DNA of 64,000 bases from assembly GCA_934725855.1 (NCBI GenBank), contig CAKVCL010000011.1, positions 35,429 through 99,428 on the forward strand. The letters run 5' to 3'. Position 1 is the stretch's first letter, and the number at the start of each line of letters is the position of its first letter. Below, piece after piece: positions 1 to 64,000 of this stretch. The position numbers and the translations under genes are program-made. The notes under the pieces are model-generated. The model saw only the letters and a list, made by a program, of their open reading frames with translations. It was not told the origin of the DNA and searched no databases. The DNA comes from an uncultured Cellulosilyticum sp. (GTDB taxonomy: Bacteria > Bacillota > Clostridia > Lachnospirales > Cellulosilyticaceae).

Positions 1-414
1 TTACAGAAGTTTTATCCTGAGCTAGAAGTTAATAGTGTATATGGCAATTGTGATATTGGTTTTGGTGGTGCAAATGATGAAGTGATTGAAATAGAGGGCG
101 TTTCCATCTATATGACCCATGGACACAAATATGGTGTGAAATGGGGAGACTACGAAGACCTATGGATTGATGCAAATGCTTATGATGCAAGTGTAGCAAT
201 ATGTGGACATTCCCATGAAGCCCATCTAGAGAAGAGACAAGGCATTCTTATGATGAATCCAGGAAGTCTATCCTTGCCAAGAGATAGTCAGTACCCTTCC
301 TATGGTATATTAGAAATTAAAAATGGGAAGGTTATAAGTGCAAAGATTATGCAAATTTATGATAATGGAGTCATAAGAGAACATCTAATATCTAGCCTAT
401 TTGGTATTAAATAA
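1..414 (+). CDS. YfcE/MJ0936-type metallophosphodiesterase, 3' part
   Basis: The reading frame is open from base 1, so the N-terminus lies outside the window and 137 codons remain. Visible motifs are GNCD near residue 16, then THGHKYG and GHSH. These are the metal-binding motifs of the calcineurin-like YfcE/MJ0936 family, small cytoplasmic enzymes that cleave phosphodiesters with two metal ions. The physiological substrate cannot be read from the sequence. In Firmicutes such genes often follow rph-rdgB, but upstream DNA is not visible. The GTG at 82 is internal, because the GNCD motif precedes it in the same frame. The tRNA operon promoter begins about 40 bp after the stop. Confidence 0.85.
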   Translation, partial: LQKFYPELEVNSVYGNCDIGFGGANDEVIEIEGVSIYMTHGHKYGVKWGDYEDLWIDANAYDASVAICGHSHEAHLEKRQGILMMNPGSLSLPRDSQYPSYGILEIKNGKVISAKIMQIYDNGVIREHLISSLFGIK

Positions 415-454
415 AAATCTAATAGGTAAAAAGTAAAAAAAACTATAAAAGGTG

Positions 455-483
455 TTGACGTATGCAAAGAACTTATGTATAAT
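455..483 (+). promoter_or_regulatory. Promoter of the nine-tRNA operon
   Basis: The -35 box TTGACG (455-460) and the -10 box TATAAT (478-483) are separated by exactly 17 bp. This is a near-perfect housekeeping sigma promoter just upstream of the tRNA cluster. Confidence 0.85.
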
Positions 484-484
484 A

Positions 485-526
485 CATTTTGTCAGTTGGC
501 GCTGATTAGCAAAAACTGACAAAATG
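485..526 (+). repeat. 13-bp perfect inverted repeat in the tRNA operon leader
   Basis: CATTTTGTCAGTT (485-497) is exactly complementary to AACTGACAAAATG (514-526), with a 16-nt loop. The left arm sits about where transcription should start, so the stem would form the 5' end of the precursor. No U-tract follows it, so it is not a terminator. It may be a processing or stability element. Confidence 0.6.
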
Positions 527-539
527 AAGCATACGACAT

Positions 540-610
540 GCGGGTGTAGTTCAATGGTAGAACTTCAGCCTTCCAAGCTGACTACGTGGGTTCGATTCCC
601 ATCACCCGCT
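540..610 (+). tRNA. tRNA-Gly(TCC), copy 1
   Basis: Cloverleaf with acceptor GCGGGTG/CACCCGC, anticodon loop CTTCCAA (anticodon TCC) and T-loop TTCGATT. The CCA end is not encoded. It is identical to the copy at 1095-1165. Confidence 0.95.
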
Positions 611-614
611 CTGT

Positions 615-691
<77 letters not shown>

Positions 692-696
692 TTTAT

Positions 697-771
697 GGTG
701 GGTGTAGCTCAGTTGGTAGTAGCACTGGATTGTGGTTCCAGGTGTCGTGGGTTCGAGTCCCATCTCCCACC
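697..771 (+). tRNA. tRNA-His(GTG)
   Basis: The anticodon loop TTGTGGT in stem CTGGA/TCCAG gives GTG. The extra 5' G (697) opposite C at the discriminator (771) is the histidine identity element. The acceptor contains a U6-U67 mismatch, and the D-stem has a further non-canonical pair in GGTAGTAGC. The identity is clear and the fold is slightly irregular. Confidence 0.9.
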
Positions 772-809
772 TTTTGTTATGTCTTAAAAGATATAACTAT
801 ATATCATAT

Positions 810-881
810 AGGGTTATCGCCAAGCGGTAAGGCACAGGATTTTGATTCCTGCATACGGAGGTTCGAATCCTCCTAGCCCTG
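810..881 (+). tRNA. tRNA-Gln(TTG), copy 1
   Basis: Acceptor AGGGTTA/TAGCCCT, anticodon loop TTTTGAT (TTG), discriminator G, CCA not encoded. It differs from the copy at 1253-1324 by one base in the variable region. Confidence 0.93.
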
Positions 882-885
882 GTAT

Positions 886-958
886 GGGTCACTAGCTCAG
901 TCGGTAGAGCACTTGACTTTTAATCAAGTTGTCCCGGGTTCGATTCCCGGGTGGCTCA
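886..958 (+). tRNA. tRNA-Lys(TTT)
   Basis: Acceptor GGGTCAC/GTGGCTC with G-U pairs, anticodon loop CTTTTAA (TTT), discriminator A, no encoded CCA. Confidence 0.93.
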
Positions 959-989
959 GTTCTTAGCAAATCGCTAAGGTGATGAATAT

Positions 990-1071
990 GCGGGCGTGGC
1001 GGAATTGGCAGACGCACTAGACTTAGGATCTAGCGCCGCGAGGTGTAAGGGTTCGACTCCCTTCGCCCGCA
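990..1071 (+). tRNA. tRNA-Leu(TAG)
   Basis: Class II tRNA with a long variable arm. Acceptor GCGGGCG/CGCCCGC, anticodon loop CTTAGGA (TAG, reading CUA/CUG), discriminator A. Confidence 0.93.
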
Positions 1072-1094
1072 TACTTAAATTTCATAAACACCAT

Positions 1095-1165
1095 GCGGGT
1101 GTAGTTCAATGGTAGAACTTCAGCCTTCCAAGCTGACTACGTGGGTTCGATTCCCATCACCCGCT
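1095..1165 (+). tRNA. tRNA-Gly(TCC), copy 2
   Basis: Identical over its whole length to the copy at 540-610, anticodon TCC. It starts the duplicated Gly-Arg-Gln part of the operon. Confidence 0.95.
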
Positions 1166-1172
1166 TTTATAT

Positions 1173-1249
<77 letters not shown>

Positions 1250-1252
1250 TAT

Positions 1253-1324
1253 AGGGTTATCGCCAAGCGGTAAGGCACAGGATTTTGATTCCTGCATGCG
1301 GAGGTTCGAATCCTCCTAGCCCTG
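1253..1324 (+). tRNA. tRNA-Gln(TTG), copy 2
   Basis: Same as 810-881 except one A-to-G change in the variable region. Last tRNA of the operon, followed at once by the terminator. Confidence 0.93.
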
Positions 1325-1332
1325 TATTAGTT

Positions 1333-1367
1333 AAAAAGGTTAGCATCTTTAGATGCTAACCTTTTTT
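1333..1367. terminator. Bidirectional terminator, tRNA operon / CYTH gene
   Basis: Stem GGTTAGCATCT (1338-1348) / AGATGCTAACC (1351-1361) with a TT loop. Five A precede it and six T follow it, so it can terminate both the tRNA operon and the convergent gene at 1393-1845. A second hairpin with a 10-bp stem lies just beyond (1369-1391) and lacks a U-tract in either direction. Confidence 0.9.
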
Positions 1368-1392
1368 GCGCGTGCAGCAAAGTTGCACGCGT

Positions 1393-1845
1393 TTATTGAG
1401 GTAAACCTTTAAGGGAAAGGTTATTATTTTTGTACCGAGCATCTAAACTAATATCCTTACCGAACCAAGATGGGGGGGTGAAATGATTGGCTGCTTCTAA
1501 AGAAGCAAATTCCACTTCAACCGTAGTAAGGGGGGACAAGCCACCTTCAAATACATCAAGTTCAGCAGTAAGCCCATCCTCTAAAGGAATCAAGTAGCGT
1601 TTTTTAGTAATCACTGTCCCTTCTACTTTTTTTAGTAAAGTATGAAACTCTTCATCGGTGATAGGTATTTCATATTCTTCGCGTGAAATCGCACCGCTAG
1701 ACTTTATAGTTAGAAAAAAATTATCATTAGATTGGCGAATACGAATAACAGGCTGAATAGAAACATAAGCTTGTGTGATTTGAATAACAGGATATTTGTC
1801 AAGTGTGGGGCATTTATTAACTAAAAATTTACGTTCAATTTCCAT
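1393..1845 (-). CDS. CYTH domain protein
   Basis: A 150-residue protein opening with EIERKFLV, the signature of the CYTH superfamily (CyaB adenylate cyclase, thiamine triphosphatase, triphosphate tunnel enzymes). Further charged strands such as RIRQS, KSSG and ELDVFEG fit the eight-stranded tunnel that binds triphosphates and divalent metal. The likely activity is hydrolysis of inorganic or organic triphosphates, though cyclase activity cannot be excluded. The start follows an AGGAG box on the minus strand. The gene is convergent with the tRNA operon, and its stop lies against the paired hairpins. Confidence 0.85.
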   Translation of the reverse strand: MEIERKFLVNKCPTLDKYPVIQITQAYVSIQPVIRIRQSNDNFFLTIKSSGAISREEYEIPITDEEFHTLLKKVEGTVITKKRYLIPLEDGLTAELDVFEGGLSPLTTVEVEFASLEAANHFTPPSWFGKDISLDARYKNNNLSLKGLPQ

Positions 1846-2015
1846 CGTTTACTCCTAGAGATTTATATAAAATTTACTCACATATGATAAAACCAAGTAA
1901 AAGGAATGTATCATTTGTTTGTATCATATCATAAGGAAAAGGAAGAATAAATCATAATTTGATGTAGAAAAATATAATTTATGCAAAATGAGTGTCAATA
2001 GTACAGAAATAAATG

Positions 2016-2044
2016 TTTTTATAGAATTAAGGGTATGGTATAAT
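2016..2044 (+). promoter_or_regulatory. Extended -10 promoter for the DJ-1/PfpI gene
   Basis: TATAAT at 2039-2044 is preceded by TGG at 2036-2038, an extended -10 element. The -35 region (2016-2021, T-rich) is poor. Confidence 0.45.
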
Positions 2045-2108
2045 AAGGCATACGATAAAAGGTATAAGAAATATGGAGTTTTTAGTAAAAGAAGAGAGGA
2101 AGGATTGA

Positions 2109-2654
2109 ATGAAGGTCGCAGTATATTTTGGGACTGGCTATGAGGAAATTGAAGCACTCGGAGCGGTGGATGTTCTTAGAAGAGCAGGTATAGAAGTTAT
2201 TTTAGTGGGTGTAGATGCAAAAACAGTTGTTAGCTCACATAAGATTAGCATTAACATGGATGCAGTCATTACGGAGATTAACCATGATGAAATCGATATG
2301 ATGGTATTGCCGGGAGGTGTGCCAGGAGTTAATAATCTTGCAAATAGTGCTTTATTAATAGAGCAGCTAAAGAAATTTAAAAATGAAGGTAAATGGATTG
2401 CAGCCATTTGTGCTGCACCAGGCGTTGTATTAGGAGAGGCAGGATTATTAGAAGGAGAAAAAGCAACTTGCTATCCAGGATATGAAGAAAAGATGCGTGG
2501 ATGTGAAGCTATAGATGAAAGAGTTGTTGTAAGTCATAAAGTGATTACCGCTAAAGGTGCAGGCGCAAGTTTAGAGTTTGCTTATAAGATTCTAGAAGTG
2601 CTTAAAGATAAAGAAACAGCCGATCAAATAAGACATAAAATGATTGCAGATTAA
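2109..2654 (+). CDS. DJ-1/PfpI family protein
   Basis: 181 residues with the DJ-1/PfpI fold pattern. The N-terminal strand is followed by GYEEIEALGAVDVLRRAG, which carries the conserved Glu. The nucleophile-elbow segment AAICAAPGVV near residue 100 holds the catalytic Cys, and AKGAGASLEFAYKILE follows. The family includes YajL/DJ-1 (protein and nucleotide deglycase or chaperone roles) and intracellular peptidases. Length and motifs point to the DJ-1 subgroup. A GAGAGGA box precedes the ATG. It appears monocistronic, with a hairpin directly after the stop. Confidence 0.85.
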   Translation: MKVAVYFGTGYEEIEALGAVDVLRRAGIEVILVGVDAKTVVSSHKISINMDAVITEINHDEIDMMVLPGGVPGVNNLANSALLIEQLKKFKNEGKWIAAICAAPGVVLGEAGLLEGEKATCYPGYEEKMRGCEAIDERVVVSHKVITAKGAGASLEFAYKILEVLKDKETADQIRHKMIAD

Positions 2655-2690
2655 AATAACAGTAAGGAAAAACCTTACTGCTATTTTAAT
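2653..2690 (+). terminator. Hairpin after the DJ-1 gene
   Basis: AAAATAACAGTAAGG (2653-2667) pairs with CCTTACTGCTATTTT (2673-2687) with one mismatch and a five-A loop. It lies between convergent genes. The U-tail is short. Confidence 0.6.
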
Positions 2691-2730
2691 GAAAGAAATA
2701 CTTATACTGATTTAATTAAAATAATCTATA

Positions 2731-3168
2731 TTAAAACACAGTAAGGTGAATGCGCTTAAATAGTTCTGGAAAATCCTGATTAGTAATTTGACTTAGATTT
2801 AAGTCATCAAAAGCGAGTTGAACCTTATGTAGATTTAACTGATAAATTTCTGCTACTATTTCAGGAGTGTAATGGCACCTTTTAGCATAACGCCATTGTC
2901 TAGATAAAAGCTTGCAAATTTCACTTGAAGAACTAAGCACAATTGAGAAAAACGTAATGGGATTAAGCTCATCAATATTAAGGTTTTGCATATGTGCGGT
3001 AAGCTCATCGATTTCTATTTCTAAAATATGAGCAACATCATATACATGAAAAGGAGCTGAGCTTTCTTTTAAATAGAGATCTATTGCCTCTATTTTAGGT
3101 CTAATAGATTTATTATAGTATGTTTCATAGTTAATGAGCTGAATACGGTTAGTAATAGGATTATTCAT
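2731..3168 (-). CDS. Unrecognised 145-residue protein
   Basis: I do not recognise this family. The protein is soluble, with no signal peptide or membrane segment. A helix-turn-helix-like stretch near residues 43-62 (DVAHILEIEIDELTAHM) is followed by more amphipathic helices, including a segment with two Cys (SEICKLLSRQWRYAKRCHYT) where Arg and Tyr also cluster. A small DNA- or protein-binding role is possible but unproven. It is transcribed alone, convergent with the DJ-1 gene and divergent from tig. Confidence 0.6.
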   Translation of the reverse strand: MNNPITNRIQLINYETYYNKSIRPKIEAIDLYLKESSAPFHVYDVAHILEIEIDELTAHMQNLNIDELNPITFFSIVLSSSSEICKLLSRQWRYAKRCHYTPEIVAEIYQLNLHKVQLAFDDLNLSQITNQDFPELFKRIHLTVF

Positions 3169-3444
3169 TTAAGTAAACCTTTCTAGTTTAAATATCGTAG
3201 GATATAATCTATTATAAGCTAAGGGGTAGGGGCTTTACTATATGAAATACTTGGAATAAAATAGGACAATATGTACAAATTAGAAATAATATGCAAGATA
3301 TATATGAATAGGGCGAAAATATTAATATCCATGATATAGATTTTAGATAAATTATATGTTATAATAACGAAATGTTAAATTATAATGCACTATTTATGCG
3401 TTACAGTATAGACAAAAGGGAAACCTTAAGGAGGATATATTTTA

Positions 3445-4743
3445 ATGAATGCACAAGTTGAAGTAATGGAAAAAAGCCAAGTAAAACTTACAGTTGAAAT
3501 TGATGGGGCTCAAGTAGCTAAAGCAGTAGACGCTGCTTATGAATCTATGAAAAAAGATTTCAATATTCAAGGATTCCGTAAAGGTAAAGTGCCACGCGCT
3601 ATGATTGAAAAAATGTATGGGGTAGAAGTATTTTACAATAAAGCGGCAGACATCTTAATTGATGAAACATTATTTGAAGCTATTGAAGCTAATAAAGTTG
3701 AAATCGCTGCTCGTATTCGTCCAAACGAATTAGAAGTCACAGAAATGAACAAAGATGGTATGAAATATACAGCAATTATCACTGTAAAACCAGAAGTAAC
3801 ACTTGGTGACTACAAAGACTTAGAAGTAGAAACTGAAAAAGTAGAAGTAACAGATGAAGAAGTTGATGCAGCAGTAAACGCTGAAGCAACTAAAAATGCA
3901 CGTGAAATTACTGTAGAAGATAGAGCAGTTATGCCACAAGATAAAGTAACAATCGATTTCGAAGGATTTGTTGATGGTGAAGCTTTTGAAGGTGGAAAAG
4001 GCACAGATTATGATTTAGTTATTGGATCAAAAACATTCATTGATAACTTTGAAGACCAATTAATTGGTAAAAACATTGGTGAAGAAGTAGAAGTAAACGT
4101 AACTTTCCCAGCTGAATATCATTCAAAAGAACTTGCTGGAAAACCTGCTTTATTCAAAGTAGCAATCAAAGGCATCAAAGTAAATGAAGTTCCAGAAATT
4201 AACGATGATTTCGCAGCAGATGTTTCAGAATTTGATACATTAGCTGAATATAAAGCTGATCTTAAGGCAAAACTTCTTAAAGACAAAGAAGTTAATAGCA
4301 AAAATGTAGCAGATGCACAAGCAGTAGAAAATGCTGTTGCAAACGCAACCATTGAAGTACCAGAAGCTATGGTTGATGAACAAGTAGAGAGAAACATCAA
4401 ACAATTTGAAAACCGTATGAAATCTCAAGGTCTTGAACTTAAACAATACTTACAATTTACAGGTCAAGATATGGAAGCTTTCAAAGAAAACTTCAAAAAA
4501 GATGCAGAGCATCAAATTAAATCTCGTTTAGTACTTGAAAAAATTGCAGAAGTAGAAGCTATCGAAGTTTCTGACGAAGAAATTGATGCAGAATTAAAAC
4601 AAATTGCTGAAATGTATCGTATGCCATTTGAAGAACTTAAGAAATCATTTGCAAGCTATGAAAAAGATTCATTATCTGCAGATATTAAAGTTCAAAAGGC
4701 AGCTAAAGTCATCACAGAATCAGCAAAAGTAGTTGTAAAATAA
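3445..4743 (+). CDS. tig: Trigger factor
   Basis: 432 residues, the usual length. The N-terminal ribosome-binding domain has the signature loop GFRKGKVPRAMIE near residues 42-54, which docks at ribosomal protein L23. The FKBP-type peptidyl-prolyl isomerase domain follows (about 160-245; VTIDFEGFVDGEAFEGG). The helical C-terminal arms form the cradle for nascent chains. It acts in the cytoplasm as the first chaperone to meet new polypeptides. An AAGGAGG box lies upstream. clpP and clpX follow directly, the common Firmicutes order tig-clpP-clpX-lon. Confidence 0.98.
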   Translation: MNAQVEVMEKSQVKLTVEIDGAQVAKAVDAAYESMKKDFNIQGFRKGKVPRAMIEKMYGVEVFYNKAADILIDETLFEAIEANKVEIAARIRPNELEVTEMNKDGMKYTAIITVKPEVTLGDYKDLEVETEKVEVTDEEVDAAVNAEATKNAREITVEDRAVMPQDKVTIDFEGFVDGEAFEGGKGTDYDLVIGSKTFIDNFEDQLIGKNIGEEVEVNVTFPAEYHSKELAGKPALFKVAIKGIKVNEVPEINDDFAADVSEFDTLAEYKADLKAKLLKDKEVNSKNVADAQAVENAVANATIEVPEAMVDEQVERNIKQFENRMKSQGLELKQYLQFTGQDMEAFKENFKKDAEHQIKSRLVLEKIAEVEAIEVSDEEIDAELKQIAEMYRMPFEELKKSFASYEKDSLSADIKVQKAAKVITESAKVVVK

Positions 4744-4790
4744 TAAACTAAATAACTTGGTTACAGCAAGATGAAAAGGAGGCTGCGAGA

Positions 4791-5375
4791 ATGAGTAGTT
4801 TAGTTCCAATGGTTATTGAACAGACAAATAGGGGAGAACGTTCATATGACATTTACTCTCGTCTGTTAAAAGATCGTATCATTATATTAGGTGATGAGGT
4901 CAACAGTGTTACAGCTAATCTTATTGTTGCACAACTCTTATTTTTAGAGGCAGAAGACCCAGATAAAGACATCATGTTTTACATTAATAGCCCTGGTGGA
5001 TCTATTACAGATGGTATGGCTATCTATGATACCATGCAATACATTAAATGTGATGTATCAACAATCTGCATGGGACTTGCAGCTAGTATGAGTGCTTTTT
5101 TACTAGCAGGTGGAACAAAAGGAAAACGTTGTGCCTTACCTAATGCTGAAATTATGATTCACCAACCTTTAGGTGGCGCAAAGGGTCAAGCAACAGATAT
5201 TCAAATCACCGCTGAACACATTTTAAAGACAAAAGAACGTATGAATCGTATGTTATCTGAATTTACAGGTCAAGATATTGAGACAATCAAAAAGGATACT
5301 GAAAGAGATAATTGGCTGACTGCTGAAGAAGCAAAAGCATATGGTCTTATTGATAAAGTGATTACGAGATCATAA
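4791..5375 (+). CDS. clpP: ATP-dependent Clp protease proteolytic subunit
   Basis: 194 residues. The catalytic triad is visible: Ser99 in GLAASMSAF, His124 in MIHQPLGG and Asp173 in TERDN. The protein forms the double-heptamer peptidase chamber that takes unfolded substrates from ClpX. The start is supported by AAAGGAGG at about 4776. The first residues may be processed, as in other ClpP proteins. It lies 47 bp after tig and 14 bp before clpX, so the three are probably co-transcribed. No CtsR-type heptad operator was found upstream of the cluster. Confidence 0.98.
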
Positions 5376-5389
5376 AAAGGAGGTGCCAA

Positions 5390-6670
5390 ATGCCAACAAA
5401 ATTTGATGATACAAAACAATTAAGATGTTCTTTTTGTGGTAAAACACAAGATCAAGTTAAAAGGTTAATTGCAGGACCTAATGTTTACATTTGTGATGAA
5501 TGTATTGAATTATGTTCTGAAATTATTGAAGAAGAACTTGAAGGTGCATATGAAGAAGATGAGGCAATGGATATTCCGAAACCTAAAGAAATCAAAGCAC
5601 ATTTAGATGAATATGTTATTGGTCAGGATGATGCAAAAAAAGCATTAGCAGTTGCTGTGTATAATCATTATAAACGTATCTATAAACAACGCAAAAATGA
5701 TGAAGTTGATATCCAAAAAAGTAACATTTTACTTTTAGGACCTACTGGTACGGGTAAGACATATTTAGCTCAAACTTTAGCTAAAATGCTTAATGTGCCA
5801 TTTGCAGTTGCTGATGCCACCTCTTTAACAGAAGCTGGATATGTAGGTGAGGATGTAGAAAATATCTTACTTAAACTCATCCAAGCTGCTAATTATGATA
5901 TCGAAAAGGCGCAAATCGGTATTATTTATATCGATGAAATTGATAAGATTTCTAGAAAATCAGAAAATCCATCGATTACACGTGATGTAAGTGGTGAAGG
6001 TGTACAACAAGCTCTTTTAAAGATTATTGAGGGAACAGTTGCTTCTGTACCACCTCAAGGTGGAAGAAAACATCCACATCAAGAGTTTATTCAAATTGAT
6101 ACGACAAATATTTTATTTATTTGTGGTGGTGCATTTGATGGCCTTGATAAAATCATTGAAAGAAGAGTTGGACATAAAGGAATTGGATTTGGTGCTAAGG
6201 TAGTATCAAAACAAGAAAAAAACGTTGGAGAACTTTATAGTCAAGCAGAACCACAAGATCTTGTAAAATTCGGATTGATTCCTGAGTTTGTTGGACGTAT
6301 TCCTTCAGTAGTTGCACTTAACAACTTAGATAAGGAAGCACTCATTAGAATTCTTACTGAACCTAAAAATGCACTGGTAAAACAATATAAGCATTTATTT
6401 GAAATAGATGGAATTGATCTTGAATTTGATGATGCTGCGCTAGTTGCCATTGCTAATTTAGCGATCGAAAGAGAAACAGGAGCAAGGGGACTTCGAGCAA
6501 TATTTGAGACTATGATGAGAGACATTATGTATGAAGCTCCATCTATTGGTGACTCATTAGAGAAAGTCATTATTCATGAGAATGTTATTACAAATCATGA
6601 ACAACCTACTTTGGTTTATAGCGACAAAGCAAAAGCAAAGTCGAAGAAATCAACAGATGAATCAGCATAA
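5390..6670 (+). CDS. clpX: ATP-dependent Clp protease ATP-binding subunit ClpX
   Basis: 426 residues. The N-terminal zinc-binding domain uses Cys13, Cys16, Cys35 and Cys38. The AAA+ module has Walker A GPTGTGKT, Walker B IIYIDEID and the pore-loop region GYVGEDVE. An IGFGAK stretch in the family's ClpP-contact region is present. It unfolds tagged proteins and feeds them to ClpP. The start follows AAAAGGAGG by 7 bp. The gene ends before a strong palindromic terminator, so the tig-clpPX unit ends here. Confidence 0.98.
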
Positions 6671-6710
6671 TAATGGGTAAAGACATTATAAGTACATCTG
6701 TCTATATCAT

Positions 6711-6749
6711 TCAAAAAGCAGCTTACTTTTAAAGTAAGCTGCTTTTTGA
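6711..6749 (+). terminator. Terminator of the tig-clpP-clpX unit
   Basis: Perfect palindrome with AAAAAGCAGCTTACTTT on the left arm and AAAGTAAGCTGCTTTTT on the right. The five-T run falls at 6743-6747. The flanking A-run allows use in both directions. Confidence 0.9.
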
Positions 6750-6869
6750 ATGGATTTTTAGTCAACTATTTTTCTAGCGTAAAAAGAAGAAACCAATCCT
6801 TTAAAGAGTATCATTTTAGTATAAAATGGCAATACTTGAAGATAAGAAAAGCAAGTAGGAGGATGTTTT

Positions 6870-8513
6870 ATGTTAGAAGGATTGTTAATTGGGGTTCAAT
6901 TTATTTTTTCCTGTATTATAGGGATTTATTTTTTTACGCAACTGAAAGGCCAAAATAGTTCAAAGACTAATATTTATAAAAATTCTATTCAAAAAATGGA
7001 AGAGATGAGTGAACTTAGAAAAATCGCTCTTACAAAACCTCTTTCTGAGAAAGTAAGGCCAAAATGCGAAGAAGATATTATAGGGCAAAAAGATGGTATG
7101 AAAGCACTTAAAACAGCATTGTGTGGACCTAATCCACAGCATGTCTTGATATATGGCGCTCCAGGAGTAGGAAAAACGGCAGCAGCGCGTATTGTTTTGG
7201 AAATTGCAAAAGCATCTGCAGGAACGCCGTTTAAGAGAAATGCAAAGTTTATTGAAATTGATGCAACCACATTGCGTTTTGATGAGCGCAGTATCGCAGA
7301 CCCTCTTATTGGTTCGGTTCATGATCCTATTTACCAAGGGGCAGGAGCCTATGGACAGGCAGGCGTTCCACAGCCAAAGCTAGGGGCTGTAACTAAAGCG
7401 CATGGCGGCGTTTTATTTATTGATGAAATCGGAGAATTGCATAGTGTTCAGATGAACAAGCTGCTTAAAGTACTTGAAGACCGTAAAGTGTTTTTAGAGA
7501 GCTCTTATTATTCTGCTTATGATGAGAATATTCCTAGAGATATACATGATGTATTTACGAATGGTTTACCAGCAGACTTCAGATTAATAGGGGCTACAAC
7601 CAGAAGTCCTGAAGATATTCCACCGGCGCTTCGATCTCGTTGCATAGAAATATTTTTTAATGATTTAACAGAAAAAGATATCCTAGAGATTGTTAACTCA
7701 GTATCAGAAAGAGAAGAGATTAGTATAAAGGATGCTGCTAAAGAATTAATTAGTAACTATGCCATTAATGGGCGTGACGCTGTCAATATGCTACAAACCG
7801 CACAGAGCTTGGTACGTTTAGAAGGAAGGTTTGACATTACGAAGAAGGATTTAGAGTGGGTGATTCAAACTGGGCATTATATAGCAAGACCTAAATCTAA
7901 CCTAAAGCTTAAGGACGAAGTGGGATGTGTTAATGGACTGGGTGTGCTAGGTAATGGAAGAGGAATGGTACTGAGTATTGAAGCTGTAGCAAAACAAGTA
8001 GAGTGTGGACAAGGAAAAGTGAAAGTATCTGGCATTGTGGAAGAAGAGGAAATACAAGGCAAGCAAAGTAAAACAAAAAGAAAAAGTATGGCAGTTAATT
8101 CAGTGGAAAATGTACTCACTTTATTAAAAATGAGATATAATGTTAACATGGATAATTATTTCTTGCATATTAATTATACATCAGGAATACCTATTGATGG
8201 GCCATCAGCAGGAGTAGCTATATTTTGTGTATTATACTCAGCAATATTTAATAAGATTATTCCTGGCAATATAGCGATGACAGGGGAAATTTCTATTAGA
8301 GGAGAAGTTTGCCCTGTAGGTGGTGTGTATGAAAAAGTAATGGCAGCAAAAGAAGCTGGGCTTAAGAAGGTATTTATTCCAAAAGATAATATGCAAGATT
8401 TATTAAAGAATATAGACATAGAAATAATACCCGTAGAGCGTATTGAGCAAGTTATTGCTTCAATTTTTGAAGAGGCACTTATTAAAGAAGCAACTTCTAA
8501 GTTACATGCATAA
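6870..8513 (+). CDS. lonB: Membrane-anchored ATP-dependent protease LonB
   Basis: 547 residues. A hydrophobic N-terminal segment (about 4-24) replaces the substrate-binding domain of classical Lon. The AAA+ domain has Walker A GAPGVGKT near residue 96 and Walker B VLFIDEIGEL. The C-terminal Lon protease domain has the catalytic dyad Ser446 (DGPSAG) and Lys489. In Bacillus the orthologue is made in the forespore. The sequence supports the family, and spore-specific use here is inferred. The start follows AGGAGG. The order clpX-lonB-lon-engB matches that of Bacillus. Confidence 0.95.
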   Translation: MLEGLLIGVQFIFSCIIGIYFFTQLKGQNSSKTNIYKNSIQKMEEMSELRKIALTKPLSEKVRPKCEEDIIGQKDGMKALKTALCGPNPQHVLIYGAPGVGKTAAARIVLEIAKASAGTPFKRNAKFIEIDATTLRFDERSIADPLIGSVHDPIYQGAGAYGQAGVPQPKLGAVTKAHGGVLFIDEIGELHSVQMNKLLKVLEDRKVFLESSYYSAYDENIPRDIHDVFTNGLPADFRLIGATTRSPEDIPPALRSRCIEIFFNDLTEKDILEIVNSVSEREEISIKDAAKELISNYAINGRDAVNMLQTAQSLVRLEGRFDITKKDLEWVIQTGHYIARPKSNLKLKDEVGCVNGLGVLGNGRGMVLSIEAVAKQVECGQGKVKVSGIVEEEEIQGKQSKTKRKSMAVNSVENVLTLLKMRYNVNMDNYFLHINYTSGIPIDGPSAGVAIFCVLYSAIFNKIIPGNIAMTGEISIRGEVCPVGGVYEKVMAAKEAGLKKVFIPKDNMQDLLKNIDIEIIPVERIEQVIASIFEEALIKEATSKLHA

Positions 8514-8591
8514 TAGATGATGTATGTGCTGCTTTTGCGTTATGATAGCTTGCAGGTAAATAGTCATATCGGGTCATTTGAGGGTGGAAAA

Positions 8592-10904
8592 ATGAATAAA
8601 GAAATAGTTAATATACCTGTACTTCCATTAAGAGGTGTAACGATATTTCCAGAAATCGTTATGAATTTTGATGTAGGAAGGGAAAAGTCAGTAAAAGCAC
8701 TTGAAGCGGCTATGAAAAATGATGAAGTGATTTTAGTTGTAGCTCAAAAAGATGCGGATACAGATCATCCAAAACAAGAGGACTTATATAGTATTGGGAC
8801 TGTTGCAAAAATCAAGCAAATGGTTAAAATTGGTGAAGGTCAATATAAGGTTATTGTAAAAGGAATTATAAGAGCGAAGATTTTAGAATTAAATGAAAGT
8901 AACTATTTAGCGGCTGAAGCAGAAGTGATTAAAGATACTTGGGACGAAGAAGATGTAGAACAGCAAGCTTTAATTAGAACAATAGGTGAATTGTTTGAGA
9001 AATATGCCCAACTTAATCCACGTATTACAGACGAAGTGCTATATGGTATTTTAAGTATTAAGAATAGCTTAGAAATGGTAGACATTATCATTGGACATAT
9101 TGTATTGGAAGTAGAAAGAAAACAAGAAATTTTAAGTTGTTTAGATGTAAAAGAACGTTTATTTAAAACAATAAAAGTTTTAGAGTCTGAAGTTGAGATT
9201 CTTTCCATGCAAAAAGAGATTATGGATAAAGTTAAAGCTCGCATTGATCAAACTCAAAAAGAGTATTTCTTACGTGAACAAGTTAAAGTCATTCAAGAGC
9301 AGCTTGGTGATAAGGATGGCTTATTAGCAGATATTGAAAAATATGAAAATAAAATGAAAGAAATTGTATTACCTGATGAAGTTAAAGAAAAATTAGAACG
9401 TGAAATTAGAAAATTACGTAATATGCCTTCTAGTTCACCTGATAATGGAAATATAAGAACTTATATAGAAACGGTTTTAGATTTACCATGGGGTAAACAA
9501 ACAGAAGAGAATATGGATTTAAAAAAAGCTGAGCAAATTTTAGCAAAGGAACATTATGGACTTACAAAGATTAAAGAACGTGTGATGGAATATTTAGCAG
9601 TACGTAAATTATCTAAAGAAGTTCCTTCTCCCATTATTTGTTTAGTAGGACCTCCGGGAGTGGGTAAGACTTCTATAGCACGCTCTATAGCACATGCTAC
9701 AGGAAGAAATTATGTTCGCATTTCGCTTGGTGGTGTTAGAGATGAAGCAGAAATCAGAGGACATAGAAGAACCTATGTAGGTGCTATACCAGGGCGTTTT
9801 ATTTATGGACTTTCTGAGGCTAAGAGTAATAATCCATTAATGCTTTTAGATGAAATTGATAAAATGTCTAACGATTTTAAAGGAGATCCTGCAGCTGCTA
9901 TTCTTGAAATACTAGATAGCAATCAAAATAGTGCATTTAAAGACCATTACTTAGAGGTACCAGTTGATCTGTCAAACGTTTTATTTGTGGCAACAGCTAA
10001 TACTTTAAATGGTATACCAAGACCACTATTAGACCGTATGGAAATCATTGAAGTTGGCAGCTATACAGTGATTGAAAAGTTAGAAATTGCACAGAAATAT
10101 TTATTACCTGCACAACTTGAAAAGCATCATTTGACCAAAGAAAATTTAAAACTTACTAAAGCAAATTTGCGCTATATTATTGAGCATTATACAAAAGAAG
10201 CAGGCGTTAGAGGATTGGAGCGTACATTAGCGAGTATTTGCCGTAAGGTAGTGCGAGAAATGGTAGAAAAGAATGTTTCTTCTGTGCAAGTTAATATGGC
10301 AAAAATTAAGGCTTATTTAGGACCATTATTTTTTGAATATGAAGAAAAGAATAAGTCAGCTGAAGTTGGTATAGTAAGAGGTCTTGCATGGACAAGTGTG
10401 GGTGGCGATACATTATCTATTGAAGTCAATTGTATGAAAGGCAAAGGCCAATTAGAACTTACAGGGAAAATGGGAGATGTGATGAAGGAATCCGCTAAAG
10501 CAGCTGTAAGTTTCATTCGTTCTAGAGCAGAAGCGTTAGGAATTGATGAGGAATTTTATAAGAATACGGATATTCATATTCATATTCCAGAAGGAGCTGT
10601 TCCTAAAGATGGTCCATCTGCAGGGATTACTATGGGAGTAGCTATGATTTCAGCATTAACGGGCAAGAAGGTAAGAGCAGACCTTGCTATGACAGGAGAA
10701 ATTACGATTAGAGGGAGAGTGCTTCCAATTGGTGGATTAAAAGAAAAGCTTCTTGCAGCAAAACGTGCTAGAATGAATACAGTTATTGTACCAATGCAAA
10801 ATAAAAGAAATGTAGAAGAATTAGAAGTGTGTATTACAGAGGAACTCGAAATTATATTTGCTTCTGAAATGGATGATGTATTACAGCATGTTTTTGCCGA
10901 ATAA
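8592..10904 (+). CDS. lon: ATP-dependent protease Lon (LonA)
   Basis: 770 residues from the ATG at 8592, chosen because it follows GAGGGTGG and opens with the conserved Lon N-terminus (VNIPVLPLRGVTIFP). An in-frame ATG at 8517 adds 25 atypical residues and has no ribosome binding site. The N-terminal substrate domain is followed by a coiled coil, an AAA+ domain with Walker A GPPGVGKT (about residue 352), and a protease domain with Ser676 (DGPSAG) and Lys719, 43 residues apart as usual. It degrades misfolded and regulatory proteins in the cytosol. Confidence 0.97.
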   Translation: MNKEIVNIPVLPLRGVTIFPEIVMNFDVGREKSVKALEAAMKNDEVILVVAQKDADTDHPKQEDLYSIGTVAKIKQMVKIGEGQYKVIVKGIIRAKILELNESNYLAAEAEVIKDTWDEEDVEQQALIRTIGELFEKYAQLNPRITDEVLYGILSIKNSLEMVDIIIGHIVLEVERKQEILSCLDVKERLFKTIKVLESEVEILSMQKEIMDKVKARIDQTQKEYFLREQVKVIQEQLGDKDGLLADIEKYENKMKEIVLPDEVKEKLEREIRKLRNMPSSSPDNGNIRTYIETVLDLPWGKQTEENMDLKKAEQILAKEHYGLTKIKERVMEYLAVRKLSKEVPSPIICLVGPPGVGKTSIARSIAHATGRNYVRISLGGVRDEAEIRGHRRTYVGAIPGRFIYGLSEAKSNNPLMLLDEIDKMSNDFKGDPAAAILEILDSNQNSAFKDHYLEVPVDLSNVLFVATANTLNGIPRPLLDRMEIIEVGSYTVIEKLEIAQKYLLPAQLEKHHLTKENLKLTKANLRYIIEHYTKEAGVRGLERTLASICRKVVREMVEKNVSSVQVNMAKIKAYLGPLFFEYEEKNKSAEVGIVRGLAWTSVGGDTLSIEVNCMKGKGQLELTGKMGDVMKESAKAAVSFIRSRAEALGIDEEFYKNTDIHIHIPEGAVPKDGPSAGITMGVAMISALTGKKVRADLAMTGEITIRGRVLPIGGLKEKLLAAKRARMNTVIVPMQNKRNVEELEVCITEELEIIFASEMDDVLQHVFAE

Positions 10905-10970
10905 AATCATGCGTTAGACAATGAATTTAAAATTAAGAGACGATATGGGTTTTTAATAAGGAGACGAAAG

Positions 10971-11600
10971 ATGAATGTAACAAAAGCAGAAATGATTATA
11001 ACAGCAGGTATGACCTCGCAATTTCCAAAGCATGATTTGCCAGAGATTGCTTTTGCAGGAAAGTCAAATGTAGGAAAATCTTCACTACTTAATGCAATGC
11101 TTAATAGAAAATCACTTGCAAGAATTAGTTCACAACCAGGAAAAACACAAACGATTAATTTTTATAGTGTACAAGATACTTTTATGTTTGTTGACTTACC
11201 GGGATATGGTTATGCGAAGGTATCCAAATCAGAGAGAGAAAAATGGGGTAAATTGATTGAAGGGTATTTACAAAAAAGAGAGCAGCTTCAAAAGATTATT
11301 CTCTTAATAGATATTAGACATGAGGTCGGAAGCAATGATAAGATGATGTATGATTGGATCAAGCATTATCATGATGAAGTGATTGTTGTAGCCACTAAAA
11401 TGGATAAAATTAAACGTAGTCAAGTTCAGAAACAATTATCTGTGATTAGAAAAGGATTAGGTTTATCTGGGAATGATAAATTGATTGCTTTTTCTTCAGA
11501 AACGAAACAGGGTAAAGATGAGTTATGGAAGATTATCGAAGAATGTCTAGGAAGCAAGGAAGAAGTAGTAAGTGAAAGTAAGGCAAATGATTTAGAATAA
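10971..11600 (+). CDS. engB: Ribosome-assembly GTPase EngB/YsxC
   Basis: 209 residues with G1 GKSNVGKSS, G3 DLPGYG and G4 TKMD, the standard motifs of the EngB (YihA/YsxC) group of TRAFAC GTPases. These bind GTP and help assemble the large ribosomal subunit. The start follows AAGGAGACG. It sits 66 bp after lon with no terminator between, so co-transcription is likely. The last 15 residues are acidic and poorly structured. Confidence 0.96.
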   Translation: MNVTKAEMIITAGMTSQFPKHDLPEIAFAGKSNVGKSSLLNAMLNRKSLARISSQPGKTQTINFYSVQDTFMFVDLPGYGYAKVSKSEREKWGKLIEGYLQKREQLQKIILLIDIRHEVGSNDKMMYDWIKHYHDEVIVVATKMDKIKRSQVQKQLSVIRKGLGLSGNDKLIAFSSETKQGKDELWKIIEECLGSKEEVVSESKANDLE

Positions 11601-11628
11601 ATGAGAGATAACAAATGGGGGGAGTAGG

Positions 11629-12135
11629 ATGAGTTTTCCTAAGGAGTTTTATTTTAAAGAAGGTAAATTAGAACTATCAATGCTGGATGATGATGAAAAT
11701 GAAAGAGCAGAAAAAAAGGATATTTTAGAAGAAGAGGATTCACCAGAATCTAAGCTAGTAGTGAGTGAAGAGGTATATAAAACACTTCATTATATGGGAA
11801 AATATTTAACTATAAAAGAAGAAGCGCCTAAAGTAGAAAATAAATACGAAAGCACGATTACTAAGGAAGATGAAATTAGCTGTTCTAAAGATAAAAATAT
11901 TATTCTTTTTACGAAGCCCAAGAAAGCAAATATATTAGAAAACAGTGATAAGCAAAATGTCAGTGAGTTAGTGAAGGCTGAAGATGAGAATGAAATAAAA
12001 TCATTAAATCAACAGAGCATAGATTCTTTTTTAGAAGGATACTTTAAAAAATGTAGTACTAAACCCTATCAATATGCTGAGGAACTAAAGAAGCATATTG
12101 ATAAACAAATAGAGACTATTAGAAATTATAGCTAG
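11629..12135 (+). CDS. Unrecognised acidic, low-complexity protein
   Basis: 168 residues, not recognised. The first 60 residues are very rich in Asp, Glu and Lys (MLDDDENERAEKKD and similar). The middle is polar with no clear fold. The last 45 form likely helices (SIDSFLEGYFKKCS, YAEELKKHIDKQIETIRNYS). There are no membrane segments. A GGGGGGAGTAGG ribosome binding site supports expression. It follows engB by 28 bp and is probably the last gene of that operon. Linkage to ribosome or cell-envelope proteins is only a guess from position. Confidence 0.55.
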   Translation: MSFPKEFYFKEGKLELSMLDDDENERAEKKDILEEEDSPESKLVVSEEVYKTLHYMGKYLTIKEEAPKVENKYESTITKEDEISCSKDKNIILFTKPKKANILENSDKQNVSELVKAEDENEIKSLNQQSIDSFLEGYFKKCSTKPYQYAEELKKHIDKQIETIRNYS

Positions 12136-12187
12136 ATATCCCACCAATAGAGATTAAATAACAAAATTTATTATTAAGATAAAAAGG

Positions 12188-12219
12188 TTGACATGCAATA
12201 ATAGATATGATATTATAAT
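12188..12219 (+). promoter_or_regulatory. Promoter of the tRNA-Gly/tRNA-Pro pair
   Basis: -35 TTGACA at 12188-12193. The -10 is either TATTAT (12211-12216, 17-bp spacer) or TATAAT (12214-12219, 20-bp spacer). Confidence 0.75.
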
Positions 12220-12247
12220 TTTCGTCAGATGAGTTCTGACGAGATAT

Positions 12248-12320
12248 GCGCGAATGGCTCAGTTGGTAGAGCATCTCCTTGCCAAGGAGAGGGTCGCGGG
12301 TTCGAGTCCCGTTTCGCGCT
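12248..12320 (+). tRNA. tRNA-Gly(GCC)
   Basis: Acceptor GCGCGAA/TTCGCGC, anticodon loop TTGCCAA in stem TCTCC/GGAGA (anticodon GCC), no encoded CCA. It complements the TCC isoacceptor of the first cluster. Confidence 0.95.
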
Positions 12321-12324
12321 CTGA

Positions 12325-12399
12325 CGGGGTGTGGCTCAGTTTGGCTAGAGCGCCTGATTTGGGTTCAGGAGGCCGCAGGTTCGAGTCCTGTCACCCCGA
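12325..12399 (+). tRNA. tRNA-Pro(TGG)
   Basis: Acceptor CGGGGTG/CACCCCG with discriminator A. The anticodon loop TTTGGGT gives TGG. It lies 4 bp after tRNA-Gly, so the two share a transcript. Confidence 0.95.
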
Positions 12400-12470
12400 C
12401 TAGAGAAAGAGGCTGTTAATTAATGTACACATTGATTAGTGGTCTTTTTTATTGTCTTAAAATATGACGC

Positions 12471-12520
12471 TTACAAGAAAAAACGTCTTGCTTTAATTTG
12501 CAAGACGTTTTTTCTTGTAA
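12471..12520. terminator. Strong bidirectional terminator
   Basis: Perfect 21-bp inverted repeat (12471-12491 / 12500-12520) with an 8-nt loop. Runs of six A and six T lie within the arms. It separates the tRNA pair from the convergent gene whose stop codon begins at 12523 on the minus strand. Confidence 0.85.
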
Positions 12521-13045
12521 TTATTTAGATAAAATATGAAGAATTTCACCATACAAATTCGATGCATTTTCTTTCCAATTGCGACATAGTTCAATGGCTT
12601 GCTTTTTAGAGCCTACGTTTAAACTTAAATCAATAAGTGTCGATTCGTTTTCTGTAACTTTACAATGAATCACATATTCATTCTCTTTAGTCGGCGTATA
12701 TTCAGCATAAACATCTAGTTCGCTCTTTAGTTTACGCCAGTTCTTCTCAATAAAGGTATCTAACTCAGTCCTAATAAAATTAGGAATTCTTGAAACAAAA
12801 AACTCTAACGTTTGAGAGCCACGTTCGCTGATTTCAAAATAAGAAATATGTTTTTGTTTTGAAATGGTAATGAACTTGGAAGTTTCAAGTTCAGTTAAAT
12901 ACTGTTGTAAGGAAAAGTAGTCTGTATAACCTCTTTCAAGGATGATTTGTGTAATTTGAGAAACTGAAAGAGGCATTTTAACTTGAGCTAAAAGATAGAG
13001 TATGATGAGCTTATTGACTGTAAAGTCTTCATTACTTAAATTCAT
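12521..13045 (-). CDS. DUF4364 family winged-helix protein
   Basis: 174 residues from the ATG at 13045, which follows AGGAGG. An in-frame GTG at 13060 lies before the ribosome binding site and is rejected. The N-terminal half looks like a winged helix (NKLIILYLLAQVKMPLSVSQ, then FSLQQYLTELETSKFI). This matches DUF4364, a clostridial family assumed to be transcriptional regulators. The C-terminal half is a mixed alpha/beta domain. No target is evident. It probably has its own promoter in the 52 bp after the radical-SAM gene or is read through from it. Confidence 0.8.
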   Translation of the reverse strand: MNLSNEDFTVNKLIILYLLAQVKMPLSVSQITQIILERGYTDYFSLQQYLTELETSKFITISKQKHISYFEISERGSQTLEFFVSRIPNFIRTELDTFIEKNWRKLKSELDVYAEYTPTKENEYVIHCKVTENESTLIDLSLNVGSKKQAIELCRNWKENASNLYGEILHILSK

Positions 13046-13097
13046 AACTTGCCTCCTCACACCTTTTATATTATTTTAACGTAAATAGATATTAAAC

Positions 13098-14060
13098 TCA
13101 ACATTTGTTTTGTGGTTTCCACATAGAACAACTATTGGATGCTTCACAAAATAAAAGACCTTGATAAATATTATGGGTTTTAAAGTAGTGATTCATATGA
13201 TTAAGGACATTCTTTTTATGAATAGTCCATAAAGGTGCAATAAGGTGATTACGAGCACCATCACCTGTTAAACGATGAATGACAAAATGAGGTGGGAATA
13301 GAGAAAGCATATCCCCTATCAGGCTAATATATTCCTCCTCGGTCAGTAGTTTATAGGGATGTTCTTCGTAATATTTTCCCAGCGGGGCATTATCTAAAAT
13401 ATGAAGCATATGAAGTTTAACCCCTTGAATAGGTAAATGGCTGATATAACGTGCAGTTTCTAACATTTGTTCTTTGGATTCATTGGGTAACCCTAAAATG
13501 AGATGAATAACGGTTTCAATTTGATGAGTAGTTAGTTTTTCTATAGCTTCATTGAAAACAGATAAGTTATAACCCCTATTAATAAGAAGTGCGGTATCTT
13601 CATGAATGGTTTGAAGACCGAGTTCAATCCAAAGATGAGTACGTTTACTAAGTGCTTCAAGATAATTTATAATTTCATCCGATAAACAATCTGGACGAGT
13701 AGCAATGGCTAAGCCTACAACACCCGGAAAAGCGAGAGCTTCTTCATATTTTTGTTTAAGAATATCTAAAGAATCATAAGTGTTTGTAAAGGCTTGGAAG
13801 TAAGCAATGTATTTACGGTTTATTCCCCATTTTGCTTCTAAAAGGTGACTTGCTTCACGAAGCTGAGCTGTAATGTTACCTTTGGTGTAGCCAGTAAAGT
13901 CTCCGCTTCCTCTTTCACTACAAAAAAGACATCCTTTGGAAGAAATTTTGCCATCACGATTAGGACAAGTAAAACCTCCATCTATGGAAAGCTTAAGTAC
14001 TTTTTCTCCATGACGCTCTCGTAAAAAATGATTTAAACTATAAAAATGATCTGTTTGCAT
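13098..14060 (-). CDS. TIGR01212 family radical SAM protein (YtqA-like)
   Basis: 320 residues. The N-terminus HFYSLNHFLRERHGEKVLKL and the cysteine cluster CPNRDGKISSKGCLFC (C-x13-C-x2-C) are typical of the TIGR01212/YtqA radical SAM family, which is related to the Elp3 fold. The cluster binds a 4Fe-4S centre that cleaves S-adenosylmethionine. Later motifs GLAIATRPDCL and WIELGLQTIHEDT are the family's SAM- and substrate-binding strands. The substrate is unknown to me, and RNA modification is the usual suggestion. It is separated from the upstream gene by a terminator. Confidence 0.88.
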   Translation of the reverse strand: MQTDHFYSLNHFLRERHGEKVLKLSIDGGFTCPNRDGKISSKGCLFCSERGSGDFTGYTKGNITAQLREASHLLEAKWGINRKYIAYFQAFTNTYDSLDILKQKYEEALAFPGVVGLAIATRPDCLSDEIINYLEALSKRTHLWIELGLQTIHEDTALLINRGYNLSVFNEAIEKLTTHQIETVIHLILGLPNESKEQMLETARYISHLPIQGVKLHMLHILDNAPLGKYYEEHPYKLLTEEEYISLIGDMLSLFPPHFVIHRLTGDGARNHLIAPLWTIHKKNVLNHMNHYFKTHNIYQGLLFCEASNSCSMWKPQNKC

Positions 14061-14090
14061 ATAATAATGTCCTTATTCAATAAATAGATT

Positions 14091-14142
14091 AAAAAAAGAT
14101 AATATAAAGTAGTAGCCTTAAGCTAATACTATATATTATCTT
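14091..14142 (-). terminator. Terminator on the minus strand
   Basis: TATATTATCTT (14132-14142) pairs with AAGATAATATA (14096-14106). On the minus strand the hairpin is followed by a run of T. It ends the 14680-15849/14150-14584 transcript. Confidence 0.7.
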
Positions 14143-14149
14143 ATAGAAG

Positions 14150-14584
14150 TTATTGGAGTGCAAGGAGCATTTCTTCTTTTCTTAATCTAATTTCTTCGCA
14201 GACTTCAATTGTATGTGCCCACTGATCGGGGGTAGTGATGGTTCTGGAAAATTTAATAAAATCATCTCTTAAAATTTTAGTAAAGTCTTTTTTGATTTGC
14301 GCTGCCTCCTCATCCGTTTGAGCTAAAGAAAGAGCTTCTAGAAACTCGTTAGCCCTGCTAGCAGTAACAAAAGGAAGGTAAGGTTGCAAGACATCTAACT
14401 TTTGCTCAAGTGCTTCATATTGGCGTTTAAAGGGATTACCTTCTACGTTTTCCATATACGCTAAAAAAGCATCTAGATTTAAGAATGTAATGTTTTTAAT
14501 AGGTGAATAATCAAAATCAGATAGAATATGACGAAAATCTTCAAGTTCAAACTTAAGTTCTTGTTTGGAAAGTAAAGCTGGCAT
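14150..14584 (-). CDS. Unrecognised helical protein
   Basis: 144 residues from the ATG at 14584, which has a GGGGGA box upstream. An in-frame upstream start would add 20 hydrophobic residues without a ribosome binding site. I do not recognise the family. The sequence is mostly predicted helix (LSKQELKFELEDFRHILSDF, EEVCEEIRLRKEEMLLALQ-like stretches), cytoplasmic and acidic. It follows the rRNA methyltransferase gene on the same strand and ends at a terminator. Confidence 0.6.
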   Translation of the reverse strand: MPALLSKQELKFELEDFRHILSDFDYSPIKNITFLNLDAFLAYMENVEGNPFKRQYEALEQKLDVLQPYLPFVTASRANEFLEALSLAQTDEEAAQIKKDFTKILRDDFIKFSRTITTPDQWAHTIEVCEEIRLRKEEMLLALQ

Positions 14585-14679
14585 GATAAAGTCCCCCTTA
14601 ACATCATTTAAAAGCAAATAATCTATATAAACTAGTATGTCCATTAAGGGGGAAAAAACAAAATGTAAAAATATCCGTT

Positions 14680-15849
14680 TTAAGATGGGAGTGCCTTAAA
14701 GTTTTCCCCATCTTTTGGGGGTTTTGGCCCAAAGTATTGATAGAAATCAACTTTTAAATTACCATTAAACAATTTACGTTTTTTGTTGGCTTTTTTACCA
14801 TAATCTCTTTCAAAAGTGTCAGAAGAAGTAATGGTATAGAGAGACCAAGTTGGATTGCTATCGGTTAGTCTTCTAAGTTCTTTATGAATTTGACTAACTT
14901 TTACAGGGTCGCTAATACGTTCACCATAAGGTGGGTTAACGATCATAACACCATAATCACCATGAGGAAGAGAAACTTTGTGGATCGGTTTGGCAAAGAA
15001 TTGAATGCAATCACCAATACCAGCAGCATCTGCATTTTCACGTGCCTTTTGAATCATATTACGATCGATATCTGAAGCGTAGATAATAGGATTTCCTTTA
15101 CGGTCAATCGCTTCCTTTGCTTCTAGGCGAAGTTCATCCCAAAGTTTTTTAGGAACTTGTGGCCAGAATGAAGAAGCAAATTGTCTATGAAGGCCAGGGG
15201 CAATATTCTTTGCCATTAGAGCTGCTTCAATGGCAAAAGTACCAGAGCCACAACAGGGATCATATAAAATACGACCTTTTTGCCAGTAACTAATACCTAG
15301 TAGTGCAGCTGCCATTGTTTCTTTAAGTGGGGCTTCACTTTGTTTAACACGATAACCACGTTTGTGTAAGCCTTCACGACCAGTTGTGTCAATCGTTAAA
15401 GTAGCGATATCCTTTAAAAGTGAAACTTGAACGGTATATTCTGGACCTGTTTCAGGAAACCAATCCATTTTATAACGTTCACTTAAGTGTTTTACAATAG
15501 CTTTTTTAGTAATGGCTTGACAGTCAGAAATACTAAAAAGTTTAGATTTAATAGATTTACCATTGACGGTGAATTTAGCATCAGGTGTAATCCAAGCCTC
15601 CCAAGGCAGTGCTGCAACTTGATCAAAAAGCTCTACGAAAGTAGTTGCTTTAAATTCTCCCATTTTAATCAGTACACGGTCAGCACAGCGCAGCCATAAG
15701 TTAGAAAGGACGATTGCTTCAGCATCACCCGTGAAAATGACTTTACCATCTTGAACCGCGTTAATCTCATAGCCTAATTCTTCAACTTCTTTTTTGACCA
15801 TGGCTTCAAGACCGAAGGTAGAAGTTGCAATAAGTTCAAATCGTTTCAT
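14680..15849 (-). CDS. THUMP-domain class I rRNA methyltransferase (RlmL/YpsC type)
   Basis: 389 residues. An N-terminal ferredoxin-like and THUMP RNA-binding part (1-160) is followed by a Rossmann methyltransferase domain with DPCCGSGTF (SAM binding) and NPPYGER (catalytic N-methyltransferase motif). The family is YpsC of Bacillus and the N-terminal half of RlmL, which makes m2G in 23S rRNA. The exact target base is inferred. A start with GGAGCACG upstream is clear. The family is normally 370-390 residues, so this is full length. Confidence 0.92.
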   Translation of the reverse strand: MKRFELIATSTFGLEAMVKKEVEELGYEINAVQDGKVIFTGDAEAIVLSNLWLRCADRVLIKMGEFKATTFVELFDQVAALPWEAWITPDAKFTVNGKSIKSKLFSISDCQAITKKAIVKHLSERYKMDWFPETGPEYTVQVSLLKDIATLTIDTTGREGLHKRGYRVKQSEAPLKETMAAALLGISYWQKGRILYDPCCGSGTFAIEAALMAKNIAPGLHRQFASSFWPQVPKKLWDELRLEAKEAIDRKGNPIIYASDIDRNMIQKARENADAAGIGDCIQFFAKPIHKVSLPHGDYGVMIVNPPYGERISDPVKVSQIHKELRRLTDSNPTWSLYTITSSDTFERDYGKKANKKRKLFNGNLKVDFYQYFGPKPPKDGENFKALPS

Positions 15850-16072
15850 AACGTGCTCCTTATATTTATTCGATAGTTTTATTGTACACTAAACGACAAA
15901 AAGTGTATAGGGATGAAAGTTAGAATAAGCTATTGTGGAAGCCTTTTATAGGCGAGATTAGAGCAAAATGAAAAGACTGTTTTTGAAAAATAGACTTGAA
16001 ATGAAAGGGGGCAAAAAAGTATACTATAAGAAAAAATAGGAGCAAAGAAAAAAATAGGAGCAGACGAATGGA

Positions 16073-16606
16073 ATGAAAGTATGGCAGCATTTTAAGACGA
16101 TTACAAAACATAGACATCAAGTGATTAAGCATTGTTATAAGGCAGGCATACTGTTTCAAGGTTTATTTCATGATTTGTCTAAATATAGTCCAACAGAATT
16201 TATCGTAGGGGCAAAATACTATATAGGGACAAGAAGCCCTAATGAAGGGGAACGCATGGCTAAGGGATATTCTTTGGCATGGATGCATCATAAGGGTAGG
16301 AATAAGCATCACTATGAGTATTGGACAGATTATAATCCTAAAACTAAAAAAGTGGAGCCTGTAAAGATGCCGCTTAAATATGTTATTGAGATGTTTTGCG
16401 ATCGAGTGGCAGCAAGCAAGATTTATATGAAGAAGGCATATTGTGATCGCAGTGCTTTAGAGTATTTTTTAAATGCAAAAAGTCGATTACAAATTCATCC
16501 AGAAACATCAGCTTTATTAGAAAAATTACTGACAATGCTAGCTAATGAAGGCGAACAAAATACTTTCGCTTATATCAGAGCATTAAAGAAGCAGGGAAGA
16601 TATTAG
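16073..16606 (+). CDS. DUF5662 family protein
   Basis: 177 residues. The motifs KHRHQVIKHCYKAG, LFHDLSKYSPTEF and AWMHHKGRNKHHYEYW match DUF5662, common in gut Clostridia. The His/Asp pattern (HDLSKYS, MHHKGRNKHHYE) resembles a metal-dependent HD-like helical enzyme, but no activity is established that I can name. It is divergent from the methyltransferase gene. Its ribosome binding site region is duplicated (two copies of AAAAAATAGGAGCA, 16031-16044 and 16049-16062). Confidence 0.85.
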   Translation: MKVWQHFKTITKHRHQVIKHCYKAGILFQGLFHDLSKYSPTEFIVGAKYYIGTRSPNEGERMAKGYSLAWMHHKGRNKHHYEYWTDYNPKTKKVEPVKMPLKYVIEMFCDRVAASKIYMKKAYCDRSALEYFLNAKSRLQIHPETSALLEKLLTMLANEGEQNTFAYIRALKKQGRY

Positions 16607-16725
16607 TAAGTTAGATAGGCAGCATGAATTAAAAAAAGATTTGTGTAAAATTATCAAATATAATTCGAATATTTATTGTTTTTTGGTGTTTAATATTCGA
16701 AATTGTATGTTACTATAATGATACA

Positions 16726-16932
16726 AGAGCAGGGTAAAGTATTGAGCGTTAAGTTCTATTGTTACGGAATGTTGAACATAGCCGAAGATTACAATAACAA
16801 CGCTTAAAAAGTGGTGATTAAGTAATCGCGATTCAATACTTGCATTCACTGCAATATTATTATCGCCAAAATGGAAATAATAAAATTGTTCTGAAGAACC
16901 AGCTCCTTATAAAATTTTAAGGAGGTTTTTTT
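16726..16932 (+). promoter_or_regulatory. THF (folate) riboswitch with expression platform
   Basis: The TATAAT box at 16714-16719 places the RNA start near 16726. The core fits the THF-I class. AGTATTGAGCGTTAAG resembles the P2/J region with the conserved CGTTAAG. GGAATGTTG and CCGAAG occupy the P3 loop and junction. ATTCAATACTTGCATTC closes P2 and supplies the conserved TTGCATC-like strand (to about 16852). Downstream, CTCCTTA (16903-16909) pairs with TAAGGAG (16918-16924), followed by seven T up to the folT start codon. The same arm is the Shine-Dalgarno sequence. Tetrahydrofolate should therefore switch off folT-folC. Confidence 0.85.
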
Positions 16933-17790
16933 ATGTTTAAAATGGTTGTTTTTATGGTATTAGGTCTTTTAATTTTAGGTGGAATGGCAGTGCTTTTACA
17001 AAATAAGAACGTGGCAGTAGCAAAGCAGAATCAAACACAGTCTTTTAGCTTGGTATTAACTGCATTATTAGTGGCCATCAGTATTGTTTTGGCACAATTT
17101 AGGATTTACATTCCTCTTTTTGGGTTCCCATCTGTTCGTTTTTCAATTTCTGAGATTCCAATCTTTTTAGTAGGTGCTATGTTGGGTGGCGTTTATGGAG
17201 CAATGGCTGGATTTACTAGTGATATTATTAGCTTTATTCTTGCGCCATCAGGTGCTTATCATTTTGGTTTTACATTAAATCTCATGTTAATTGGTTTTAT
17301 TCCAGGTGTTATTTTTAGTTTAATTCGCAATCAAAGGATTTCAATTCCTTTTGGAAAGCTTAATAAAATTTTAGGCAGTATTGCAATGGTAGGGGCATTA
17401 ATCTATATTAACAAAATTGGTTTAGCGGATTTAAAAGAAGCAGGTGAAATAGAGCAAATAGCAGGCATGCCAGTTAATATTTTATTAAGTATAGTAATGG
17501 TTGCTTTGGTAGGGGGCTTAGTGTTTGTTACCTTCAAGCTTAAAAAAGTTTATTCAGGAGATAAAGGATTATTTGGGATTGACCAATTAATTTTTATCGT
17601 AAGTATCAATTATATTGTAGTGAATTTAATCTTTACACCTATTTGGTTATTGCAGCTTTATAATATTCCAGTCATGGCATCTATAGCGGTGCGTCTATTT
17701 AAAAGTTTAATTGATGTACCCCTTCAAGTCATTGTGATTTATACAGTGGTTCATGCAATACCTGTGAGAATGAGAGAAAAGTTATTATGA
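16933..17790 (+). CDS. folT: ECF transporter S component for folate (FolT-like)
   Basis: 285 residues, very hydrophobic, with about eight membrane segments. The stretch VRFSISEIPIFLVGAMLGG followed by YGAMAGFTSDIISFILAP matches folate-family S components. These bind folate outside and deliver it with the shared EcfA-EcfT energy module, which is not encoded here. S components are usually 170-200 residues. This one has an extra N-terminal hydrophobic helix and an internal insertion (about residues 135-205) with two more hydrophobic stretches. The folate assignment rests on the THF riboswitch directly upstream and on folC, which overlaps by four bases. Confidence 0.85.
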   Translation: MFKMVVFMVLGLLILGGMAVLLQNKNVAVAKQNQTQSFSLVLTALLVAISIVLAQFRIYIPLFGFPSVRFSISEIPIFLVGAMLGGVYGAMAGFTSDIISFILAPSGAYHFGFTLNLMLIGFIPGVIFSLIRNQRISIPFGKLNKILGSIAMVGALIYINKIGLADLKEAGEIEQIAGMPVNILLSIVMVALVGGLVFVTFKLKKVYSGDKGLFGIDQLIFIVSINYIVVNLIFTPIWLLQLYNIPVMASIAVRLFKSLIDVPLQVIVIYTVVHAIPVRMREKLL

Positions 17791-19157
17791 CAGAGCGCAT
17801 AGTAGGAGAAGAAGAGAAAATGAATCACTCAGAAATAGACATACATGAAATTCAAAAGCCTATGACCAAAGAAGAGGCAATTACCTATATAGAAAGTGCT
17901 AATGGGAAAGAAATTCATCTTGGATTAGAGGTTATGAATGCACTAATGAACGTAATAGACTGGCCAAGTAGAGGACAAAAAATTATTCATGTAACAGGAA
18001 CAAATGGAAAAGGTTCTGTGTGTGAAATACTTGGTCAGATTTTAAAATGTGAAGGCTACAAAGTAGGTACATTTAATACACCTTATTTTGATGAACCCAA
18101 TGAATGTATCCGAATAAATGGTGAAAAAATTTCTGATGATCAACTAACGCATTATGTTAGTCAACTCGTACCAATTGTATTGGAGTTAGAAGCTAAGGGT
18201 ATGAAGCCTTCGGGGTTTGAGTTATTAACAGCGATAGCACTTTTATATTTTAAGGACAGTAAAGTAGATTATAGTATTTTAGAAGTAGGGTTAGGTGGAA
18301 GATTAGATGCAACGAACATTATACAGGCTTCTACCTTATCCATCATTACTAAAATAGCTATAGATCATAAGAATTTCCTTGGAGATACTTTAGAAGCAAT
18401 TGCAAAAGAAAAGGCTGGCATTATCAAAAAAGAAGGACTTGTGGTGATGCCAAGACAAGAAGAAAGTGTTATGAAAGTGGTAGAAGATACTGCAAAAAAA
18501 CAAAATGCCAAACTTTATATTATGGAGCCAGAAGAAATAAAACTGATACAAGTAACCGAAGAGGCACTTTGGTTTAGATATATAAAAGAAACATATGGTC
18601 TTGATTTGATAGGCACTTATCAAGCCTATAATGCAAGTATAGCCATTGAAGCCATAAAAGTGCTTAATCAAAATGGATTAGCTGCGGTGCATCAGGCTTC
18701 TATTAAAAACGGCTTAATGCAAGTAAAATGGCCAGGGCGCTTTGAAAAAATGACACAGCATCCCCTTATTTTTATTGATGGGGCACATAATGTAGATGGC
18801 ATCAAAGCTTTGACGGAAACTTTAAATAAACTCCCTAAGAGAAAGACAATTGCGATTGTGGGGATATTAAAGGATAAAGAAGTAGAGCAAATGGTTTCGA
18901 TCATTGGACCTTGGATTGAACAATTTGTAGTCACTAGACCACTTAATCCAAGAGCAATGGAAACTAAGGCACTTGGCAAACTGCTTAAGCCCTATGGAAA
19001 GGTTTATATTGAAGAAGATATTGAGAAAGCTTTAAAATTAGCTATAAATCTTAGTAGTGAAATAAGTAATAGTCAAATTTTAGGCTTTGGTTCTTTATAT
19101 ATGTTAGGTAAATTAAGAAAGTGTGTATTAAAATATATTAATGAGCAAAATATGTAA
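17787..19157 (+). CDS. folC: Folylpolyglutamate synthase / dihydrofolate synthase
   Basis: 456 residues in a Mur-ligase fold. The P-loop HVTGTNGKGSV, the EVGLGGRLDATN motif and a C-terminal domain with FIDGAHNVDGIKAL are typical of FolC. It adds glutamate to folates, retaining them in the cell, and may also make dihydrofolate from dihydropteroate. The ATG at 17787 overlaps the folT stop (ATGA). An alternative ATG at 17820 has an AGGAG 12 bases upstream, and the choice is uncertain. Folate uptake and retention are thus one riboswitch-controlled unit. Confidence 0.93.
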   Translation: MTERIVGEEEKMNHSEIDIHEIQKPMTKEEAITYIESANGKEIHLGLEVMNALMNVIDWPSRGQKIIHVTGTNGKGSVCEILGQILKCEGYKVGTFNTPYFDEPNECIRINGEKISDDQLTHYVSQLVPIVLELEAKGMKPSGFELLTAIALLYFKDSKVDYSILEVGLGGRLDATNIIQASTLSIITKIAIDHKNFLGDTLEAIAKEKAGIIKKEGLVVMPRQEESVMKVVEDTAKKQNAKLYIMEPEEIKLIQVTEEALWFRYIKETYGLDLIGTYQAYNASIAIEAIKVLNQNGLAAVHQASIKNGLMQVKWPGRFEKMTQHPLIFIDGAHNVDGIKALTETLNKLPKRKTIAIVGILKDKEVEQMVSIIGPWIEQFVVTRPLNPRAMETKALGKLLKPYGKVYIEEDIEKALKLAINLSSEISNSQILGFGSLYMLGKLRKCVLKYINEQNM

Positions 19158-19177
19158 AGTAATTTATGATGAATTGA

Positions 19178-19206
19178 TTGAATATAATGGTTAAATATAG
19201 TATAAT
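19178..19206 (+). promoter_or_regulatory. Promoter of the cytidylate-kinase-like gene
   Basis: TTGAAT (19178-19183), 17-bp spacer, TATAAT (19201-19206). Confidence 0.65.
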
Positions 19207-19295
19207 TAAATCACAAAATATATAAAACAATTTTGGGTTTGCTTCATATTATATGCATTGTATACAAAAGTAACCCGATTGAGGGGGGATTTACT

Positions 19296-19928
19296 ATGGA
19301 ACAAAAGTTAATCATTACGATTGGTAGACAATATGGAAGCGGTGGAAGAGCCATTGGAAAGAAATTGGCAGATGCTTTAGGAATGACTTTTTATAATAAA
19401 GAAATTATTGATCTAGCAGCTAAGAAAAGTGGTATGAGTCAAGAAGCATTTGAAAAAGTAGATGAAACGGCAGCAAGTAGTTTGCTGTATTCTATTGCAA
19501 CAGGTGCGTATATGTTTGGCAATTATGTTTCACCACAAATCGATTTACCACTTAATGATAAGCTTTTTATAACGCAATCAGAAATTATTAAGAGCATAGC
19601 AAGTAAAGAATCTTGTGTCATTGTAGGTAGATGCGCAGATTATATTTTAAAAGATCGTAAGGATGTTATAAATATCTTTATTCATGCCAGCAAAGAGGCA
19701 CGTAAGGAAAGAGCCATTAATGAGTATAATGTGGCAGCTAACAAAGTAGAGGGATACTTAAACAAAATTGATAAAAAGCGTAGCACATACTATAACTATT
19801 ACACAGGAGAAAAATGGGGAAATAGTTGTAACTACCATCTTTGCTTAGATAGTAGTTTACTTGGTGAAGATGGATGTGTGCACATTATTGAAGAATTTAT
19901 AAAAGAAAGAGCAAAGTCTAATCAGTAA
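19296..19928 (+). CDS. Cytidylate kinase-like family protein
   Basis: 210 residues from the ATG at 19296, which follows GAGGGGGG. A TTG at 19233 in frame adds residues unlike the family. The P-loop region TIGRQYGSGGRAIGKKLA and VIVGRCADYIL are hallmarks of the cytidylate_kin2 (AAA_26) family. It is P-loop kinase-like, but the substrate of this clostridial branch is not established and true CMP kinase (Cmk) is a separate family. It lies alone with its own promoter, convergent with the next gene. Confidence 0.85.
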   Translation: MEQKLIITIGRQYGSGGRAIGKKLADALGMTFYNKEIIDLAAKKSGMSQEAFEKVDETAASSLLYSIATGAYMFGNYVSPQIDLPLNDKLFITQSEIIKSIASKESCVIVGRCADYILKDRKDVINIFIHASKEARKERAINEYNVAANKVEGYLNKIDKKRSTYYNYYTGEKWGNSCNYHLCLDSSLLGEDGCVHIIEEFIKERAKSNQ

Positions 19929-19930
19929 AT

Positions 19931-19974
19931 AAAAAGGGCTATGAAAAATGGTTTTCTCATTTTTCATAGCCCTT
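19931..19974 (-). terminator. Terminator between convergent genes
   Basis: A 17-bp perfect stem (19934-19950 / 19958-19974). The U-tract is good on the minus strand (A-run at 19931-19935 on plus) and weak on the plus strand, so it best serves the gene at 19988-20593. Confidence 0.75.
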
Positions 19975-19987
19975 AAAAAGTATGTAT

Positions 19988-20593
19988 TTATTGCTCAATG
20001 GTTAGTGGAGTATCGGATAATGAATCCTCAGCGGTGTCAGGAAAATCTTCTTCTTGGAATTCATCCACAAACACATCATCATCTGCTAAGGTTTCCTCGG
20101 TGACTTCATCAGCAGCTTCATCCGTAACTGAATCAGTAGGTGTTAAATTAACCTTTTCATAGGTTGTTGTTAAAGAAGCATGCTCATCATTTGAAAGAGC
20201 TACTTTGACAGCATCCATTAATAAGAGAGTGGCAGTAGAAGAATTACCATTTTGAGGAAGGTCAAGTGACTGAGTGGCGGTGACATAAGTGTTGATGTAA
20301 TCAACACTAGAAACCAAATCTTTATAAAGTGAAGAAGAGGTTTCATCTAGACCAGATAAGGAAATAGAGGTGATATTGTGATCTTGAACCTCAACGACTA
20401 AATCCATGTCAGCATCTGATAAAGTAATACCTGCTATGTACTTGCCATCTACATATCCATTAGATGAAGAAAAAGTTTGTGCAGACTTATTTTTAAAAAG
20501 TAACAGAACAAATAAAGCAATAACAATAAGTAATACAAGTGCAGGGATGCGTAGGTCTTTGAGTTTAAAGACAAGAAATTTTGGACTTGACAT
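19988..20593 (-). CDS. Membrane-anchored extracytoplasmic protein, FMN_bind-like
   Basis: 201 residues. One N-terminal membrane helix (about 16-33) follows a basic start, so the rest should be outside the cell. The segment YVDGKYIAGITLSDADMDLV with VEVQDHNITSISLSG resembles the FMN-binding domain pattern (short strands with an xDGxYxG opening). No covalent-FMN Ser/Thr motif is obvious. The C-terminal 50 residues are strongly acidic and rich in Thr and Ser, probably disordered. A GGAGG box lies upstream. Function is unknown. Confidence 0.6.
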   Translation of the reverse strand: MSSPKFLVFKLKDLRIPALVLLIVIALFVLLLFKNKSAQTFSSSNGYVDGKYIAGITLSDADMDLVVEVQDHNITSISLSGLDETSSSLYKDLVSSVDYINTYVTATQSLDLPQNGNSSTATLLLMDAVKVALSNDEHASLTTTYEKVNLTPTDSVTDEAADEVTEETLADDDVFVDEFQEEDFPDTAEDSLSDTPLTIEQ

Positions 20594-20850
20594 GATTAAT
20601 CCTCCTTTTTAAATTTGACATGTCCTAATACATATATATGGACGAGAGGAAAGATATATGCAAAAAATCTAGCCTTTTAATCAATGTAAATAAATTTTTT
20701 AAGCATTGATTTAAGATAGAAATAAGATACAAGAAAAGATAATTATAATATAGATAACGATTAGAAATATAGGCAGTATATAAAAAATATGATACAATAC
20801 AAGTAAAATAGGAAAATATATAAGAACATAAGAAAAGGAAGGTAGTCAAA

Positions 20851-21531
20851 ATGAATATTGCACAAACGATTGATCATACACTTTTAAAGGCAACTGCTAC
20901 CCAGGCACAGATTAAAGAAATTTGTAATCAAGCAATGGAGTATCAATTTAAAACCGTATGTGTGCCAACATGTTATGTTGCTCTAGCAAGTGAGCTATTA
21001 AAAGGGACAAAAATTGGGGTAACTACAGTTGTGGGCTTCCCTTTAGGCAATGAAACACCAGAAACTAAAGCATTTCAAAGCAAAGAAGCTGTATTAAATG
21101 GGGCAACTGATATTGATACAGTCATTAACGTTGGAGCTCTTAAAGAAGCTAGATACGATTATGTACAACATGATATTGAAGCCGTTGTAAAAGCCTCTAA
21201 AGCTGCTAATCCAGAAACCATTGTAAAAGTCATTATTGAAACCTGTTATTTAACAGATGAAGAAATTGCTAAAGCAACTGAATTAGTCGTTGCAGCCGGA
21301 GCTGATTTTGTTAAAACCTCAACTGGATTTGGAACAGCAGGTGCCACATTAGAAGCTGTAAAGATTATGAAAAAGGTTGCAGGAGACAAGATTCAAGTAA
21401 AAGCAGCAGGAGGTATTAGTGATGCTGCAACAGCACAAGCTATGATTGAAGCAGGTGCAACAAGATTAGGAGTAAGTAAAAGTATTGCTATTGTAACAGG
21501 TCAAAAAGTTAATAAGGATGGTTCTTATTAA
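20851..21531 (+). CDS. deoC: Deoxyribose-phosphate aldolase
   Basis: 226 residues, a complete TIM barrel. The Schiff-base Lys155 lies in FVKTSTGFG, and KAAGGISDAATA supplies the second conserved Lys. It splits 2-deoxyribose 5-phosphate into glyceraldehyde 3-phosphate and acetaldehyde in nucleoside catabolism. The start follows AAGGAAGG. No other nucleoside genes are adjacent, so it is transcribed alone here. Confidence 0.97.
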   Translation: MNIAQTIDHTLLKATATQAQIKEICNQAMEYQFKTVCVPTCYVALASELLKGTKIGVTTVVGFPLGNETPETKAFQSKEAVLNGATDIDTVINVGALKEARYDYVQHDIEAVVKASKAANPETIVKVIIETCYLTDEEIAKATELVVAAGADFVKTSTGFGTAGATLEAVKIMKKVAGDKIQVKAAGGISDAATAQAMIEAGATRLGVSKSIAIVTGQKVNKDGSY

Positions 21532-21650
21532 TAAATAGGAAGGATAGCCTTGGAGATTTTAATCAATCAACAAGGTTATTTTGTTTTTGAGAAAAATGCG
21601 GAATATATTCGCAAAATGGGCAAAATTGACAACAATTATATGAACATGAG

Positions 21651-21679
21651 TTGAAAATATATTTTAAATACATTATAAT
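21651..21679 (+). promoter_or_regulatory. Promoter of cheV
   Basis: TTGAAA (21651-21656), 17-bp spacer, TATAAT (21674-21679). Confidence 0.7.
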
Positions 21680-21766
21680 TTATGTTATATAAAATTGGTA
21701 AAGAGATAAGCTATTTTTAGTAAATGCCACAAAGCTTTAAGAATTGAGAGAGGATGGGTGACTTAT

Positions 21767-22672
21767 ATGAGTAATAATCAGTCAGTATTATTAGATGTAG
21801 GGACTGGAGAAGTAGAGGTTATTGTATTTTTAGTTAATGATCATAAATACTGTGTTAATGTACTAAAGGCAAGAGAAATCATTCAACTTACTGATGTAAG
21901 ACCATCAACAGATGGTAATCAATGCATTTTAGGTATTACGAATGTACGTGACAAAGTAATGACCGTTATTGATTTAAGTTACATATTAGATAAAAAGGAA
22001 ACTGAAAAAGTAGAAGGCAAAATGGCACTTGTTTGTGAATTCAATAGAAAGCAAGTTATGTTTGCAGTAGATAGTATAGAAGGGATTCACCGTGTTAAAT
22101 GGTCCGATATTACAAAGCCAGATCCACTTCTTAAAGGAAGCTTATCTGTTGGAAATATTTTAACTGAAAATGGCATTTTGTTAATGCTTGATTTTGAAAA
22201 AATTATTACAGATATTTCCAAAGAAGAAAGCCCATATGAAAAAGGTAAAAGTGAAATCGTCCGTAAAGCAGAACGTGCCACAAAAAGAATTTATATGGCA
22301 GATGATTCTAAAACGATTCGTACTTTATTAAAAGAAGTCCTTACAGCAGCAGGATATAAAGATATACATACCTTTGACAATGGAAAAGAAGTGCTTGATG
22401 CGATTATGAAACTTAAAGAAGCTAAAGGAGCAAACTTTAAAGAGGATATTGACCTTTTAATCACAGATATTGAAATGCCTATTTTAGATGGTCATACAGT
22501 GACACGTCGTATTAAAGAAGATCCAATACTAAATACACTTCCAGTTATTATTTTCTCTTCTTTAATTACAGATGACTTATATCATAAAGGTGAAGCTGTT
22601 GGGGCAGATTGTCAAATTAGTAAACCATCTATCCATGATTTAGTTGAATCAGTAGACAGACTTGTATTTTAG
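21767..22672 (+). CDS. cheV: Chemotaxis coupling protein CheV
   Basis: 301 residues from the ATG at 21767. An in-frame GTG at 21758 is possible. The CheW-like domain (about 1-165; VEVIVFLVNDHKYCVNVLKA) couples receptors to CheA. The C-terminal receiver domain has the acidic pair in YMADDSK and phospho-acceptor Asp near residue 234 (LITDIEMP), which tunes receptor sensitivity. The start is not decided by the ribosome binding site, as AGAGG lies 14 bases before the ATG. It stands apart from other che genes. Two chemoreceptor genes occur later in this window (37110, 62107). Confidence 0.95.
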   Translation: MSNNQSVLLDVGTGEVEVIVFLVNDHKYCVNVLKAREIIQLTDVRPSTDGNQCILGITNVRDKVMTVIDLSYILDKKETEKVEGKMALVCEFNRKQVMFAVDSIEGIHRVKWSDITKPDPLLKGSLSVGNILTENGILLMLDFEKIITDISKEESPYEKGKSEIVRKAERATKRIYMADDSKTIRTLLKEVLTAAGYKDIHTFDNGKEVLDAIMKLKEAKGANFKEDIDLLITDIEMPILDGHTVTRRIKEDPILNTLPVIIFSSLITDDLYHKGEAVGADCQISKPSIHDLVESVDRLVF

Positions 22673-22674
22673 GC

Positions 22675-22702
22675 TTGACTAACACAAAAAGTTTGATACA
22701 AT
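22675..22702 (+). promoter_or_regulatory. Promoter of the hisS-aspS T-box leader
   Basis: TTGACT (22675-22680), 16-bp spacer, TACAAT (22697-22702). It begins three bases after the cheV stop. Confidence 0.75.
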
Positions 22703-22711
22703 AGAAGCTAA

Positions 22712-22944
22712 TATGAAACATCAATGATGAGAAGGAGTATAATCCTAAATTTCAGAGAGTGAGCCATGGCTGAAAGCTTACATCAGGATTAGAAGACATC
22801 TCGGAGAGCGCTCTTGAAATTGTATTAGGGAGCAACGGTTAGTCTCGTTATAGACTACTTAGAGTGCAAAGTAAGAAAATTACTTTGAAACAGGGTGGCA
22901 ACACGGTGATATCGTCCCTGACAGATTAGTCAGGGGCGTTTTTT
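22712..22944 (+). promoter_or_regulatory. T-box riboswitch, aspartate type
   Basis: Stem I features AGAGAGTGAGCC and GGCTGAAAG are present. The likely specifier codon is GAC (Asp) at 22795-22797, followed by A. The T-box AGGGTGGCAACACGG lies at 22892-22906. The terminator CGTCCCTGAC/GTCAGGGGCG with six T is at 22913-22944. TGGC in the T-box would pair with a tRNA ending GCCA. That fits tRNA-Asp (discriminator G) and not tRNA-His, whose discriminator in this genome is C (771). Uncharged tRNA-Asp should therefore permit read-through into hisS-aspS. Confidence 0.9.
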
Positions 22945-23026
22945 AATGCCTAAAAGTGTACGCCTAACTATACTTTACATGATTGAGAAATACGTAGAAG
23001 GTTTAAAAAAATGAAAGGAGTCTAAC

Positions 23027-24298
23027 ATGGAACTTCGTGCTTTAAAAGGAACCAAAGATATTTTTGGTGAAGAAATGAGAAAATGGTTAGAAGTTGAAGA
23101 AATCATTAGAAACTTATGTGATGACTTTGGCTTTGGGCAAATTAGAACCCCTATGTTTGAGTATACAGACTTATTTGCAAGGGGGGTGGGGGATACAACC
23201 GATATTGTGAATAAAGAAATGTATTCTTTTGTAGATAAAGGGGAAAATCGCATTACATTAAAGCCAGAAAGTACAGCAGCAGTTGTTCGTGCATTTTTGG
23301 AGCATAGTATGTATGCAGATACACAACCTACTAAATTATACTATATTTCGCCAACCTTTAGATATGAAAGACCACAAGCAGGTCGCCAAAGACAGTTCCA
23401 TCAATTTGGGGTTGAGATGTTTGGGACAGATTCACCAACAGCAGATGCTGAAATTATTTCAATGGGTCATACATTACTTAAACGTCTTGGCATTAAAAAA
23501 GTTGAGCTTCACATCAACTCATTAGGTGGACCAGAATGTAGAAAGAAATATAATGAAACCCTTAAAGGCTTCTTAAATGAAAGAAGAGAGCACCTTTGTC
23601 CATTATGTCAAGAAAGAATGGATAAAAATCCACTTCGTGTATTAGACTGTAAAAACCCAGAGTGTCAAAAACATTTACAAGATGCGCCAACCGTATTAAG
23701 TACTTTAGGAGAAGAATGTAAGGCACACTTTGAAAAAGTTCAAGAGTTACTTAAGGCAATGGATATTCCATTTGTAGTTGACCCCGGGATTGTTCGTGGA
23801 TTGGATTATTACACTAAAACCGTTTTTGAATTTGTTTCAAATGATATCGGTGCTCAAGGAACCGTATGTGGTGGCGGAAGATATGACCGCTTAGTAGATG
23901 AAATCGGAAATAAGCATGTGCCAGCTGTAGGATTTGGAGCAGGAATGGAAAGATTGATTATTGTAAGAGATGCTGAAAACAACGCGTCACTTGCACCACT
24001 GATGCGTGATATCTTTATTGGATACCGCGGAGATGAGGCTATGATGGAAGCTTTCAAAATTGTAAATAGTCTTCGTCAGGCGGGCATTAGTGCAGAAAGT
24101 GATCATCTTCAAAGAAGTATCAAGGCTCAAATGAAATATGCCAATAAGATTAATGCACGTTACTCTATGATTATTGGAGAAAGTGAATTAGAAGAAAGAA
24201 ATGTAAAACTGAAAGAAATGGAAAGTGGAGATGAAGTGACGATTTCACTTGATCAATTCGTGCAAGTTTTCAAAAATATGTTAAATGTAGAAGCATAA
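23027..24298 (+). CDS. hisS: Histidyl-tRNA synthetase
   Basis: 423 residues, class II synthetase. The opening RALKGTKDIFGEE, motif 2 FRYERPQAGRQRQFHQFGVE and the histidine-specific RGLDYYTKTVFEF are all present, as is the C-terminal anticodon domain. It charges tRNA-His. The start follows AAAGGAG. It is the first gene of the T-box-controlled pair, 23 bp before aspS. Confidence 0.98.
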   Translation: MELRALKGTKDIFGEEMRKWLEVEEIIRNLCDDFGFGQIRTPMFEYTDLFARGVGDTTDIVNKEMYSFVDKGENRITLKPESTAAVVRAFLEHSMYADTQPTKLYYISPTFRYERPQAGRQRQFHQFGVEMFGTDSPTADAEIISMGHTLLKRLGIKKVELHINSLGGPECRKKYNETLKGFLNERREHLCPLCQERMDKNPLRVLDCKNPECQKHLQDAPTVLSTLGEECKAHFEKVQELLKAMDIPFVVDPGIVRGLDYYTKTVFEFVSNDIGAQGTVCGGGRYDRLVDEIGNKHVPAVGFGAGMERLIIVRDAENNASLAPLMRDIFIGYRGDEAMMEAFKIVNSLRQAGISAESDHLQRSIKAQMKYANKINARYSMIIGESELEERNVKLKEMESGDEVTISLDQFVQVFKNMLNVEA

Positions 24299-24321
24299 AA
24301 GCTTATAAGGAGGCTATAAAG

Positions 24322-26121
24322 ATGGCAGAATCAATGCAAGGGTTAAAAAGAACCCATCGTTGTACAGAGTTAAGTGCCAAGAATGTTGGCGAAGAAGTTG
24401 TCGTAATGGGGTGGGTACAAAGAAGAAGAAATTTAGGTCAAATTTTATTTATTACGCTTCGTGACCGTTCAGGACTTTTACAATTAGCTTTTGGTGAACA
24501 AACAGATAAAGCAGTATTTGAAAAAGCAGAAACACTTAGAAGTGAATATGTGATTGCTGCAAAAGGAATTGTCGTATCTCGTGGGGCTGATAGCAATAAA
24601 TCCATGCAAACTGGAGATATCGAAATCGATGTAAAAGAGCTTCGTATTCTTTCTGAAGCAGAAACCACACCATTTGAAATTCTTGAAAATATTGATACAA
24701 AAGAAGAACTTCGTTTAAAATATCGTTATCTAGACCTTAGAAGACCAGATATGCAAAAGAACTTCATTCTTCGTAGCAAAGTCACTCAAAGTGTTAGACG
24801 TTTCTTGGAAGCAGAAGGCTTCTTAGAAATTGAAACACCTATTATGCAAGTGTCTACTCCAGAGGGTGCTCGTGATTACTTAGTCCCTTCTCGTGTACAC
24901 CCAGGTAGTTTCTATGCTTTACCACAATCCCCACAATTATTTAAACAATTACTCATGGTTTCTGGTTTTGACCGTTATTTCCAAATTGCAAAATGCTTCC
25001 GTGATGAAGACCTTCGTGCAGACCGTCAACCAGAATTCACACAAATCGATATGGAGCTTTCTTTCGTAGAACCAGAAGACGTTATGGAGGTTAATGAAAG
25101 ATTAATTCATACGGTATTTAAAGAAGCTTTAGGGGTGGAGGTTCAACTTCCAATTCAAAGAATGACTTATAAAGAAGCGATGAATCGTTTTGGTTCAGAT
25201 AAACCAGACCTTCGTTTTGGCGTGGAGTTACAAGACTTAACAGAAGTGGTTAAAGGATGTGGCTTTGCAGTATTTGAAAATGCCATTGCAAATGGGGGCA
25301 CAGTAAGAGCCATTAATGCAAAAGGTATGGGAGATATAGGTCGTAAACAAATTGATGCCCTTGTAAAATATGGACAAGACTTTGGTGCAAAAGGCGTAGC
25401 TTGGCATCAAATCAAAACAGATGGAGAAGAAAAATCTTCTTTTGCTAAATTCTTAAATGAAGAAACACTTGCAGCCATCAAAGAAAAAATGGGTGCTGAC
25501 AAAGATGACTTAATCTTAGTTGTAGCAGATAAACCATCTGTTGTATTTGCTACATTAGGTGCACTTCGCCTTGAAGTAGCAAGAAGGCTTGATTTAATTG
25601 ATAAAAATGAGTTTAGATTTGTATGGATTACAGAATTCCCACTTCTTGAATATGATGAAGAAGCAGGACGTTATGTAGCGATGCACCACCCATTTACCAT
25701 GCCAATGGAAGAAGACCTTGACATGATGGAAACCAATCCAGGAGAGGTAAGAGCTAAAGCTTATGACCTTGCGCTTAATGGTTGTGAACTTGGTGGTGGT
25801 AGTATTCGTATTTATAGAAACGACATCCAAAAGAGAATGTTTAAACTGCTTGGTTTCACAGAAGAAAGAGCAGAAGAATGCTTTGGTTTCTTATTAAATG
25901 CTTTCAAATATGGGGTACCACCACATGGTGGACTTGCTTTTGGACTTGATAGAATGATTATGTTAATGTGTCAAGCAGATAGTATCCGTGACGTGATTGC
26001 ATTCCCTAAAGTGAAAGATGCAAGTTGTTTAATGACACAAGCACCAAATGTTGTAGAAGAAAAACAATTAGAAGAACTTGGCATTGCGCTTGTAAAACAA
26101 TCAGAAGAAACACAAGAATAA
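24322..26121 (+). CDS. aspS: Aspartyl-tRNA synthetase (bacterial type)
   Basis: 599 residues with the N-terminal OB-fold anticodon domain (VVMGWVQRRRNLG), motif 2 FRDEDLRADRQPEFTQID, the bacterial insertion (GAD) domain in the middle, and motif 3 GLAFGLDRMIMLM. Length fits the bacterial enzyme rather than the archaeal type. Whether it also charges Asn-tRNA (non-discriminating) cannot be told here. The start follows AAGGAGG. A U-tailed hairpin follows at 26236. Confidence 0.98.
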   Translation: MAESMQGLKRTHRCTELSAKNVGEEVVVMGWVQRRRNLGQILFITLRDRSGLLQLAFGEQTDKAVFEKAETLRSEYVIAAKGIVVSRGADSNKSMQTGDIEIDVKELRILSEAETTPFEILENIDTKEELRLKYRYLDLRRPDMQKNFILRSKVTQSVRRFLEAEGFLEIETPIMQVSTPEGARDYLVPSRVHPGSFYALPQSPQLFKQLLMVSGFDRYFQIAKCFRDEDLRADRQPEFTQIDMELSFVEPEDVMEVNERLIHTVFKEALGVEVQLPIQRMTYKEAMNRFGSDKPDLRFGVELQDLTEVVKGCGFAVFENAIANGGTVRAINAKGMGDIGRKQIDALVKYGQDFGAKGVAWHQIKTDGEEKSSFAKFLNEETLAAIKEKMGADKDDLILVVADKPSVVFATLGALRLEVARRLDLIDKNEFRFVWITEFPLLEYDEEAGRYVAMHHPFTMPMEEDLDMMETNPGEVRAKAYDLALNGCELGGGSIRIYRNDIQKRMFKLLGFTEERAEECFGFLLNAFKYGVPPHGGLAFGLDRMIMLMCQADSIRDVIAFPKVKDASCLMTQAPNVVEEKQLEELGIALVKQSEETQE

Positions 26122-26235
26122 TGGTTAAAAGCCAGTAAAATAAGAGCTATGATTTTTGCTAGAAAGTCATGGCCCTTATCCTTAATAGATAAACAGAAGT
26201 TAAAAAATCGAAAATAAAATAAGATATATCATAAG

Positions 26236-26271
26236 AAAGACTATAACAAAATATTGGGTTATGGTCTTTTT
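26236..26271 (+). terminator. Terminator of hisS-aspS
   Basis: AAAGACTATAAC (26236-26247) pairs with GTTATGGTCTTTT (26258-26270), running into five T. Confidence 0.75.
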
Positions 26272-26302
26272 AATTAAAAAATGGAAAGAGAGGAAATAGA
26301 TC

Positions 26303-26914
26303 ATGATTAAAAATATAATTTTTGATATTGGGGATGTATTAGTGCATTTTAGATGGAAACAAGTGATGATTGATTTAGGATTTAGTGAAACAGAAATAGC
26401 ACTTTTATATAAGGCACTTTTTGAAAGTCGCTGGTGGAATGAATGGGATAGAGGGGTTATTCCAGAAGAAGAAGTTATGAGGCATATGAAAGAAGAAGGC
26501 AAAGGGTTAGAAACACAAATGGAGAGGTTTTTTGAACATAAAGGAGAACTCGTTATTCAGTATCCTTATGTAGAAGCATGGATGCAATCCTTAAAACAGC
26601 AAGGTATGAAACTTTATTTATTATCTAACTATCCAATGAGTCTTTTTGAATTACATGCTAAAAATACCTTTACATTCTTACCTTATGTGGATGGAAAAAT
26701 CGTTTCAGGCTATGTAAAACATGTTAAGCCAGAGCCAGAGATTTATACGATTTTACTGAATACATATGGACTAAAGCCAGAGGAATGTGTTTTCCTAGAT
26801 GATCGAGCAGATAATGTGGAGGCAGCAAGAAAAATGGGGATACATAGTATTTTATTTGAAGGCTTTGAGGCGGCCAATCAGGCATTAGAAAGATTAATGG
26901 CTTCGAACAATTGA
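26303..26914 (+). CDS. HAD-IA family phosphatase
   Basis: 203 residues with all four HAD motifs: I FDIGDVL (nucleophile Asp8), II LLSNYP, III KPEPEIY (Lys) and IV FLDDRADNV. The helical cap between motifs I and II and the overall length match the YihX-like group that removes phosphate from small sugars or nucleotides. The substrate is unknown. It starts after GAGAGGAAAT and lies between the hisS-aspS terminator and feoA. Confidence 0.9.
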   Translation: MIKNIIFDIGDVLVHFRWKQVMIDLGFSETEIALLYKALFESRWWNEWDRGVIPEEEVMRHMKEEGKGLETQMERFFEHKGELVIQYPYVEAWMQSLKQQGMKLYLLSNYPMSLFELHAKNTFTFLPYVDGKIVSGYVKHVKPEPEIYTILLNTYGLKPEECVFLDDRADNVEAARKMGIHSILFEGFEAANQALERLMASNN

Positions 26915-27020
26915 CCCCAGCACTAAAATGTAGTACGCTTATTCGAGGATAAAATGTAATTAAGTATGTGTGTCATTATTTATAGAATACTGGCTCAAGT
27001 AAGGTAATGGAGGAAGAAAA

Positions 27021-27245
27021 ATGACATTAAGTGAAGGCGTACCGGGTAAAGTGTATAGTGTGTTGGATGTAAAGGAAGAAATAAGTATTGAAAGGCGGCT
27101 TTCTGCGCTAGGACTCATTAGTGGGACAAAGATAGCCTTACTCAATAAAAAGAAAAAAGGGGCAGTCATCTTCTCCGTAAGAGGGACAAGGTTTGCTATT
27201 GGTAAGGTTATAGCTGATGGAATCTATGTAGAGGAGGTCAACTAA
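27021..27245 (+). CDS. feoA: Ferrous iron transport protein FeoA
   Basis: 74 residues, a small SH3-like domain (LSEGVPGKVYSV and ERRLSALGLISGTKI), the normal FeoA length. It supports FeoB from the cytoplasm. The start follows ATGGAGGAAG. The stop codon abuts the feoB start, so the two are translationally linked. No clear Fur box was found in the 106 bp upstream. Confidence 0.95.
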   Translation: MTLSEGVPGKVYSVLDVKEEISIERRLSALGLISGTKIALLNKKKKGAVIFSVRGTRFAIGKVIADGIYVEEVN

Positions 27246-29288
27246 ATGAAGGAAGAATTAAATATTGGATTTATTGGTAATCCAAACTGTGGAAAGACAA
27301 CGCTTTTTAATGCCTATACTGGTGCAAGGCTGAAAGTAGCCAACTGGCCAGGGGTTACGGTTGAGAAAAAAGAGGGTGCTATGAAATATCATGAGCACTT
27401 GTTTAAATTAGTGGACTTACCAGGAATCTATAGCTTAACTTCATATACGATGGAGGAGAAAGTATCTAGAAATTACATATTAAGTGATGATGTGGATGTG
27501 ATTATCGATGTTGTGGATGCTTCTGCACTTGAGAGAAATTTATATTTAACCTTGCAGCTCATTGAACTAGGTAAACCCGTTGTACTGGCACTTAATATGA
27601 TGGATATTGTTGAAGAACGTGGCATGGAAATAGATATGCACCGTTTACCTGAGATGTTAGGCATACCAGCTATAGGGGTTTCAGCACGTAAAAAGACAGG
27701 TCTTGAAATCTTAATGCATGCCGCTTCACATCATAAAGGACATTCAAAGCCAGATCAGCTCATTCATCAGCATAAGCATGATGAAAGTGCCCATCAGCAT
27801 AATCATCATGATGAATATGCCATGGTATATAGTGATGAAATAGAAGATAAGATTGATTTAATTGAAGCGGTTTTAATTGAAAAATATCCAGAGATTAAAA
27901 ACTATAGATGGCATGCTATTAAGCTTCTTGAAATGGACCCTGAAATAATGGAGAAGTATCCTATCGACAGACCAGATATTATGGACAGAAGTTATGAAAA
28001 GGATATTATTAATCAAAAATATGATTTTATTGAAGAAATCATTGAAGAAGTTGTGGTCAATAAAAGTAAAAAGGTGGCTGCAACAGATAAAATAGATAGT
28101 TTTTTAACCAGTCAATTTTTAGGCCTTCCTATTTTCTTAGCCATTATGGCATTAGTATTCTTCTTAACATTCACAGTGGGAGACTTTTTGAAGGGTTACT
28201 TAGAAATTTTGTTAGAATGGATTTCAAGAGGCACTGCGCAAGGTTTAACACTTGCGAGTGCCCATCCAATGATGATTTCACTTGTAGTAGATGGCATTAT
28301 TGCAGGGGTAGGAGGCATATTAACCTTCTTACCGAATATCTTTATCTTATTTTTAGCACTTGCTTTCCTTGAAGACAGTGGCTATATGTCTAGAGTAGCT
28401 TATGTAATGGATGGCATTATGGGAAAAATAGGACTTTCAGGTAGAGCGTTTATCCCTATGCTGCTTGGTTTTGGATGTACCGTACCAGCTATTATGGCAT
28501 CTAGAGCATTAGAAAATAGAAGAGACCGATTTAAAACGATTTTAATTACACCATTTATGTCTTGTAGTGCAAGGCTGCCGATTTATGTTCTATTCTCAGA
28601 AATGTTCTTTAAGGAAAAGGCTATGCTAGTGGCTTATTCGATGTATGTCATTGGAATAGTTGTAGCTATTTTAGTGGCATTAGTGATTAGTAAAATGGAT
28701 AAAAAGCAGGCAGAAAATAATTTACTCATTGAATTACCTGAGTATAAAGCCCCTAATGCAAGAAGTATTGCCATTTATGTTTGGGAAAAAGTTAAAGATT
28801 ACTTAACGAAAGCAGGAACGACTATTTTTGTTGCTTCAGTTATTATGTGGCTTATTTCAAACTTTGGAACAAGTGGATTTGTAGAAGATATGAGTGAGAG
28901 TTTTGCAGCTCAGCTTGGGAAAATATTGGTTCCAGTCTTTAAACCAATAGGGCTTGGATATTGGCAGATTGTAGTAGCCCTTATTTCTGGAATTGCTGCT
29001 AAAGAAATTGTAGTAGCAAGTAGTGGTGTACTATTTGGCATAGGGAATATTAATTCAGAGCAAGGAATGAGTCAAATGGTAGCTACATTAAGTGCCGTTG
29101 GTTTTGGAGCAGCTAATGCATATGCCTTAATGGTATTTTGTTTACTCTATGTGCCTTGTGCGGCAAGTATTGCCACTATTAAGAAGGAAACAGAAAGCCG
29201 AAAATATACTTTAGGAGCAGCATGTTTTCAAATTTTAGTGGCTTGGGTTATGGCGTTTATCGTTTATCATATAGGAAAAATGCTATAA
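27246..29288 (+). CDS. feoB: Ferrous iron transporter FeoB
   Basis: 680 residues. The N-terminal G domain has G1 GNPNCGKTT, G3 DLPG and a G4-like NMMD motif. A histidine-rich insertion (residues about 162-190, with 12 His) follows the G domain, then the helical S domain. From about residue 285 come the membrane domain and Gate motifs, including GFGCTVPAIMASRA and the Cys-bearing TPFMSCSARLPIY. It imports Fe2+ across the inner membrane. Together with feoA it forms the anaerobic iron route, beside a siderophore system. Confidence 0.97.
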   Translation: MKEELNIGFIGNPNCGKTTLFNAYTGARLKVANWPGVTVEKKEGAMKYHEHLFKLVDLPGIYSLTSYTMEEKVSRNYILSDDVDVIIDVVDASALERNLYLTLQLIELGKPVVLALNMMDIVEERGMEIDMHRLPEMLGIPAIGVSARKKTGLEILMHAASHHKGHSKPDQLIHQHKHDESAHQHNHHDEYAMVYSDEIEDKIDLIEAVLIEKYPEIKNYRWHAIKLLEMDPEIMEKYPIDRPDIMDRSYEKDIINQKYDFIEEIIEEVVVNKSKKVAATDKIDSFLTSQFLGLPIFLAIMALVFFLTFTVGDFLKGYLEILLEWISRGTAQGLTLASAHPMMISLVVDGIIAGVGGILTFLPNIFILFLALAFLEDSGYMSRVAYVMDGIMGKIGLSGRAFIPMLLGFGCTVPAIMASRALENRRDRFKTILITPFMSCSARLPIYVLFSEMFFKEKAMLVAYSMYVIGIVVAILVALVISKMDKKQAENNLLIELPEYKAPNARSIAIYVWEKVKDYLTKAGTTIFVASVIMWLISNFGTSGFVEDMSESFAAQLGKILVPVFKPIGLGYWQIVVALISGIAAKEIVVASSGVLFGIGNINSEQGMSQMVATLSAVGFGAANAYALMVFCLLYVPCAASIATIKKETESRKYTLGAACFQILVAWVMAFIVYHIGKML

Positions 29289-29337
29289 GCTAAAAGAGAG
29301 CGTAAATCACAAAAATAGCAGAAAGGATGAAAAGAAA

Positions 29338-30195
29338 ATGGAGCGCATTAAGGATATTCATTTACTTAGAGAAAAGATCGGGCGCATAGGAAAAGATTCT
29401 GTAGGACTTGTTCATACAAAAGGAAGACTCCATGAAGGGCATAGAAGGTTAATTGAAGCAGCCCGTAAAGAAAATGTGCTGGTTATTGTATCTAATATTC
29501 TATTACCAAGAGAATTTAATTCACTTGAGGCCTACACACTTTATCCTAAATGTACTGAAGATGACTTAGAATTAGCTTCACATGCAGGCGCAGACTTTTT
29601 CTTTTCACCCGATTTAGAGGCTTTTGAAGTGAGAGAACCACTTATGGGAATTTGTTTATCAAGTCCATTAAAAAGTGAGATGAATGGCTTAGGTAGACCT
29701 CATTATTATGATGAAAAGCTAACCACCTTAGTCAAAGTACTCAATATTATAAGGCCGAATCGACTATATATGAGTGATAGAGATTTGCAGCTCATTTACT
29801 TTACAAAAAACTTACTCATGGAGTTACAGTATCCCTGTGAGCTTAAAACATTACCAGCTATGAGAGACCAAGACAATCTATTTCTGAGTGGTAAGAAATG
29901 TGTGCTTAAAGAAGATGAAAAGAAGCAATTAAAGGAGCTAGGTAAAATCTTTACTAAAGCCCAGACAGCAGTCGGGCGTGGGATGCTCAGTACACGTAAA
30001 CTCAAATGGCATGTAGAAAATGAAATGACTAAATTATATTTGTGCAAGTTAGAATTTGTAGAGATTGTAGAACCCGAGCGGTTAAGAAAGATAGAAACCA
30101 TTACAGATGAGGCGATCTTAATACTCGGGATACGTGTAGGGAAAATAAGGGTTTGTGATTATACGTATTTAAATTTAAGACTTTCTTTACGATAA
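29338..30195 (+). CDS. Degenerate PanC-like protein
   Basis: 285 residues, collinear with pantothenate synthetase: an N-terminal ATP-grasp-like nucleotidyltransferase fold including LHEGH, the YPK-x3-DDL segment and a C-terminal RVGKIRV strand. Key residues are changed. PTMG becomes HTKG (Met to Lys28), NPxQF becomes LLPREF (Gln to Glu59), the PGHF region becomes RPHYY, FGxKDxQ becomes MSDRDLQ (Lys to Arg148), and SSRN becomes LSGK. Ordinary pantoate-beta-alanine ligation is therefore doubtful. No panB or panD is nearby. It lies 49 bp after feoB, and its 3' end overlaps the convergent AraC gene by 37 bp. The function may be a different ligation. Confidence 0.75.
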   Translation: MERIKDIHLLREKIGRIGKDSVGLVHTKGRLHEGHRRLIEAARKENVLVIVSNILLPREFNSLEAYTLYPKCTEDDLELASHAGADFFFSPDLEAFEVREPLMGICLSSPLKSEMNGLGRPHYYDEKLTTLVKVLNIIRPNRLYMSDRDLQLIYFTKNLLMELQYPCELKTLPAMRDQDNLFLSGKKCVLKEDEKKQLKELGKIFTKAQTAVGRGMLSTRKLKWHVENEMTKLYLCKLEFVEIVEPERLRKIETITDEAILILGIRVGKIRVCDYTYLNLRLSLR

Positions 30196-30983
30196 TCTAA
30201 AGGCGTCTTGCCTTCTAATTTTTTAAAAATAGTATTAAAGTAACTTGAACTACTAAAGCCTACGGCTAGTGCAATATCTGTCATGGATGCACTAGAGGTC
30301 TTTAGTAGTTTTTTGCTTTCTTCGATACGGATTTTATTGGTATAGTTACAAAAAGAATCTTTAGTAGACTTTTTAAAAATAGTGCAAAGATAGCTTTTAT
30401 TTAAACCTAAATGAGTGGCTAGGCCATCTAGTGTAATAGGATTCATATAGTGCATCTTAATATAATCCTTAGCACGAGCCACATGGTAATTATAATCCTC
30501 AAGTGCTGTATGAGTGATTTGGCTAAGTTGAGTTTTGCTAATGATATGCAGAAGCTCAATAAGATGAGGTATGCAATGGAGTGGTTTAAAAGCATAGTCT
30601 TCTTTTAAGGTTAGCGAATCGGTATAAGGGCCGATTAGAAAAAAGCCATTATAAATAGAAGTCTCTAAAGAAGAGGGTTCTATACCCTCTTTAGGGGGGT
30701 GCATCTTGCACAATGTAAAATGGATATGCTCACAAGGTGAAAAAGTAAATAAGTTAGAAGAAGCGCCTACAGAGAGATGTTCGAGCCAATTTTGAATGGG
30801 CTCATTAAAATTTAGCATGCCAGGAAGTAGGCCTGTATAGAGTAAGTCCTTATAATGCGCATCCAGTGCGCGAACGGGGATATGCGTACAAAGATAAAAG
30901 TTTTCCATAGTCTGTTTTAAATAGTGAGTATACACGATAGATGTCCTTTCTGAGTCGTTAACAAAATGATAATGGTTGTTCAT
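30159..30983 (-). CDS. AraC family transcriptional regulator
   Basis: 274 residues. An N-terminal sensing domain precedes two helix-turn-helix motifs in the last 100 residues (LDGLATHLGLNKSYLCTIFK and MTDIALAVGFSSSSYFNTIF). The N-terminus has the cupin-like arm of AraC sensors (EPSSLETSIYNGFFLIGPYT region). It is divergent from the siderophore transporter operon and should control it, like Btr of Bacillus for bacillibactin uptake. The first bases of its coding region carry one copy of the repeated Fur-like sequence, which may allow autoregulation. Confidence 0.9.
   Translation of the reverse strand: MNNHYHFVNDSERTSIVYTHYLKQTMENFYLCTHIPVRALDAHYKDLLYTGLLPGMLNFNEPIQNWLEHLSVGASSNLFTFSPCEHIHFTLCKMHPPKEGIEPSSLETSIYNGFFLIGPYTDSLTLKEDYAFKPLHCIPHLIELLHIISKTQLSQITHTALEDYNYHVARAKDYIKMHYMNPITLDGLATHLGLNKSYLCTIFKKSTKDSFCNYTNKIRIEESKKLLKTSSASMTDIALAVGFSSSSYFNTIFKKLEGKTPLDYRKESLKFKYV
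30958..30980. repeat. Repeated operator-like element, copy A
   Basis: TTAACAAAATGATAATGGTT plus three bases matches copy B (31064-31086) at 22 of 23 positions. It overlaps the start of the AraC gene, including a TGATAAT half of a Fur-like palindrome. Confidence 0.65.
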
Positions 30984-31051
30984 TTAAAGATATTTATATA
31001 AATATATTGCAATTAATCTAAAAATCGTTAAAGACGATAAAAATTTGTTTA

Positions 31052-31060
31052 TGCTACAAT
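31052..31060 (+). promoter_or_regulatory. Extended -10 promoter of the siderophore operon
   Basis: TGC (31052-31054) followed by TACAAT (31055-31060), an extended -10. The -35 region is weak. Confidence 0.5.
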
Positions 31061-31063
31061 AAA

Positions 31064-31087
31064 TTAACAAAATGATAATGGTTATTA
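31064..31087. promoter_or_regulatory. Fur-box-like operator, repeat copy B
   Basis: Within this copy, TGATAATGGTTATTA (31073-31087) agrees with the 7-1-7 Fur site TGATAATnATTATCA at 12 of 14 informative bases. It lies just downstream of the -10 box, where a repressor would block the start. The surrounding 23 bases repeat copy A. Confidence 0.65.
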
Positions 31088-31187
31088 ATAAAACTAACTT
31101 ATTATAGCATTGATGGAATAAAGCTGTCAAAAGATGATAAGGGACTTAAAACGGTCTATAGCGCGTTTAATGAAGAGGAAAAGATAG

Positions 31188-32153
31188 ATGAAAAAGTTAA
31201 TGAAAAAACGCTATTTGCTCTTATTACTGGTGATACTTTCCATAGCCTCACTATTTATTGGTGTCAGTTCACTGAGTATAAAAGATGTATTAGCATTTAA
31301 TGAAGAAAAAATAAATTTACTGATGATTAGCCGAGTGCCAAGATTGATGAGTATTTTGGTGGCAGGGGTAGGACTGAGTGTGAGTGGACTCATTATGCAA
31401 CAGATTAGTCGTAACAAATTTGTATCTCCAACCACAGCAGCAACAGCTGATTTTGCAAAATTAGGGGTACTTTTTACGATGATGTATGGTGGGAGAATGA
31501 GCCAAATGGCTCAGATGACAACTGCTTTTGTATTTGCGATGGCAGGCACATTGTTATTTATGAGCATCATGAAGCATATCAAAATCAAAAATATTATCTT
31601 TGTACCATTAGTAGGGTTAATGCTAGGCAAAGTCGTTGGCTCTATTACGAGTTATTTTGCTTATAAATATGACCTGGTACAAAATTTAACGTCATGGATG
31701 GAGGGCAACCTATCTGTGATTATGGCAGGTAACTATGAGATGCTATATCTGAGCATTCCAGTCGTTGTCATTGGCTTTCTATATGCCAATCAATTAACGA
31801 TTGCAGGAATGGGAGAAGATTTTGCAAAAAATCTAGGCCTTAATTATCAAGTGATTGTTAACCTTGGGCTTGGCATCGTTTCTTTGATTACAGCTGTGAC
31901 ATTGGTCACAGTGGGAAACATTCCATTTTTAGGACTGATTATTCCTAATATAGTCAGCTTATATGCTGGGGATAATCTTAGGCATTCGCTTTATCATACC
32001 GCCCTTATTGGCCCTATTTTCCTATTAATCTGTGATATTTTAGGCCGAATCGTGATTTATCCATTTGAAGTATCTATAGGCATGATGGTGGGTGTTATTG
32101 GTGGTGCGATTTTTTTAACGATGCTTGTAAGGAGGGCAAATACTTATGCTTAA
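31188..32153 (+). CDS. Siderophore ABC transporter permease 1 (YclN-like)
   Basis: 321 residues of the FecCD/BtuC family, about nine or ten membrane helices. The motif region SRVPRLMSILVAGVGLSVSGLIMQ is diagnostic. It pairs with the next gene as a two-permease importer, the order of B. subtilis yclNOPQ and of ceuBCDE/fatDCAB, which handle catecholate-type ferric siderophores. The start follows GAGGAAAAG. It begins the operon controlled by the Fur-like site. Confidence 0.93.
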   Translation: MKKLMKKRYLLLLLVILSIASLFIGVSSLSIKDVLAFNEEKINLLMISRVPRLMSILVAGVGLSVSGLIMQQISRNKFVSPTTAATADFAKLGVLFTMMYGGRMSQMAQMTTAFVFAMAGTLLFMSIMKHIKIKNIIFVPLVGLMLGKVVGSITSYFAYKYDLVQNLTSWMEGNLSVIMAGNYEMLYLSIPVVVIGFLYANQLTIAGMGEDFAKNLGLNYQVIVNLGLGIVSLITAVTLVTVGNIPFLGLIIPNIVSLYAGDNLRHSLYHTALIGPIFLLICDILGRIVIYPFEVSIGMMVGVIGGAIFLTMLVRRANTYA

Positions 32154-33111
32154 GATGGAAAAGAGCGATAAAAGAAAAATGCTTGTTATGCTCATTTTAG
32201 CAATAGCTTGCATTGTTTTTTACTTATGCATAGGGCTTAAACCTGAAAACTATCAGTATGCCTTATCTAGAAGAATTCCTAAAGTCTTCGCCATTGTGAT
32301 GGTAGGGGGAGTTGTTGGATACTCTTCTTTGATTTTCCAAACAGTTACTAATAATTATATTTTAACACCAAGCGTATTAGGGTTAGATTCCTTATATATG
32401 CTGCTTAATACCTTACTGGTATTTTTCTTAGGGTCTACTAGTCGATGGGTAGTGAATGATAATATTCATTTCTTAATGACATTGATGGTGATGCTAGGAA
32501 GCAGCGTGGTGTTTTACAAAGTAGTTTTTAAAAATAGAACACAAAATATTTTCTTTATACTGCTTGTAGGGATTGTAGTAGGCACATTATTTCAAAGTAT
32601 GACGGGATTTTTCCAAGTACTGATTGACCCTACAGAGTTTTTAACCGTGCAAGATAAATCTCAAGCGAGCTTTAATCATATTAATACCCAAGTTTTAACC
32701 ATTGGAACCATTATAACGGGCGTAACTTTGCTTTACAGCATACGCTTTTTCAAAGTATTGGATGTGATGGGGTTAGGCAGAGAACAAGCCATTAACCTAG
32801 GGGTTGAATATGACCAAGTGATGAAAAAAATCTTAGTGGTAGTGGTCATTTTAACTTCTGTAGCAACCGCTTTAGTAGGCCCCATTACTTTCTTAGGTTT
32901 ATTAGTTGTTAACATCGGACGTTATTTTATAAAGTCTTATAAGCATAAGCATTTAGCTTTAGCGATTTGGCTGATTAGTATTGTGAGTTTATTAGGCGCA
33001 CAGTTACTTGTTGAAAGAGTTTTAAAGTTTGGTGTCAGCTCCTCTATTTTAATTAATTTTGTGGGCGGAGTTTATTTTATTTACTTGTTAATGAAAGGAC
33101 GAATGAGATAG
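32146..33111 (+). CDS. Siderophore ABC transporter permease 2 (YclO-like)
   Basis: 321 residues, a second FecCD permease (RRIPKVFAIVMVGGVVGYSS and LVGPITFLGLLVVNIGRYF). Its ATG overlaps the end of the first permease by 8 bp with an AGGAGG inside the upstream gene, so translation is coupled. The two permeases form the heterodimeric channel. The stop abuts the ATPase start. Confidence 0.93.
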   Translation: MLKMEKSDKRKMLVMLILAIACIVFYLCIGLKPENYQYALSRRIPKVFAIVMVGGVVGYSSLIFQTVTNNYILTPSVLGLDSLYMLLNTLLVFFLGSTSRWVVNDNIHFLMTLMVMLGSSVVFYKVVFKNRTQNIFFILLVGIVVGTLFQSMTGFFQVLIDPTEFLTVQDKSQASFNHINTQVLTIGTIITGVTLLYSIRFFKVLDVMGLGREQAINLGVEYDQVMKKILVVVVILTSVATALVGPITFLGLLVVNIGRYFIKSYKHKHLALAIWLISIVSLLGAQLLVERVLKFGVSSSILINFVGGVYFIYLLMKGRMR

Positions 33112-33867
33112 ATGATTGAAGTAAGTAACATCACAAAACAATATGGAACTAAAAAAGTAGTTGACGATGTTTCTATGGAAATTCCTAAAGGAAAAGTCAC
33201 TAGTTTTATTGGTCCTAATGGTGCAGGAAAGAGTACAGTTCTTTCAATGGTGAGTCGATTGATGAAAGCGGATAAGGGTGAAGTTTATGTGGAGGAAAAA
33301 GAAGTCCATAGCTGGGAGCAAAAAGCGTTAGCCAAAAAGCTTGCCATCTTAAGACAATCCAACCATATTAATATGCGATTAACCATTAGAGAATTAGTAA
33401 GCTTTGGTCGTTTTCCACATTCAAATGGCAAACTGACTGCAGAAGATGAAAAACAAATTGATGAGGCAATTGGCTATATGCAGCTTAAAGAGCTAGAAAA
33501 TCGTTATCTAGATGAATTAAGTGGTGGACAAAGGCAAAGGGCTTATATCGCCATGGTCATTGCACAAAATAGTGAGTATATTTTATTAGACGAACCGCTT
33601 AATAACCTAGATATGAAGCATGCTTCTGAAATTATGAAAACTTTAAAGAAGCTGGCTAGGGATTTAAATAAAACCGTTATTATTGTGATTCACGATATTA
33701 ACTTTGCTTCATGCTATTCAGATTATATTGTTGCCTTAAAAGATGGGAAGGTAGCGCGTCATGGTAGTGTTGATGAGATGATTCAAGAAGAAGTACTTGA
33801 AGAAATTTATGAAATGCCCTTTCATGTCCAAGAAATTAAAGGACAAAGAATCTGCGTTTATTTCTAA
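33112..33867 (+). CDS. Siderophore ABC transporter ATPase (YclP-like)
   Basis: 251 residues. Walker A GPNGAGKST, signature LSGGQRQRAYIAM and Walker B YILLDEPLNNLD are intact, with the H-loop VIHDIN. It powers the two permeases. The stop of permease 2 is directly before its start codon. Confidence 0.95.
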   Translation: MIEVSNITKQYGTKKVVDDVSMEIPKGKVTSFIGPNGAGKSTVLSMVSRLMKADKGEVYVEEKEVHSWEQKALAKKLAILRQSNHINMRLTIRELVSFGRFPHSNGKLTAEDEKQIDEAIGYMQLKELENRYLDELSGGQRQRAYIAMVIAQNSEYILLDEPLNNLDMKHASEIMKTLKKLARDLNKTVIIVIHDINFASCYSDYIVALKDGKVARHGSVDEMIQEEVLEEIYEMPFHVQEIKGQRICVYF

Positions 33868-33937
33868 AAATACCAATGGGTAGAAAAAGATAACCGATTA
33901 TTTACTTGAAATTTTTACTAGAGAAAGAGGAAAGAAG

Positions 33938-34921
33938 ATGAATAAGAAATTTATAGGAACACTTTTATTAGCTATGATGATGACTGTAACAGGGTGTGGA
34001 AATGGAAAAGTTGAAAGTGCCAATACGACTGTATCAGCTGATGAAAATGCACAGACAAGTGAAAAAGAAGAAAGCCAAAGCGTGGTTGTTGAACATAGCC
34101 TAGGAACAACAGAAGTTCCTAAAAATCCAAAGAATGTCGTTGTATTAGACTTTGGCGCATTAGATGCCATGGATGCACTTGGATTAGATGTAGTAGGTTT
34201 ACCACTTAGTGGAACAGTTCCAGAGTATTTAACTAAGTATAAAGATGAAAGTGTTTATACCAATGTAGGGTCATTAAAAGAAATAGATTTAGAAGCCATT
34301 CATGCACTTAAACCAGATATGATTATTTCAGGACCAAGATTATCAGATTATTATGAAGAGCTCAGTGAGATTGCACCAACTGTATTGTTATCAGTAGATA
34401 ACTCAGATTATATGAATACCTTTACAAAATCTATGAACTACATTGGTGAGATTTTTGATAAACAAGAAGAAGTGAGTGAAAAACTTGCAGCATTTGAAAC
34501 ACAAATGAAAGACATTAAAGAAAAAGCAGAAAACAAAAATGCCAATGCACTGATTGCCCTTGCTAATGGAGATAGCTTTAGTGTTTATGGAAAAGGTTCA
34601 CGTTTTGGAATCATTCATAATGAATTTGGAATTGCCCCATCAGATGAAACGATAGAAGTATCGACTCATGGTCAAAATGCTTCTTTTGAATATATTGTAG
34701 AGCAAAATCCAGATTATTTATTTGTAGTTGACCGCTCAGCTGTAACTGGTGGTGAAGGCTCAGCACCTGAATTATTTGATAATGCACTTATGAAAAGTAC
34801 AGATGCCTATAAAAACAATCGCATTGTGTATCTAAATCCAACAGTATGGTATGCAGCAGGTGGTGGTTTCACTTCAACTCAAATGATGTTAGATGAAATT
34901 AATACGGCTTTAGAAATATAA
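33938..34921 (+). CDS. Siderophore-binding lipoprotein (YclQ-like)
   Basis: 327 residues. A short signal sequence ends in lipobox VTGCG at about residue 22, so the Cys is lipidated and anchors the protein outside. The FatB/YclQ fold follows, with LGTTEVPKNPKNVVVLDFGALDAMDALG-type N-lobe features and a long helix before the C-lobe. It captures ferric siderophore for the transporter. A Thr/Glu-rich linker follows the lipobox. The operon probably ends here. No hairpin was seen right after the stop. Confidence 0.95.
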   Translation: MNKKFIGTLLLAMMMTVTGCGNGKVESANTTVSADENAQTSEKEESQSVVVEHSLGTTEVPKNPKNVVVLDFGALDAMDALGLDVVGLPLSGTVPEYLTKYKDESVYTNVGSLKEIDLEAIHALKPDMIISGPRLSDYYEELSEIAPTVLLSVDNSDYMNTFTKSMNYIGEIFDKQEEVSEKLAAFETQMKDIKEKAENKNANALIALANGDSFSVYGKGSRFGIIHNEFGIAPSDETIEVSTHGQNASFEYIVEQNPDYLFVVDRSAVTGGEGSAPELFDNALMKSTDAYKNNRIVYLNPTVWYAAGGGFTSTQMMLDEINTALEI

Positions 34922-34935
34922 ATAAAAAATAATCA

Positions 34936-34964
34936 TTGAAATTGTATTCAATATGAAATACAAT
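34936..34964 (+). promoter_or_regulatory. Promoter of tRNA-Leu(CAG)
   Basis: TTGAAA (34936-34941), 17-bp spacer, TACAAT (34959-34964), about 50 bp before the tRNA. Confidence 0.7.
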
Positions 34965-35012
34965 AGTAGAGGACATATTCCAAGAAAATACGCTGGAAGC
35001 AGTCTTCTACAC

Positions 35013-35096
35013 GCAGAGGTGGCGGAACGGCAGACGCGTTAGATTCAGGTTCTAATGTCCACTACGGACGTGGGGGTTCAAATCCCCTTCTCTGCA
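35013..35096 (+). tRNA. tRNA-Leu(CAG)
   Basis: Class II tRNA, acceptor GCAGAGG/TCTCTGC, anticodon loop TTCAGGT (CAG), long variable arm, discriminator A, no encoded CCA. Confidence 0.94.
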
Positions 35097-35133
35097 TTAA
35101 TCTCAATGTTTTTCAAATACTTACATAGGAAGA

Positions 35134-35175
35134 GCCCTCTAGAGGTGTAAAATGCACCTTTGGAGGGCATTTTCT
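35134..35175 (+). terminator. Terminator of tRNA-Leu(CAG)
   Basis: GCCCTC...AGGTG (35134-35147) pairs with CACCT...GAGGGC (35155-35168) around a short loop with an internal bulge. An ATTTTCTT tail follows. Confidence 0.75.
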
Positions 35176-35273
35176 TATGCAAAAAGCTATGAGTATGATT
35201 TTTTGCTACCTATTTTGAAACATTATATGTTAAGATAAACATATTCTAAAAAACAAGACAGAAAAGGTGACAT

Positions 35274-36596
35274 ATGGAAAAAAAGAATTTAGAAGGAAAT
35301 CCAGTAGCTTTATTACCACTTGGCGTATTTTTGGTATTATTTTTAGGCGTAGGAATGATAACAAAAGATTTTTATAAGATGCCTGTTTTAGTAGCCTTTC
35401 TTATTGCCACAGCAGTAGCACTTATATTGGATAGAAAACAGACTTTAAATGAAAAAATAGAAATATTTTGTGAAGGGGCTGGACACAGTGATATTATGAT
35501 GATGTGTATCATCTTTATATTAGCTGGTGCTTTTGCAAGTGTTGCTAAAGCAATGGGTGGGGTTGAAGCAACGGTCAATCTAAGCCTATCGATTATTCCA
35601 ACACGATTTTTAGTAGGGGGGTTATTTTTAATTGCTTGTTTTATCTCACTTTCAATGGGAACTTCAGTAGGAACGATTACTGCGCTTGCACCTATTGGAC
35701 TTGGAATTGCTGAAACAGCAGGAATGCCTGTTCCACTCGTTATAGGTGCCATTATTGGGGGTGGAATGTTTGGAGATAATTTATCTATGATTTCAGATAC
35801 TACTATTACAGCTGCACGTACCCAAGGGTGTGAACTAAAAGATAAGTTTAAAGTAAATTTTCTAATTGTACTGCCAGCAGCAATTATTACAATCATCATA
35901 TTAACGATTATGTCAGGACGTTATCCTACACAAATGAATAAGGCTTATTCTTATGAGGTGATTAAAGTACTTCCTTATATGGCCGTTCTTATAGGGGCAC
36001 TGGCGGGTATGAATGTATTTGTTTTATTAGCTGGGGGAACATTGTTTGCAGCTATTGTAGGAATTTTATCTGGTGGAATAGATATTTTTGCCGCCCTAGA
36101 AGCAGCTTCTAATGGGATGTTAGCAATGGCTGAGATTATTATTTTATCTATTATTATAGGGGGAACGTTAGAGCTCATTAAACGAAATGGCGGCATTGAC
36201 TATTTGTTGGGATTCGTGAAGAATCGTATTCATACCAAGAAAGGTGCTGAATTTGGAATTGCTTTACTAGTTAGTTTAGTAGATATGTGTACAGCTAATA
36301 ATACCATTGCGATTATAATGACTGGGCCATTAGCAAGAGACATTGCAGAAGAATATGGGATAGATCCAAGAAGAATAGCGAGTATATTAGATATTTTTTC
36401 AGCTTTTATACAGGGAATTATTCCTTATGGTGCACAGTTATTGATAGCAGCGGGATTAGTTAGTATTTCACCAATAAAAATTTTACCTTATCTTCATTAT
36501 CCTATATTAATGGGCATATGCGGTTTAATTGCTATTGGAATTGGTTTTCCTAAAATAGAACCTAAAATAAATAAAAAAGAAGGCAGTGCATACTAA
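35274..36596 (+). CDS. NhaC family Na+/H+ antiporter
   Basis: 440 residues with about eleven membrane helices. NhaC features include GAGHSDIMMMCIIFILAGAF, SMGTSVGTITALAPIG and the IIGGGMFGDNLSMISDTTI motif with conserved Asp residues. It exchanges Na+ for protons, or acts in organic ion exchange, across the membrane. Upstream no clear promoter was identified. Two tandem TAA codons end it. The segment directly after looks like the remains of a following gene. Confidence 0.9.
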   Translation: MEKKNLEGNPVALLPLGVFLVLFLGVGMITKDFYKMPVLVAFLIATAVALILDRKQTLNEKIEIFCEGAGHSDIMMMCIIFILAGAFASVAKAMGGVEATVNLSLSIIPTRFLVGGLFLIACFISLSMGTSVGTITALAPIGLGIAETAGMPVPLVIGAIIGGGMFGDNLSMISDTTITAARTQGCELKDKFKVNFLIVLPAAIITIIILTIMSGRYPTQMNKAYSYEVIKVLPYMAVLIGALAGMNVFVLLAGGTLFAAIVGILSGGIDIFAALEAASNGMLAMAEIIILSIIIGGTLELIKRNGGIDYLLGFVKNRIHTKKGAEFGIALLVSLVDMCTANNTIAIIMTGPLARDIAEEYGIDPRRIASILDIFSAFIQGIIPYGAQLLIAAGLVSISPIKILPYLHYPILMGICGLIAIGIGFPKIEPKINKKEGSAY

Positions 36597-36599
36597 TAA

Positions 36600-36725
36600 A
36601 TAGGAGAGACTAGAAAACTATTACTATCAGGAAAAATAGAAGAAGAATACAGAAAATCAATGATGTGGAGGTGGAATGATAAAGAGTATAAAACTTATGA
36701 AGTGCTTGCTTTAAGAAAAAGATGA
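36600..36725 (+). pseudogene. Possible C-terminal gene remnant
   Basis: After the two nhaC stop codons, the same frame stays open for 41 codons and then ends at TGA (36723-36725). It encodes EEEYRKSMMWRWNDKEYKTY and a short basic end, which reads like an authentic protein C-terminus. There is no ATG with a ribosome binding site at its beginning. It may be the tail of a deleted gene. A chance open frame is also possible. Confidence 0.3.
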
Positions 36726-36907
36726 GTAAAAGTAAGGTGGTTATAATATTAAAAAAATAAAATATATTTAATATTTAGTTGAAAAGAGTATCTATTTGTG
36801 ATAATATGCTTATAAATATACGGATACAAAGTACTTTATGTAAGTATTTTGGAAATATGAAGAAATATCTAAGATAAGTTCTGAGAGTAATCTAAGAAAT
36901 TATAAAG
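36726..36907. other. AT-rich gap without a recognised gene
   Basis: No open frame or hairpin of note was seen. It is followed by a strong terminator-like hairpin at 36908. Confidence 0.4.
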
Positions 36908-36953
36908 AATAAGTTGGATTTAGGTAGTAATACCGTGATTCAGCTTATTTTTT
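36908..36953 (+). terminator. Long terminator hairpin
   Basis: AATAAGTTGGATT (36908-36920) pairs with GATTCAGCTTATT (36937-36949) including G-U pairs, with GGTA/TACC at the tip, and runs into T (to 36953). It could end the nhaC transcript some 300 bp after the stop, or a small RNA. Confidence 0.6.
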
Positions 36954-37109
36954 CATGAAAAAAATATTAGTGAATTTAAAGAGTAATTAATGAAAAATAA
37001 GGGGGATTAATTAGTAGTTAATGAAGTTGTTTGAACTGTAAGTAAAAGTATAAAGTATATTACATAATATTCAGAGGATATAATTGTCATATAAGTGGAG
37101 GGAAAAACT

Positions 37110-38603
37110 TTGAGAGATATAGAGAATATACAGATGAAATTTGATATTAGTGCGAATAAAAAGGCTAATCTTATGTGGGGAATATTGAGCCTCATTCTTG
37201 CAGGAGCTTATTTGGTTGAAGTGATTAAGGGAAATCGAACAATGGGATATTATATCATATTTTTACTTTTAGATATAGGACCATTTATTTGTGGAAATAT
37301 CTTATTGAAATTTAAAGGATATGGAACACCTATGTTTAAAGAAATGATATTTATTGGATTTGGAGTGACTTATTCTTTTGCACTTTTAACAACAGTTTCT
37401 GCAATGACATTTGTTTATATCTTGCCACTTACTAGTATGTTGATCTTATATAAAGATAAAAAGTATATTACTAGAGTAGGGATTGCAGCACTTATTATTT
37501 CGGTCATAAGCATTGTAAAAAGGATTATGACAGGTCATACATCAAGCGTAGAAATAGTAGGTTATGAAATTCATTTTATTTGTATATTGTTGTGTTTCGT
37601 TGGATATTATACTTCTATTTCACATCTAATTGCTGTGGATAATACAATGATGCAAAATTTAAAACAAAATCTAGATACGATTGTTCAAACCATAAGCAAG
37701 GTCAGAGGCGCAAGTCGTAAAATTGTAGACGGAATGATCGTAGTAAAAGATTTAAATAGTGATAATATAGAAGGTGCTAATCATGTTGTAGATACAATGA
37801 CAGGTTTAGCTGATAATAATGAAATTTTATATAATAAGACAAAATCAACTGAAGATATGACAAAGAGCATTAATCTTCAAGCACAAAATATGGGTTCATT
37901 AATTAGTCAAATGGTTAATCTAATAGAAAAATCTTCTACTCAAGCAGTAGCAAGTAAAAGTGAACTAGAACATGTGGTAAGTATTACAAAAGAAATGTCA
38001 TTACTTTCTTTGCAAGTAGAAAAGGCTATTAATGAGTTTAATCAAGTTTTTGAACAAGTGAAAAATGAAGTAGGAACAATTGAAGGAATTACTTCTCAAA
38101 CGAATTTGTTGGCGCTAAATGCATCGATAGAGGCAGCGAGGGCAGGAGAAGCAGGAAAAGGATTTGCTGTAGTTGCAGAGGAAATTAGAAAGCTTAGTAA
38201 TAATACAAAAGAATCATCTAGTAGCATTTATAATTCATTAGAAAGTTTAGAGCAGACTTCAAGCAAAGTCATTGACTCTATTAATAAACTTGCAGAAAGT
38301 ATAGAGACTTCGTTAACTAAGGTGAATGAGGCAAACACAAGTGTGATTGAGATTTCAGAAGACAGTAAAAGTTTAGGTGAGAATATTGAAATCATAAATC
38401 AGGCGATGAAGGAAGTAGCACTCTCAAATGAAAACATGGTAGAGAATATGCATGATTTTACTACAGTAATGAGCCAGGCAACAAGTAAAGTACAAGATGC
38501 AGAAAGTATTGCTAAAGAGATGCTTAGTAAATATGAGCAGACATCTGTAAATATAAAAGATATTGAAAGTGTAGTTAATGATCTGGTTAAAGATCTTGAA
38601 TAG
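37110..38603 (+). CDS. Methyl-accepting chemotaxis protein with multi-spanning membrane domain
   Basis: 497 residues from a TTG at 37110, placed 7 bp after GGAGGG. The GTG at 37095 lies inside that ribosome binding site. Residues about 15-190 form roughly six membrane helices with short loops, and there is no extracellular sensor and no HAMP motif. The signalling domain follows with the conserved hairpin [20 protein letters not shown] (about residues 331-350). The protein relays a membrane or intracellular signal to CheA and CheW. Its input is unknown. A hairpin terminator follows. Confidence 0.9.
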
Positions 38604-38614
38604 GATGAAGTTTT

Positions 38615-38647
38615 AAAACCACAAGACTTATGAGCTTGTGGTTTTTG
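38615..38647 (+). terminator. Terminator of the chemoreceptor gene
   Basis: AAACCACAAG (38616-38625) pairs with CTTGTGGTTT (38635-38644), followed by T. Confidence 0.85.
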
Positions 38648-38813
38648 TATTTGGTTTAAAAGAAATTGGCACATTCATTCTATTGCTTATAAAGTGTTGT
38701 TTTTAATTTTGAATACACAGTATAATATTATCATATTTATTGAACAGTTATTGCAATAAGAAACATTAATTACAAGGCATAAATTTATGTTTTGACTAAA
38801 TAGGGGGTAGGCG

Positions 38814-39857
38814 ATGTATAGTTATAACTTTGTAGAATGGGTTTTATTTTTTTATATTTACTGTTTTTTAGGCTGGGTATGGGAATCTTGTTATGTTTCA
38901 ATAAAGCAAAAAAAATGGGTGAATAGGGGGTTTATGCATGGACCTATGCTTCCTATATATGGATCAGGTGCTATTATGGTGCTCTTATCTACTATACCTG
39001 TAAAGGATAATCTATTGTTAGTTTTTATTTGTGGCATGATTGGGGCAACACTGCTTGAATACATAACTGGAGCAGCCATGGAAGCGATCTTCCATGTACG
39101 TTATTGGGATTATAGTAATGAGCCGTTTAATTTAAATGGACATATTTGTTTAGTTTCCTCTTTAGCATGGGGTGGATTTTCAATATTAATGATACGTGTT
39201 TTGCATCAACCCATCGAATATATCGTTTTAATGATTAATAGAACATGGGCAGAAATTATTGCCTTTGTCACAACTTTATGTGTGATGGTGGATATGACAC
39301 AATCATTTAATGAAGCAATGGATCTTAAAGAAATGCTTATGCAGCTTTCTGAAAGCAATGCAGAAATACAACTTATTAGAAAAAGACTGGATGTGGCGAT
39401 TGCCATAGTGGACTCTGATACCAATAGGCTTAAAGAGAAGCTACTTCAAAGTAAGCAAAAGTTAGAAGATAAATGGTTAGAAGAAAAAGAGTATTACAAT
39501 GCGCAAGTTAAAGCTTTTCAAGATAAGCATATGATGAATTTAAAAGAGAATCCTATAGAAACACTTAAAAGAGGCAAGCATCGTGTGCTCGGCGGATTAT
39601 CTCAAAGAGTCAATACTTATTTAGAGCAGATTGAGGAATATGCAAATAGCAAAGAATTTGTGCCAACAAAGGAAGTTAGCAAATTAAAGAATGAATTAGA
39701 GGAATTAATAGAAAAGATTTCTAAGCAAAAGGATAATATTGTTCAATTAAGAAGCAAGGCGTATCATCGCTCAACAAAGCTATTAAGAAGAAACCCAGGT
39801 GCTATTTCTAAAAAGTATGAAGGTGCATTAAAAGAAATCAAAGAACTAATTAAATAA
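38814..39857 (+). CDS. CmpB-family (PF06541) membrane protein
   Basis: 347 residues. The first 165 carry about five membrane helices with YIYCFLGWVWESCYVS, NRGFMHGPMLPIYGSGA and ILMIRVLHQ, the pattern of PF06541 ('putative ABC-transporter type IV', CmpB). The remainder is a long charged helical tail with coiled-coil character, presumably cytoplasmic. It has no ATPase partner nearby and no known function. It starts after GGGGGTAGG. Confidence 0.8.
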   Translation: MYSYNFVEWVLFFYIYCFLGWVWESCYVSIKQKKWVNRGFMHGPMLPIYGSGAIMVLLSTIPVKDNLLLVFICGMIGATLLEYITGAAMEAIFHVRYWDYSNEPFNLNGHICLVSSLAWGGFSILMIRVLHQPIEYIVLMINRTWAEIIAFVTTLCVMVDMTQSFNEAMDLKEMLMQLSESNAEIQLIRKRLDVAIAIVDSDTNRLKEKLLQSKQKLEDKWLEEKEYYNAQVKAFQDKHMMNLKENPIETLKRGKHRVLGGLSQRVNTYLEQIEEYANSKEFVPTKEVSKLKNELEELIEKISKQKDNIVQLRSKAYHRSTKLLRRNPGAISKKYEGALKEIKELIK

Positions 39858-39909
39858 AACTATTTTTAGAAATTGTTCTAGATTCAGTGGGGGATTTATT
39901 TGGATAATG

Positions 39910-39937
39910 TTGACAATTTTAGATTTAAGACTATAAT
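39910..39937 (+). promoter_or_regulatory. Promoter of the MarR-ABC operon
   Basis: TTGACA (39910-39915), 16-bp spacer, TATAAT (39932-39937), both matching consensus. Confidence 0.85.
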
Positions 39938-39954
39938 TGTTAGTGACCTAACAA
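39937..39954. promoter_or_regulatory. MarR-type operator
   Basis: Perfect inverted repeat TTGTTAG-TGAC-CTAACAA starting at the last base of the -10 box. This is the size and position expected for autorepression by the MarR protein encoded directly downstream. Confidence 0.65.
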
Positions 39955-39969
39955 AAAAGGAGGCAATCT

Positions 39970-40431
39970 ATGGACAAATCTAACAACGTGGGATTTCAAG
40001 TTGGAGAACTAGCTCGTATGATTAAGAGAAGCATAGATGAACACATTGCACAGCTTGATATAGAAGAGGTAACAGGTGTTCAAGCTCGGATTTTGGGCTA
40101 TGTCTATGGAAACTCAAAGAAAGGGAATGTTTATCAGCGAGATATAGAAAAGGATTTTCACGTTCGTCGTTCAAGTGTAGCAGAGACTTTGCGGCTCATG
40201 GAAAACAAAGGATTCATTGTAAGAGAATGTGTCAGTCATGATGCAAGGCTAAAGAGAATTGTCCTCACCCCAAAAGCTATGGCAATACAAGAGCAAGTAG
40301 CAAAAATTATTGAAGAAGTAGAAAATAGTATTGTAGCGGGCTTAAGCCGAGGGGAAATAATGGTGTTTTTAGAAACACTGGACAAAATTAAAGCCAATTT
40401 AAGAGAAGGGCACGATGAAAGAAGTAGTTAG
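39970..40431 (+). CDS. MarR family regulator
   Basis: 153 residues. A winged helix (YQRDIEKDFHVRRSSVAETL and the wing RLKRIVLTPKA) sits between dimerisation helices. It follows a consensus promoter and operator and an AAAGGAGG box. It should sense a drug or metabolite and control itself and the two ABC exporter genes behind it. Confidence 0.93.
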   Translation: MDKSNNVGFQVGELARMIKRSIDEHIAQLDIEEVTGVQARILGYVYGNSKKGNVYQRDIEKDFHVRRSSVAETLRLMENKGFIVRECVSHDARLKRIVLTPKAMAIQEQVAKIIEEVENSIVAGLSRGEIMVFLETLDKIKANLREGHDERSS

Positions 40432-40475
40432 TATCCGTACAAACTAATAAACTTATAGGAGGTAAAAAAGAAAAG

Positions 40476-42215
40476 ATGATTAAGCATTTAGCAAGTTGCA
40501 TAGGAGAGTATAAAAAGGATTCTTTATTATCACCCATTTTTGTTATTTTAGAGGTTATTTTAGAAGTGGCTATTCCAACATTGATGGCTTACATGATTGA
40601 CCAAGGCATAGAAAAAGGAAACATGCAAGTATTGGGTGAAATGGCAGTTATTTTAGTGATTTTATCATTTCTTTCTTTAGCTTGTGGTGCACTGGCTGGG
40701 CGTTATGCGGCTAGGGCTTCTGCTGGTTTTGCTAAGAATTTGAGAAGAAAGATGTATTATAATGTGCAAGGATATTCTTTTTCAAATATTGATAAGTTTT
40801 CAACAGCAAGTTTAGTAACAAGACTGACTACAGATGTGACCAATATACAAAATGCTTATCAAATGATTATTCGTATAGCGGTGCGTTGCCCAATTATGCT
40901 TGTATTTTCACTCATTATGGCATTTAGCATTAATCATAAAATTTCAATGATATATCTTGTCATTATTCCTTTATTAGGGGGCGGGTTATTTTGGGTAGCA
41001 AGTCATGCACATCCTATATTTAAACGCGTCTTTAAAACGTATGATAAACTCAATAATGTGGTTCAAGAAAATTTAAGAGGCATTCGGGTTGTCAAGGCGT
41101 TTGTTCGTGAAGAGCATGAAGACCAAAAATTTAAGAGTATTTCAGATCTTATTTATAAAGATTTTTCTAAGGCAGAAAAAATACTGGCTTTTAATGGACC
41201 AATGATGCAATCCGCTATTTATACGGCTATGATTCTTATTTCTTGGTTTGCGGCACATATGATTGTAGGCAGTACAATGACAACTGGTGAACTCGTTAGT
41301 TTATTTACATATACCATGCAAATTTTATCTAGCCTTATGATGCTTTCTATGGTTTTTGTTATGATTATTATTTCTAGAGCTTCTGCAGAAAGAATTGTAG
41401 AAGTCATCACAGAAGAAAGCGACATTAAGGATAACGAAAACCCTATTTATGAGGTGAAAGATGGCAGCATTTCCTTTGAAAATGTCAACTTTAGTTATTC
41501 AAAAAATCCTGATAAAGTGTGCCTTAAAAATATTAACCTTACGATTCCATCAGGTTCAACAGTAGGCATTATTGGTGGAACAGGTAGTTCAAAAACCAGT
41601 TTAATTCAGCTGATTCCACGTTTATATGATGCCACCATAGGTGAAGTTAAAGTAGGGGGCATAAATGTTAAAGAATATGATATTGGGGCACTTCGTAATG
41701 AAGTAGCCATGGTGCTTCAAAAAAATGAACTTTTCTCAGGAACGATTAAAGATAACTTACGTTGGGGAAATAAAGAAGCAAGTGATGAAGAATTAGTTCG
41801 TGTCTGTAAGCTGGCTCAGGCAGATGAATTTATTGAGAAATTCCCTGATGGATATGATACTTTTATTGAACAAGGTGGAAGTAATGTTTCAGGGGGACAA
41901 AAGCAACGTTTATGTATTGCAAGAGCGCTACTTAAGAAGCCAAAAATTCTTATTTTAGATGACTCCACAAGTGCTGTAGATACTAAAACGGATGCACTCA
42001 TTCGTAAGGCTTTTCGAGAAGAAATACCCGCTACAACTAAACTCATTGTGGCACAACGTGTGACTTCAATTATGGATGCAGATATGATTATTGTAATGGA
42101 AAATGGAATGGTAAGTGCAGTGGGAACGCATGATGAGCTCCTTCAAAATAACAGCATCTATCAAGAGGTTTATTACTCTCAAACAAAGGAGGCGGCAAAT
42201 AATGAAGAAGCCTAA
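40476..42215 (+). CDS. ABC exporter subunit 1 (degenerate-site half)
   Basis: 579 residues: six membrane helices (about 1-305), then the ATPase domain. Walker A GGTGSSKTS and the signature VSGGQKQR are present. Walker B ends LILDDSTSAVD (Asp in place of the catalytic Glu), and the switch His is Gln (IVAQRVTS). It is therefore the catalytically weakened half of a heterodimeric multidrug exporter of the BmrCD/LmrCD kind. It pairs with the next protein, whose gene overlaps by 14 bp. The start has AGGAGG 14 bp upstream. Confidence 0.93.
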   Translation: MIKHLASCIGEYKKDSLLSPIFVILEVILEVAIPTLMAYMIDQGIEKGNMQVLGEMAVILVILSFLSLACGALAGRYAARASAGFAKNLRRKMYYNVQGYSFSNIDKFSTASLVTRLTTDVTNIQNAYQMIIRIAVRCPIMLVFSLIMAFSINHKISMIYLVIIPLLGGGLFWVASHAHPIFKRVFKTYDKLNNVVQENLRGIRVVKAFVREEHEDQKFKSISDLIYKDFSKAEKILAFNGPMMQSAIYTAMILISWFAAHMIVGSTMTTGELVSLFTYTMQILSSLMMLSMVFVMIIISRASAERIVEVITEESDIKDNENPIYEVKDGSISFENVNFSYSKNPDKVCLKNINLTIPSGSTVGIIGGTGSSKTSLIQLIPRLYDATIGEVKVGGINVKEYDIGALRNEVAMVLQKNELFSGTIKDNLRWGNKEASDEELVRVCKLAQADEFIEKFPDGYDTFIEQGGSNVSGGQKQRLCIARALLKKPKILILDDSTSAVDTKTDALIRKAFREEIPATTKLIVAQRVTSIMDADMIIVMENGMVSAVGTHDELLQNNSIYQEVYYSQTKEAANNEEA

Positions 42216-44136
42216 TATGCCAAATGGTCAACCTATAGGAAAAGGGATGCCTATGGGAGGAAAGATGAAGAAACCAAATATTAAGGATCAAAAGCATACC
42301 ATTAAAAGATTACTTAGTTATATTAGTAAAGACTATAAAGTCCCTTTCATCTGTGTACTTGTTTGTATTTTATTATCATCAGTAGCAGGTGTTTTAGGTT
42401 CTATGTCTATACAGGTTGTCATTGATGATTATATCACGCCGTTATTAGGCAGTAGTTCACCTGACTTTTCAGGGCTTGCCAGATTTATGGGTATTATGAT
42501 TGTGATCTTTGCTATTGGTACATTAGCGACTTATTTGTTTAATCGTACTATGGTTATTATTGCACAAGGCGTATTAAAAACCATTCGTGATGATATGTTC
42601 TGTCATATGCAAAAACTTCCTATTAAATATTTTGATACCCATACGCATGGGGATTTAATGAGTCGTTATACAAATGATACCGATACATTAAGACAAATGA
42701 TTGCACAAAGTTTACCACAAATGTTTTCATCCATTATTACGATTGTATTTGTATTTTTTGCAATGGTAAAAACAAGTATTTATCTAACCCTATTTGTTTT
42801 AGTTGTGGTATTTATTATGCTAAATATAGCAAAAACAATAGCGGGTAAAAGTGGTAGTTTCTTTATGCAGCAACAAGTTTCACTAGGTAAGACAAATGGT
42901 TATATTGAAGAGATGATTAATGGACAAAAAGTGGTTAAAGTTTTTTGTCATGAAGAAGAAGCTAAAGAGCAGTTTGACAAGCTGAATGAAGAACTTTGTC
43001 ATAATGCCACACAAGCCAACAGCTTTGCAAATATCTTGATGCCGATTATGGCTAATATTGGAAATATTCAATATGTCCTCATTGCAGTAATTGGTGGAGC
43101 GCTTGCGATCAATCATATTGGTGGCTTAACGATTGGTGCAATTGCAGCTTTCTTACAACTTAGTAAAAGTTTTATGATGCCAATTAGTCAAGTTTCTCAA
43201 CAGCTCAATGCCGTTGCTATGGCACTTGCAGGGGCAGGACGTATTTTTGAAATGATGGATGAAGAAGTTGAAGTAGATGATGGTTATGTCACACTAGTGA
43301 ATGCGAAACGCGAAAACGGAGAGCTGGTGGAAAGTAAAGAACGTACAGGGCTTTGGGCATGGAAACATCCACATGGAGATGGCACAGTGACTTATACAGA
43401 ACTTGAAGGTAAGGTAGAATTTTTTGATGTAGACTTCGGTTATACAGAAGAAAAGATTGTTCTTCACAATGTTTCACTCTATGCTGACCAAGGACAAAAA
43501 GTAGCGTTTGTAGGGGCAACAGGAGCAGGAAAAACAACCATTACGAACTTAATTAACCGCTTCTATGATTTAGCAGATGGTAAAATTCGATACGATAATA
43601 TCAATATTAATAAGATAAAAAAAGATGATTTAAGACGATCACTCGGTATTGTACTTCAAGAAACGAATTTATTTACAGGAACTGTTATGGAAAACATTCG
43701 TTATGGGAAATTAGATGCGACGGATGAAGAGGTTTATGAAGCAGCTAAAATAGCCAATGCACATGACTTTATTATGAGATTGCCGCAAGGGTATGATACC
43801 GTTTTAGCAGGAGATGGTTCAGGGTTATCTCAAGGGCAAAGACAACTATTATCTATTGCTAGGGTAGCGGTAGCAGACCCACCAGTTATGATATTAGATG
43901 AAGCCACTTCAAGTATTGATACCCGTACGGAAGCTATTGTACAAAAAGGTATGGATAGTTTAATGAAAGGACGTACCGTGTTTGTCATTGCACATAGACT
44001 TTCAACGGTAAAGAACTCTGATGTGATTATGGTACTTGAACAAGGGCGAATTATTGAACGCGGCAGCCATGAAAAATTAATTGGTGAAAAAGGTAAGTAT
44101 TATCAACTTTATACGGGTGCTTTTGAATTAGAATAG
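42202..44136 (+). CDS. ABC exporter subunit 2 (catalytic half)
   Basis: 644 residues from the ATG at 42202, which follows AAAGGAGGCGG. The longer frame from 42115 would extend into the upstream gene without a ribosome binding site. An N-terminal extension rich in Met, Pro, Gly and Lys (about 35 residues) precedes six membrane helices. ATPase domain: Walker A GATGAGKTT, signature LSQGQRQL (altered from LSGGQ), Walker B MILDEATSSID and switch VIAHRLST. The normal Glu/His and the altered signature complement subunit 1. An insertion (about 380-430) separates membrane and ATPase domains. Confidence 0.93.
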   Translation: MKKPNMPNGQPIGKGMPMGGKMKKPNIKDQKHTIKRLLSYISKDYKVPFICVLVCILLSSVAGVLGSMSIQVVIDDYITPLLGSSSPDFSGLARFMGIMIVIFAIGTLATYLFNRTMVIIAQGVLKTIRDDMFCHMQKLPIKYFDTHTHGDLMSRYTNDTDTLRQMIAQSLPQMFSSIITIVFVFFAMVKTSIYLTLFVLVVVFIMLNIAKTIAGKSGSFFMQQQVSLGKTNGYIEEMINGQKVVKVFCHEEEAKEQFDKLNEELCHNATQANSFANILMPIMANIGNIQYVLIAVIGGALAINHIGGLTIGAIAAFLQLSKSFMMPISQVSQQLNAVAMALAGAGRIFEMMDEEVEVDDGYVTLVNAKRENGELVESKERTGLWAWKHPHGDGTVTYTELEGKVEFFDVDFGYTEEKIVLHNVSLYADQGQKVAFVGATGAGKTTITNLINRFYDLADGKIRYDNININKIKKDDLRRSLGIVLQETNLFTGTVMENIRYGKLDATDEEVYEAAKIANAHDFIMRLPQGYDTVLAGDGSGLSQGQRQLLSIARVAVADPPVMILDEATSSIDTRTEAIVQKGMDSLMKGRTVFVIAHRLSTVKNSDVIMVLEQGRIIERGSHEKLIGEKGKYYQLYTGAFELE

Positions 44137-44147
44137 GAAAGATAGGC

Positions 44148-44837
44148 ATGAATATTTTTGAGGATTTAACGAGAAGCTTTGAAATAAATTTAGTACTAGT
44201 AAGCATAGTTCGTTTAACATTAGCCACTATATTAGGGGGCATTATTGGATGGGAACGTGAACATACCAATAGACCTGCTGGGCTTAGAACCCACGAAGTG
44301 GTATGCATTGGGTCAACTTTGTGTATGATTTTATCTGAATTTGTGAGTAAGCAATATGGAAGCGTAATAGATCCTACACGAATAGGTGCTCAAGTTATTA
44401 GTGGAATTGGTTTCTTAGGCGCTGGAACCATTATAAAAGAAGGCTTTAGTGTAAAAGGGCTTACAACGGCAGCGAGTTTGTGGTGTGTATCTTGTATTGG
44501 TTTGGCTTTAGGTGCAGGGTTTTATTCAGGAGCCATTATTGCGACATTTTTTATTTATTGTACATTAATTATTATGAAGAAAGTACTGATTAATCATAGA
44601 GAAACCAAAACGCTTTCTTTATTAGTAGACCATGTGGATGATGTATATTATGAAGCAAATGAAATTTTTAAGCGCTTTAAGTATACGGTTTATTCTACAC
44701 AAATTGACATAAGTGAAGATGGCATCACCAAAGAAGTTCGTTTTTTAATTTCAGCGCCAACCAATGAAAAAAGCTTTCAATATTTAAAAGCTAAAATTAG
44801 TAATATAGAAGGGGTGAAAGCCCTGCATATAGAATGA
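44148..44837 (+). CDS. MgtC/SapB family membrane protein
   Basis: 229 residues. Four or five N-terminal membrane helices include GGIIGWEREHTNRPAGLRTHEVV, the MgtC/SapB signature, followed by an ACT-like cytoplasmic domain. MgtC family proteins act in Mg2+ limitation or interact with ATP synthase or potassium transport. The role in this genus is unknown. It starts 11 bp after the exporter gene, so it is likely part of the MarR-controlled operon. Confidence 0.9.
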   Translation: MNIFEDLTRSFEINLVLVSIVRLTLATILGGIIGWEREHTNRPAGLRTHEVVCIGSTLCMILSEFVSKQYGSVIDPTRIGAQVISGIGFLGAGTIIKEGFSVKGLTTAASLWCVSCIGLALGAGFYSGAIIATFFIYCTLIIMKKVLINHRETKTLSLLVDHVDDVYYEANEIFKRFKYTVYSTQIDISEDGITKEVRFLISAPTNEKSFQYLKAKISNIEGVKALHIE

Positions 44838-44861
44838 TGTTTATATAGCCTATTTGAAAAC

Positions 44862-45575
44862 TTAATGGGAAAGAGCGGTTTGAAGTTTATCTTGAGCTAG
44901 GATTTTAAAGCTATTTTGATAATAATCAATCAGCCCCTCTTCTTTCATACGACTAAGCTCGCGGCACATAGAAGTTCTTGAGACATTAAGATAGTCTGCA
45001 AGTTGATTCCTGTTTAAGTGGATGGTAAAGGAATAACTTTGTTGGGATTTGGCTTCTAATAGTAAGTAAGTTACTAATTTTTCGCGCATCCCTTTTAAAA
45101 GAAGTAAGTCCATCTTGGTATTGAGATCGTAATTCTTTTCACCAAGTAAGAGCATCATATTATAGATTAAGCTATGGTGAAAGTTGCAACCATGCTCACA
45201 GCCGCCTATAATTTTCTCGTAAGGAATGAGTAGCAAGCTAACAGGGGTTAAGGCAGTAGCTAGAATAGGAGATAAACGGTCACGTGTACAAACAACGCCT
45301 TCACCAAATAATCTGCTGCTTGATAAAATAGAAACGATATTTTTTTGACCAGAGAAGTTTTCTTTAGCAATTTCAACTTGTCCATCTAAAACAATATAGA
45401 TAAAACGTACCAAAGAACCTTGAGTGATAATCATTTCATCTGCTTGATAGTGCTTAAGCTGTACTTTAAGACAAGGAAGAAGATGGATGAGCTCATCAAG
45501 GCAGATGTTTTTAAAAAGAGGGGCTTTAAGGAGAGTTTGATGCTGCTCGAAAGTTAGTAGTGAGTTGTTTTTCAT
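44862..45575 (-). CDS. Crp/Fnr family transcriptional regulator
   Basis: 237 residues: a cyclic-nucleotide-fold domain (QADEMIITQGSLVRFIYIVL, LDGQVEIAKENFSGQ, RLFGEGVVC), a dimerisation helix, and a helix-turn-helix with recognition region NQLADYLNVSRTSMCRELSR. There is a CEHGCNFHH stretch in the middle, with Cys and His that could bind metal or iron-sulfur. It is transcribed divergently from hcp, the arrangement seen for HcpR-type regulators of nitrosative stress. A GAAAGGAC box precedes the ATG. Confidence 0.9.
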   Translation of the reverse strand: MKNNSLLTFEQHQTLLKAPLFKNICLDELIHLLPCLKVQLKHYQADEMIITQGSLVRFIYIVLDGQVEIAKENFSGQKNIVSILSSSRLFGEGVVCTRDRLSPILATALTPVSLLLIPYEKIIGGCEHGCNFHHSLIYNMMLLLGEKNYDLNTKMDLLLLKGMREKLVTYLLLEAKSQQSYSFTIHLNRNQLADYLNVSRTSMCRELSRMKEEGLIDYYQNSFKILAQDKLQTALSH

Positions 45576-45721
45576 AGTTGTCCTTTCTAGGTAATAAATT
45601 ATGCTAATTTATATAAATGATGTTGCTTCATATGAATCCTATCATAGAGTAAAAGAAAATGATGGTCAAGGTAAGTGGTAAAGAATGAAAATTATAAACC
45701 AATCGATTCATGGATAAATTT

Positions 45722-45735
45722 GTAGCTGTAGCTAC
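45722..45735. promoter_or_regulatory. Palindromic operator upstream of hcp
   Basis: GTAGCT-GT-AGCTAC. The wider 18-mer TTGTAGCTGTAGCTACGA pairs at 7 of 8 positions per arm. Its centre (45728.5) is about 41.5 bp upstream of the start predicted from TATAAT at 45758, typical for class II activation by a Crp/Fnr dimer. Confidence 0.55.
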
Positions 45736-45757
45736 GATGTAGAAGCTGTTTTTTATC

Positions 45758-45763
45758 TATAAT
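45758..45763 (+). promoter_or_regulatory. -10 box of the hcp promoter
   Basis: TATAAT with no acceptable -35 (CGATGT at the 17-bp position), which fits a promoter needing an activator. Confidence 0.55.
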
Positions 45764-45824
45764 ACATTCATACGAAACGCAAACAAATGGCCATTGTGTC
45801 ATTTATATAAAGGAGATATCATTT

Positions 45825-47750
45825 ATGACAAACAATATGTTCTGTATGCAATGTCAAGAAACAGCAGGCAATAAAGGTTGCACAAAAGTAGGGGTTTGTG
45901 GTAAAAGTGCAGACCTTAGTAATATGCAAGACTTACTCATCTATGTAACAAAGGGTTTATCAGAAGTTACAACGAGATTACGTGCCCAAGGAAAAGCAAT
46001 TTCTAAAGATTTAAATCACTATATTACATTAAATTTATTTACAACGATTACAAATGCAAACTTTGATGATGAAGTTTTCTATGTAAGAGTTAAAGAAACT
46101 TTAGCGAGGAAAAATGAATTAATTAGTCAGTTATCTAATAAAGAAAACTTATCAGAAGCAGCCACATGGGATATTGACGAAAACAAAAAATCAGGCTTCT
46201 TAGCAACGCTTAAAAATATCGTTAAAGGAAACGACAATGCTAGCGAAATCAATGCGATGTTAAAAGCTAAAGCGGAGTCAAAAGAAGTAGGCGTACTAGC
46301 AACAGAAGACGAAGATATTCGTTCCCTTAGAGAATTAATCACTTATGGATTAAAAGGATTATCAGCTTACTCAAAACATGCTAATGCTTTAGGACATAAT
46401 AATGAAGAAATCGATGCTTTTATGCAAGCGACTTTAGCCAAACTATTAGATGACACCTTATCTGTAGATGACCTAGTTGCTTTAACATTAGAAACAGGTA
46501 AATTTGGTGTGGATGGTATGGCACTTTTAGATACAGCCAACACAACAACTTATGGAAATCCAGAAATGACAAAAGTGAATATTGGGGTAGGTAAAAATCC
46601 TGGTATTTTAGTATCTGGTCATGATCTTGCGGATATTGAACAATTACTTATTCAAACAGAAGGGACAGGCGTAGACGTATATACTCACTCTGAAATGTTA
46701 CCAGCACACTACTATCCACAACTAAAAAAATATAACCACTTAGTTGGAAACTACGGAAATGCTTGGTGGAAACAAAAAGAAGAGTTTGAAAGCTTCAATG
46801 GACCAATCTTAATGACAACAAACTGCATTGTTCCTCCAAAGGATTCTTATAAAGATAGAATGTTTACAACAGGTGCAGCAGGTTACGCTGGATGTAAACA
46901 CATTTCTGGGGAAGCAGGAAGTGAGAAAGATTTCTCTGAGATTATTGAAATGGCTAAAAAATGTAAAGCACCAACAGAAATCGAAACGGGTGAAATCATT
47001 GGTGGATTTGCTCATGAACAAGTATTTGCCCTTGCAGATACAGTTGTTGATGCCATTAAAACAGGTGCCATTAAGAAATTTGTTGTAATGGCAGGATGCG
47101 ATGGTAGAGCGACAAAACGTAACTACTATACAGATTTTGCGAAAGCCCTTCCAAAAGATACAGTCATTCTTACAGCAGGATGTGCGAAATATAAATACAA
47201 CAAATTAGATCTTGGTGATATTGGTGGTATTCCAAGAGTATTAGATGCAGGTCAATGTAATGATTCTTATTCACTTGCCCTCATTGCTCTTAAATTAAAA
47301 GAAGTATTTGAACTGGCAGATATTAATGAATTACCAATCGTATACAACATTGCTTGGTATGAACAAAAAGCAGTCATTGTGTTACTTTCATTATTATATC
47401 TTGGCGTGAAAGAAATTCACTTAGGACCAACACTTCCAGCCTTTCTTTCACCAAATGTCGCTAAAGTGTTAGTTGATAACTTTGGTATTGGCGGCATTTC
47501 TACAGTAGAAGAAGATATGAAAATGTTCTTTGGTGAAGCAATTGAAACTGTAGAAAAAGCAGAAGGAAAAATCACTAAAAACATGATTATTGGTGATATT
47601 TTAAAACAAAATCCAGAAAATGCACGTGTATTAATGGAAGCAGGTATGCACTGTCTTGGATGTCCATCATCACAAATGGAAAGTTTAGAAGAGGCTTGCG
47701 CCGTACATGGTTTAGATGTTGAAATGATTTTAGCAAATTTAAATAAATAA
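45825..47750 (+). CDS. hcp: Hybrid-cluster protein fused to a DUF1858 domain
   Basis: 641 residues, longer than the usual 550 or so. The start [22 protein letters not shown] supplies the N-terminal Cys cluster. [25 protein letters not shown] and [19 protein letters not shown] belong to the hybrid 4Fe-2S-2O site. The last 65 residues ([20 protein letters not shown] and [20 protein letters not shown]) form the DUF1858 disulfide-type domain. Hcp reduces NO or hydroxylamine and is a stress enzyme in anaerobes. It starts after AAAGGAGAT. A strong terminator follows. Confidence 0.96.
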
Positions 47751-47769
47751 TAAACAATTTATGCAAGAT

Positions 47770-47820
47770 AATAACTTTGAGAAAAGCTGAAGTGGATTTT
47801 TCTCAAAGTTATTTTTATTT
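47770..47820 (+). terminator. Terminator of hcp
   Basis: AATAACTTTGAGAAAA (47770-47785) pairs with TTTTCTCAAAGTTATT (47798-47813), followed by a T-rich tail. Confidence 0.85.
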
Positions 47821-47953
47821 TAAGGGAATAGTAAATGATGGCTAAGGCTTAGAAAAGCTTATAGTTATGAGTGCTATTTATTGAAAAAATAGGGCTTTCG
47901 TGATACTATTCTAAAAAGAATATTGCAAATAATACTTAGTGTAGGTGATTTAT

Positions 47954-50900
47954 ATGCCAAAGGAAATAAAGAAATTGCAAGATTTTTGCGATATGGAAAA
48001 GCTGTATAGTATGCTAGATAATTGGTCAAAGAGCACAGGAATGTTTGTTACATTATATGATGAAAAAGGTAAAGTCCTATTACCTTGTTATAGTATGTCT
48101 AAATATTGTGAATCGATTCAAGAGACAAAAGAAGGGCTGAAAGCATGTCAAGCCTATATAGAGAATGCAGATGGCATGTTTTTGTGTCATGCAGGATTTT
48201 GCGATTTTTTAATTATACTTAGGTTACCGGATGGAATACAATTAGGCAAGGTCATTGCAGGTCAAGTACTTTCCGATAAACAAAAAGTAGATGTACTTTA
48301 TAGTAGGGCACAAAAATTGGGTGTACCAGAATGGAAGATTAATGAGGATATTTCAAATATAAAAAGAAGAACATATGATGAGATTGAAGGTGCCTATACT
48401 TTATTAGATGACATGCTTGCTTTTTTTATTGAGAAAAGTTATTCCATATGGATGGAAAAGAAAGAAAATCAAAAACAAAAACTTAAACAGATGCAGACTA
48501 TTCGAGCATTTGGGAATATTTATTTTGCGGCTTGGAGTATAGATCTATTACATAATCATGTAGAAGCAATCAAAGAACCAGAATTTGCTAAATCAATAGA
48601 AGATATTTCAGATGGAACAATTGAATCGGTACTAGAAGTGCTATTTAATAGACAGAGTGCTGAGACCAAAGGCATATTAGAGAATGTATTAATTATCCCA
48701 AACATTATTGCTAGTTTAGAAAAGGATAATAAAGTTGAGGTTGAGTATTGTGATAAAGAGGTGGGATGGTGCCGCCTTACAATTATTCCCGTTGAAAAGG
48801 ATAGAATAGGAAAACTAGCAAGGTTATTGCTTGGAATACAGAGTATTGATGCTCAAAAGAAGAAAGAGCAAAAAACGAATATCAAGTTACGTGAAATGAA
48901 AGAAGCAGCAGCAAAATATAATGCCTTTCATGAAGCGATTACCCAAAAGAACATTTGTGAATATTATGTTGATTTAAGGGATAATAAGTTTCATTCCTTT
49001 AAAGTGCATGATTCAATGCTTAAAGTGTTTGAGTCGAGTAGAGATTGGGATGAGCTTGTAAGAGGTTACTTAGAACATTGTGTGTATCCAGAATATAAAG
49101 AAGAGGTTGCCAAAATTTATAATAGAGAGTACGTTATAAAAAAACTTAATAAAGATAAAAGAAAACTAAGTGTAGATAGTAAAATTATATTAGATGGAAG
49201 GCCAAAATGGGTGAGAAATACTGTGACACTTAGTTCAGTAGATGGTGAAACCCCAACCCATGTTGTTGTGCTGGTAAGAGATATAACAAAACAAAAGGAA
49301 GAGGAAGAATTAAAATCACGTTATACTAAGATTATGGCTGCATTAAGTGTAGATTATGATTCTGTATTTTATATTAACTTGGATGAGAATAGTTTAAGTA
49401 TTATACAATCTTCTTCACACATTTTAGAAATTGGATTAGAGCGCAGTTTACCTTCTTATGATAAAGCGATACAGAAGTATATTAAAGAATTAGTAGTAGA
49501 GGAAGATGCTGTAGAGTTATTAAAGGTAGTTAATCGCAAAGCAATGATTTCACGTTTGAAAAGCGAAAAAGATTTTTCATATCGTTATCGATTAAGACCT
49601 AATTCTAAAAATGAAGAGTTTTTCGAACTACACTGCGTAAATGTGAGTGAAAAATCAGGAGAGCATGTGATGGTTACAGGCTCACGCTGTATTGATGCAA
49701 TGATTGAGGAAGAAAAGAAATATAGAGAAGGATTAGAAAAAGCAAATGCCAGAGCACAAATACAGCTTGAAACAGTTGCCAATGCGATACCGGGTGGATT
49801 TAAAATTTGTAATGACGACGAGCTATTTACTTTTAACTATGTTTCACCTCAACTTGCACAAATGTTTGGTTATACTCTAGAAGAACTTTATGAGGTATCA
49901 CATGGAAATATTATAGATTGGGCTAAACCCGAAGATCGCATGCAATGTTTTGCTGATATTCAAAATGGTTATATGAGGGGTGACACCTATGCTACTAAAT
50001 ATCGTTTGAAGGCAAAAGATGGAAGCTGGAGATGGGTATCAGATCATGGCAAAAAGGTCATTCAAAATGATGGGAGTATTAAGCATTATTCATTTTTAAT
50101 TGATATTGATGAAACTGAGAAGCAGGCTGAAATGATAAAAAGCACGAATGCTATATTGAATAGAGAACGGGGACAATATAGAGAAGCTATTTTGCATGAA
50201 TGTATGTATACTTTCACATTTGATTTGACACAAGGTTATGTGGAAAAAGAATATTTACTAAATAATGGTGAAAGTCCCATTCAATTAATGGGCTTAAAGG
50301 TTCCTGTTCTATTTGATGATTGGATTAAAGAATTTAGAAAAATGGTTGATCTAAAAGTCTTAGATGGCAAAGAAATGAATAAACTTTGCGCTAGACATTT
50401 ACTAGATAGTTATGCAAATGGCAAAAAATTTTATGAGATTGAATACTATGATACAAGGTTAAAAAATTATCAAAGAATGACGATTTTAATGACAACTGAT
50501 GAGGAAAGTGGACATGTAGTGGCTTGTGTAATAGGACATGACATTACAAAGCAAAAAGTTCAAGTTGAAGCTGCTAAAAAAGCTTTGGCTGCAAAAAATC
50601 TAGAACTGCAAACTGCATTGACACAGGCAGAAGAAGCTAATAATGCAAAATCAGAATTCCTTTCTAGAATGTCTCATGACATACGGACGCCTATGAATGG
50701 CATTTTAGGAATGAGTAAAATCGCTCAAGATAGTATAGGGAATAAAGAAAAGGTATTAATGGCGTTAAAAAAAATAGACAGAGCAGGAAAACAGTTAGGA
50801 ATGTTGATTAACGACGTTTTAGATATGAGCAAACTTGAAAGTGGTAAAATGGAGCTTTCTTATGAAGCATTTGACCTAAATGATTTGCTTTCAAACATGA

Positions 50901-51772
50901 AAGATACAATTGAATCTATCATCAGAGAAAAACAAATTAAGTTAATGGGAAGTCATTATAATAATAGTCATACAAAAGTTATAGGTAGCCCTCTTTATTT
51001 GCGTAGAATTATTCAAAATATATTAAGCAATGCTGTAAAGTATAATAAGGTAGGAGGGACATTAGAAATATGGCTAGATGAAGAAAAAATTGATAGCAAG
51101 CATTCGATGTTTTGTTTTAAAGTGAAAGATTCTGGAATTGGGATGAGCAAGGAGTATCTCCAACATATGTTTGAACCATTTTCTAGAGAAACTACAGATG
51201 CAGGAACGATTTATCAAGGAACAGGTTTAGGAATGGCTATCGTAAAGGAGTTAATTGAATTAATGGGGGGGAACATAGAAGTCGAAAGTGAATTAGGCAT
51301 TGGAACCACAGCTATTGTAAGAATTCCTTTTGAACTATACTTTGCTGAGATTAAAGTAAGTGAAAGCTCAGAACAAGTAAAAGTAAAATTTGATGGTGCC
51401 CATTTTCTAGTAGTTGAAGATAATGAGCTTAATACCGAAATTATTCAATTTATGCTAGAACAATTAGGAGTAGTAGTGACTTTGGCACACAATGGTGAAG
51501 AAGCTGTTGAAATTTTTGAAAATACTTCAGATGGAACATTTGATTTAATTTTGATGGATATTATGATGCCAGTGCTAGATGGATTAGAGGCAACTAAAAT
51601 GATTCGAGCGATGAAAAAATCAGATGCAAAAACGATTCCTATTATCGCAATGACAGCAAATGCTTTTAAAGAAGATGTATTAAAATGCCGCAAAGCAGGT
51701 ATGAATGATCACATAGCAAAACCGATTGATTTTAAAATAATGATGGATACTTTAGCTAGATATATTTTTTAG
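47954..51772 (+). CDS. PocR-PAS hybrid sensor histidine kinase
   Basis: About 1272 residues from the ATG at 47954. An upstream in-frame GTG (47945) is less likely. Order of domains: PocR ligand-binding domain (about 8-165) with Cys residues and CHAGFCDF; a linker; three or four PAS domains (about 320-875, clearest at TFNYVSPQLAQMFGYTLEEL and DGSWRWVSDHGKK); HisKA with phospho-His near 908 (SRMSHDIRTPMNG); HATPase (DSGIGMS, GTGLGMAIV); receiver with Asp near 1202 (LILMDIMMPVLDG). There is no membrane segment, so it senses internal signals. An HD-GYP regulator follows. Confidence 0.92.
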   Translation: MPKEIKKLQDFCDMEKLYSMLDNWSKSTGMFVTLYDEKGKVLLPCYSMSKYCESIQETKEGLKACQAYIENADGMFLCHAGFCDFLIILRLPDGIQLGKVIAGQVLSDKQKVDVLYSRAQKLGVPEWKINEDISNIKRRTYDEIEGAYTLLDDMLAFFIEKSYSIWMEKKENQKQKLKQMQTIRAFGNIYFAAWSIDLLHNHVEAIKEPEFAKSIEDISDGTIESVLEVLFNRQSAETKGILENVLIIPNIIASLEKDNKVEVEYCDKEVGWCRLTIIPVEKDRIGKLARLLLGIQSIDAQKKKEQKTNIKLREMKEAAAKYNAFHEAITQKNICEYYVDLRDNKFHSFKVHDSMLKVFESSRDWDELVRGYLEHCVYPEYKEEVAKIYNREYVIKKLNKDKRKLSVDSKIILDGRPKWVRNTVTLSSVDGETPTHVVVLVRDITKQKEEEELKSRYTKIMAALSVDYDSVFYINLDENSLSIIQSSSHILEIGLERSLPSYDKAIQKYIKELVVEEDAVELLKVVNRKAMISRLKSEKDFSYRYRLRPNSKNEEFFELHCVNVSEKSGEHVMVTGSRCIDAMIEEEKKYREGLEKANARAQIQLETVANAIPGGFKICNDDELFTFNYVSPQLAQMFGYTLEELYEVSHGNIIDWAKPEDRMQCFADIQNGYMRGDTYATKYRLKAKDGSWRWVSDHGKKVIQNDGSIKHYSFLIDIDETEKQAEMIKSTNAILNRERGQYREAILHECMYTFTFDLTQGYVEKEYLLNNGESPIQLMGLKVPVLFDDWIKEFRKMVDLKVLDGKEMNKLCARHLLDSYANGKKFYEIEYYDTRLKNYQRMTILMTTDEESGHVVACVIGHDITKQKVQVEAAKKALAAKNLELQTALTQAEEANNAKSEFLSRMSHDIRTPMNGILGMSKIAQDSIGNKEKVLMALKKIDRAGKQLGMLINDVLDMSKLESGKMELSYEAFDLNDLLSNMKDTIESIIREKQIKLMGSHYNNSHTKVIGSPLYLRRIIQNILSNAVKYNKVGGTLEIWLDEEKIDSKHSMFCFKVKDSGIGMSKEYLQHMFEPFSRETTDAGTIYQGTGLGMAIVKELIELMGGNIEVESELGIGTTAIVRIPFELYFAEIKVSESSEQVKVKFDGAHFLVVEDNELNTEIIQFMLEQLGVVVTLAHNGEEAVEIFENTSDGTFDLILMDIMMPVLDGLEATKMIRAMKKSDAKTIPIIAMTANAFKEDVLKCRKAGMNDHIAKPIDFKIMMDTLARYIF

Positions 51773-51880
51773 CATAAGAATTTCAATAGTGATAAGCAGG
51801 ATGATACGATCAAAAATAAAATATTAATAGTAAGCAGGAAATGATTTAGTCTATTTGGACAAGTAGGGAGGAAATTGTCT

Positions 51881-52945
51881 ATGAAAAAAATATTAATTGC
51901 GGATGATGCGGAAATTAATCGTGAGATACTAAAAGAAATTTTTATAGAGCAATTTGAAATATTAGAAGCAAGTGATGGGGCACAGGCTATAGAACTGATA
52001 GAACAAAATATTCATCAATTATCACTAGTATTATTAGATTTGGTAATGCCAGAGAAGAATGGACTGGAAGTTATGGAACATATGACCATAAAAGGGTATA
52101 TTGAATGGATTCCTGTTATGATGATTACAGGTGAAGCAACGATAGAAAGTGATGTTAAAGCCTATGAATATGGTGCTGCTGATATTATTTATAAACCATT
52201 TTCAGCTAAAGTGGTCATGCGTAGAGCATTTAACATTATTGAGTTATATGAAAATAGAAGGAATATTGAGAAACAATTAGCTATTCGAACTAAGCAATTG
52301 GTTGAAAGTCAAGCTAAGCTTGAAAGAAACAATGAGTTTTTAGTTAATGCGCTAAGTTCTGTAGTTGAATTTAGAAACTTAGAATCAGGTAAGCATATTA
52401 GTCGTGTTAGAAAGATTACGGGTATTATGCTAAAACATTTGGTTGCGTTATATCCCGAGTATAATTACTTAAAAGAAGATATCCAAATGATTGTAAATGC
52501 TTCTGCTTTACATGATATAGGTAAAATTGCCATTCCAGATAGCATTTTACTTAAGCCTGGCAGGTTAACAAAAGAAGAATTTGAAGTCATGAAAACACAT
52601 ACAACGCAAGGTTGTGAAATTCTTGAAAAATTTAAACAAGATGAAACCGATTTTTATAAATATGCTTATGACATTTGTCGCTATCATCACGAACGTTATG
52701 ATGGAAGAGGCTATCCAGATCATTTAGAAGGTGAGGCTATTCCAATCTGGGCACAAGTGGTATCTATTGTTGACGTGTATGACGCCTTAGTAAGTCAAAG
52801 AGTGTATAAAGCACCGTATGAAGTCAATAAAGCGATTCGAATGATTCATGATGGAGAATGTGGTGTATTTTCTAATAAGATATTAGAATGCTTTGATTCG
52901 GCTAGATTTGAAATTTTAGTTGTTGCAAAATCAAACATTTTATAA
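51881..52945 (+). CDS. Response regulator with HD-GYP domain
   Basis: 354 residues from the ATG at 51881 after GGGAGGAAAT. Receiver domain with LIADDAEINREILKE and phospho-acceptor Asp53 (LVLLDLVMPEKNG), a linker coiled coil, then an HD-GYP domain: ASALHDIGKIAIPD (HD), HHERYDGRGYPDHLEG (GYP region) and VSIVDVYDALVS. HD-GYP proteins degrade cyclic di-GMP. It follows the hybrid kinase by about 108 bp and is its likely output, giving kinase-controlled cyclic di-GMP breakdown. Confidence 0.93.
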   Translation: MKKILIADDAEINREILKEIFIEQFEILEASDGAQAIELIEQNIHQLSLVLLDLVMPEKNGLEVMEHMTIKGYIEWIPVMMITGEATIESDVKAYEYGAADIIYKPFSAKVVMRRAFNIIELYENRRNIEKQLAIRTKQLVESQAKLERNNEFLVNALSSVVEFRNLESGKHISRVRKITGIMLKHLVALYPEYNYLKEDIQMIVNASALHDIGKIAIPDSILLKPGRLTKEEFEVMKTHTTQGCEILEKFKQDETDFYKYAYDICRYHHERYDGRGYPDHLEGEAIPIWAQVVSIVDVYDALVSQRVYKAPYEVNKAIRMIHDGECGVFSNKILECFDSARFEILVVAKSNIL

Positions 52946-52969
52946 TAAAGAATATGTATACTTGGCAGT

Positions 52970-53009
52970 GAGAAATATCCCTATTATGGTTATAATAGGG
53001 ATATTTCTC
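52970..53009 (+). terminator. Terminator-like hairpin after the HD-GYP gene
   Basis: 18-bp perfect stem GAGAAATATCCCTATTAT / ATAATAGGGATATTTCTC with a GGTT loop. A long U-tract is absent, and the right arm itself contains TATTTC. Confidence 0.7.
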
Positions 53010-53169
53010 GTGAAAGAATGTAGCCATAGCAACAATAAATAAGGTGATTTAATAGTAGAATAGATACTAATAGAAGGAATACATGGATAAAATAAGAAAG
53101 TATAAAATCAGCTACACACCAAAATAATCCATGAGTATAAAAAATAAAACGGATACAAGGAGAAACAAA

Positions 53170-53787
53170 ATGAGTGCATTTTTAGGACCTATTCACTATT
53201 GGTTATATAGAAAAATTGAATTACAGGAACAGCTCGTTGATCAAGTCATCATACTTGCACAAAATGAAGGGATTAACGATCTTAAACAAACACTTTTATC
53301 AAAATATGGTGAGTTTGACAGAAGACCACTTGAAGAAATTATAGATGGCTCAAATATTCACGGATGGCTTCAGGACAAAGTGGCTGGTAGTGAGTATAAG
53401 CTAGCGATTGGTGTGACAACCTTAGTTCATAAAGACGTAAAGTTAATGGAAAAATTAAAAGAAATTTTTTCAAGTGTGGGTGAAGAAAAGGGAAGTGCTT
53501 TATTACAAGAAGAAGGACTCACACTTGAAAGCATCTACCAAAATATTTTAGATAGTTTATTAGATGGTATGCCATGTGACCATGTCGTAAGCATTGTAAA
53601 GACAACAGATGATGAATTAGTATGGAAAACAGTTCATTGTGTACACGCGCCTTATTGGAATGAAATAGGTGGGGATGTTAATCATTACTATGAGTTAAGG
53701 GAAGCTTATTTAAATGGTTTTGCAAAAGCATTAGGAGTAAGCTTTGAAGTAGTGGGTGAAAAAACTTACGCAATTAAAAAAGCATAG
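53170..53787 (+). CDS. Unrecognised Cys/His-rich protein
   Basis: 205 residues from the ATG at 53170 with AAGGAGAA upstream. An earlier ATG at 53131 is in frame but adds a polar run. I do not recognise the family. The opening FLGPIHYWLYRKIELQEQLV is followed by a helical core. MPCDHVVSIV and WKTVHCVHAPYW carry Cys and His that could bind metal or heme, with some resemblance to ATC-hydrolase-like or V4R-type proteins, which I cannot confirm. It precedes the hemerythrin gene by 39 bp and is probably co-transcribed. Confidence 0.6.
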   Translation: MSAFLGPIHYWLYRKIELQEQLVDQVIILAQNEGINDLKQTLLSKYGEFDRRPLEEIIDGSNIHGWLQDKVAGSEYKLAIGVTTLVHKDVKLMEKLKEIFSSVGEEKGSALLQEEGLTLESIYQNILDSLLDGMPCDHVVSIVKTTDDELVWKTVHCVHAPYWNEIGGDVNHYYELREAYLNGFAKALGVSFEVVGEKTYAIKKA

Positions 53788-53826
53788 ACATCATAAGCAA
53801 TGAAGATCAAAAAAGAGGTGTAAGTG

Positions 53827-54384
53827 ATGAATAGTATTGAGATAATGATAAAAGAACATGAACTGATTACTAAGATGTTAAAGGTCATGAGAAGTGCTTG
53901 TTATGGACTTTTAAAAGGTGAAGAAATTGATATAGCAGATTTTTATGCTATGGCAGACTTTGTAAGAGATTATGCAGATGGACATCATCATCATAAAGAG
54001 GAAAAGTTTTTGTTTAAAACAATGGAAGAAAATTTAGGGGCGTTAGGACAGAAATTAATTCGTAATGGGATGTTAGTAGAACATGATTTAGGACGCCTTT
54101 ATATGACGGAACTTAGACAAGCACTTGCAAAATATGAATCAGGAGATGATGAAAGCCGTATGGATATCATTGCCAATATGATTTCATATACGCATTTACT
54201 TGAAAGACATATCGAAAAAGAAAATAGTGTGGTCTATACTTTTGCCGAAAAGCAATTAGCACCAGAAGTATTACAAGAGGTTCATGAGAAAACAAAGGTT
54301 TATGAAGAAGAAGCAAGAAAAAATAAAATTCAAGAACAGTATGAACAATTTGTTTATACGATGGAAACAAAATATACCAACTAA
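53827..54384 (+). CDS. Hemerythrin HHE-domain protein
   Basis: 185 residues from the ATG at 53827, GAGGTG upstream. A four-helix bundle with the His/Glu pattern of non-heme di-iron: IKEHELI, ADGHHHHKEEKFLF, LVEHDLG and HLLERHIEKEN. It may bind O2, NO or store iron. With the neighbouring hcp and the preceding protein it suggests a defence against oxygen or nitrosative stress. Cytoplasmic, no signal peptide. Confidence 0.9.
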   Translation: MNSIEIMIKEHELITKMLKVMRSACYGLLKGEEIDIADFYAMADFVRDYADGHHHHKEEKFLFKTMEENLGALGQKLIRNGMLVEHDLGRLYMTELRQALAKYESGDDESRMDIIANMISYTHLLERHIEKENSVVYTFAEKQLAPEVLQEVHEKTKVYEEEARKNKIQEQYEQFVYTMETKYTN

Positions 54385-54512
54385 AAAACATTTGCTATCG
54401 TGCAACAAAATTGATATAATAAGAGAAATTTATAACGTACTTCATAAGGGAGTAGTCAGCACTTTAGATGTGGTTAATTCAACATCATGAATTTATTTCT
54501 GGATTAATCTTA

Positions 54513-54561
54513 AATGACGAGACTTATATACTGATAAGGTGTATAAGTCTCGTCATTTTTT
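54513..54561 (+). terminator. Terminator after the hemerythrin gene
   Basis: AATGACGAGACTTATA (54513-54528) pairs with TATAAGTCTCGTCATT (54542-54557), then T. It lies 130 bp after the stop. The interval contains no convincing gene. Confidence 0.85.
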
Positions 54562-54735
54562 AATATGACCTATTAAATGATGGTTACTCACTGAATAAAG
54601 GGGGAGAAAAAAGTAACGAAAATTTGTGGCTAGATGCTTCTCTATAAGCGTTATAAATGTTAATATCTTTAATAGGCATATCTATAATTTTTATATGGGT
54701 TTAGATATGTAAAAAAGAAAAGGAGTGAAAGATGT
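54562..54735. other. Upstream region of the calcium ATPase gene
   Basis: AT-rich. A possible promoter has TATAAT at 54684-54689, with a poor -35 (TTAATA, 54661-54666). AAAGGAGTG at about 54719 is the ribosome binding site of the ATPase gene. Confidence 0.5.
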
Positions 54736-57504
54736 ATGAAATACTTTAATGAGCCTAAAGAAAAAGTATTAGACGAGCTTAAAGTAAATGCAGACCAAGG
54801 TCTTTCATCATCAGAAGCAAAAACAAGACAAGAAAAGTATGGGAAGAATGAATTCACACCTGGGGAAGAGGAAACTTTATGGGACAATATTAAAGATGGT
54901 TTAACGGAACCCATGATTGTAATTTTGCTTGTTGCTGCTTTAATTAGTGCAATTGTAGGGGAACTAGGTGATGCTATAGGCATCGTAGTAGCGGTTGCGC
55001 TGGGTGTAGGAATTGGTATTGTGACTGAAGGTAAGTCAAAGAAAGCGGCTAAGGCACTTTCTAAAATGACAGAAGACATTGAGGTTAAGGTTGTAAGAGA
55101 TGGAAAGATTACGACAATATTAAAATCTGACATTGTTCCTGGGGATATCGTTCATGTGTCCACGGGTGATATGATCCCAGCAGATGGCCGTGTCCTTGAA
55201 AATGTTAACCTTAAAGTAAGAGAAGATATGCTTACTGGTGAAGCTGACGATGTAACGAAAAAAGCAGACATTGTGGTTGAAATGGAAAGTATTCAAAACA
55301 ATAAGGGTGAAACCATTATTCAAGACCCTGTGCCTGCTAAGCAAAAGAATATGGTTTTTGGTGGAACATTCGTTGCACAAGGAACAGGAAGCTTTTTAGT
55401 CACTTCTATTGGTGATGATACAGAAATGGGACGTATTGCTCAAAATCTTAATGAAGATCAAGGGGATACACCACTTCAAATTAAATTGGGTGACTTAGGT
55501 GCTACCATATCTAAGATTTCTAGTGCGATTGCAGCCGTTTTATTTATTTTCATGACCGTTAAGATGATTATGCGTGGACAAGTTCATCCAGATACAAGTG
55601 GTTTTACGGCTTTTCTTGAATCTGTTGATCCAATTAAAACATCATTTATTGTGTGTATCGCTCTTATTGTAGCCGCTGTACCAGAAGGGTTACCTACAAT
55701 GATTAATATGACACTTGCTATTACCATGCAAAAAATGGCTAAGATTAATGCCTTGGTTACTAAAAAAGAAGCATGTGAAACGATTGGTTCTATATCTGTC
55801 ATTTGTTCAGATAAAACAGGAACATTAACCCAAAACCGTATGACTGTTGAAACCGTTTATGTGGATGGAGAATATGTAAATGCCCCACCAAAAGACAATA
55901 AAAGCTTATTTGACTTAAACTGTTTATTAAATGGAACAGCAGACATTGAGAAAGACGGCAGTGAATATAAATACTTAGGTAGTGCCACAGAGTGTGCGCT
56001 TCTGCTTTATTATAAAGATCGTGACTATAAAGCTGAAAGAAAGAATGCTCATATTCATACACAAGTACCATTTGATTCAAAACTTAAACGTATGACAACT
56101 ATTATCAAACATAATGGTCAAACAGCAGTCCTGATGAAGGGTGCACCAGAAGTGCTTCTTGAATCTTGCCATTTCATTACAGAAGGCAATCAAACAGTAG
56201 AACTTACTGCACAGAAGAAAGAAGCTATCTTAGCTGAAATTCAGAAATTACAAGTTAAAGCAATGCGTGCCCTTGGTTTTGCTTTTAAATATTTATCTGA
56301 TGAAGAAGCCGCCAAAGCCATAGATGCAGAAGGTACCATTGTAGACGATACATTACTTAGTGAAAACTTAATTTTTAATGCGTTTGTAGGTATTCGCGAT
56401 CCACTTAGAGAAGACGTTAAAGAGGCTGTGGTAACAGCACGTAAAGCAGGCGTAACGACTAAGATGCTTACAGGAGATAATATTAATACAGCCCGTGCTA
56501 TTGGAAATGAACTTGGCTTATTAGAAGGCGGTGCAAAAGCTGTAGAGTCTTCTTATATTGATACTTTATCAGATGAAGAGCTAAGAGAAGAAATTAAAAA
56601 CATCAATATTGTGGCACGTTCTAAACCAGAAACTAAAATGCGTGTCGTTACGGCGCTTCAAGCTAATGGAGAAGTTGTAGGTGTAACAGGTGATGGAATT
56701 AATGATGCACCAGCTCTTCATAAAGCAGATGTCGGGATTGCTATGGGTATTACAGGAACAGAAGTTAGTAAAAGTGCAGCAGATATTATTTTAACGGATG
56801 ACTCTTTCAGCACAATTGTGCGTGGTATTCAATGGGGACGTGGTATCTATGAAAACTTCCAACGTTTCATTCAGTTCCAATTAACGGTAAACGTAGTAGC
56901 TTTCTTTATTGCAGTGCTTTCTCAAATCCTTGACCAAGACATGCCATTTACCACCATTCAACTCTTATGGGTAAATATTATCATGGATGGACCTCCAGCC
57001 CTTGCATTAGGTCTTGAACCTGTTAGAAAAAGCGTTTTAAAACGTAAACCAGTTAATAGAAATGCATCTATTATTACAAAAAACATGTTTATGACAATTG
57101 TAGGTAATGCCCTTGCTATTTCAGGAATTATCTTGATTCAAATGGTATTTAACCCATTAGGGGCAGCACCTGAAGAAGCAGAAACTGTATTATTTGGATT
57201 ATTTGCATTCCTTGCTTTATTTAATTCCTTTAACTGTCGTGAGATGGGCAGTGCAAGTATTATTCCAAATTTCTTAGCCAATAAGATTGCATTAGAAATT
57301 ATTGGTGGAACAGCAGTGATGCAATTAGTCTTTACACAAATATTTAATAAGTTCTTTAATACCGTGCCACTGAGTGTAGGCATGTGGATTAAAGTGATTG
57401 GACTTGCAGCATGTATTATTGTGATTGATGAAGTTGTTAAATTTGTCCTTCGTCTTGCAAGCAGAAATGCTAATGATGAAGAAGGCGTAAAAGTTAATGC
57501 TTAA
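54736..57504 (+). CDS. Calcium-translocating P-type ATPase
   Basis: 922 residues. Motifs in order: a cytoplasmic N-terminus; TGES-like TGEADDVTKK in the A domain; M4 AAVPEGLPTMINMTLAI; phosphorylation site CSDKTGTLTQNRM; nucleotide-binding domain KGAPE; hinge TGDGINDAPAL; M6 NIIMDGPPALALGLEP. The M4/M6 residues fit PMCA/SERCA-type Ca2+ transport. It exports Ca2+ from the cytoplasm. It has no partner genes. A perfect terminator follows. Confidence 0.95.
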   Translation: MKYFNEPKEKVLDELKVNADQGLSSSEAKTRQEKYGKNEFTPGEEETLWDNIKDGLTEPMIVILLVAALISAIVGELGDAIGIVVAVALGVGIGIVTEGKSKKAAKALSKMTEDIEVKVVRDGKITTILKSDIVPGDIVHVSTGDMIPADGRVLENVNLKVREDMLTGEADDVTKKADIVVEMESIQNNKGETIIQDPVPAKQKNMVFGGTFVAQGTGSFLVTSIGDDTEMGRIAQNLNEDQGDTPLQIKLGDLGATISKISSAIAAVLFIFMTVKMIMRGQVHPDTSGFTAFLESVDPIKTSFIVCIALIVAAVPEGLPTMINMTLAITMQKMAKINALVTKKEACETIGSISVICSDKTGTLTQNRMTVETVYVDGEYVNAPPKDNKSLFDLNCLLNGTADIEKDGSEYKYLGSATECALLLYYKDRDYKAERKNAHIHTQVPFDSKLKRMTTIIKHNGQTAVLMKGAPEVLLESCHFITEGNQTVELTAQKKEAILAEIQKLQVKAMRALGFAFKYLSDEEAAKAIDAEGTIVDDTLLSENLIFNAFVGIRDPLREDVKEAVVTARKAGVTTKMLTGDNINTARAIGNELGLLEGGAKAVESSYIDTLSDEELREEIKNINIVARSKPETKMRVVTALQANGEVVGVTGDGINDAPALHKADVGIAMGITGTEVSKSAADIILTDDSFSTIVRGIQWGRGIYENFQRFIQFQLTVNVVAFFIAVLSQILDQDMPFTTIQLLWVNIIMDGPPALALGLEPVRKSVLKRKPVNRNASIITKNMFMTIVGNALAISGIILIQMVFNPLGAAPEEAETVLFGLFAFLALFNSFNCREMGSASIIPNFLANKIALEIIGGTAVMQLVFTQIFNKFFNTVPLSVGMWIKVIGLAACIIVIDEVVKFVLRLASRNANDEEGVKVNA

Positions 57505-57507
57505 GTT

Positions 57508-57547
57508 AAAAAAAGTAGGCGTTCGATAACGAACGCCTACTTTTTTT
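57508..57547 (+). terminator. Terminator of the calcium ATPase gene
   Basis: AGTAGGCGTTCG / CGAACGCCTACT stem with an ATAA loop, flanked by seven A and seven T. Confidence 0.95.
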
Positions 57548-57643
57548 GAGTGGATTCGTATTTGGGGATTATAAAGCACAAAAAAATGCAAAATTACTTT
57601 ACAAATAACTTAAAAAGTATCATAATTAGTGGTATGAAATAGA

Positions 57644-57670
57644 ACTACTATGAAGGAGTGACATAGTAGT
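57644..57670 (+). repeat. Inverted repeat in the ddh leader
   Basis: ACTACTATG (57644-57652) / CATAGTAGT (57662-57670) with a 9-nt loop AAGGAGTGA that contains a Shine-Dalgarno-like AAGGAG. No start codon uses it. The real ddh site is the AGGAGG further down. Confidence 0.5.
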
Positions 57671-57710
57671 AAGTGTATTGTTTGAGTTGATACTATAGGA
57701 GGAAATCTAG

Positions 57711-58703
57711 ATGAGTAACAAAGTAAGAGTAGGGATTGTTGGATATGGAAATGTTGGCAAGGGGGTAGAGCTTGCTATCAGACAAAATCCAGATATGGAG
57801 TTAGTGGCTGTGTTTACCAGACGTGCACCAGAGACAGTACAAATTGCAACACCAAGTGCAAAAGTAGTTCACATGGATGAGATTAAAGCTTATACAGAAG
57901 CTATTGATGTCGTGATTCTTTGCGGTGGTTCAGCAACTGATTTACCAGTTCAAGGACCAGAAATGGCAAAATTATTTAATACAATTGATAGTTTTGATAC
58001 ACATGCAAGAATTCCAGAATACCATGCAGCAGTAGAAGCCGCAGCAAAAGCAGCAGGTAAAACAAGTGTCATTTCAGTAGGTTGGGATCCAGGTTTATTC
58101 TCAATGATGCGCATGATGACAGGTGCATTCTTACCAATGGGTGAAGATTATACATTCTGGGGCAAAGGCGTAAGCCAAGGACACTCAGATGCGATTAGAC
58201 GTGTAAATGGCGTTAAAAGAGGCATTCAATATACGATTCCAGTAGATGACGCGATTACAAAAGTTAGAAATGGTGAAAATCCAAGCTTATCTACAAGAGA
58301 TAAACATACAAGAGAATGTTTCGTAGTGCCTAAAGAAGGGGCTGACCTTGCTCAAATTGAAAATGATATTAAAACCATGCCAAACTACTTTTCAGATTAT
58401 AACACAACGGTTCATTTTATTACCGAAGAAGAATTTGAAGCAAATCATAATAAGATGCCACATGGTGGATTTGTATTTAGAAGCGGTGTAACAGGGCCTA
58501 ATGAAGAACACAAACAAATTGTAGAATTCTCATTGAAATTAGATAGCAATCCAGAATTTACAGCACAAGTACTTGCTAGTTATGCACGTGCAGCCGTTCG
58601 TATGAACAAAGAAGGAAATACAGGAGCTAAAACAGTATTTGATGTGCCTCTAGCTTATCTTTCTCCTAAGTCATCAGCAGAATTAATTAAAAATTTATTA
58701 TAA
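57711..58703 (+). CDS. ddh: meso-Diaminopimelate D-dehydrogenase
   Basis: 330 residues, the family length. The NADP-binding start is VGIVGYGNVGKGVELAI. DSFDTHARIPEYHA and VGWDPGLFSMMR carry substrate-binding residues, followed by GKGVSQGHSDAIRR. It converts L-tetrahydrodipicolinate to meso-diaminopimelate in one step with NADPH and ammonium, for lysine and peptidoglycan. The start has AGGAGG upstream. A single gene with a terminator before and after. Confidence 0.96.
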   Translation: MSNKVRVGIVGYGNVGKGVELAIRQNPDMELVAVFTRRAPETVQIATPSAKVVHMDEIKAYTEAIDVVILCGGSATDLPVQGPEMAKLFNTIDSFDTHARIPEYHAAVEAAAKAAGKTSVISVGWDPGLFSMMRMMTGAFLPMGEDYTFWGKGVSQGHSDAIRRVNGVKRGIQYTIPVDDAITKVRNGENPSLSTRDKHTRECFVVPKEGADLAQIENDIKTMPNYFSDYNTTVHFITEEEFEANHNKMPHGGFVFRSGVTGPNEEHKQIVEFSLKLDSNPEFTAQVLASYARAAVRMNKEGNTGAKTVFDVPLAYLSPKSSAELIKNLL

Positions 58704-58732
58704 AAAATAGAGCGATAAGCTCTATTTTTTTT
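58702..58732 (+). terminator. Terminator of ddh
   Basis: AAAAAATAGAGC / GCTCTATTTTTTTT, loop GATAA, running from the stop codon. Confidence 0.9.
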
Positions 58733-58875
58733 ATAAATGTTAGTGGGTTTTAAAAATATGAAGAGCAAAGTATAGTGATAATGAAATATAAATCTAAAAA
58801 TGGTGAAATTTTTTTGTGTTAAGTTTATAATGTAAATAGAACAGTGATTAAATAAACGGATGGAAGGTGAAGTTT

Positions 58876-59619
58876 ATGTTAAAAGATAAAGTAGCAATTG
58901 TAACAGGTGGGACTAGAGGAATAGGTTATGCCATCGTTAAAAAATTTTTAGAAAATGGAGCAAAGGTAGTCTTATTAGGCTCAAGACAAGAAACAGTAGA
59001 TAAAGCACTGGCTTTATTAAAAGAAGAAAATGACTCTTGGGAAGTTAGTGGAGCCTGTCCAAATCTCTTAGATGAAGAGGAAGTTGCAGCTGTAATTGAG
59101 AAGGTTAAAGAGAAGTTTGGAAGAGTGGATATTCTGGTAAATAATGCAGGAATTTCAGATAGCACGCCTATTGATCAATATACGTCAACTCAGTTTACAA
59201 AGGTTATGAATCTAAATGTTAATGCGATTATGAATGCAATAATGCCTACTGTGAAAATTATGAAAGCACAAGGCGGTGGTGTGATTATTAATACAAGTTC
59301 TATGGTAAGTATATCTGGGCAACCAGCTGGAATAGCTTATCCAACTAGCAAGAGTGCTGTAAATGCCCTTACTTGGTCACTAGCAAGAGAGCTTGGGCCA
59401 AGCAATATTCGTGTTAATGCAGTCGCACCTGGAATTACAAGGACAGATATGGTGGCAGCACTTCCAGAGAAAATGATAGAACCAATGATTAGTAGAATAC
59501 CACTTCGAAGAATAGGCGAGCCTGAAGATGTGGCGAATGCATTTTTATTCTTAGCCAGTGATATGGCAAGTTATGTTACAGGAGAAATATTGTCAGTTGA
59601 TGGGGCAATGAGATCATAA
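58876..59619 (+). CDS. SDR family oxidoreductase
   Basis: 247 residues from the ATG at 58876, GGAAGGTG upstream. An earlier in-frame GTG at 58867 is inside that box. Rossmann motif TGGTRGIG, NNAG, catalytic Ser in NTSSMVS and YPTSK (Tyr/Lys), plus the PGxxRT-like APGITRTDM. It fits the FabG-like classical short-chain dehydrogenases. The substrate could be a 3-oxoacyl thioester or a sugar alcohol. It lies between ddh and the small antisense locus. Confidence 0.9.
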   Translation: MLKDKVAIVTGGTRGIGYAIVKKFLENGAKVVLLGSRQETVDKALALLKEENDSWEVSGACPNLLDEEEVAAVIEKVKEKFGRVDILVNNAGISDSTPIDQYTSTQFTKVMNLNVNAIMNAIMPTVKIMKAQGGGVIINTSSMVSISGQPAGIAYPTSKSAVNALTWSLARELGPSNIRVNAVAPGITRTDMVAALPEKMIEPMISRIPLRRIGEPEDVANAFLFLASDMASYVTGEILSVDGAMRS

Positions 59620-59645
59620 AAAAGTAAATTTTGAAAGTTATATAG

Positions 59646-59673
59646 TTTACTTTATATAGAATCTTGGTATAAT
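59646..59673 (+). promoter_or_regulatory. Promoter of the antisense RNA
   Basis: -35 TTTACT (59646-59651), 16-bp spacer and TATAAT (59668-59673) with TGG directly before it (extended -10). The RNA start should be near 59680. Confidence 0.65.
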
Positions 59674-59679
59674 AAAAAC

Positions 59680-59816
59680 AAAAAAATGCTTAGTGAAAGC
59701 AGACACTAAGCATTTAATGAGATATTTTTTACGGTTTGGGCTATTGAATAAAGCATCGAATCATAAAATCAATGAAAAGCACAACTACTCTTGGTCGGAT
59801 GGTGTGCTTTTTTCTT
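59680..59816 (+). ncRNA. Candidate antitoxin-like antisense RNA
   Basis: A transcript of about 136 nt is implied by the promoter at 59646-59673 and a terminator at 59775-59818. No ribosome binding site with a sensible frame is present. Its first bases would form the 12-bp stem at 59684-59715. It overlaps the last ten codons of the small membrane gene on the opposite strand and the whole predicted 3' UTR of its mRNA. This matches the RatA/SR4 layout of known Firmicutes type I loci. Confidence 0.55.
59684..59715 (-). terminator. Terminator of the small membrane gene
   Basis: AAATGCTTAGTG (59684-59695) / CACTAAGCATTT (59704-59715), 12-bp stem. On the minus strand it is followed by seven T, then G and more T (from 59683 down). 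On the plus strand the tail is poor. Confidence 0.75.
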
Positions 59817-59818
59817 TT
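59775..59818 (+). terminator. Terminator of the antisense RNA
   Basis: AAAAGCACA (59775-59783) / TGTGCTTTT (59803-59811), 19-nt loop, followed by T6, C and T4. Confidence 0.75.
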
Positions 59819-59952
59819 GCATAAATATCAAGTTCAAGGCTCTTTAGACTGATTTTAAGTTTAATTTTTGTGAAATAAACACGGTGTATGTAGGTTTCAC
59901 GAACGACAATAACGATCACTAAACCGATAATCAGCATCACGTAGAGCATCAT
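59785..59952 (-). CDS. Small membrane peptide, candidate type I toxin
   Basis: 55 codons from the ATG at 59952. A second ATG follows at once. AAGGGGGTGG lies 6 bases upstream. The product starts with a hydrophobic helix MMLYVMLIIGLVIVIVV, then a basic middle (KIKLKISLKS region) and a polar tail. This composition fits pore-forming toxins of type I systems, although the tail is longer than in TxpA or Fst and I know no exact match. Codons such as CTC, GTC and CTG are unusually frequent compared with neighbours. Expression is suggested by an extended -10 promoter and a perfect terminator. Confidence 0.6.
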   Translation of the reverse strand: MMLYVMLIIGLVIVIVVRETYIHRVYFTKIKLKISLKSLELDIYAKEKSTPSDQE

Positions 59953-59958
59953 TCAATA

Positions 59959-60000
59959 CCACCCCCTTTAGCTAAAGAATGATCAATAGCCTAGGAGGGT
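59959..60000 (-). promoter_or_regulatory. Leader element that may hide the ribosome binding site
   Basis: ACCCTC in the leader (plus strand 59995-60000 as GAGGGT) can pair with GGGGGT in the Shine-Dalgarno sequence (59961-59966). Between them lies the 12-base palindrome CTTTAGCTAAAG (59966-59977). Confidence 0.4.
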
Positions 60001-60016
60001 AAAATATCTAAAACCC

Positions 60017-60033
60017 CCGCACCATCCTTGCGG
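60017..60033 (-). repeat. Leader hairpin CCGCA/TGCGG
   Basis: Stem CCGCA / TGCGG with a 7-nt loop near the predicted 5' end of the minus-strand mRNA, followed by GGG and a T-rich stretch. Confidence 0.5.
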
Positions 60034-60050
60034 TCGTTATTTACTCTTGT

Positions 60051-60059
60051 AGTATAGCA
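60051..60059 (-). promoter_or_regulatory. Extended -10 promoter of the small membrane gene
   Basis: TGC-TATACT on the minus strand (60059 to 60051). It would start an mRNA near 60044 with a 90-nt leader. The -35 is weak. Confidence 0.5.
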
Positions 60060-60276
60060 TAATTAAAAAGGTAATAATAGGAATATTAAGTAAATAAAGA
60101 AGGAAAAATGGAAATAAATATTAAGGGGTTTTAGAATTTGTATACATATATAGAAGTCAACATTCTTTAGGTAATGCTAAAAGGCTTTCTACACCTTCCA
60201 CTACCAAAAAATAATATTTTAGCCTATATAACGTTGTGAGTTTTGAATAGGGAGCTTACAAATATTATTATTGCAT
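60060..60276. other. AT-rich gap before the uxaC terminator
   Basis: No open frame, repeat or RNA motif was recognised here. It lies between the small membrane gene promoter and the uxaC terminator. Confidence 0.4.
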
Positions 60277-60331
60277 ATAAAAATAGCTTACTCCGTTTGA
60301 AATCCTGTTAAAAGCATAAATGGAGTAAGCT
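60277..60331 (-). terminator. Terminator of uxaC
   Basis: AGCTTACTCC (60285-60294) / GGAGTAAGCT (60322-60331), long loop. On the minus strand it is followed by ATTTTTAT. Confidence 0.75.
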
Positions 60332-60367
60332 GTTAAAACATGAGAATGAATTCAATTAGATTAAATA

Positions 60368-61774
60368 TTATACATTAAAACCAAAATAAGTATTTGTATT
60401 ATTAAATGAAATATCTTGAACCAGTTGTCCAAGTCCCTTCATATCTGCTGGATACTCACCGTTTTCTACCCAAGTGCCTATAAGATTACAAAGAATACGT
60501 CTAAAGTATTCATGTCTTGTATAAGATAAGAAGCTTCTTGAATCAGTAAGCATACCCACAAAGTTTCCAAGCAGAGAAAGATTAGCAAGGCTTGTCATTT
60601 GATCAATCATACCTTGCTTATTATCATTAAACCACCAAGCAGAACCTTGTTGAATTTTACCAGCAGCTTCAGCATTTTGGAAACATCCTAAAATTGTACC
60701 AATAGAAGCATTGTCGTTTGGATTAAGTGAATAGATAATCGTTTTAGGAAGCGCATTTTTTTCTTGAAGTGCATTTAAGAATGCAGAAGTTGCTTCAGCA
60801 CAATTATACGTATTAATACAATCAAAACCTGTATCAGGACCTAGAGTGGCAAAAGCAGGTTTGTTATTATCACGAAGCGCACCATAATGTAATTGCATAA
60901 CCCAGTTACGTTTAGCATAGGCTTCACCTAAAAAGATAAGAACAGCAGTTTTGTATTTTTCTATTTCTTCAAAACTTATTTCATTACCAGCTAGTACCTT
61001 TTGGAAGATAGTATCTGCTTCTTCAAAGGTAGTAGGACGATAAAGAACATAATCTAGACCATGGTCAGAAACACAGCAGCCTTTTTCAGTAAAGTAATCT
61101 AAGCGGACATTGAGTGCCACAAATAAACTATTAAGATCAGAAATTTTAATCTCACTAACTTCTGAGAGATGACGGATATAAGCAGTAAAAGTTTCCTTTT
61201 CAATATTAACCGCTTTATCTGGTCTCCACGCAGGAAGAACCTTGACTTTACAACTGCTATCATTTGCAAGTTGCTTATGATAAATAAGTGAGTCAACAGG
61301 ATCATCAGTTGTACAAATGACTTTCACATTAGAAGCTTCAATGATATCTCTTACATTAAAATGGCCTGATTGAAGTTTTTGATTGCAAAGATTCCAGACT
61401 TCTTCTGCGGTATCTCCATTTAAAACCCCTTCATAACCAAAGTATTTTCTAAGTTCAAGATGAGTCCAGTGATAAAGAGGGTTTCCGATAGCCTTAGGTA
61501 ATGTTTCAGCCCATTTTTGGAATTTTTCTCGATCAGATGCATGACCTGTTATGTATTTCTCTTCTACACCATTAGAGCGCATAGCGCGCCATTTATAATG
61601 ATCCCCTCCTAGCCAAACTTCAGTAATGTTTTTAAATTGTTTGTTTTGTGCAATTTCAGCGGGGTTAATATGACAGTGGTAATCAATGATAGGCATTCTT
61701 GCAGCATATTCATGATATAAGGTTTTTGCAGTTTCGTTTGATAGTAAAAAGTCTTTATCCATAAATTTTTTCAT
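60368..61774 (-). CDS. uxaC: Glucuronate isomerase
   Basis: 468 residues, the family length. The amidohydrolase-like start PIIDYHCHINPAEIA gives the metal-binding His pair. WLGGDHYKWRAMRSNGV and MQLHYGALRDNN are family motifs. It interconverts D-glucuronate with D-fructuronate and D-galacturonate with D-tagaturonate in pectin and glucuronide breakdown. The start follows AGGAG with 9-bp spacing. No other uronate genes are within view, so the rest of the pathway lies elsewhere. Confidence 0.97.
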   Translation of the reverse strand: MKKFMDKDFLLSNETAKTLYHEYAARMPIIDYHCHINPAEIAQNKQFKNITEVWLGGDHYKWRAMRSNGVEEKYITGHASDREKFQKWAETLPKAIGNPLYHWTHLELRKYFGYEGVLNGDTAEEVWNLCNQKLQSGHFNVRDIIEASNVKVICTTDDPVDSLIYHKQLANDSSCKVKVLPAWRPDKAVNIEKETFTAYIRHLSEVSEIKISDLNSLFVALNVRLDYFTEKGCCVSDHGLDYVLYRPTTFEEADTIFQKVLAGNEISFEEIEKYKTAVLIFLGEAYAKRNWVMQLHYGALRDNNKPAFATLGPDTGFDCINTYNCAEATSAFLNALQEKNALPKTIIYSLNPNDNASIGTILGCFQNAEAAGKIQQGSAWWFNDNKQGMIDQMTSLANLSLLGNFVGMLTDSRSFLSYTRHEYFRRILCNLIGTWVENGEYPADMKGLGQLVQDISFNNTNTYFGFNV

Positions 61775-62106
61775 AGCACATACTCCTAACTTAGTAATGG
61801 TTGATTGTAGTTGTTATTTGGATAATAAAATAGCTTTTAATATAGTTTTTTAGAAAATTAATAAATTTTATTAATATTTATTATAAAATCTTAAAAAAAT
61901 AAAGTCAATTACTGAAAATAATTTTGATATTAAATAGGAGATTTATTCCTTTATTAGGTAACAATCAAGTATAATAAATGAAATAAACTTTAGTTTTTTG
62001 AAACATACAACAAACGCATCATAAAAAATGTATATTTATGATATAATAAATAAAATACATACATATTAGAAGGCAATGTGTCATAAAGAGGAAAAGAGGA
62101 TGTAGT
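61775..62106. other. Divergent upstream region of uxaC and the chemoreceptor gene
   Basis: Very AT-rich, 332 bp. It should contain both promoters. For the chemoreceptor, TATAAT lies at 62042-62047 with a poor -35. No operator or riboswitch motif was recognised. Confidence 0.5.
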
Positions 62107-63798
62107 ATGGGGAAGAAAATGAAATCAATAAGTACGCGATTTGTTTTGATATTTATTGTATCAATTTTATTTGTAACAACTGCTACGACGATTGGCGTTA
62201 TTAGTCCAATGATGAATATTACGACAACATCAACAAAAAACTATATGTTAGATTTAAGTAAGGCATATACAGAGCAAATTGATTATATGATTCAAACAAG
62301 TGGAGAAGAAGTACTTACTACTCAAAACTTAGAACAATTACTTAAAAATGTTGGGATTACGAATGTAGCATCTAGTTATGCTTATTTAGTAGATAAAAAT
62401 GGAAAGATGCTTTATCATCCAATCGCAGAAAAAATTGGACAAGAAGTAGAGAATAAAGCAATCAAAGAGGTAATAGATCAGCTAGCTCAAGGAGAACAAG
62501 TAGAGGGGGGCGTTATAAGCTATTTATTTCGGGGAGAAGAAAAATATGCAAGTTATGATGTGATTAAAGAAAATAATGCAGTATTAGTTGTTTCAGCGGA
62601 TAAAGGAGAAATTTTAAGGACAACACGTCATATTTTAATTTACACATTGTGTCTTTTTGTTGGCATAGGAGTTATTGTTAGTATAGTGGGCTATTTTGCT
62701 GCAAAAAGATTAATTAGACCACTGATTAATTTGACAAAGTATGTTCGAGGACTTGAAAATTTAGATTTTCGTCTAACAGATGACTATCAAAAGATTTGTT
62801 TACGTCAAGATGAAATAGGAGTTATTGGACATGCTATCTTGAAAATGATTGAAAGCATTAAGTCATTGAACAGTCAGGTTAATGAAACATCTGAATCAAT
62901 TCAGAAAGGAACTAATGAATTAGAAAAAATTATTACTCAGGTTATGCACTATTCAACAGATAATTCAGCAAGCACGCAGGAACTGGCTTCAAGTATGCAA
63001 CAAACGGCTGCAATGACAGAAAACATCCAAGAAGAAATACAGGGAGTTAGTCAAAAGGTACAAAATATTAGTTTAAGGTCAAAAGACAGCAATGAGTTAT
63101 CTGAGCAGATTAAAATAACAGCAGATGATTTTAAAATGACAAGTAATGAAATGATAGAAAATGTGAAAGAGGTTTATTGTGAAATTAAAGCACAGGTAGA
63201 TAAGGTGCTATTACATGTGGGAAAAGTAAACCAGATTAATGAGATGGCTAACAGCATAACAGATATTTCAAGGCAAACCAGTCTTCTAGCATTAAATGCT
63301 TCAATCGAAGCGGCAAGAGCAGGGGAAGCTGGAAAAGGATTTAGCATAGTAGCCAGTGAAATTGGGCAATTAGCCTCAAAGTCACAAATAGCGACAGGTG
63401 AAATTGGTCATATAGCTAATGCAGTAGAAACAGTGGTTCAAGAAATGGAAGAATGTATGAAAAAAACTTTAGATTTTTTTGACCAAGATATTATAAGAGC
63501 TTTTCAAGAAATTGATGAAATGATAAAAGGTTATAGTGTAGATGCAGATGAAATTAAAAAAGGAAACGAGCAAATCAACGAAAATATAGACACGTTGTAT
63601 AAAGAAATTAAACAAATCGTAGAATTTATTAAAGGAATAAGAATAACTGTAGAAGAAAGTACCAAGGCAATTGGGAGCGTTGCAGAAAAGACAGTAGATA
63701 TAACCAACACGATGAAGCAAACTACAAGTATGGTTGATGAAAACAACCAAAATGTAGAGAAGTTAAGGCGAGAGATGGAAAAAATGATAGTAGAATAA
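62107..63798 (+). CDS. Methyl-accepting chemotaxis protein with Cache domain
   Basis: 563 residues. One N-terminal membrane helix (about 8-30), an extracellular single-Cache-like sensor (about 40-170; [18 protein letters not shown]), a second membrane helix (about 177-200), HAMP (about 200-255; [20 protein letters not shown]), then the signalling domain with [17 protein letters not shown] (about 398-414). It senses a small external ligand and signals to CheA. Hairpin terminator follows. Confidence 0.93.
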
Positions 63799-63807
63799 GA
63801 TGATGTA

Positions 63808-63835
63808 GAGGTATCAGGGTTCTGGTACCTTTTTT
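63808..63835 (+). terminator. Terminator of the Cache chemoreceptor gene
   Basis: AGGTATCAG (63809-63817) / CTGGTACCT (63822-63830) with loop GGTT, followed by six T. Confidence 0.85.
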
Positions 63836-64000
63836 CTATAGATCGGATCAATTTACAAGTTGATGATAAAGTAAATAAGGAAATGTGATAAAGTAAATAA
63901 GAGAGTAATAGGGGAGGGATAATAGTAAGCGTCATATCAAGCACGCCTATTCACTCCCTTGATTTTCAAGTATACTGTCTTTAAATATTTTTAGGAGGTA
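63836..64000 (+). other. Upstream region of the next gene
   Basis: Holds a 16-bp direct repeat TGATAAAGTAAATAAG (63864-63879 and 63886-63901). The window ends in AGGAGGT (63993-63999), evidently the ribosome binding site of a gene that begins outside. Confidence 0.6.

What the first reader, a model, noticed from the sequence alone, without database searches (positions are those of the whole stretch)
59646..60064. Candidate type I toxin-antitoxin locus with convergent antisense RNA
A 55-codon membrane peptide (59952 to 59785, minus) has a ribosome binding site, an extended -10 promoter (60051-60059), a sequestering leader and a 12-bp terminator with a long U-tail (59684-59715). A second transcription unit on the plus strand has its own promoter (59646-59673, TTTACT-16-TATAAT) and terminator (59775-59818). 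It would make an RNA of about 136 nt, complementary to the last 31 nt of the coding region and to the whole 3' UTR. Known families with this geometry are TxpA/RatA and BsrG/SR4 in Bacillus. The hydrophobic start plus basic middle fits a membrane toxin. The 38-residue tail after the membrane helix and the sequence itself do not match any toxin I know, so this may be a new family.
Basis: partly seen in the sequence, partly recalled or inferred. Interest (0 to 1): 0.8.

Follow-up and report, generated by a model that had tools for sequence, protein, structure and literature searches.

The report
New Clostridia toxin with antisense-RNA antidote
A tiny membrane-peptide gene and a small RNA predicted from the opposite strand across its end look like a self-poison and its antidote, and sequence relatives indicate that the same RNA control parts recur in many Clostridia, sometimes around quite different peptides.

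Summary
In detail: the 55-codon ORF (59952-59785, minus), its promoter, leader and terminator, and a convergent plus-strand unit (59646-59815) are present. Relatives turn a plausible guess into a well-supported prediction. The peptide belongs to a family without a significant Pfam, NCBIfam, PHROG or PADLOC match (129 and 415 protein clusters in two profile searches; Cellulosilyticum, Zhenhengia, Epulopiscium-type bacteria, Clostridium). In the 17 loci having both ends (window included) the antisense -10 is TATAAT, with a -35 16 nt away. The antisense terminator lies in the toxin's last codons; its arms change together, so amino acids of the toxin tail covary (C with S; G or D with R). The leader has a covarying 5' hairpin and a box complementary to the 3' UTR. 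Several broken copies keep the antisense half; one (L102) keeps only the toxin half. Two copies lie in a provirus setting. The same leader precedes unrelated hydrophobic peptides.

Best reading: a type I toxin-antitoxin module, working like bsrG/SR4, of an unnamed family. Toxicity and both transcripts are unproven. The 'sequestering leader' is more complex than first read. No sequence link to TxpA/BsrG was found; the C. difficile toxins were not compared directly.

The parts
59785..59952 (-). toxin-like ORF, 55 aa: N-terminal membrane helix, then predicted beta-hairpin, then short charged tail
   Evidence: AF2 helix 2-22, strands 25-34 and 39-47, mean pLDDT 76, pTM 0.45
60051..60059 (-). toxin promoter, extended -10 TGCTATACT
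   Evidence: -10 block conserved in alignment A5
60017..60033 (-). H1, hairpin at mRNA 5' end (CCGCA/TGCGG)
   Evidence: 5-6 bp in 17 of 17 loci, covaries; swap test of 13 representatives 0/10000, within-clade 10/20000
60014..60018 (-). GGNGG element, 5' arm of H2, overlaps the last two bases of H1
   Evidence: middle base covaries with CCNCC
59994..59998 (-). CCNCC element: pairs with GGNGG (H2) or alternatively with the SD
59983..59991 (-). L-box GGCUAUUGA, complementary to the 3' box
59959..59969 (-). Shine-Dalgarno AAAGGGGGUGG
   Evidence: conserved GGNGGTG core
59949..59958 (-). T-box UAUUGAAUGA (spacer and start codon), also complementary to the 3' box
59739..59747 (-). 3' box UCAAUAGCC in the 3' UTR
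59684..59715 (-). toxin mRNA terminator
59646..59673 (+). antisense promoter TTTACT-16-TATAAT
59680..59816 (+). predicted antisense RNA (antitoxin), about 137 nt
   Evidence: inferred from promoter and terminator; its longest ORFs differ between loci
59775..59815 (+). antisense terminator, inside the toxin's last codons
   Evidence: arms covary between 13 representatives, 0/20000 overall and within clade

Best explanation
A chromosomal type I toxin-antitoxin module. The minus strand makes an mRNA for a 55-residue membrane peptide that is presumably toxic to its own cell. The primary mRNA is predicted to be poorly translatable: the SD is paired, and the 3' box pairs back to the leader or the start region. 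The plus strand makes a ~137-nt antisense RNA that begins in the toxin's terminator and ends inside its last codons. Pairing over the 3' UTR would give an RNase III substrate and, in many members, tighten SD occlusion, as SR4 does on bsrG. Supported by sequence comparison: ORF, antisense promoter, both terminators, H1, H2 and, less tightly, the long-range pairing. Inferred: both transcripts, the duplex, RNase III, toxicity.
For: Antisense -10 TATAAT in the 17 loci having both ends, spacer 16. Antisense terminator arms covary (13 representatives, 0/20000, also within clade). 50 distinct toxin tails show C (30) or Y (1) with S, and G, D or S (19) with R (0/10000). H1 covaries. L-box and 3' box change together, e.g. 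GGGCTATTGG/CCAATAGCCC, GGACTATGGAA/TTTCATAGTCC, CGGCTATGGATT/AATTTATAGCCG (35 leaders, 0/20000); T-box:3' box 1/10000. Folding: SD unpaired 0.06 on average over 17 entries, T-box:3' box above 6 bp in 14 of 17; 7.2 bp against 2.1 with a shuffled 3' box in 11 members. In 24 family genomes the 3'-half model has 18 hits, 10 beside a leader and 8 without. Tandem or multiple copies per genome. Lysis genes beside two provirus copies. Two paralogue pairs differ mainly in the antisense overlap: 25 of 137 columns against 4 of 233; 14 of 236 against 5 of 257.
Against: No expression data and no toxicity test. L102 (protein identical to P0064 of Defluviitalea raffinosedens) has leader, SD and ORF but no 3' box or antisense promoter. 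Within the two clades of the first 13 representatives L:3' box is not significant (2401/20000) and T:3' box is weak (752/20000); within 17 Clostridium-sample leaders L:3' box gives 276/20000. L137 shows neither long-range pairing in its ensemble, and in L082 and L137 T:3' box is below the shuffled mean. Blocking the antisense target opens the start region (0.20 to 0.44 unpaired on average); in the window itself CCNCC:SD pairing does not rise (0.85 to 0.80). A third paralogue pair, L081/L083, differs everywhere (75 of 280 columns before the overlap, 56 of 173 in it). The two closest pairs show no excess of synonymous change (2 against 6; 0 against 7). In the window the locus lies between an SDR gene and uxaC, with no phage gene directly beside it.
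Confidence: 0.85

Rival explanations
1. A useful small membrane protein (stress, transporter helper, prophage lysis accessory) whose dose is tuned by a cis-antisense RNA; not a toxin.
For: L129 and L130 are followed by holin-like and endolysin-type genes, and L082's neighbour matches the same phage family of unknown function as those holin-like genes; nothing here measures toxicity.
Against: Several copies have lost the toxin's start yet keep the antisense half (L113, L134-L136, L141, L162, L170), with one clear reverse case (L102). Multiple copies, patchy occurrence (0 of 80 uxaC loci from other genomes carry the peptide; positive control 80 of 80), and the same leader before unrelated hydrophobic peptides fit a toxin module better.
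Confidence: 0.1
2. A member of the TxpA/BsrG (Hol_Tox) or C. difficile CD0956.2 toxin families that has diverged beyond detection.
For: Same convergent 3'-overlap geometry and size class (PMC6562991, PMC6563280, passages seen). One 25-aa peptide behind the same leader in G012 scores weakly with Pfam Hol_Tox (E 0.0063, 16.8 bits, cut-off 23.3).
Against: No family at a curated cut-off for the window peptide and six relatives; weak hits only, such as LapA_dom E 0.0057 for L081 and a PHROG holin E 0.05 for L084. No tblastn match in 50,697 phage records for four family members.
Confidence: 0.12
3. A structured mRNA leader and a chance promoter and hairpin on the other strand; no antisense RNA.
For: Promoter-like hits are common in this AT-rich sequence (22 found, 11.8 expected).
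Against: The promoter is conserved in the 17 loci and the terminator arms covary.
Confidence: 0.03

Closest known systems
bsrG/SR4 (Bacillus subtilis, SPbeta prophage)
   Same: Convergent genes overlapping at 3' ends; small membrane toxin; RBS kept in a few GC pairs; antisense binding at the 3' end changes folding at the SD (PMC6562991, passages seen). Here mean CCNCC:SD pairing rises from 0.59 to 0.80 over 17 entries when the antisense target is blocked, though not in the window's own mRNA.
   Different: No sequence similarity found; here a leader/3' UTR long-range pairing, a covarying 5' hairpin, and an antisense terminator that shapes the toxin's tail.
txpA/RatA (B. subtilis skin element)
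   Same: 3'-end base-pairing of toxin mRNA and antisense (PMC6562991, passages seen); small membrane toxin; mobile-element setting for part of the family here.
   Different: No sequence match; RatA is reported to act through RNase III without refolding the mRNA (PMC6562991).
C. difficile CD2517.1-RCd8, CD2907.1-RCd9, CD0956.2-RCd10
   Same: Convergent, 50-53 aa, hydrophobic N-terminus and charged C-terminus, prophage links (PMC6563280, PMC7699646, passages seen).
   Different: No homology detected: none of four family queries matched a phage record; whether that collection holds C. difficile phages was not checked, and C. difficile toxin sequences were not compared directly.
aapA/IsoA (Helicobacter pylori) and hok/Sok
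   Same: Untranslatable primary transcript through SD occlusion, in some with a 5'-3' long-distance interaction (PMC6733600, passages seen).
   Different: Different toxin and (recalled) different antisense position; 3' processing as an activator was not looked for here.

Membership tests
Type I toxin-antitoxin (as a kind) | small ORF with membrane helix, SD and start | tested here: met
   (prediction)
Type I toxin-antitoxin (as a kind) | antisense RNA gene overlapping the toxin mRNA, with own promoter and terminator | tested here: met
   by sequence and conservation only
Type I toxin-antitoxin (as a kind) | antitoxin is RNA, no conserved ORF in it | tested here: met
   longest ORF 43 codons in the window, 8-39 in the other entries; sequences vary, though clade 2 shares a short GTG/TTG-started stretch over the 3' box and terminator
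Type I toxin-antitoxin (as a kind) | poorly translatable primary toxin mRNA | tested here: inconclusive
   folding prediction agrees; not measured
Type I toxin-antitoxin (as a kind) | peptide is toxic and the RNA relieves it | not testable with these tools
   needs expression
TxpA/BsrG (Pfam Hol_Tox PF16935; assignment recalled) | profile match of the toxin | tested here: not met
   0 Pfam families for the window peptide
C. difficile CD0956.2-type toxins | sequence homology of the toxin | tested here: inconclusive
   no phage-record match; toxin letters not available to compare
Known Rfam RNA | match at gathering score | tested here: not met
   none at the locus; seven below-threshold hits; among six relatives searched one hit, a cobalamin riboswitch elsewhere in L138

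The most novel reading that the evidence does not exclude
Clostridia share one RNA control chassis: 5' hairpin H1, GGNGG/CCNCC, L-box, SD ... 3' box, terminator, usually with an antisense promoter of fixed layout. It carries interchangeable, even unrelated, toxins: 55-62 aa helix-plus-hairpin peptides in some genomes and 25-34 aa hydrophobic peptides in another. The RNA, not the toxin, defines the family, and the opposite-strand terminator dictates part of the toxin's amino-acid sequence. (Odds lowered from 0.55 on recount: only five of ten leader hits in the genome with short peptides were parsed.)
Probability: 0.5. Interest if true: 0.8.

Novelty: new variant of a known kind. Interest (0 to 1): 0.7.

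Why it matters
Type I modules are hard to find because their toxins are short and often unannotated. Here the regulatory RNA is conserved well enough to search with: the leader model hits 12 of 24 genomes of the window's family (E up to 0.01) and 29 of 68 of a genus that is Clostridium by protein identity (E up to 1e-5). That gives a handle on a hidden class of toxin-antitoxin candidates in Clostridia. The covariation gives base-level predictions for how a 3' antisense could control translation initiation at a distance, and it is a clear case of an opposite-strand RNA hairpin constraining a protein tail.

Tried and rejected
Upstream ORF in the leader (mok-like): ATG after GGGGGTT in many relatives but absent in the window, so not conserved (by eye). 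Protein antitoxin encoded in the antisense RNA: no long conserved ORF (the first version used a faulty pattern). SD occlusion by CCNCC as its only role: loci with GGUGG/CCACC keep the leader pairing. Local L-box pairing just before the SD: 120/10000 overall, 1024/20000 within clades, left open. Fold search of the model: 0 matches at E up to 0.001, best 2.5. Phage and plasmid collections: no match. Viral contigs: two contigs of one genome, none for three other queries.

Selection and counting. The 17-locus set excludes L102, which lacks the 3' half; with it the promoter is present in 17 of 18. In the scripts the L103 entry is the same copy as L114, so 16 distinct loci were scanned; L103's own copy is, and the L103/L114 lines are void. 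Near-identical members (L083, L086, L114, L130) were dropped before the swap tests. The 35 leaders came through model R2, which scores the GGNGG/CCNCC pair, and a script that demands H1 complementarity: 18 of 62 loci offered did not fit and were left out, among them L173 and L177, family members with a wobble in H1. So H1 and H2 rest mainly. Two T-G pairs come from taking the last CCNCC. The promoter scan was permissive: 26 of 35, of which 22 TATAAT; nine had none (L180, L191, L194, L197, L198, L201, L207, L211, L234). Tail covariation: 50 distinct tails fit the pattern, 68 did not (mostly the other tail type), of 120 listed proteins. Permutations treat related sequences as independent. The terminator arms were chosen by best stem, so one search is the one cited.

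Matches judged chance and not used: L085, L087, L092-L095, L105-L110 (internal stops, unrelated long frames or low scores; of these only L085, L087 and L109 were looked at as sequence), L149 and L150 (chance 15-mers). L088 keeps an ORF but has neither leader nor 3' half. L124, L139 and L142 have lost both ends.

Full report
What is there. On the minus strand a 55-codon ORF (59952-59785) is preceded by an extended -10 (60059-60051), a ~90-nt leader and a strong SD, and followed by a 12-bp terminator (59715-59684). On the plus strand a promoter TTTACT-16-TATAAT (59646-59673) faces it, and a hairpin with a U-rich tail (59775-59815) lies in the ORF's last codons. The gene sits between a short-chain dehydrogenase gene and uxaC. 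The uxaC protein is 83-85% identical to three Cellulosilyticum MAGs, so the host is a relative of that genus. No whole genome is held for the window.

A family. Two near-identical proteins were found at first. An alignment of relatives then gave 129 clusters at E up to 1, and a second alignment 415 at E up to 0.01; 120 were listed each time, and the listed names are hypothetical or uncharacterized proteins from Cellulosilyticum, Zhenhengia, Niameybacter, Epulopiscium and Epulonipiscioides, Defluviitalea, Clostridium, Paraclostridium, Romboutsia, Haloimpatiens. Pfam, NCBIfam, PHROGs and PADLOC give no match at a curated cut-off or significant E-value for the members tried. In genome samples the protein profiles matched 9 of 24 genomes of the G003 family, 15 of 392 of the order at a loose cut-off with several chance hits, 6 of 391 of the class and 3 of 8 of the Defluviitalea-type family.

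The antisense unit is conserved. In the 17 loci with leader, ORF and 3' box (window included) the antisense -10 is TATAAT, with best spacer 16 and a GTTTA -35 exact in 15. The two arms of its terminator differ between loci but stay complementary: GCACA/TGTGC, AGACACT/AGTGTCT, AGAACTGTC/GACAGTTCT, AGAGTGTTC/GAACACTCT, AGAACGG/CCGTTCT. Exchanging arms among 13 representatives lowers the stem score from 19.1 to 12.3 (14.4 within clades); 0 of 20000 permutations reach the observed value in either test. In the clade with longer tails both arms are coding, so the toxin's tail covaries: of 50 distinct tails, 30 have NC with DS, one NY with DS, and 19 have G, D or S with R. In the window's clade the second arm runs over or past the stop codon. 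The longest ORFs in the antisense RNA are short and differ between loci, so the antitoxin is most likely the RNA.

The mRNA looks built to stay silent. H1, a 5-6 bp hairpin at the 5' end, occurs in the 17 loci with several stem sequences and covaries. GGNGG just after it pairs with CCNCC: G-U, A-U, G-C and U-A versions are seen in loci found without the RNA model, and 35 of 35 leaders of the larger set are canonical (selection caveat below). CCNCC can instead pair with the SD. The L-box is complementary to a 3' box on the far side of the ORF, and both change together (0/10000, 0/20000), but not significantly within the two clades of the first set (2401/20000) and modestly within the Clostridium sample (276/20000, 17 leaders). 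A T-box around the start codon is complementary to the same 3' box (1/10000; within clades 752/20000). In ensembles the SD is unpaired with probability 0.06 on average over 17 entries (highest 0.40 in L091 and 0.32 in L082), and the T-box pairs with the 3' box by more than 6 bp in 14 of 17; L082 and L091 use the L-box instead and L137 neither. In 11 members shuffling the 3' box drops T-box pairing from 7.2 to 2.1 bp on average (not in L082 and L137), and shuffling the leader raises SD opening from 0.05 to 0.23. SD occlusion is described as a hallmark of type I toxin mRNAs, with 5'-3' contact in some, in PMC6733600 (passages seen).

How the antisense could act. SR4 binds the 3' end of bsrG mRNA, lengthens the SD-closing stem and starts RNase III decay (PMC6562991, passages seen). 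Here, blocking the antisense target in the fold raises mean CCNCC:SD pairing from 0.59 to 0.80 and lowers SD opening from 0.06 to 0.02, but opens the start-codon region from 0.20 to 0.44; in the window CCNCC:SD goes from 0.85 to 0.80. So the SR4-like effect is predicted for some members and not for the window itself, where decay of the duplex would have to do most of the work. This step is inference.

Signs of a toxin. In 24 family genomes the 3'-half model R1 has 18 hits, 10 beside a leader and 8 without. By sequence, four of the eight (L104/L159, L113/L168, L162, L170) keep the antisense terminator region, 3' box (changed in L162 and L170) and promoter region with the toxin's start lost; the other four are more decayed. 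The leader model R2 has 33 hits there: 10 beside an R1 hit and 23 not, of which 19 belong to other peptides (next but one paragraph), one (G011:C50) lies at a contig end and three are weak and unparsed. So in these genomes no window-type leader on a complete stretch lacks its antisense half; elsewhere L102 does. L134-L136 and L141 are further toxin-start losses with the antisense promoter kept.

In two paralogue pairs the leader and most of the toxin are near identical while the antisense overlap differs (L129/L130; L103/L114), as expected if each antitoxin must know its own mRNA; a third, older pair (L081/L083) differs throughout. L129 (100% identical to a Zhenhengia yiwuensis protein) lies after baseplate, tail and tail-fibre genes and before a holin-like gene and an amidase; L130, from the same genome record, precedes a holin-like gene and a lysozyme. 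None of 80 uxaC loci from other genomes carries the peptide, with the control found in 80 of 80, so this copy is not a fixed neighbour of uxaC.

A wider chassis. R2, built from 12 members, also hits four tandem places in each of two genomes (G014, G015); in each, three of the four have an intact 62-aa ORF of another sequence, and the fourth is masked or truncated. A third genome (G012) has ten hits; five were parsed, before hydrophobic ORFs of 25-34 aa, four of them ending in K, KK or KKL. A fourth case is a 56-58-aa ORF in G011:C65 (L197). L-box and 3' box still match with other letters in several of these (GGACTGTGGAA/TTTCATGGTCC; CGGCTATGGATT/AATTTATAGCCG; GGACTATGGAA/TTTCATAGTCC). In G012 a TTTAAA-16-TATACT stands where the antisense promoter is expected (by eye); the permissive scan found a promoter in 26 of 35 leaders, 22 with TATAAT. 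One short peptide has a sub-threshold Hol_Tox match. R2 matches 12 of 344 order genomes and 29 of 68 of the genus of G652 at E up to 1e-5; that genus is Clostridium judging by identity of its protein with P0136 (C. chauvoei). The model scores the H2 pair and the parsing script demands H1, so for these extra copies the L-box:3' box result is the one free of that selection.

Known or new. Searches of the open-access library for type I toxin-antitoxin with Lachnospiraceae, Cellulosilyticum, Epulopiscium, TxpA with Clostridium, long-range interaction, T1TAdb, novel family, BsrG/SR4 and the C. difficile names showed no description of this family in their listings or in the passages read. Subscription papers and T1TAdb itself could not be searched, so the claim is limited to that.

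Noticed in passing
window 22715-22922 and 16728-16853: T-box leader and tetrahydrofolate riboswitch at gathering score; ordinary.
   Followed up: no
window 540-1325: Cluster of nine tRNA genes with Gly, Arg and Gln genes each present twice.
   Followed up: no
L202 (G014:C80) and L203 (G015:C1): Four leader copies per genome with a 62-aa peptide (three of four ORFs intact in each); printed leaders identical, 3' ends differ; their antisense arrangement was not worked out.
   Followed up: partly
L204, L206, L194, L198, L201 (G012): Ten leader hits in one genome, five parsed, before 25-34 aa hydrophobic ORFs; possible large set of type I modules.
   Followed up: partly
L102 (G101): Toxin-like ORF with full leader but no 3' box or antisense promoter; tail replaced after RPP.
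   Followed up: partly
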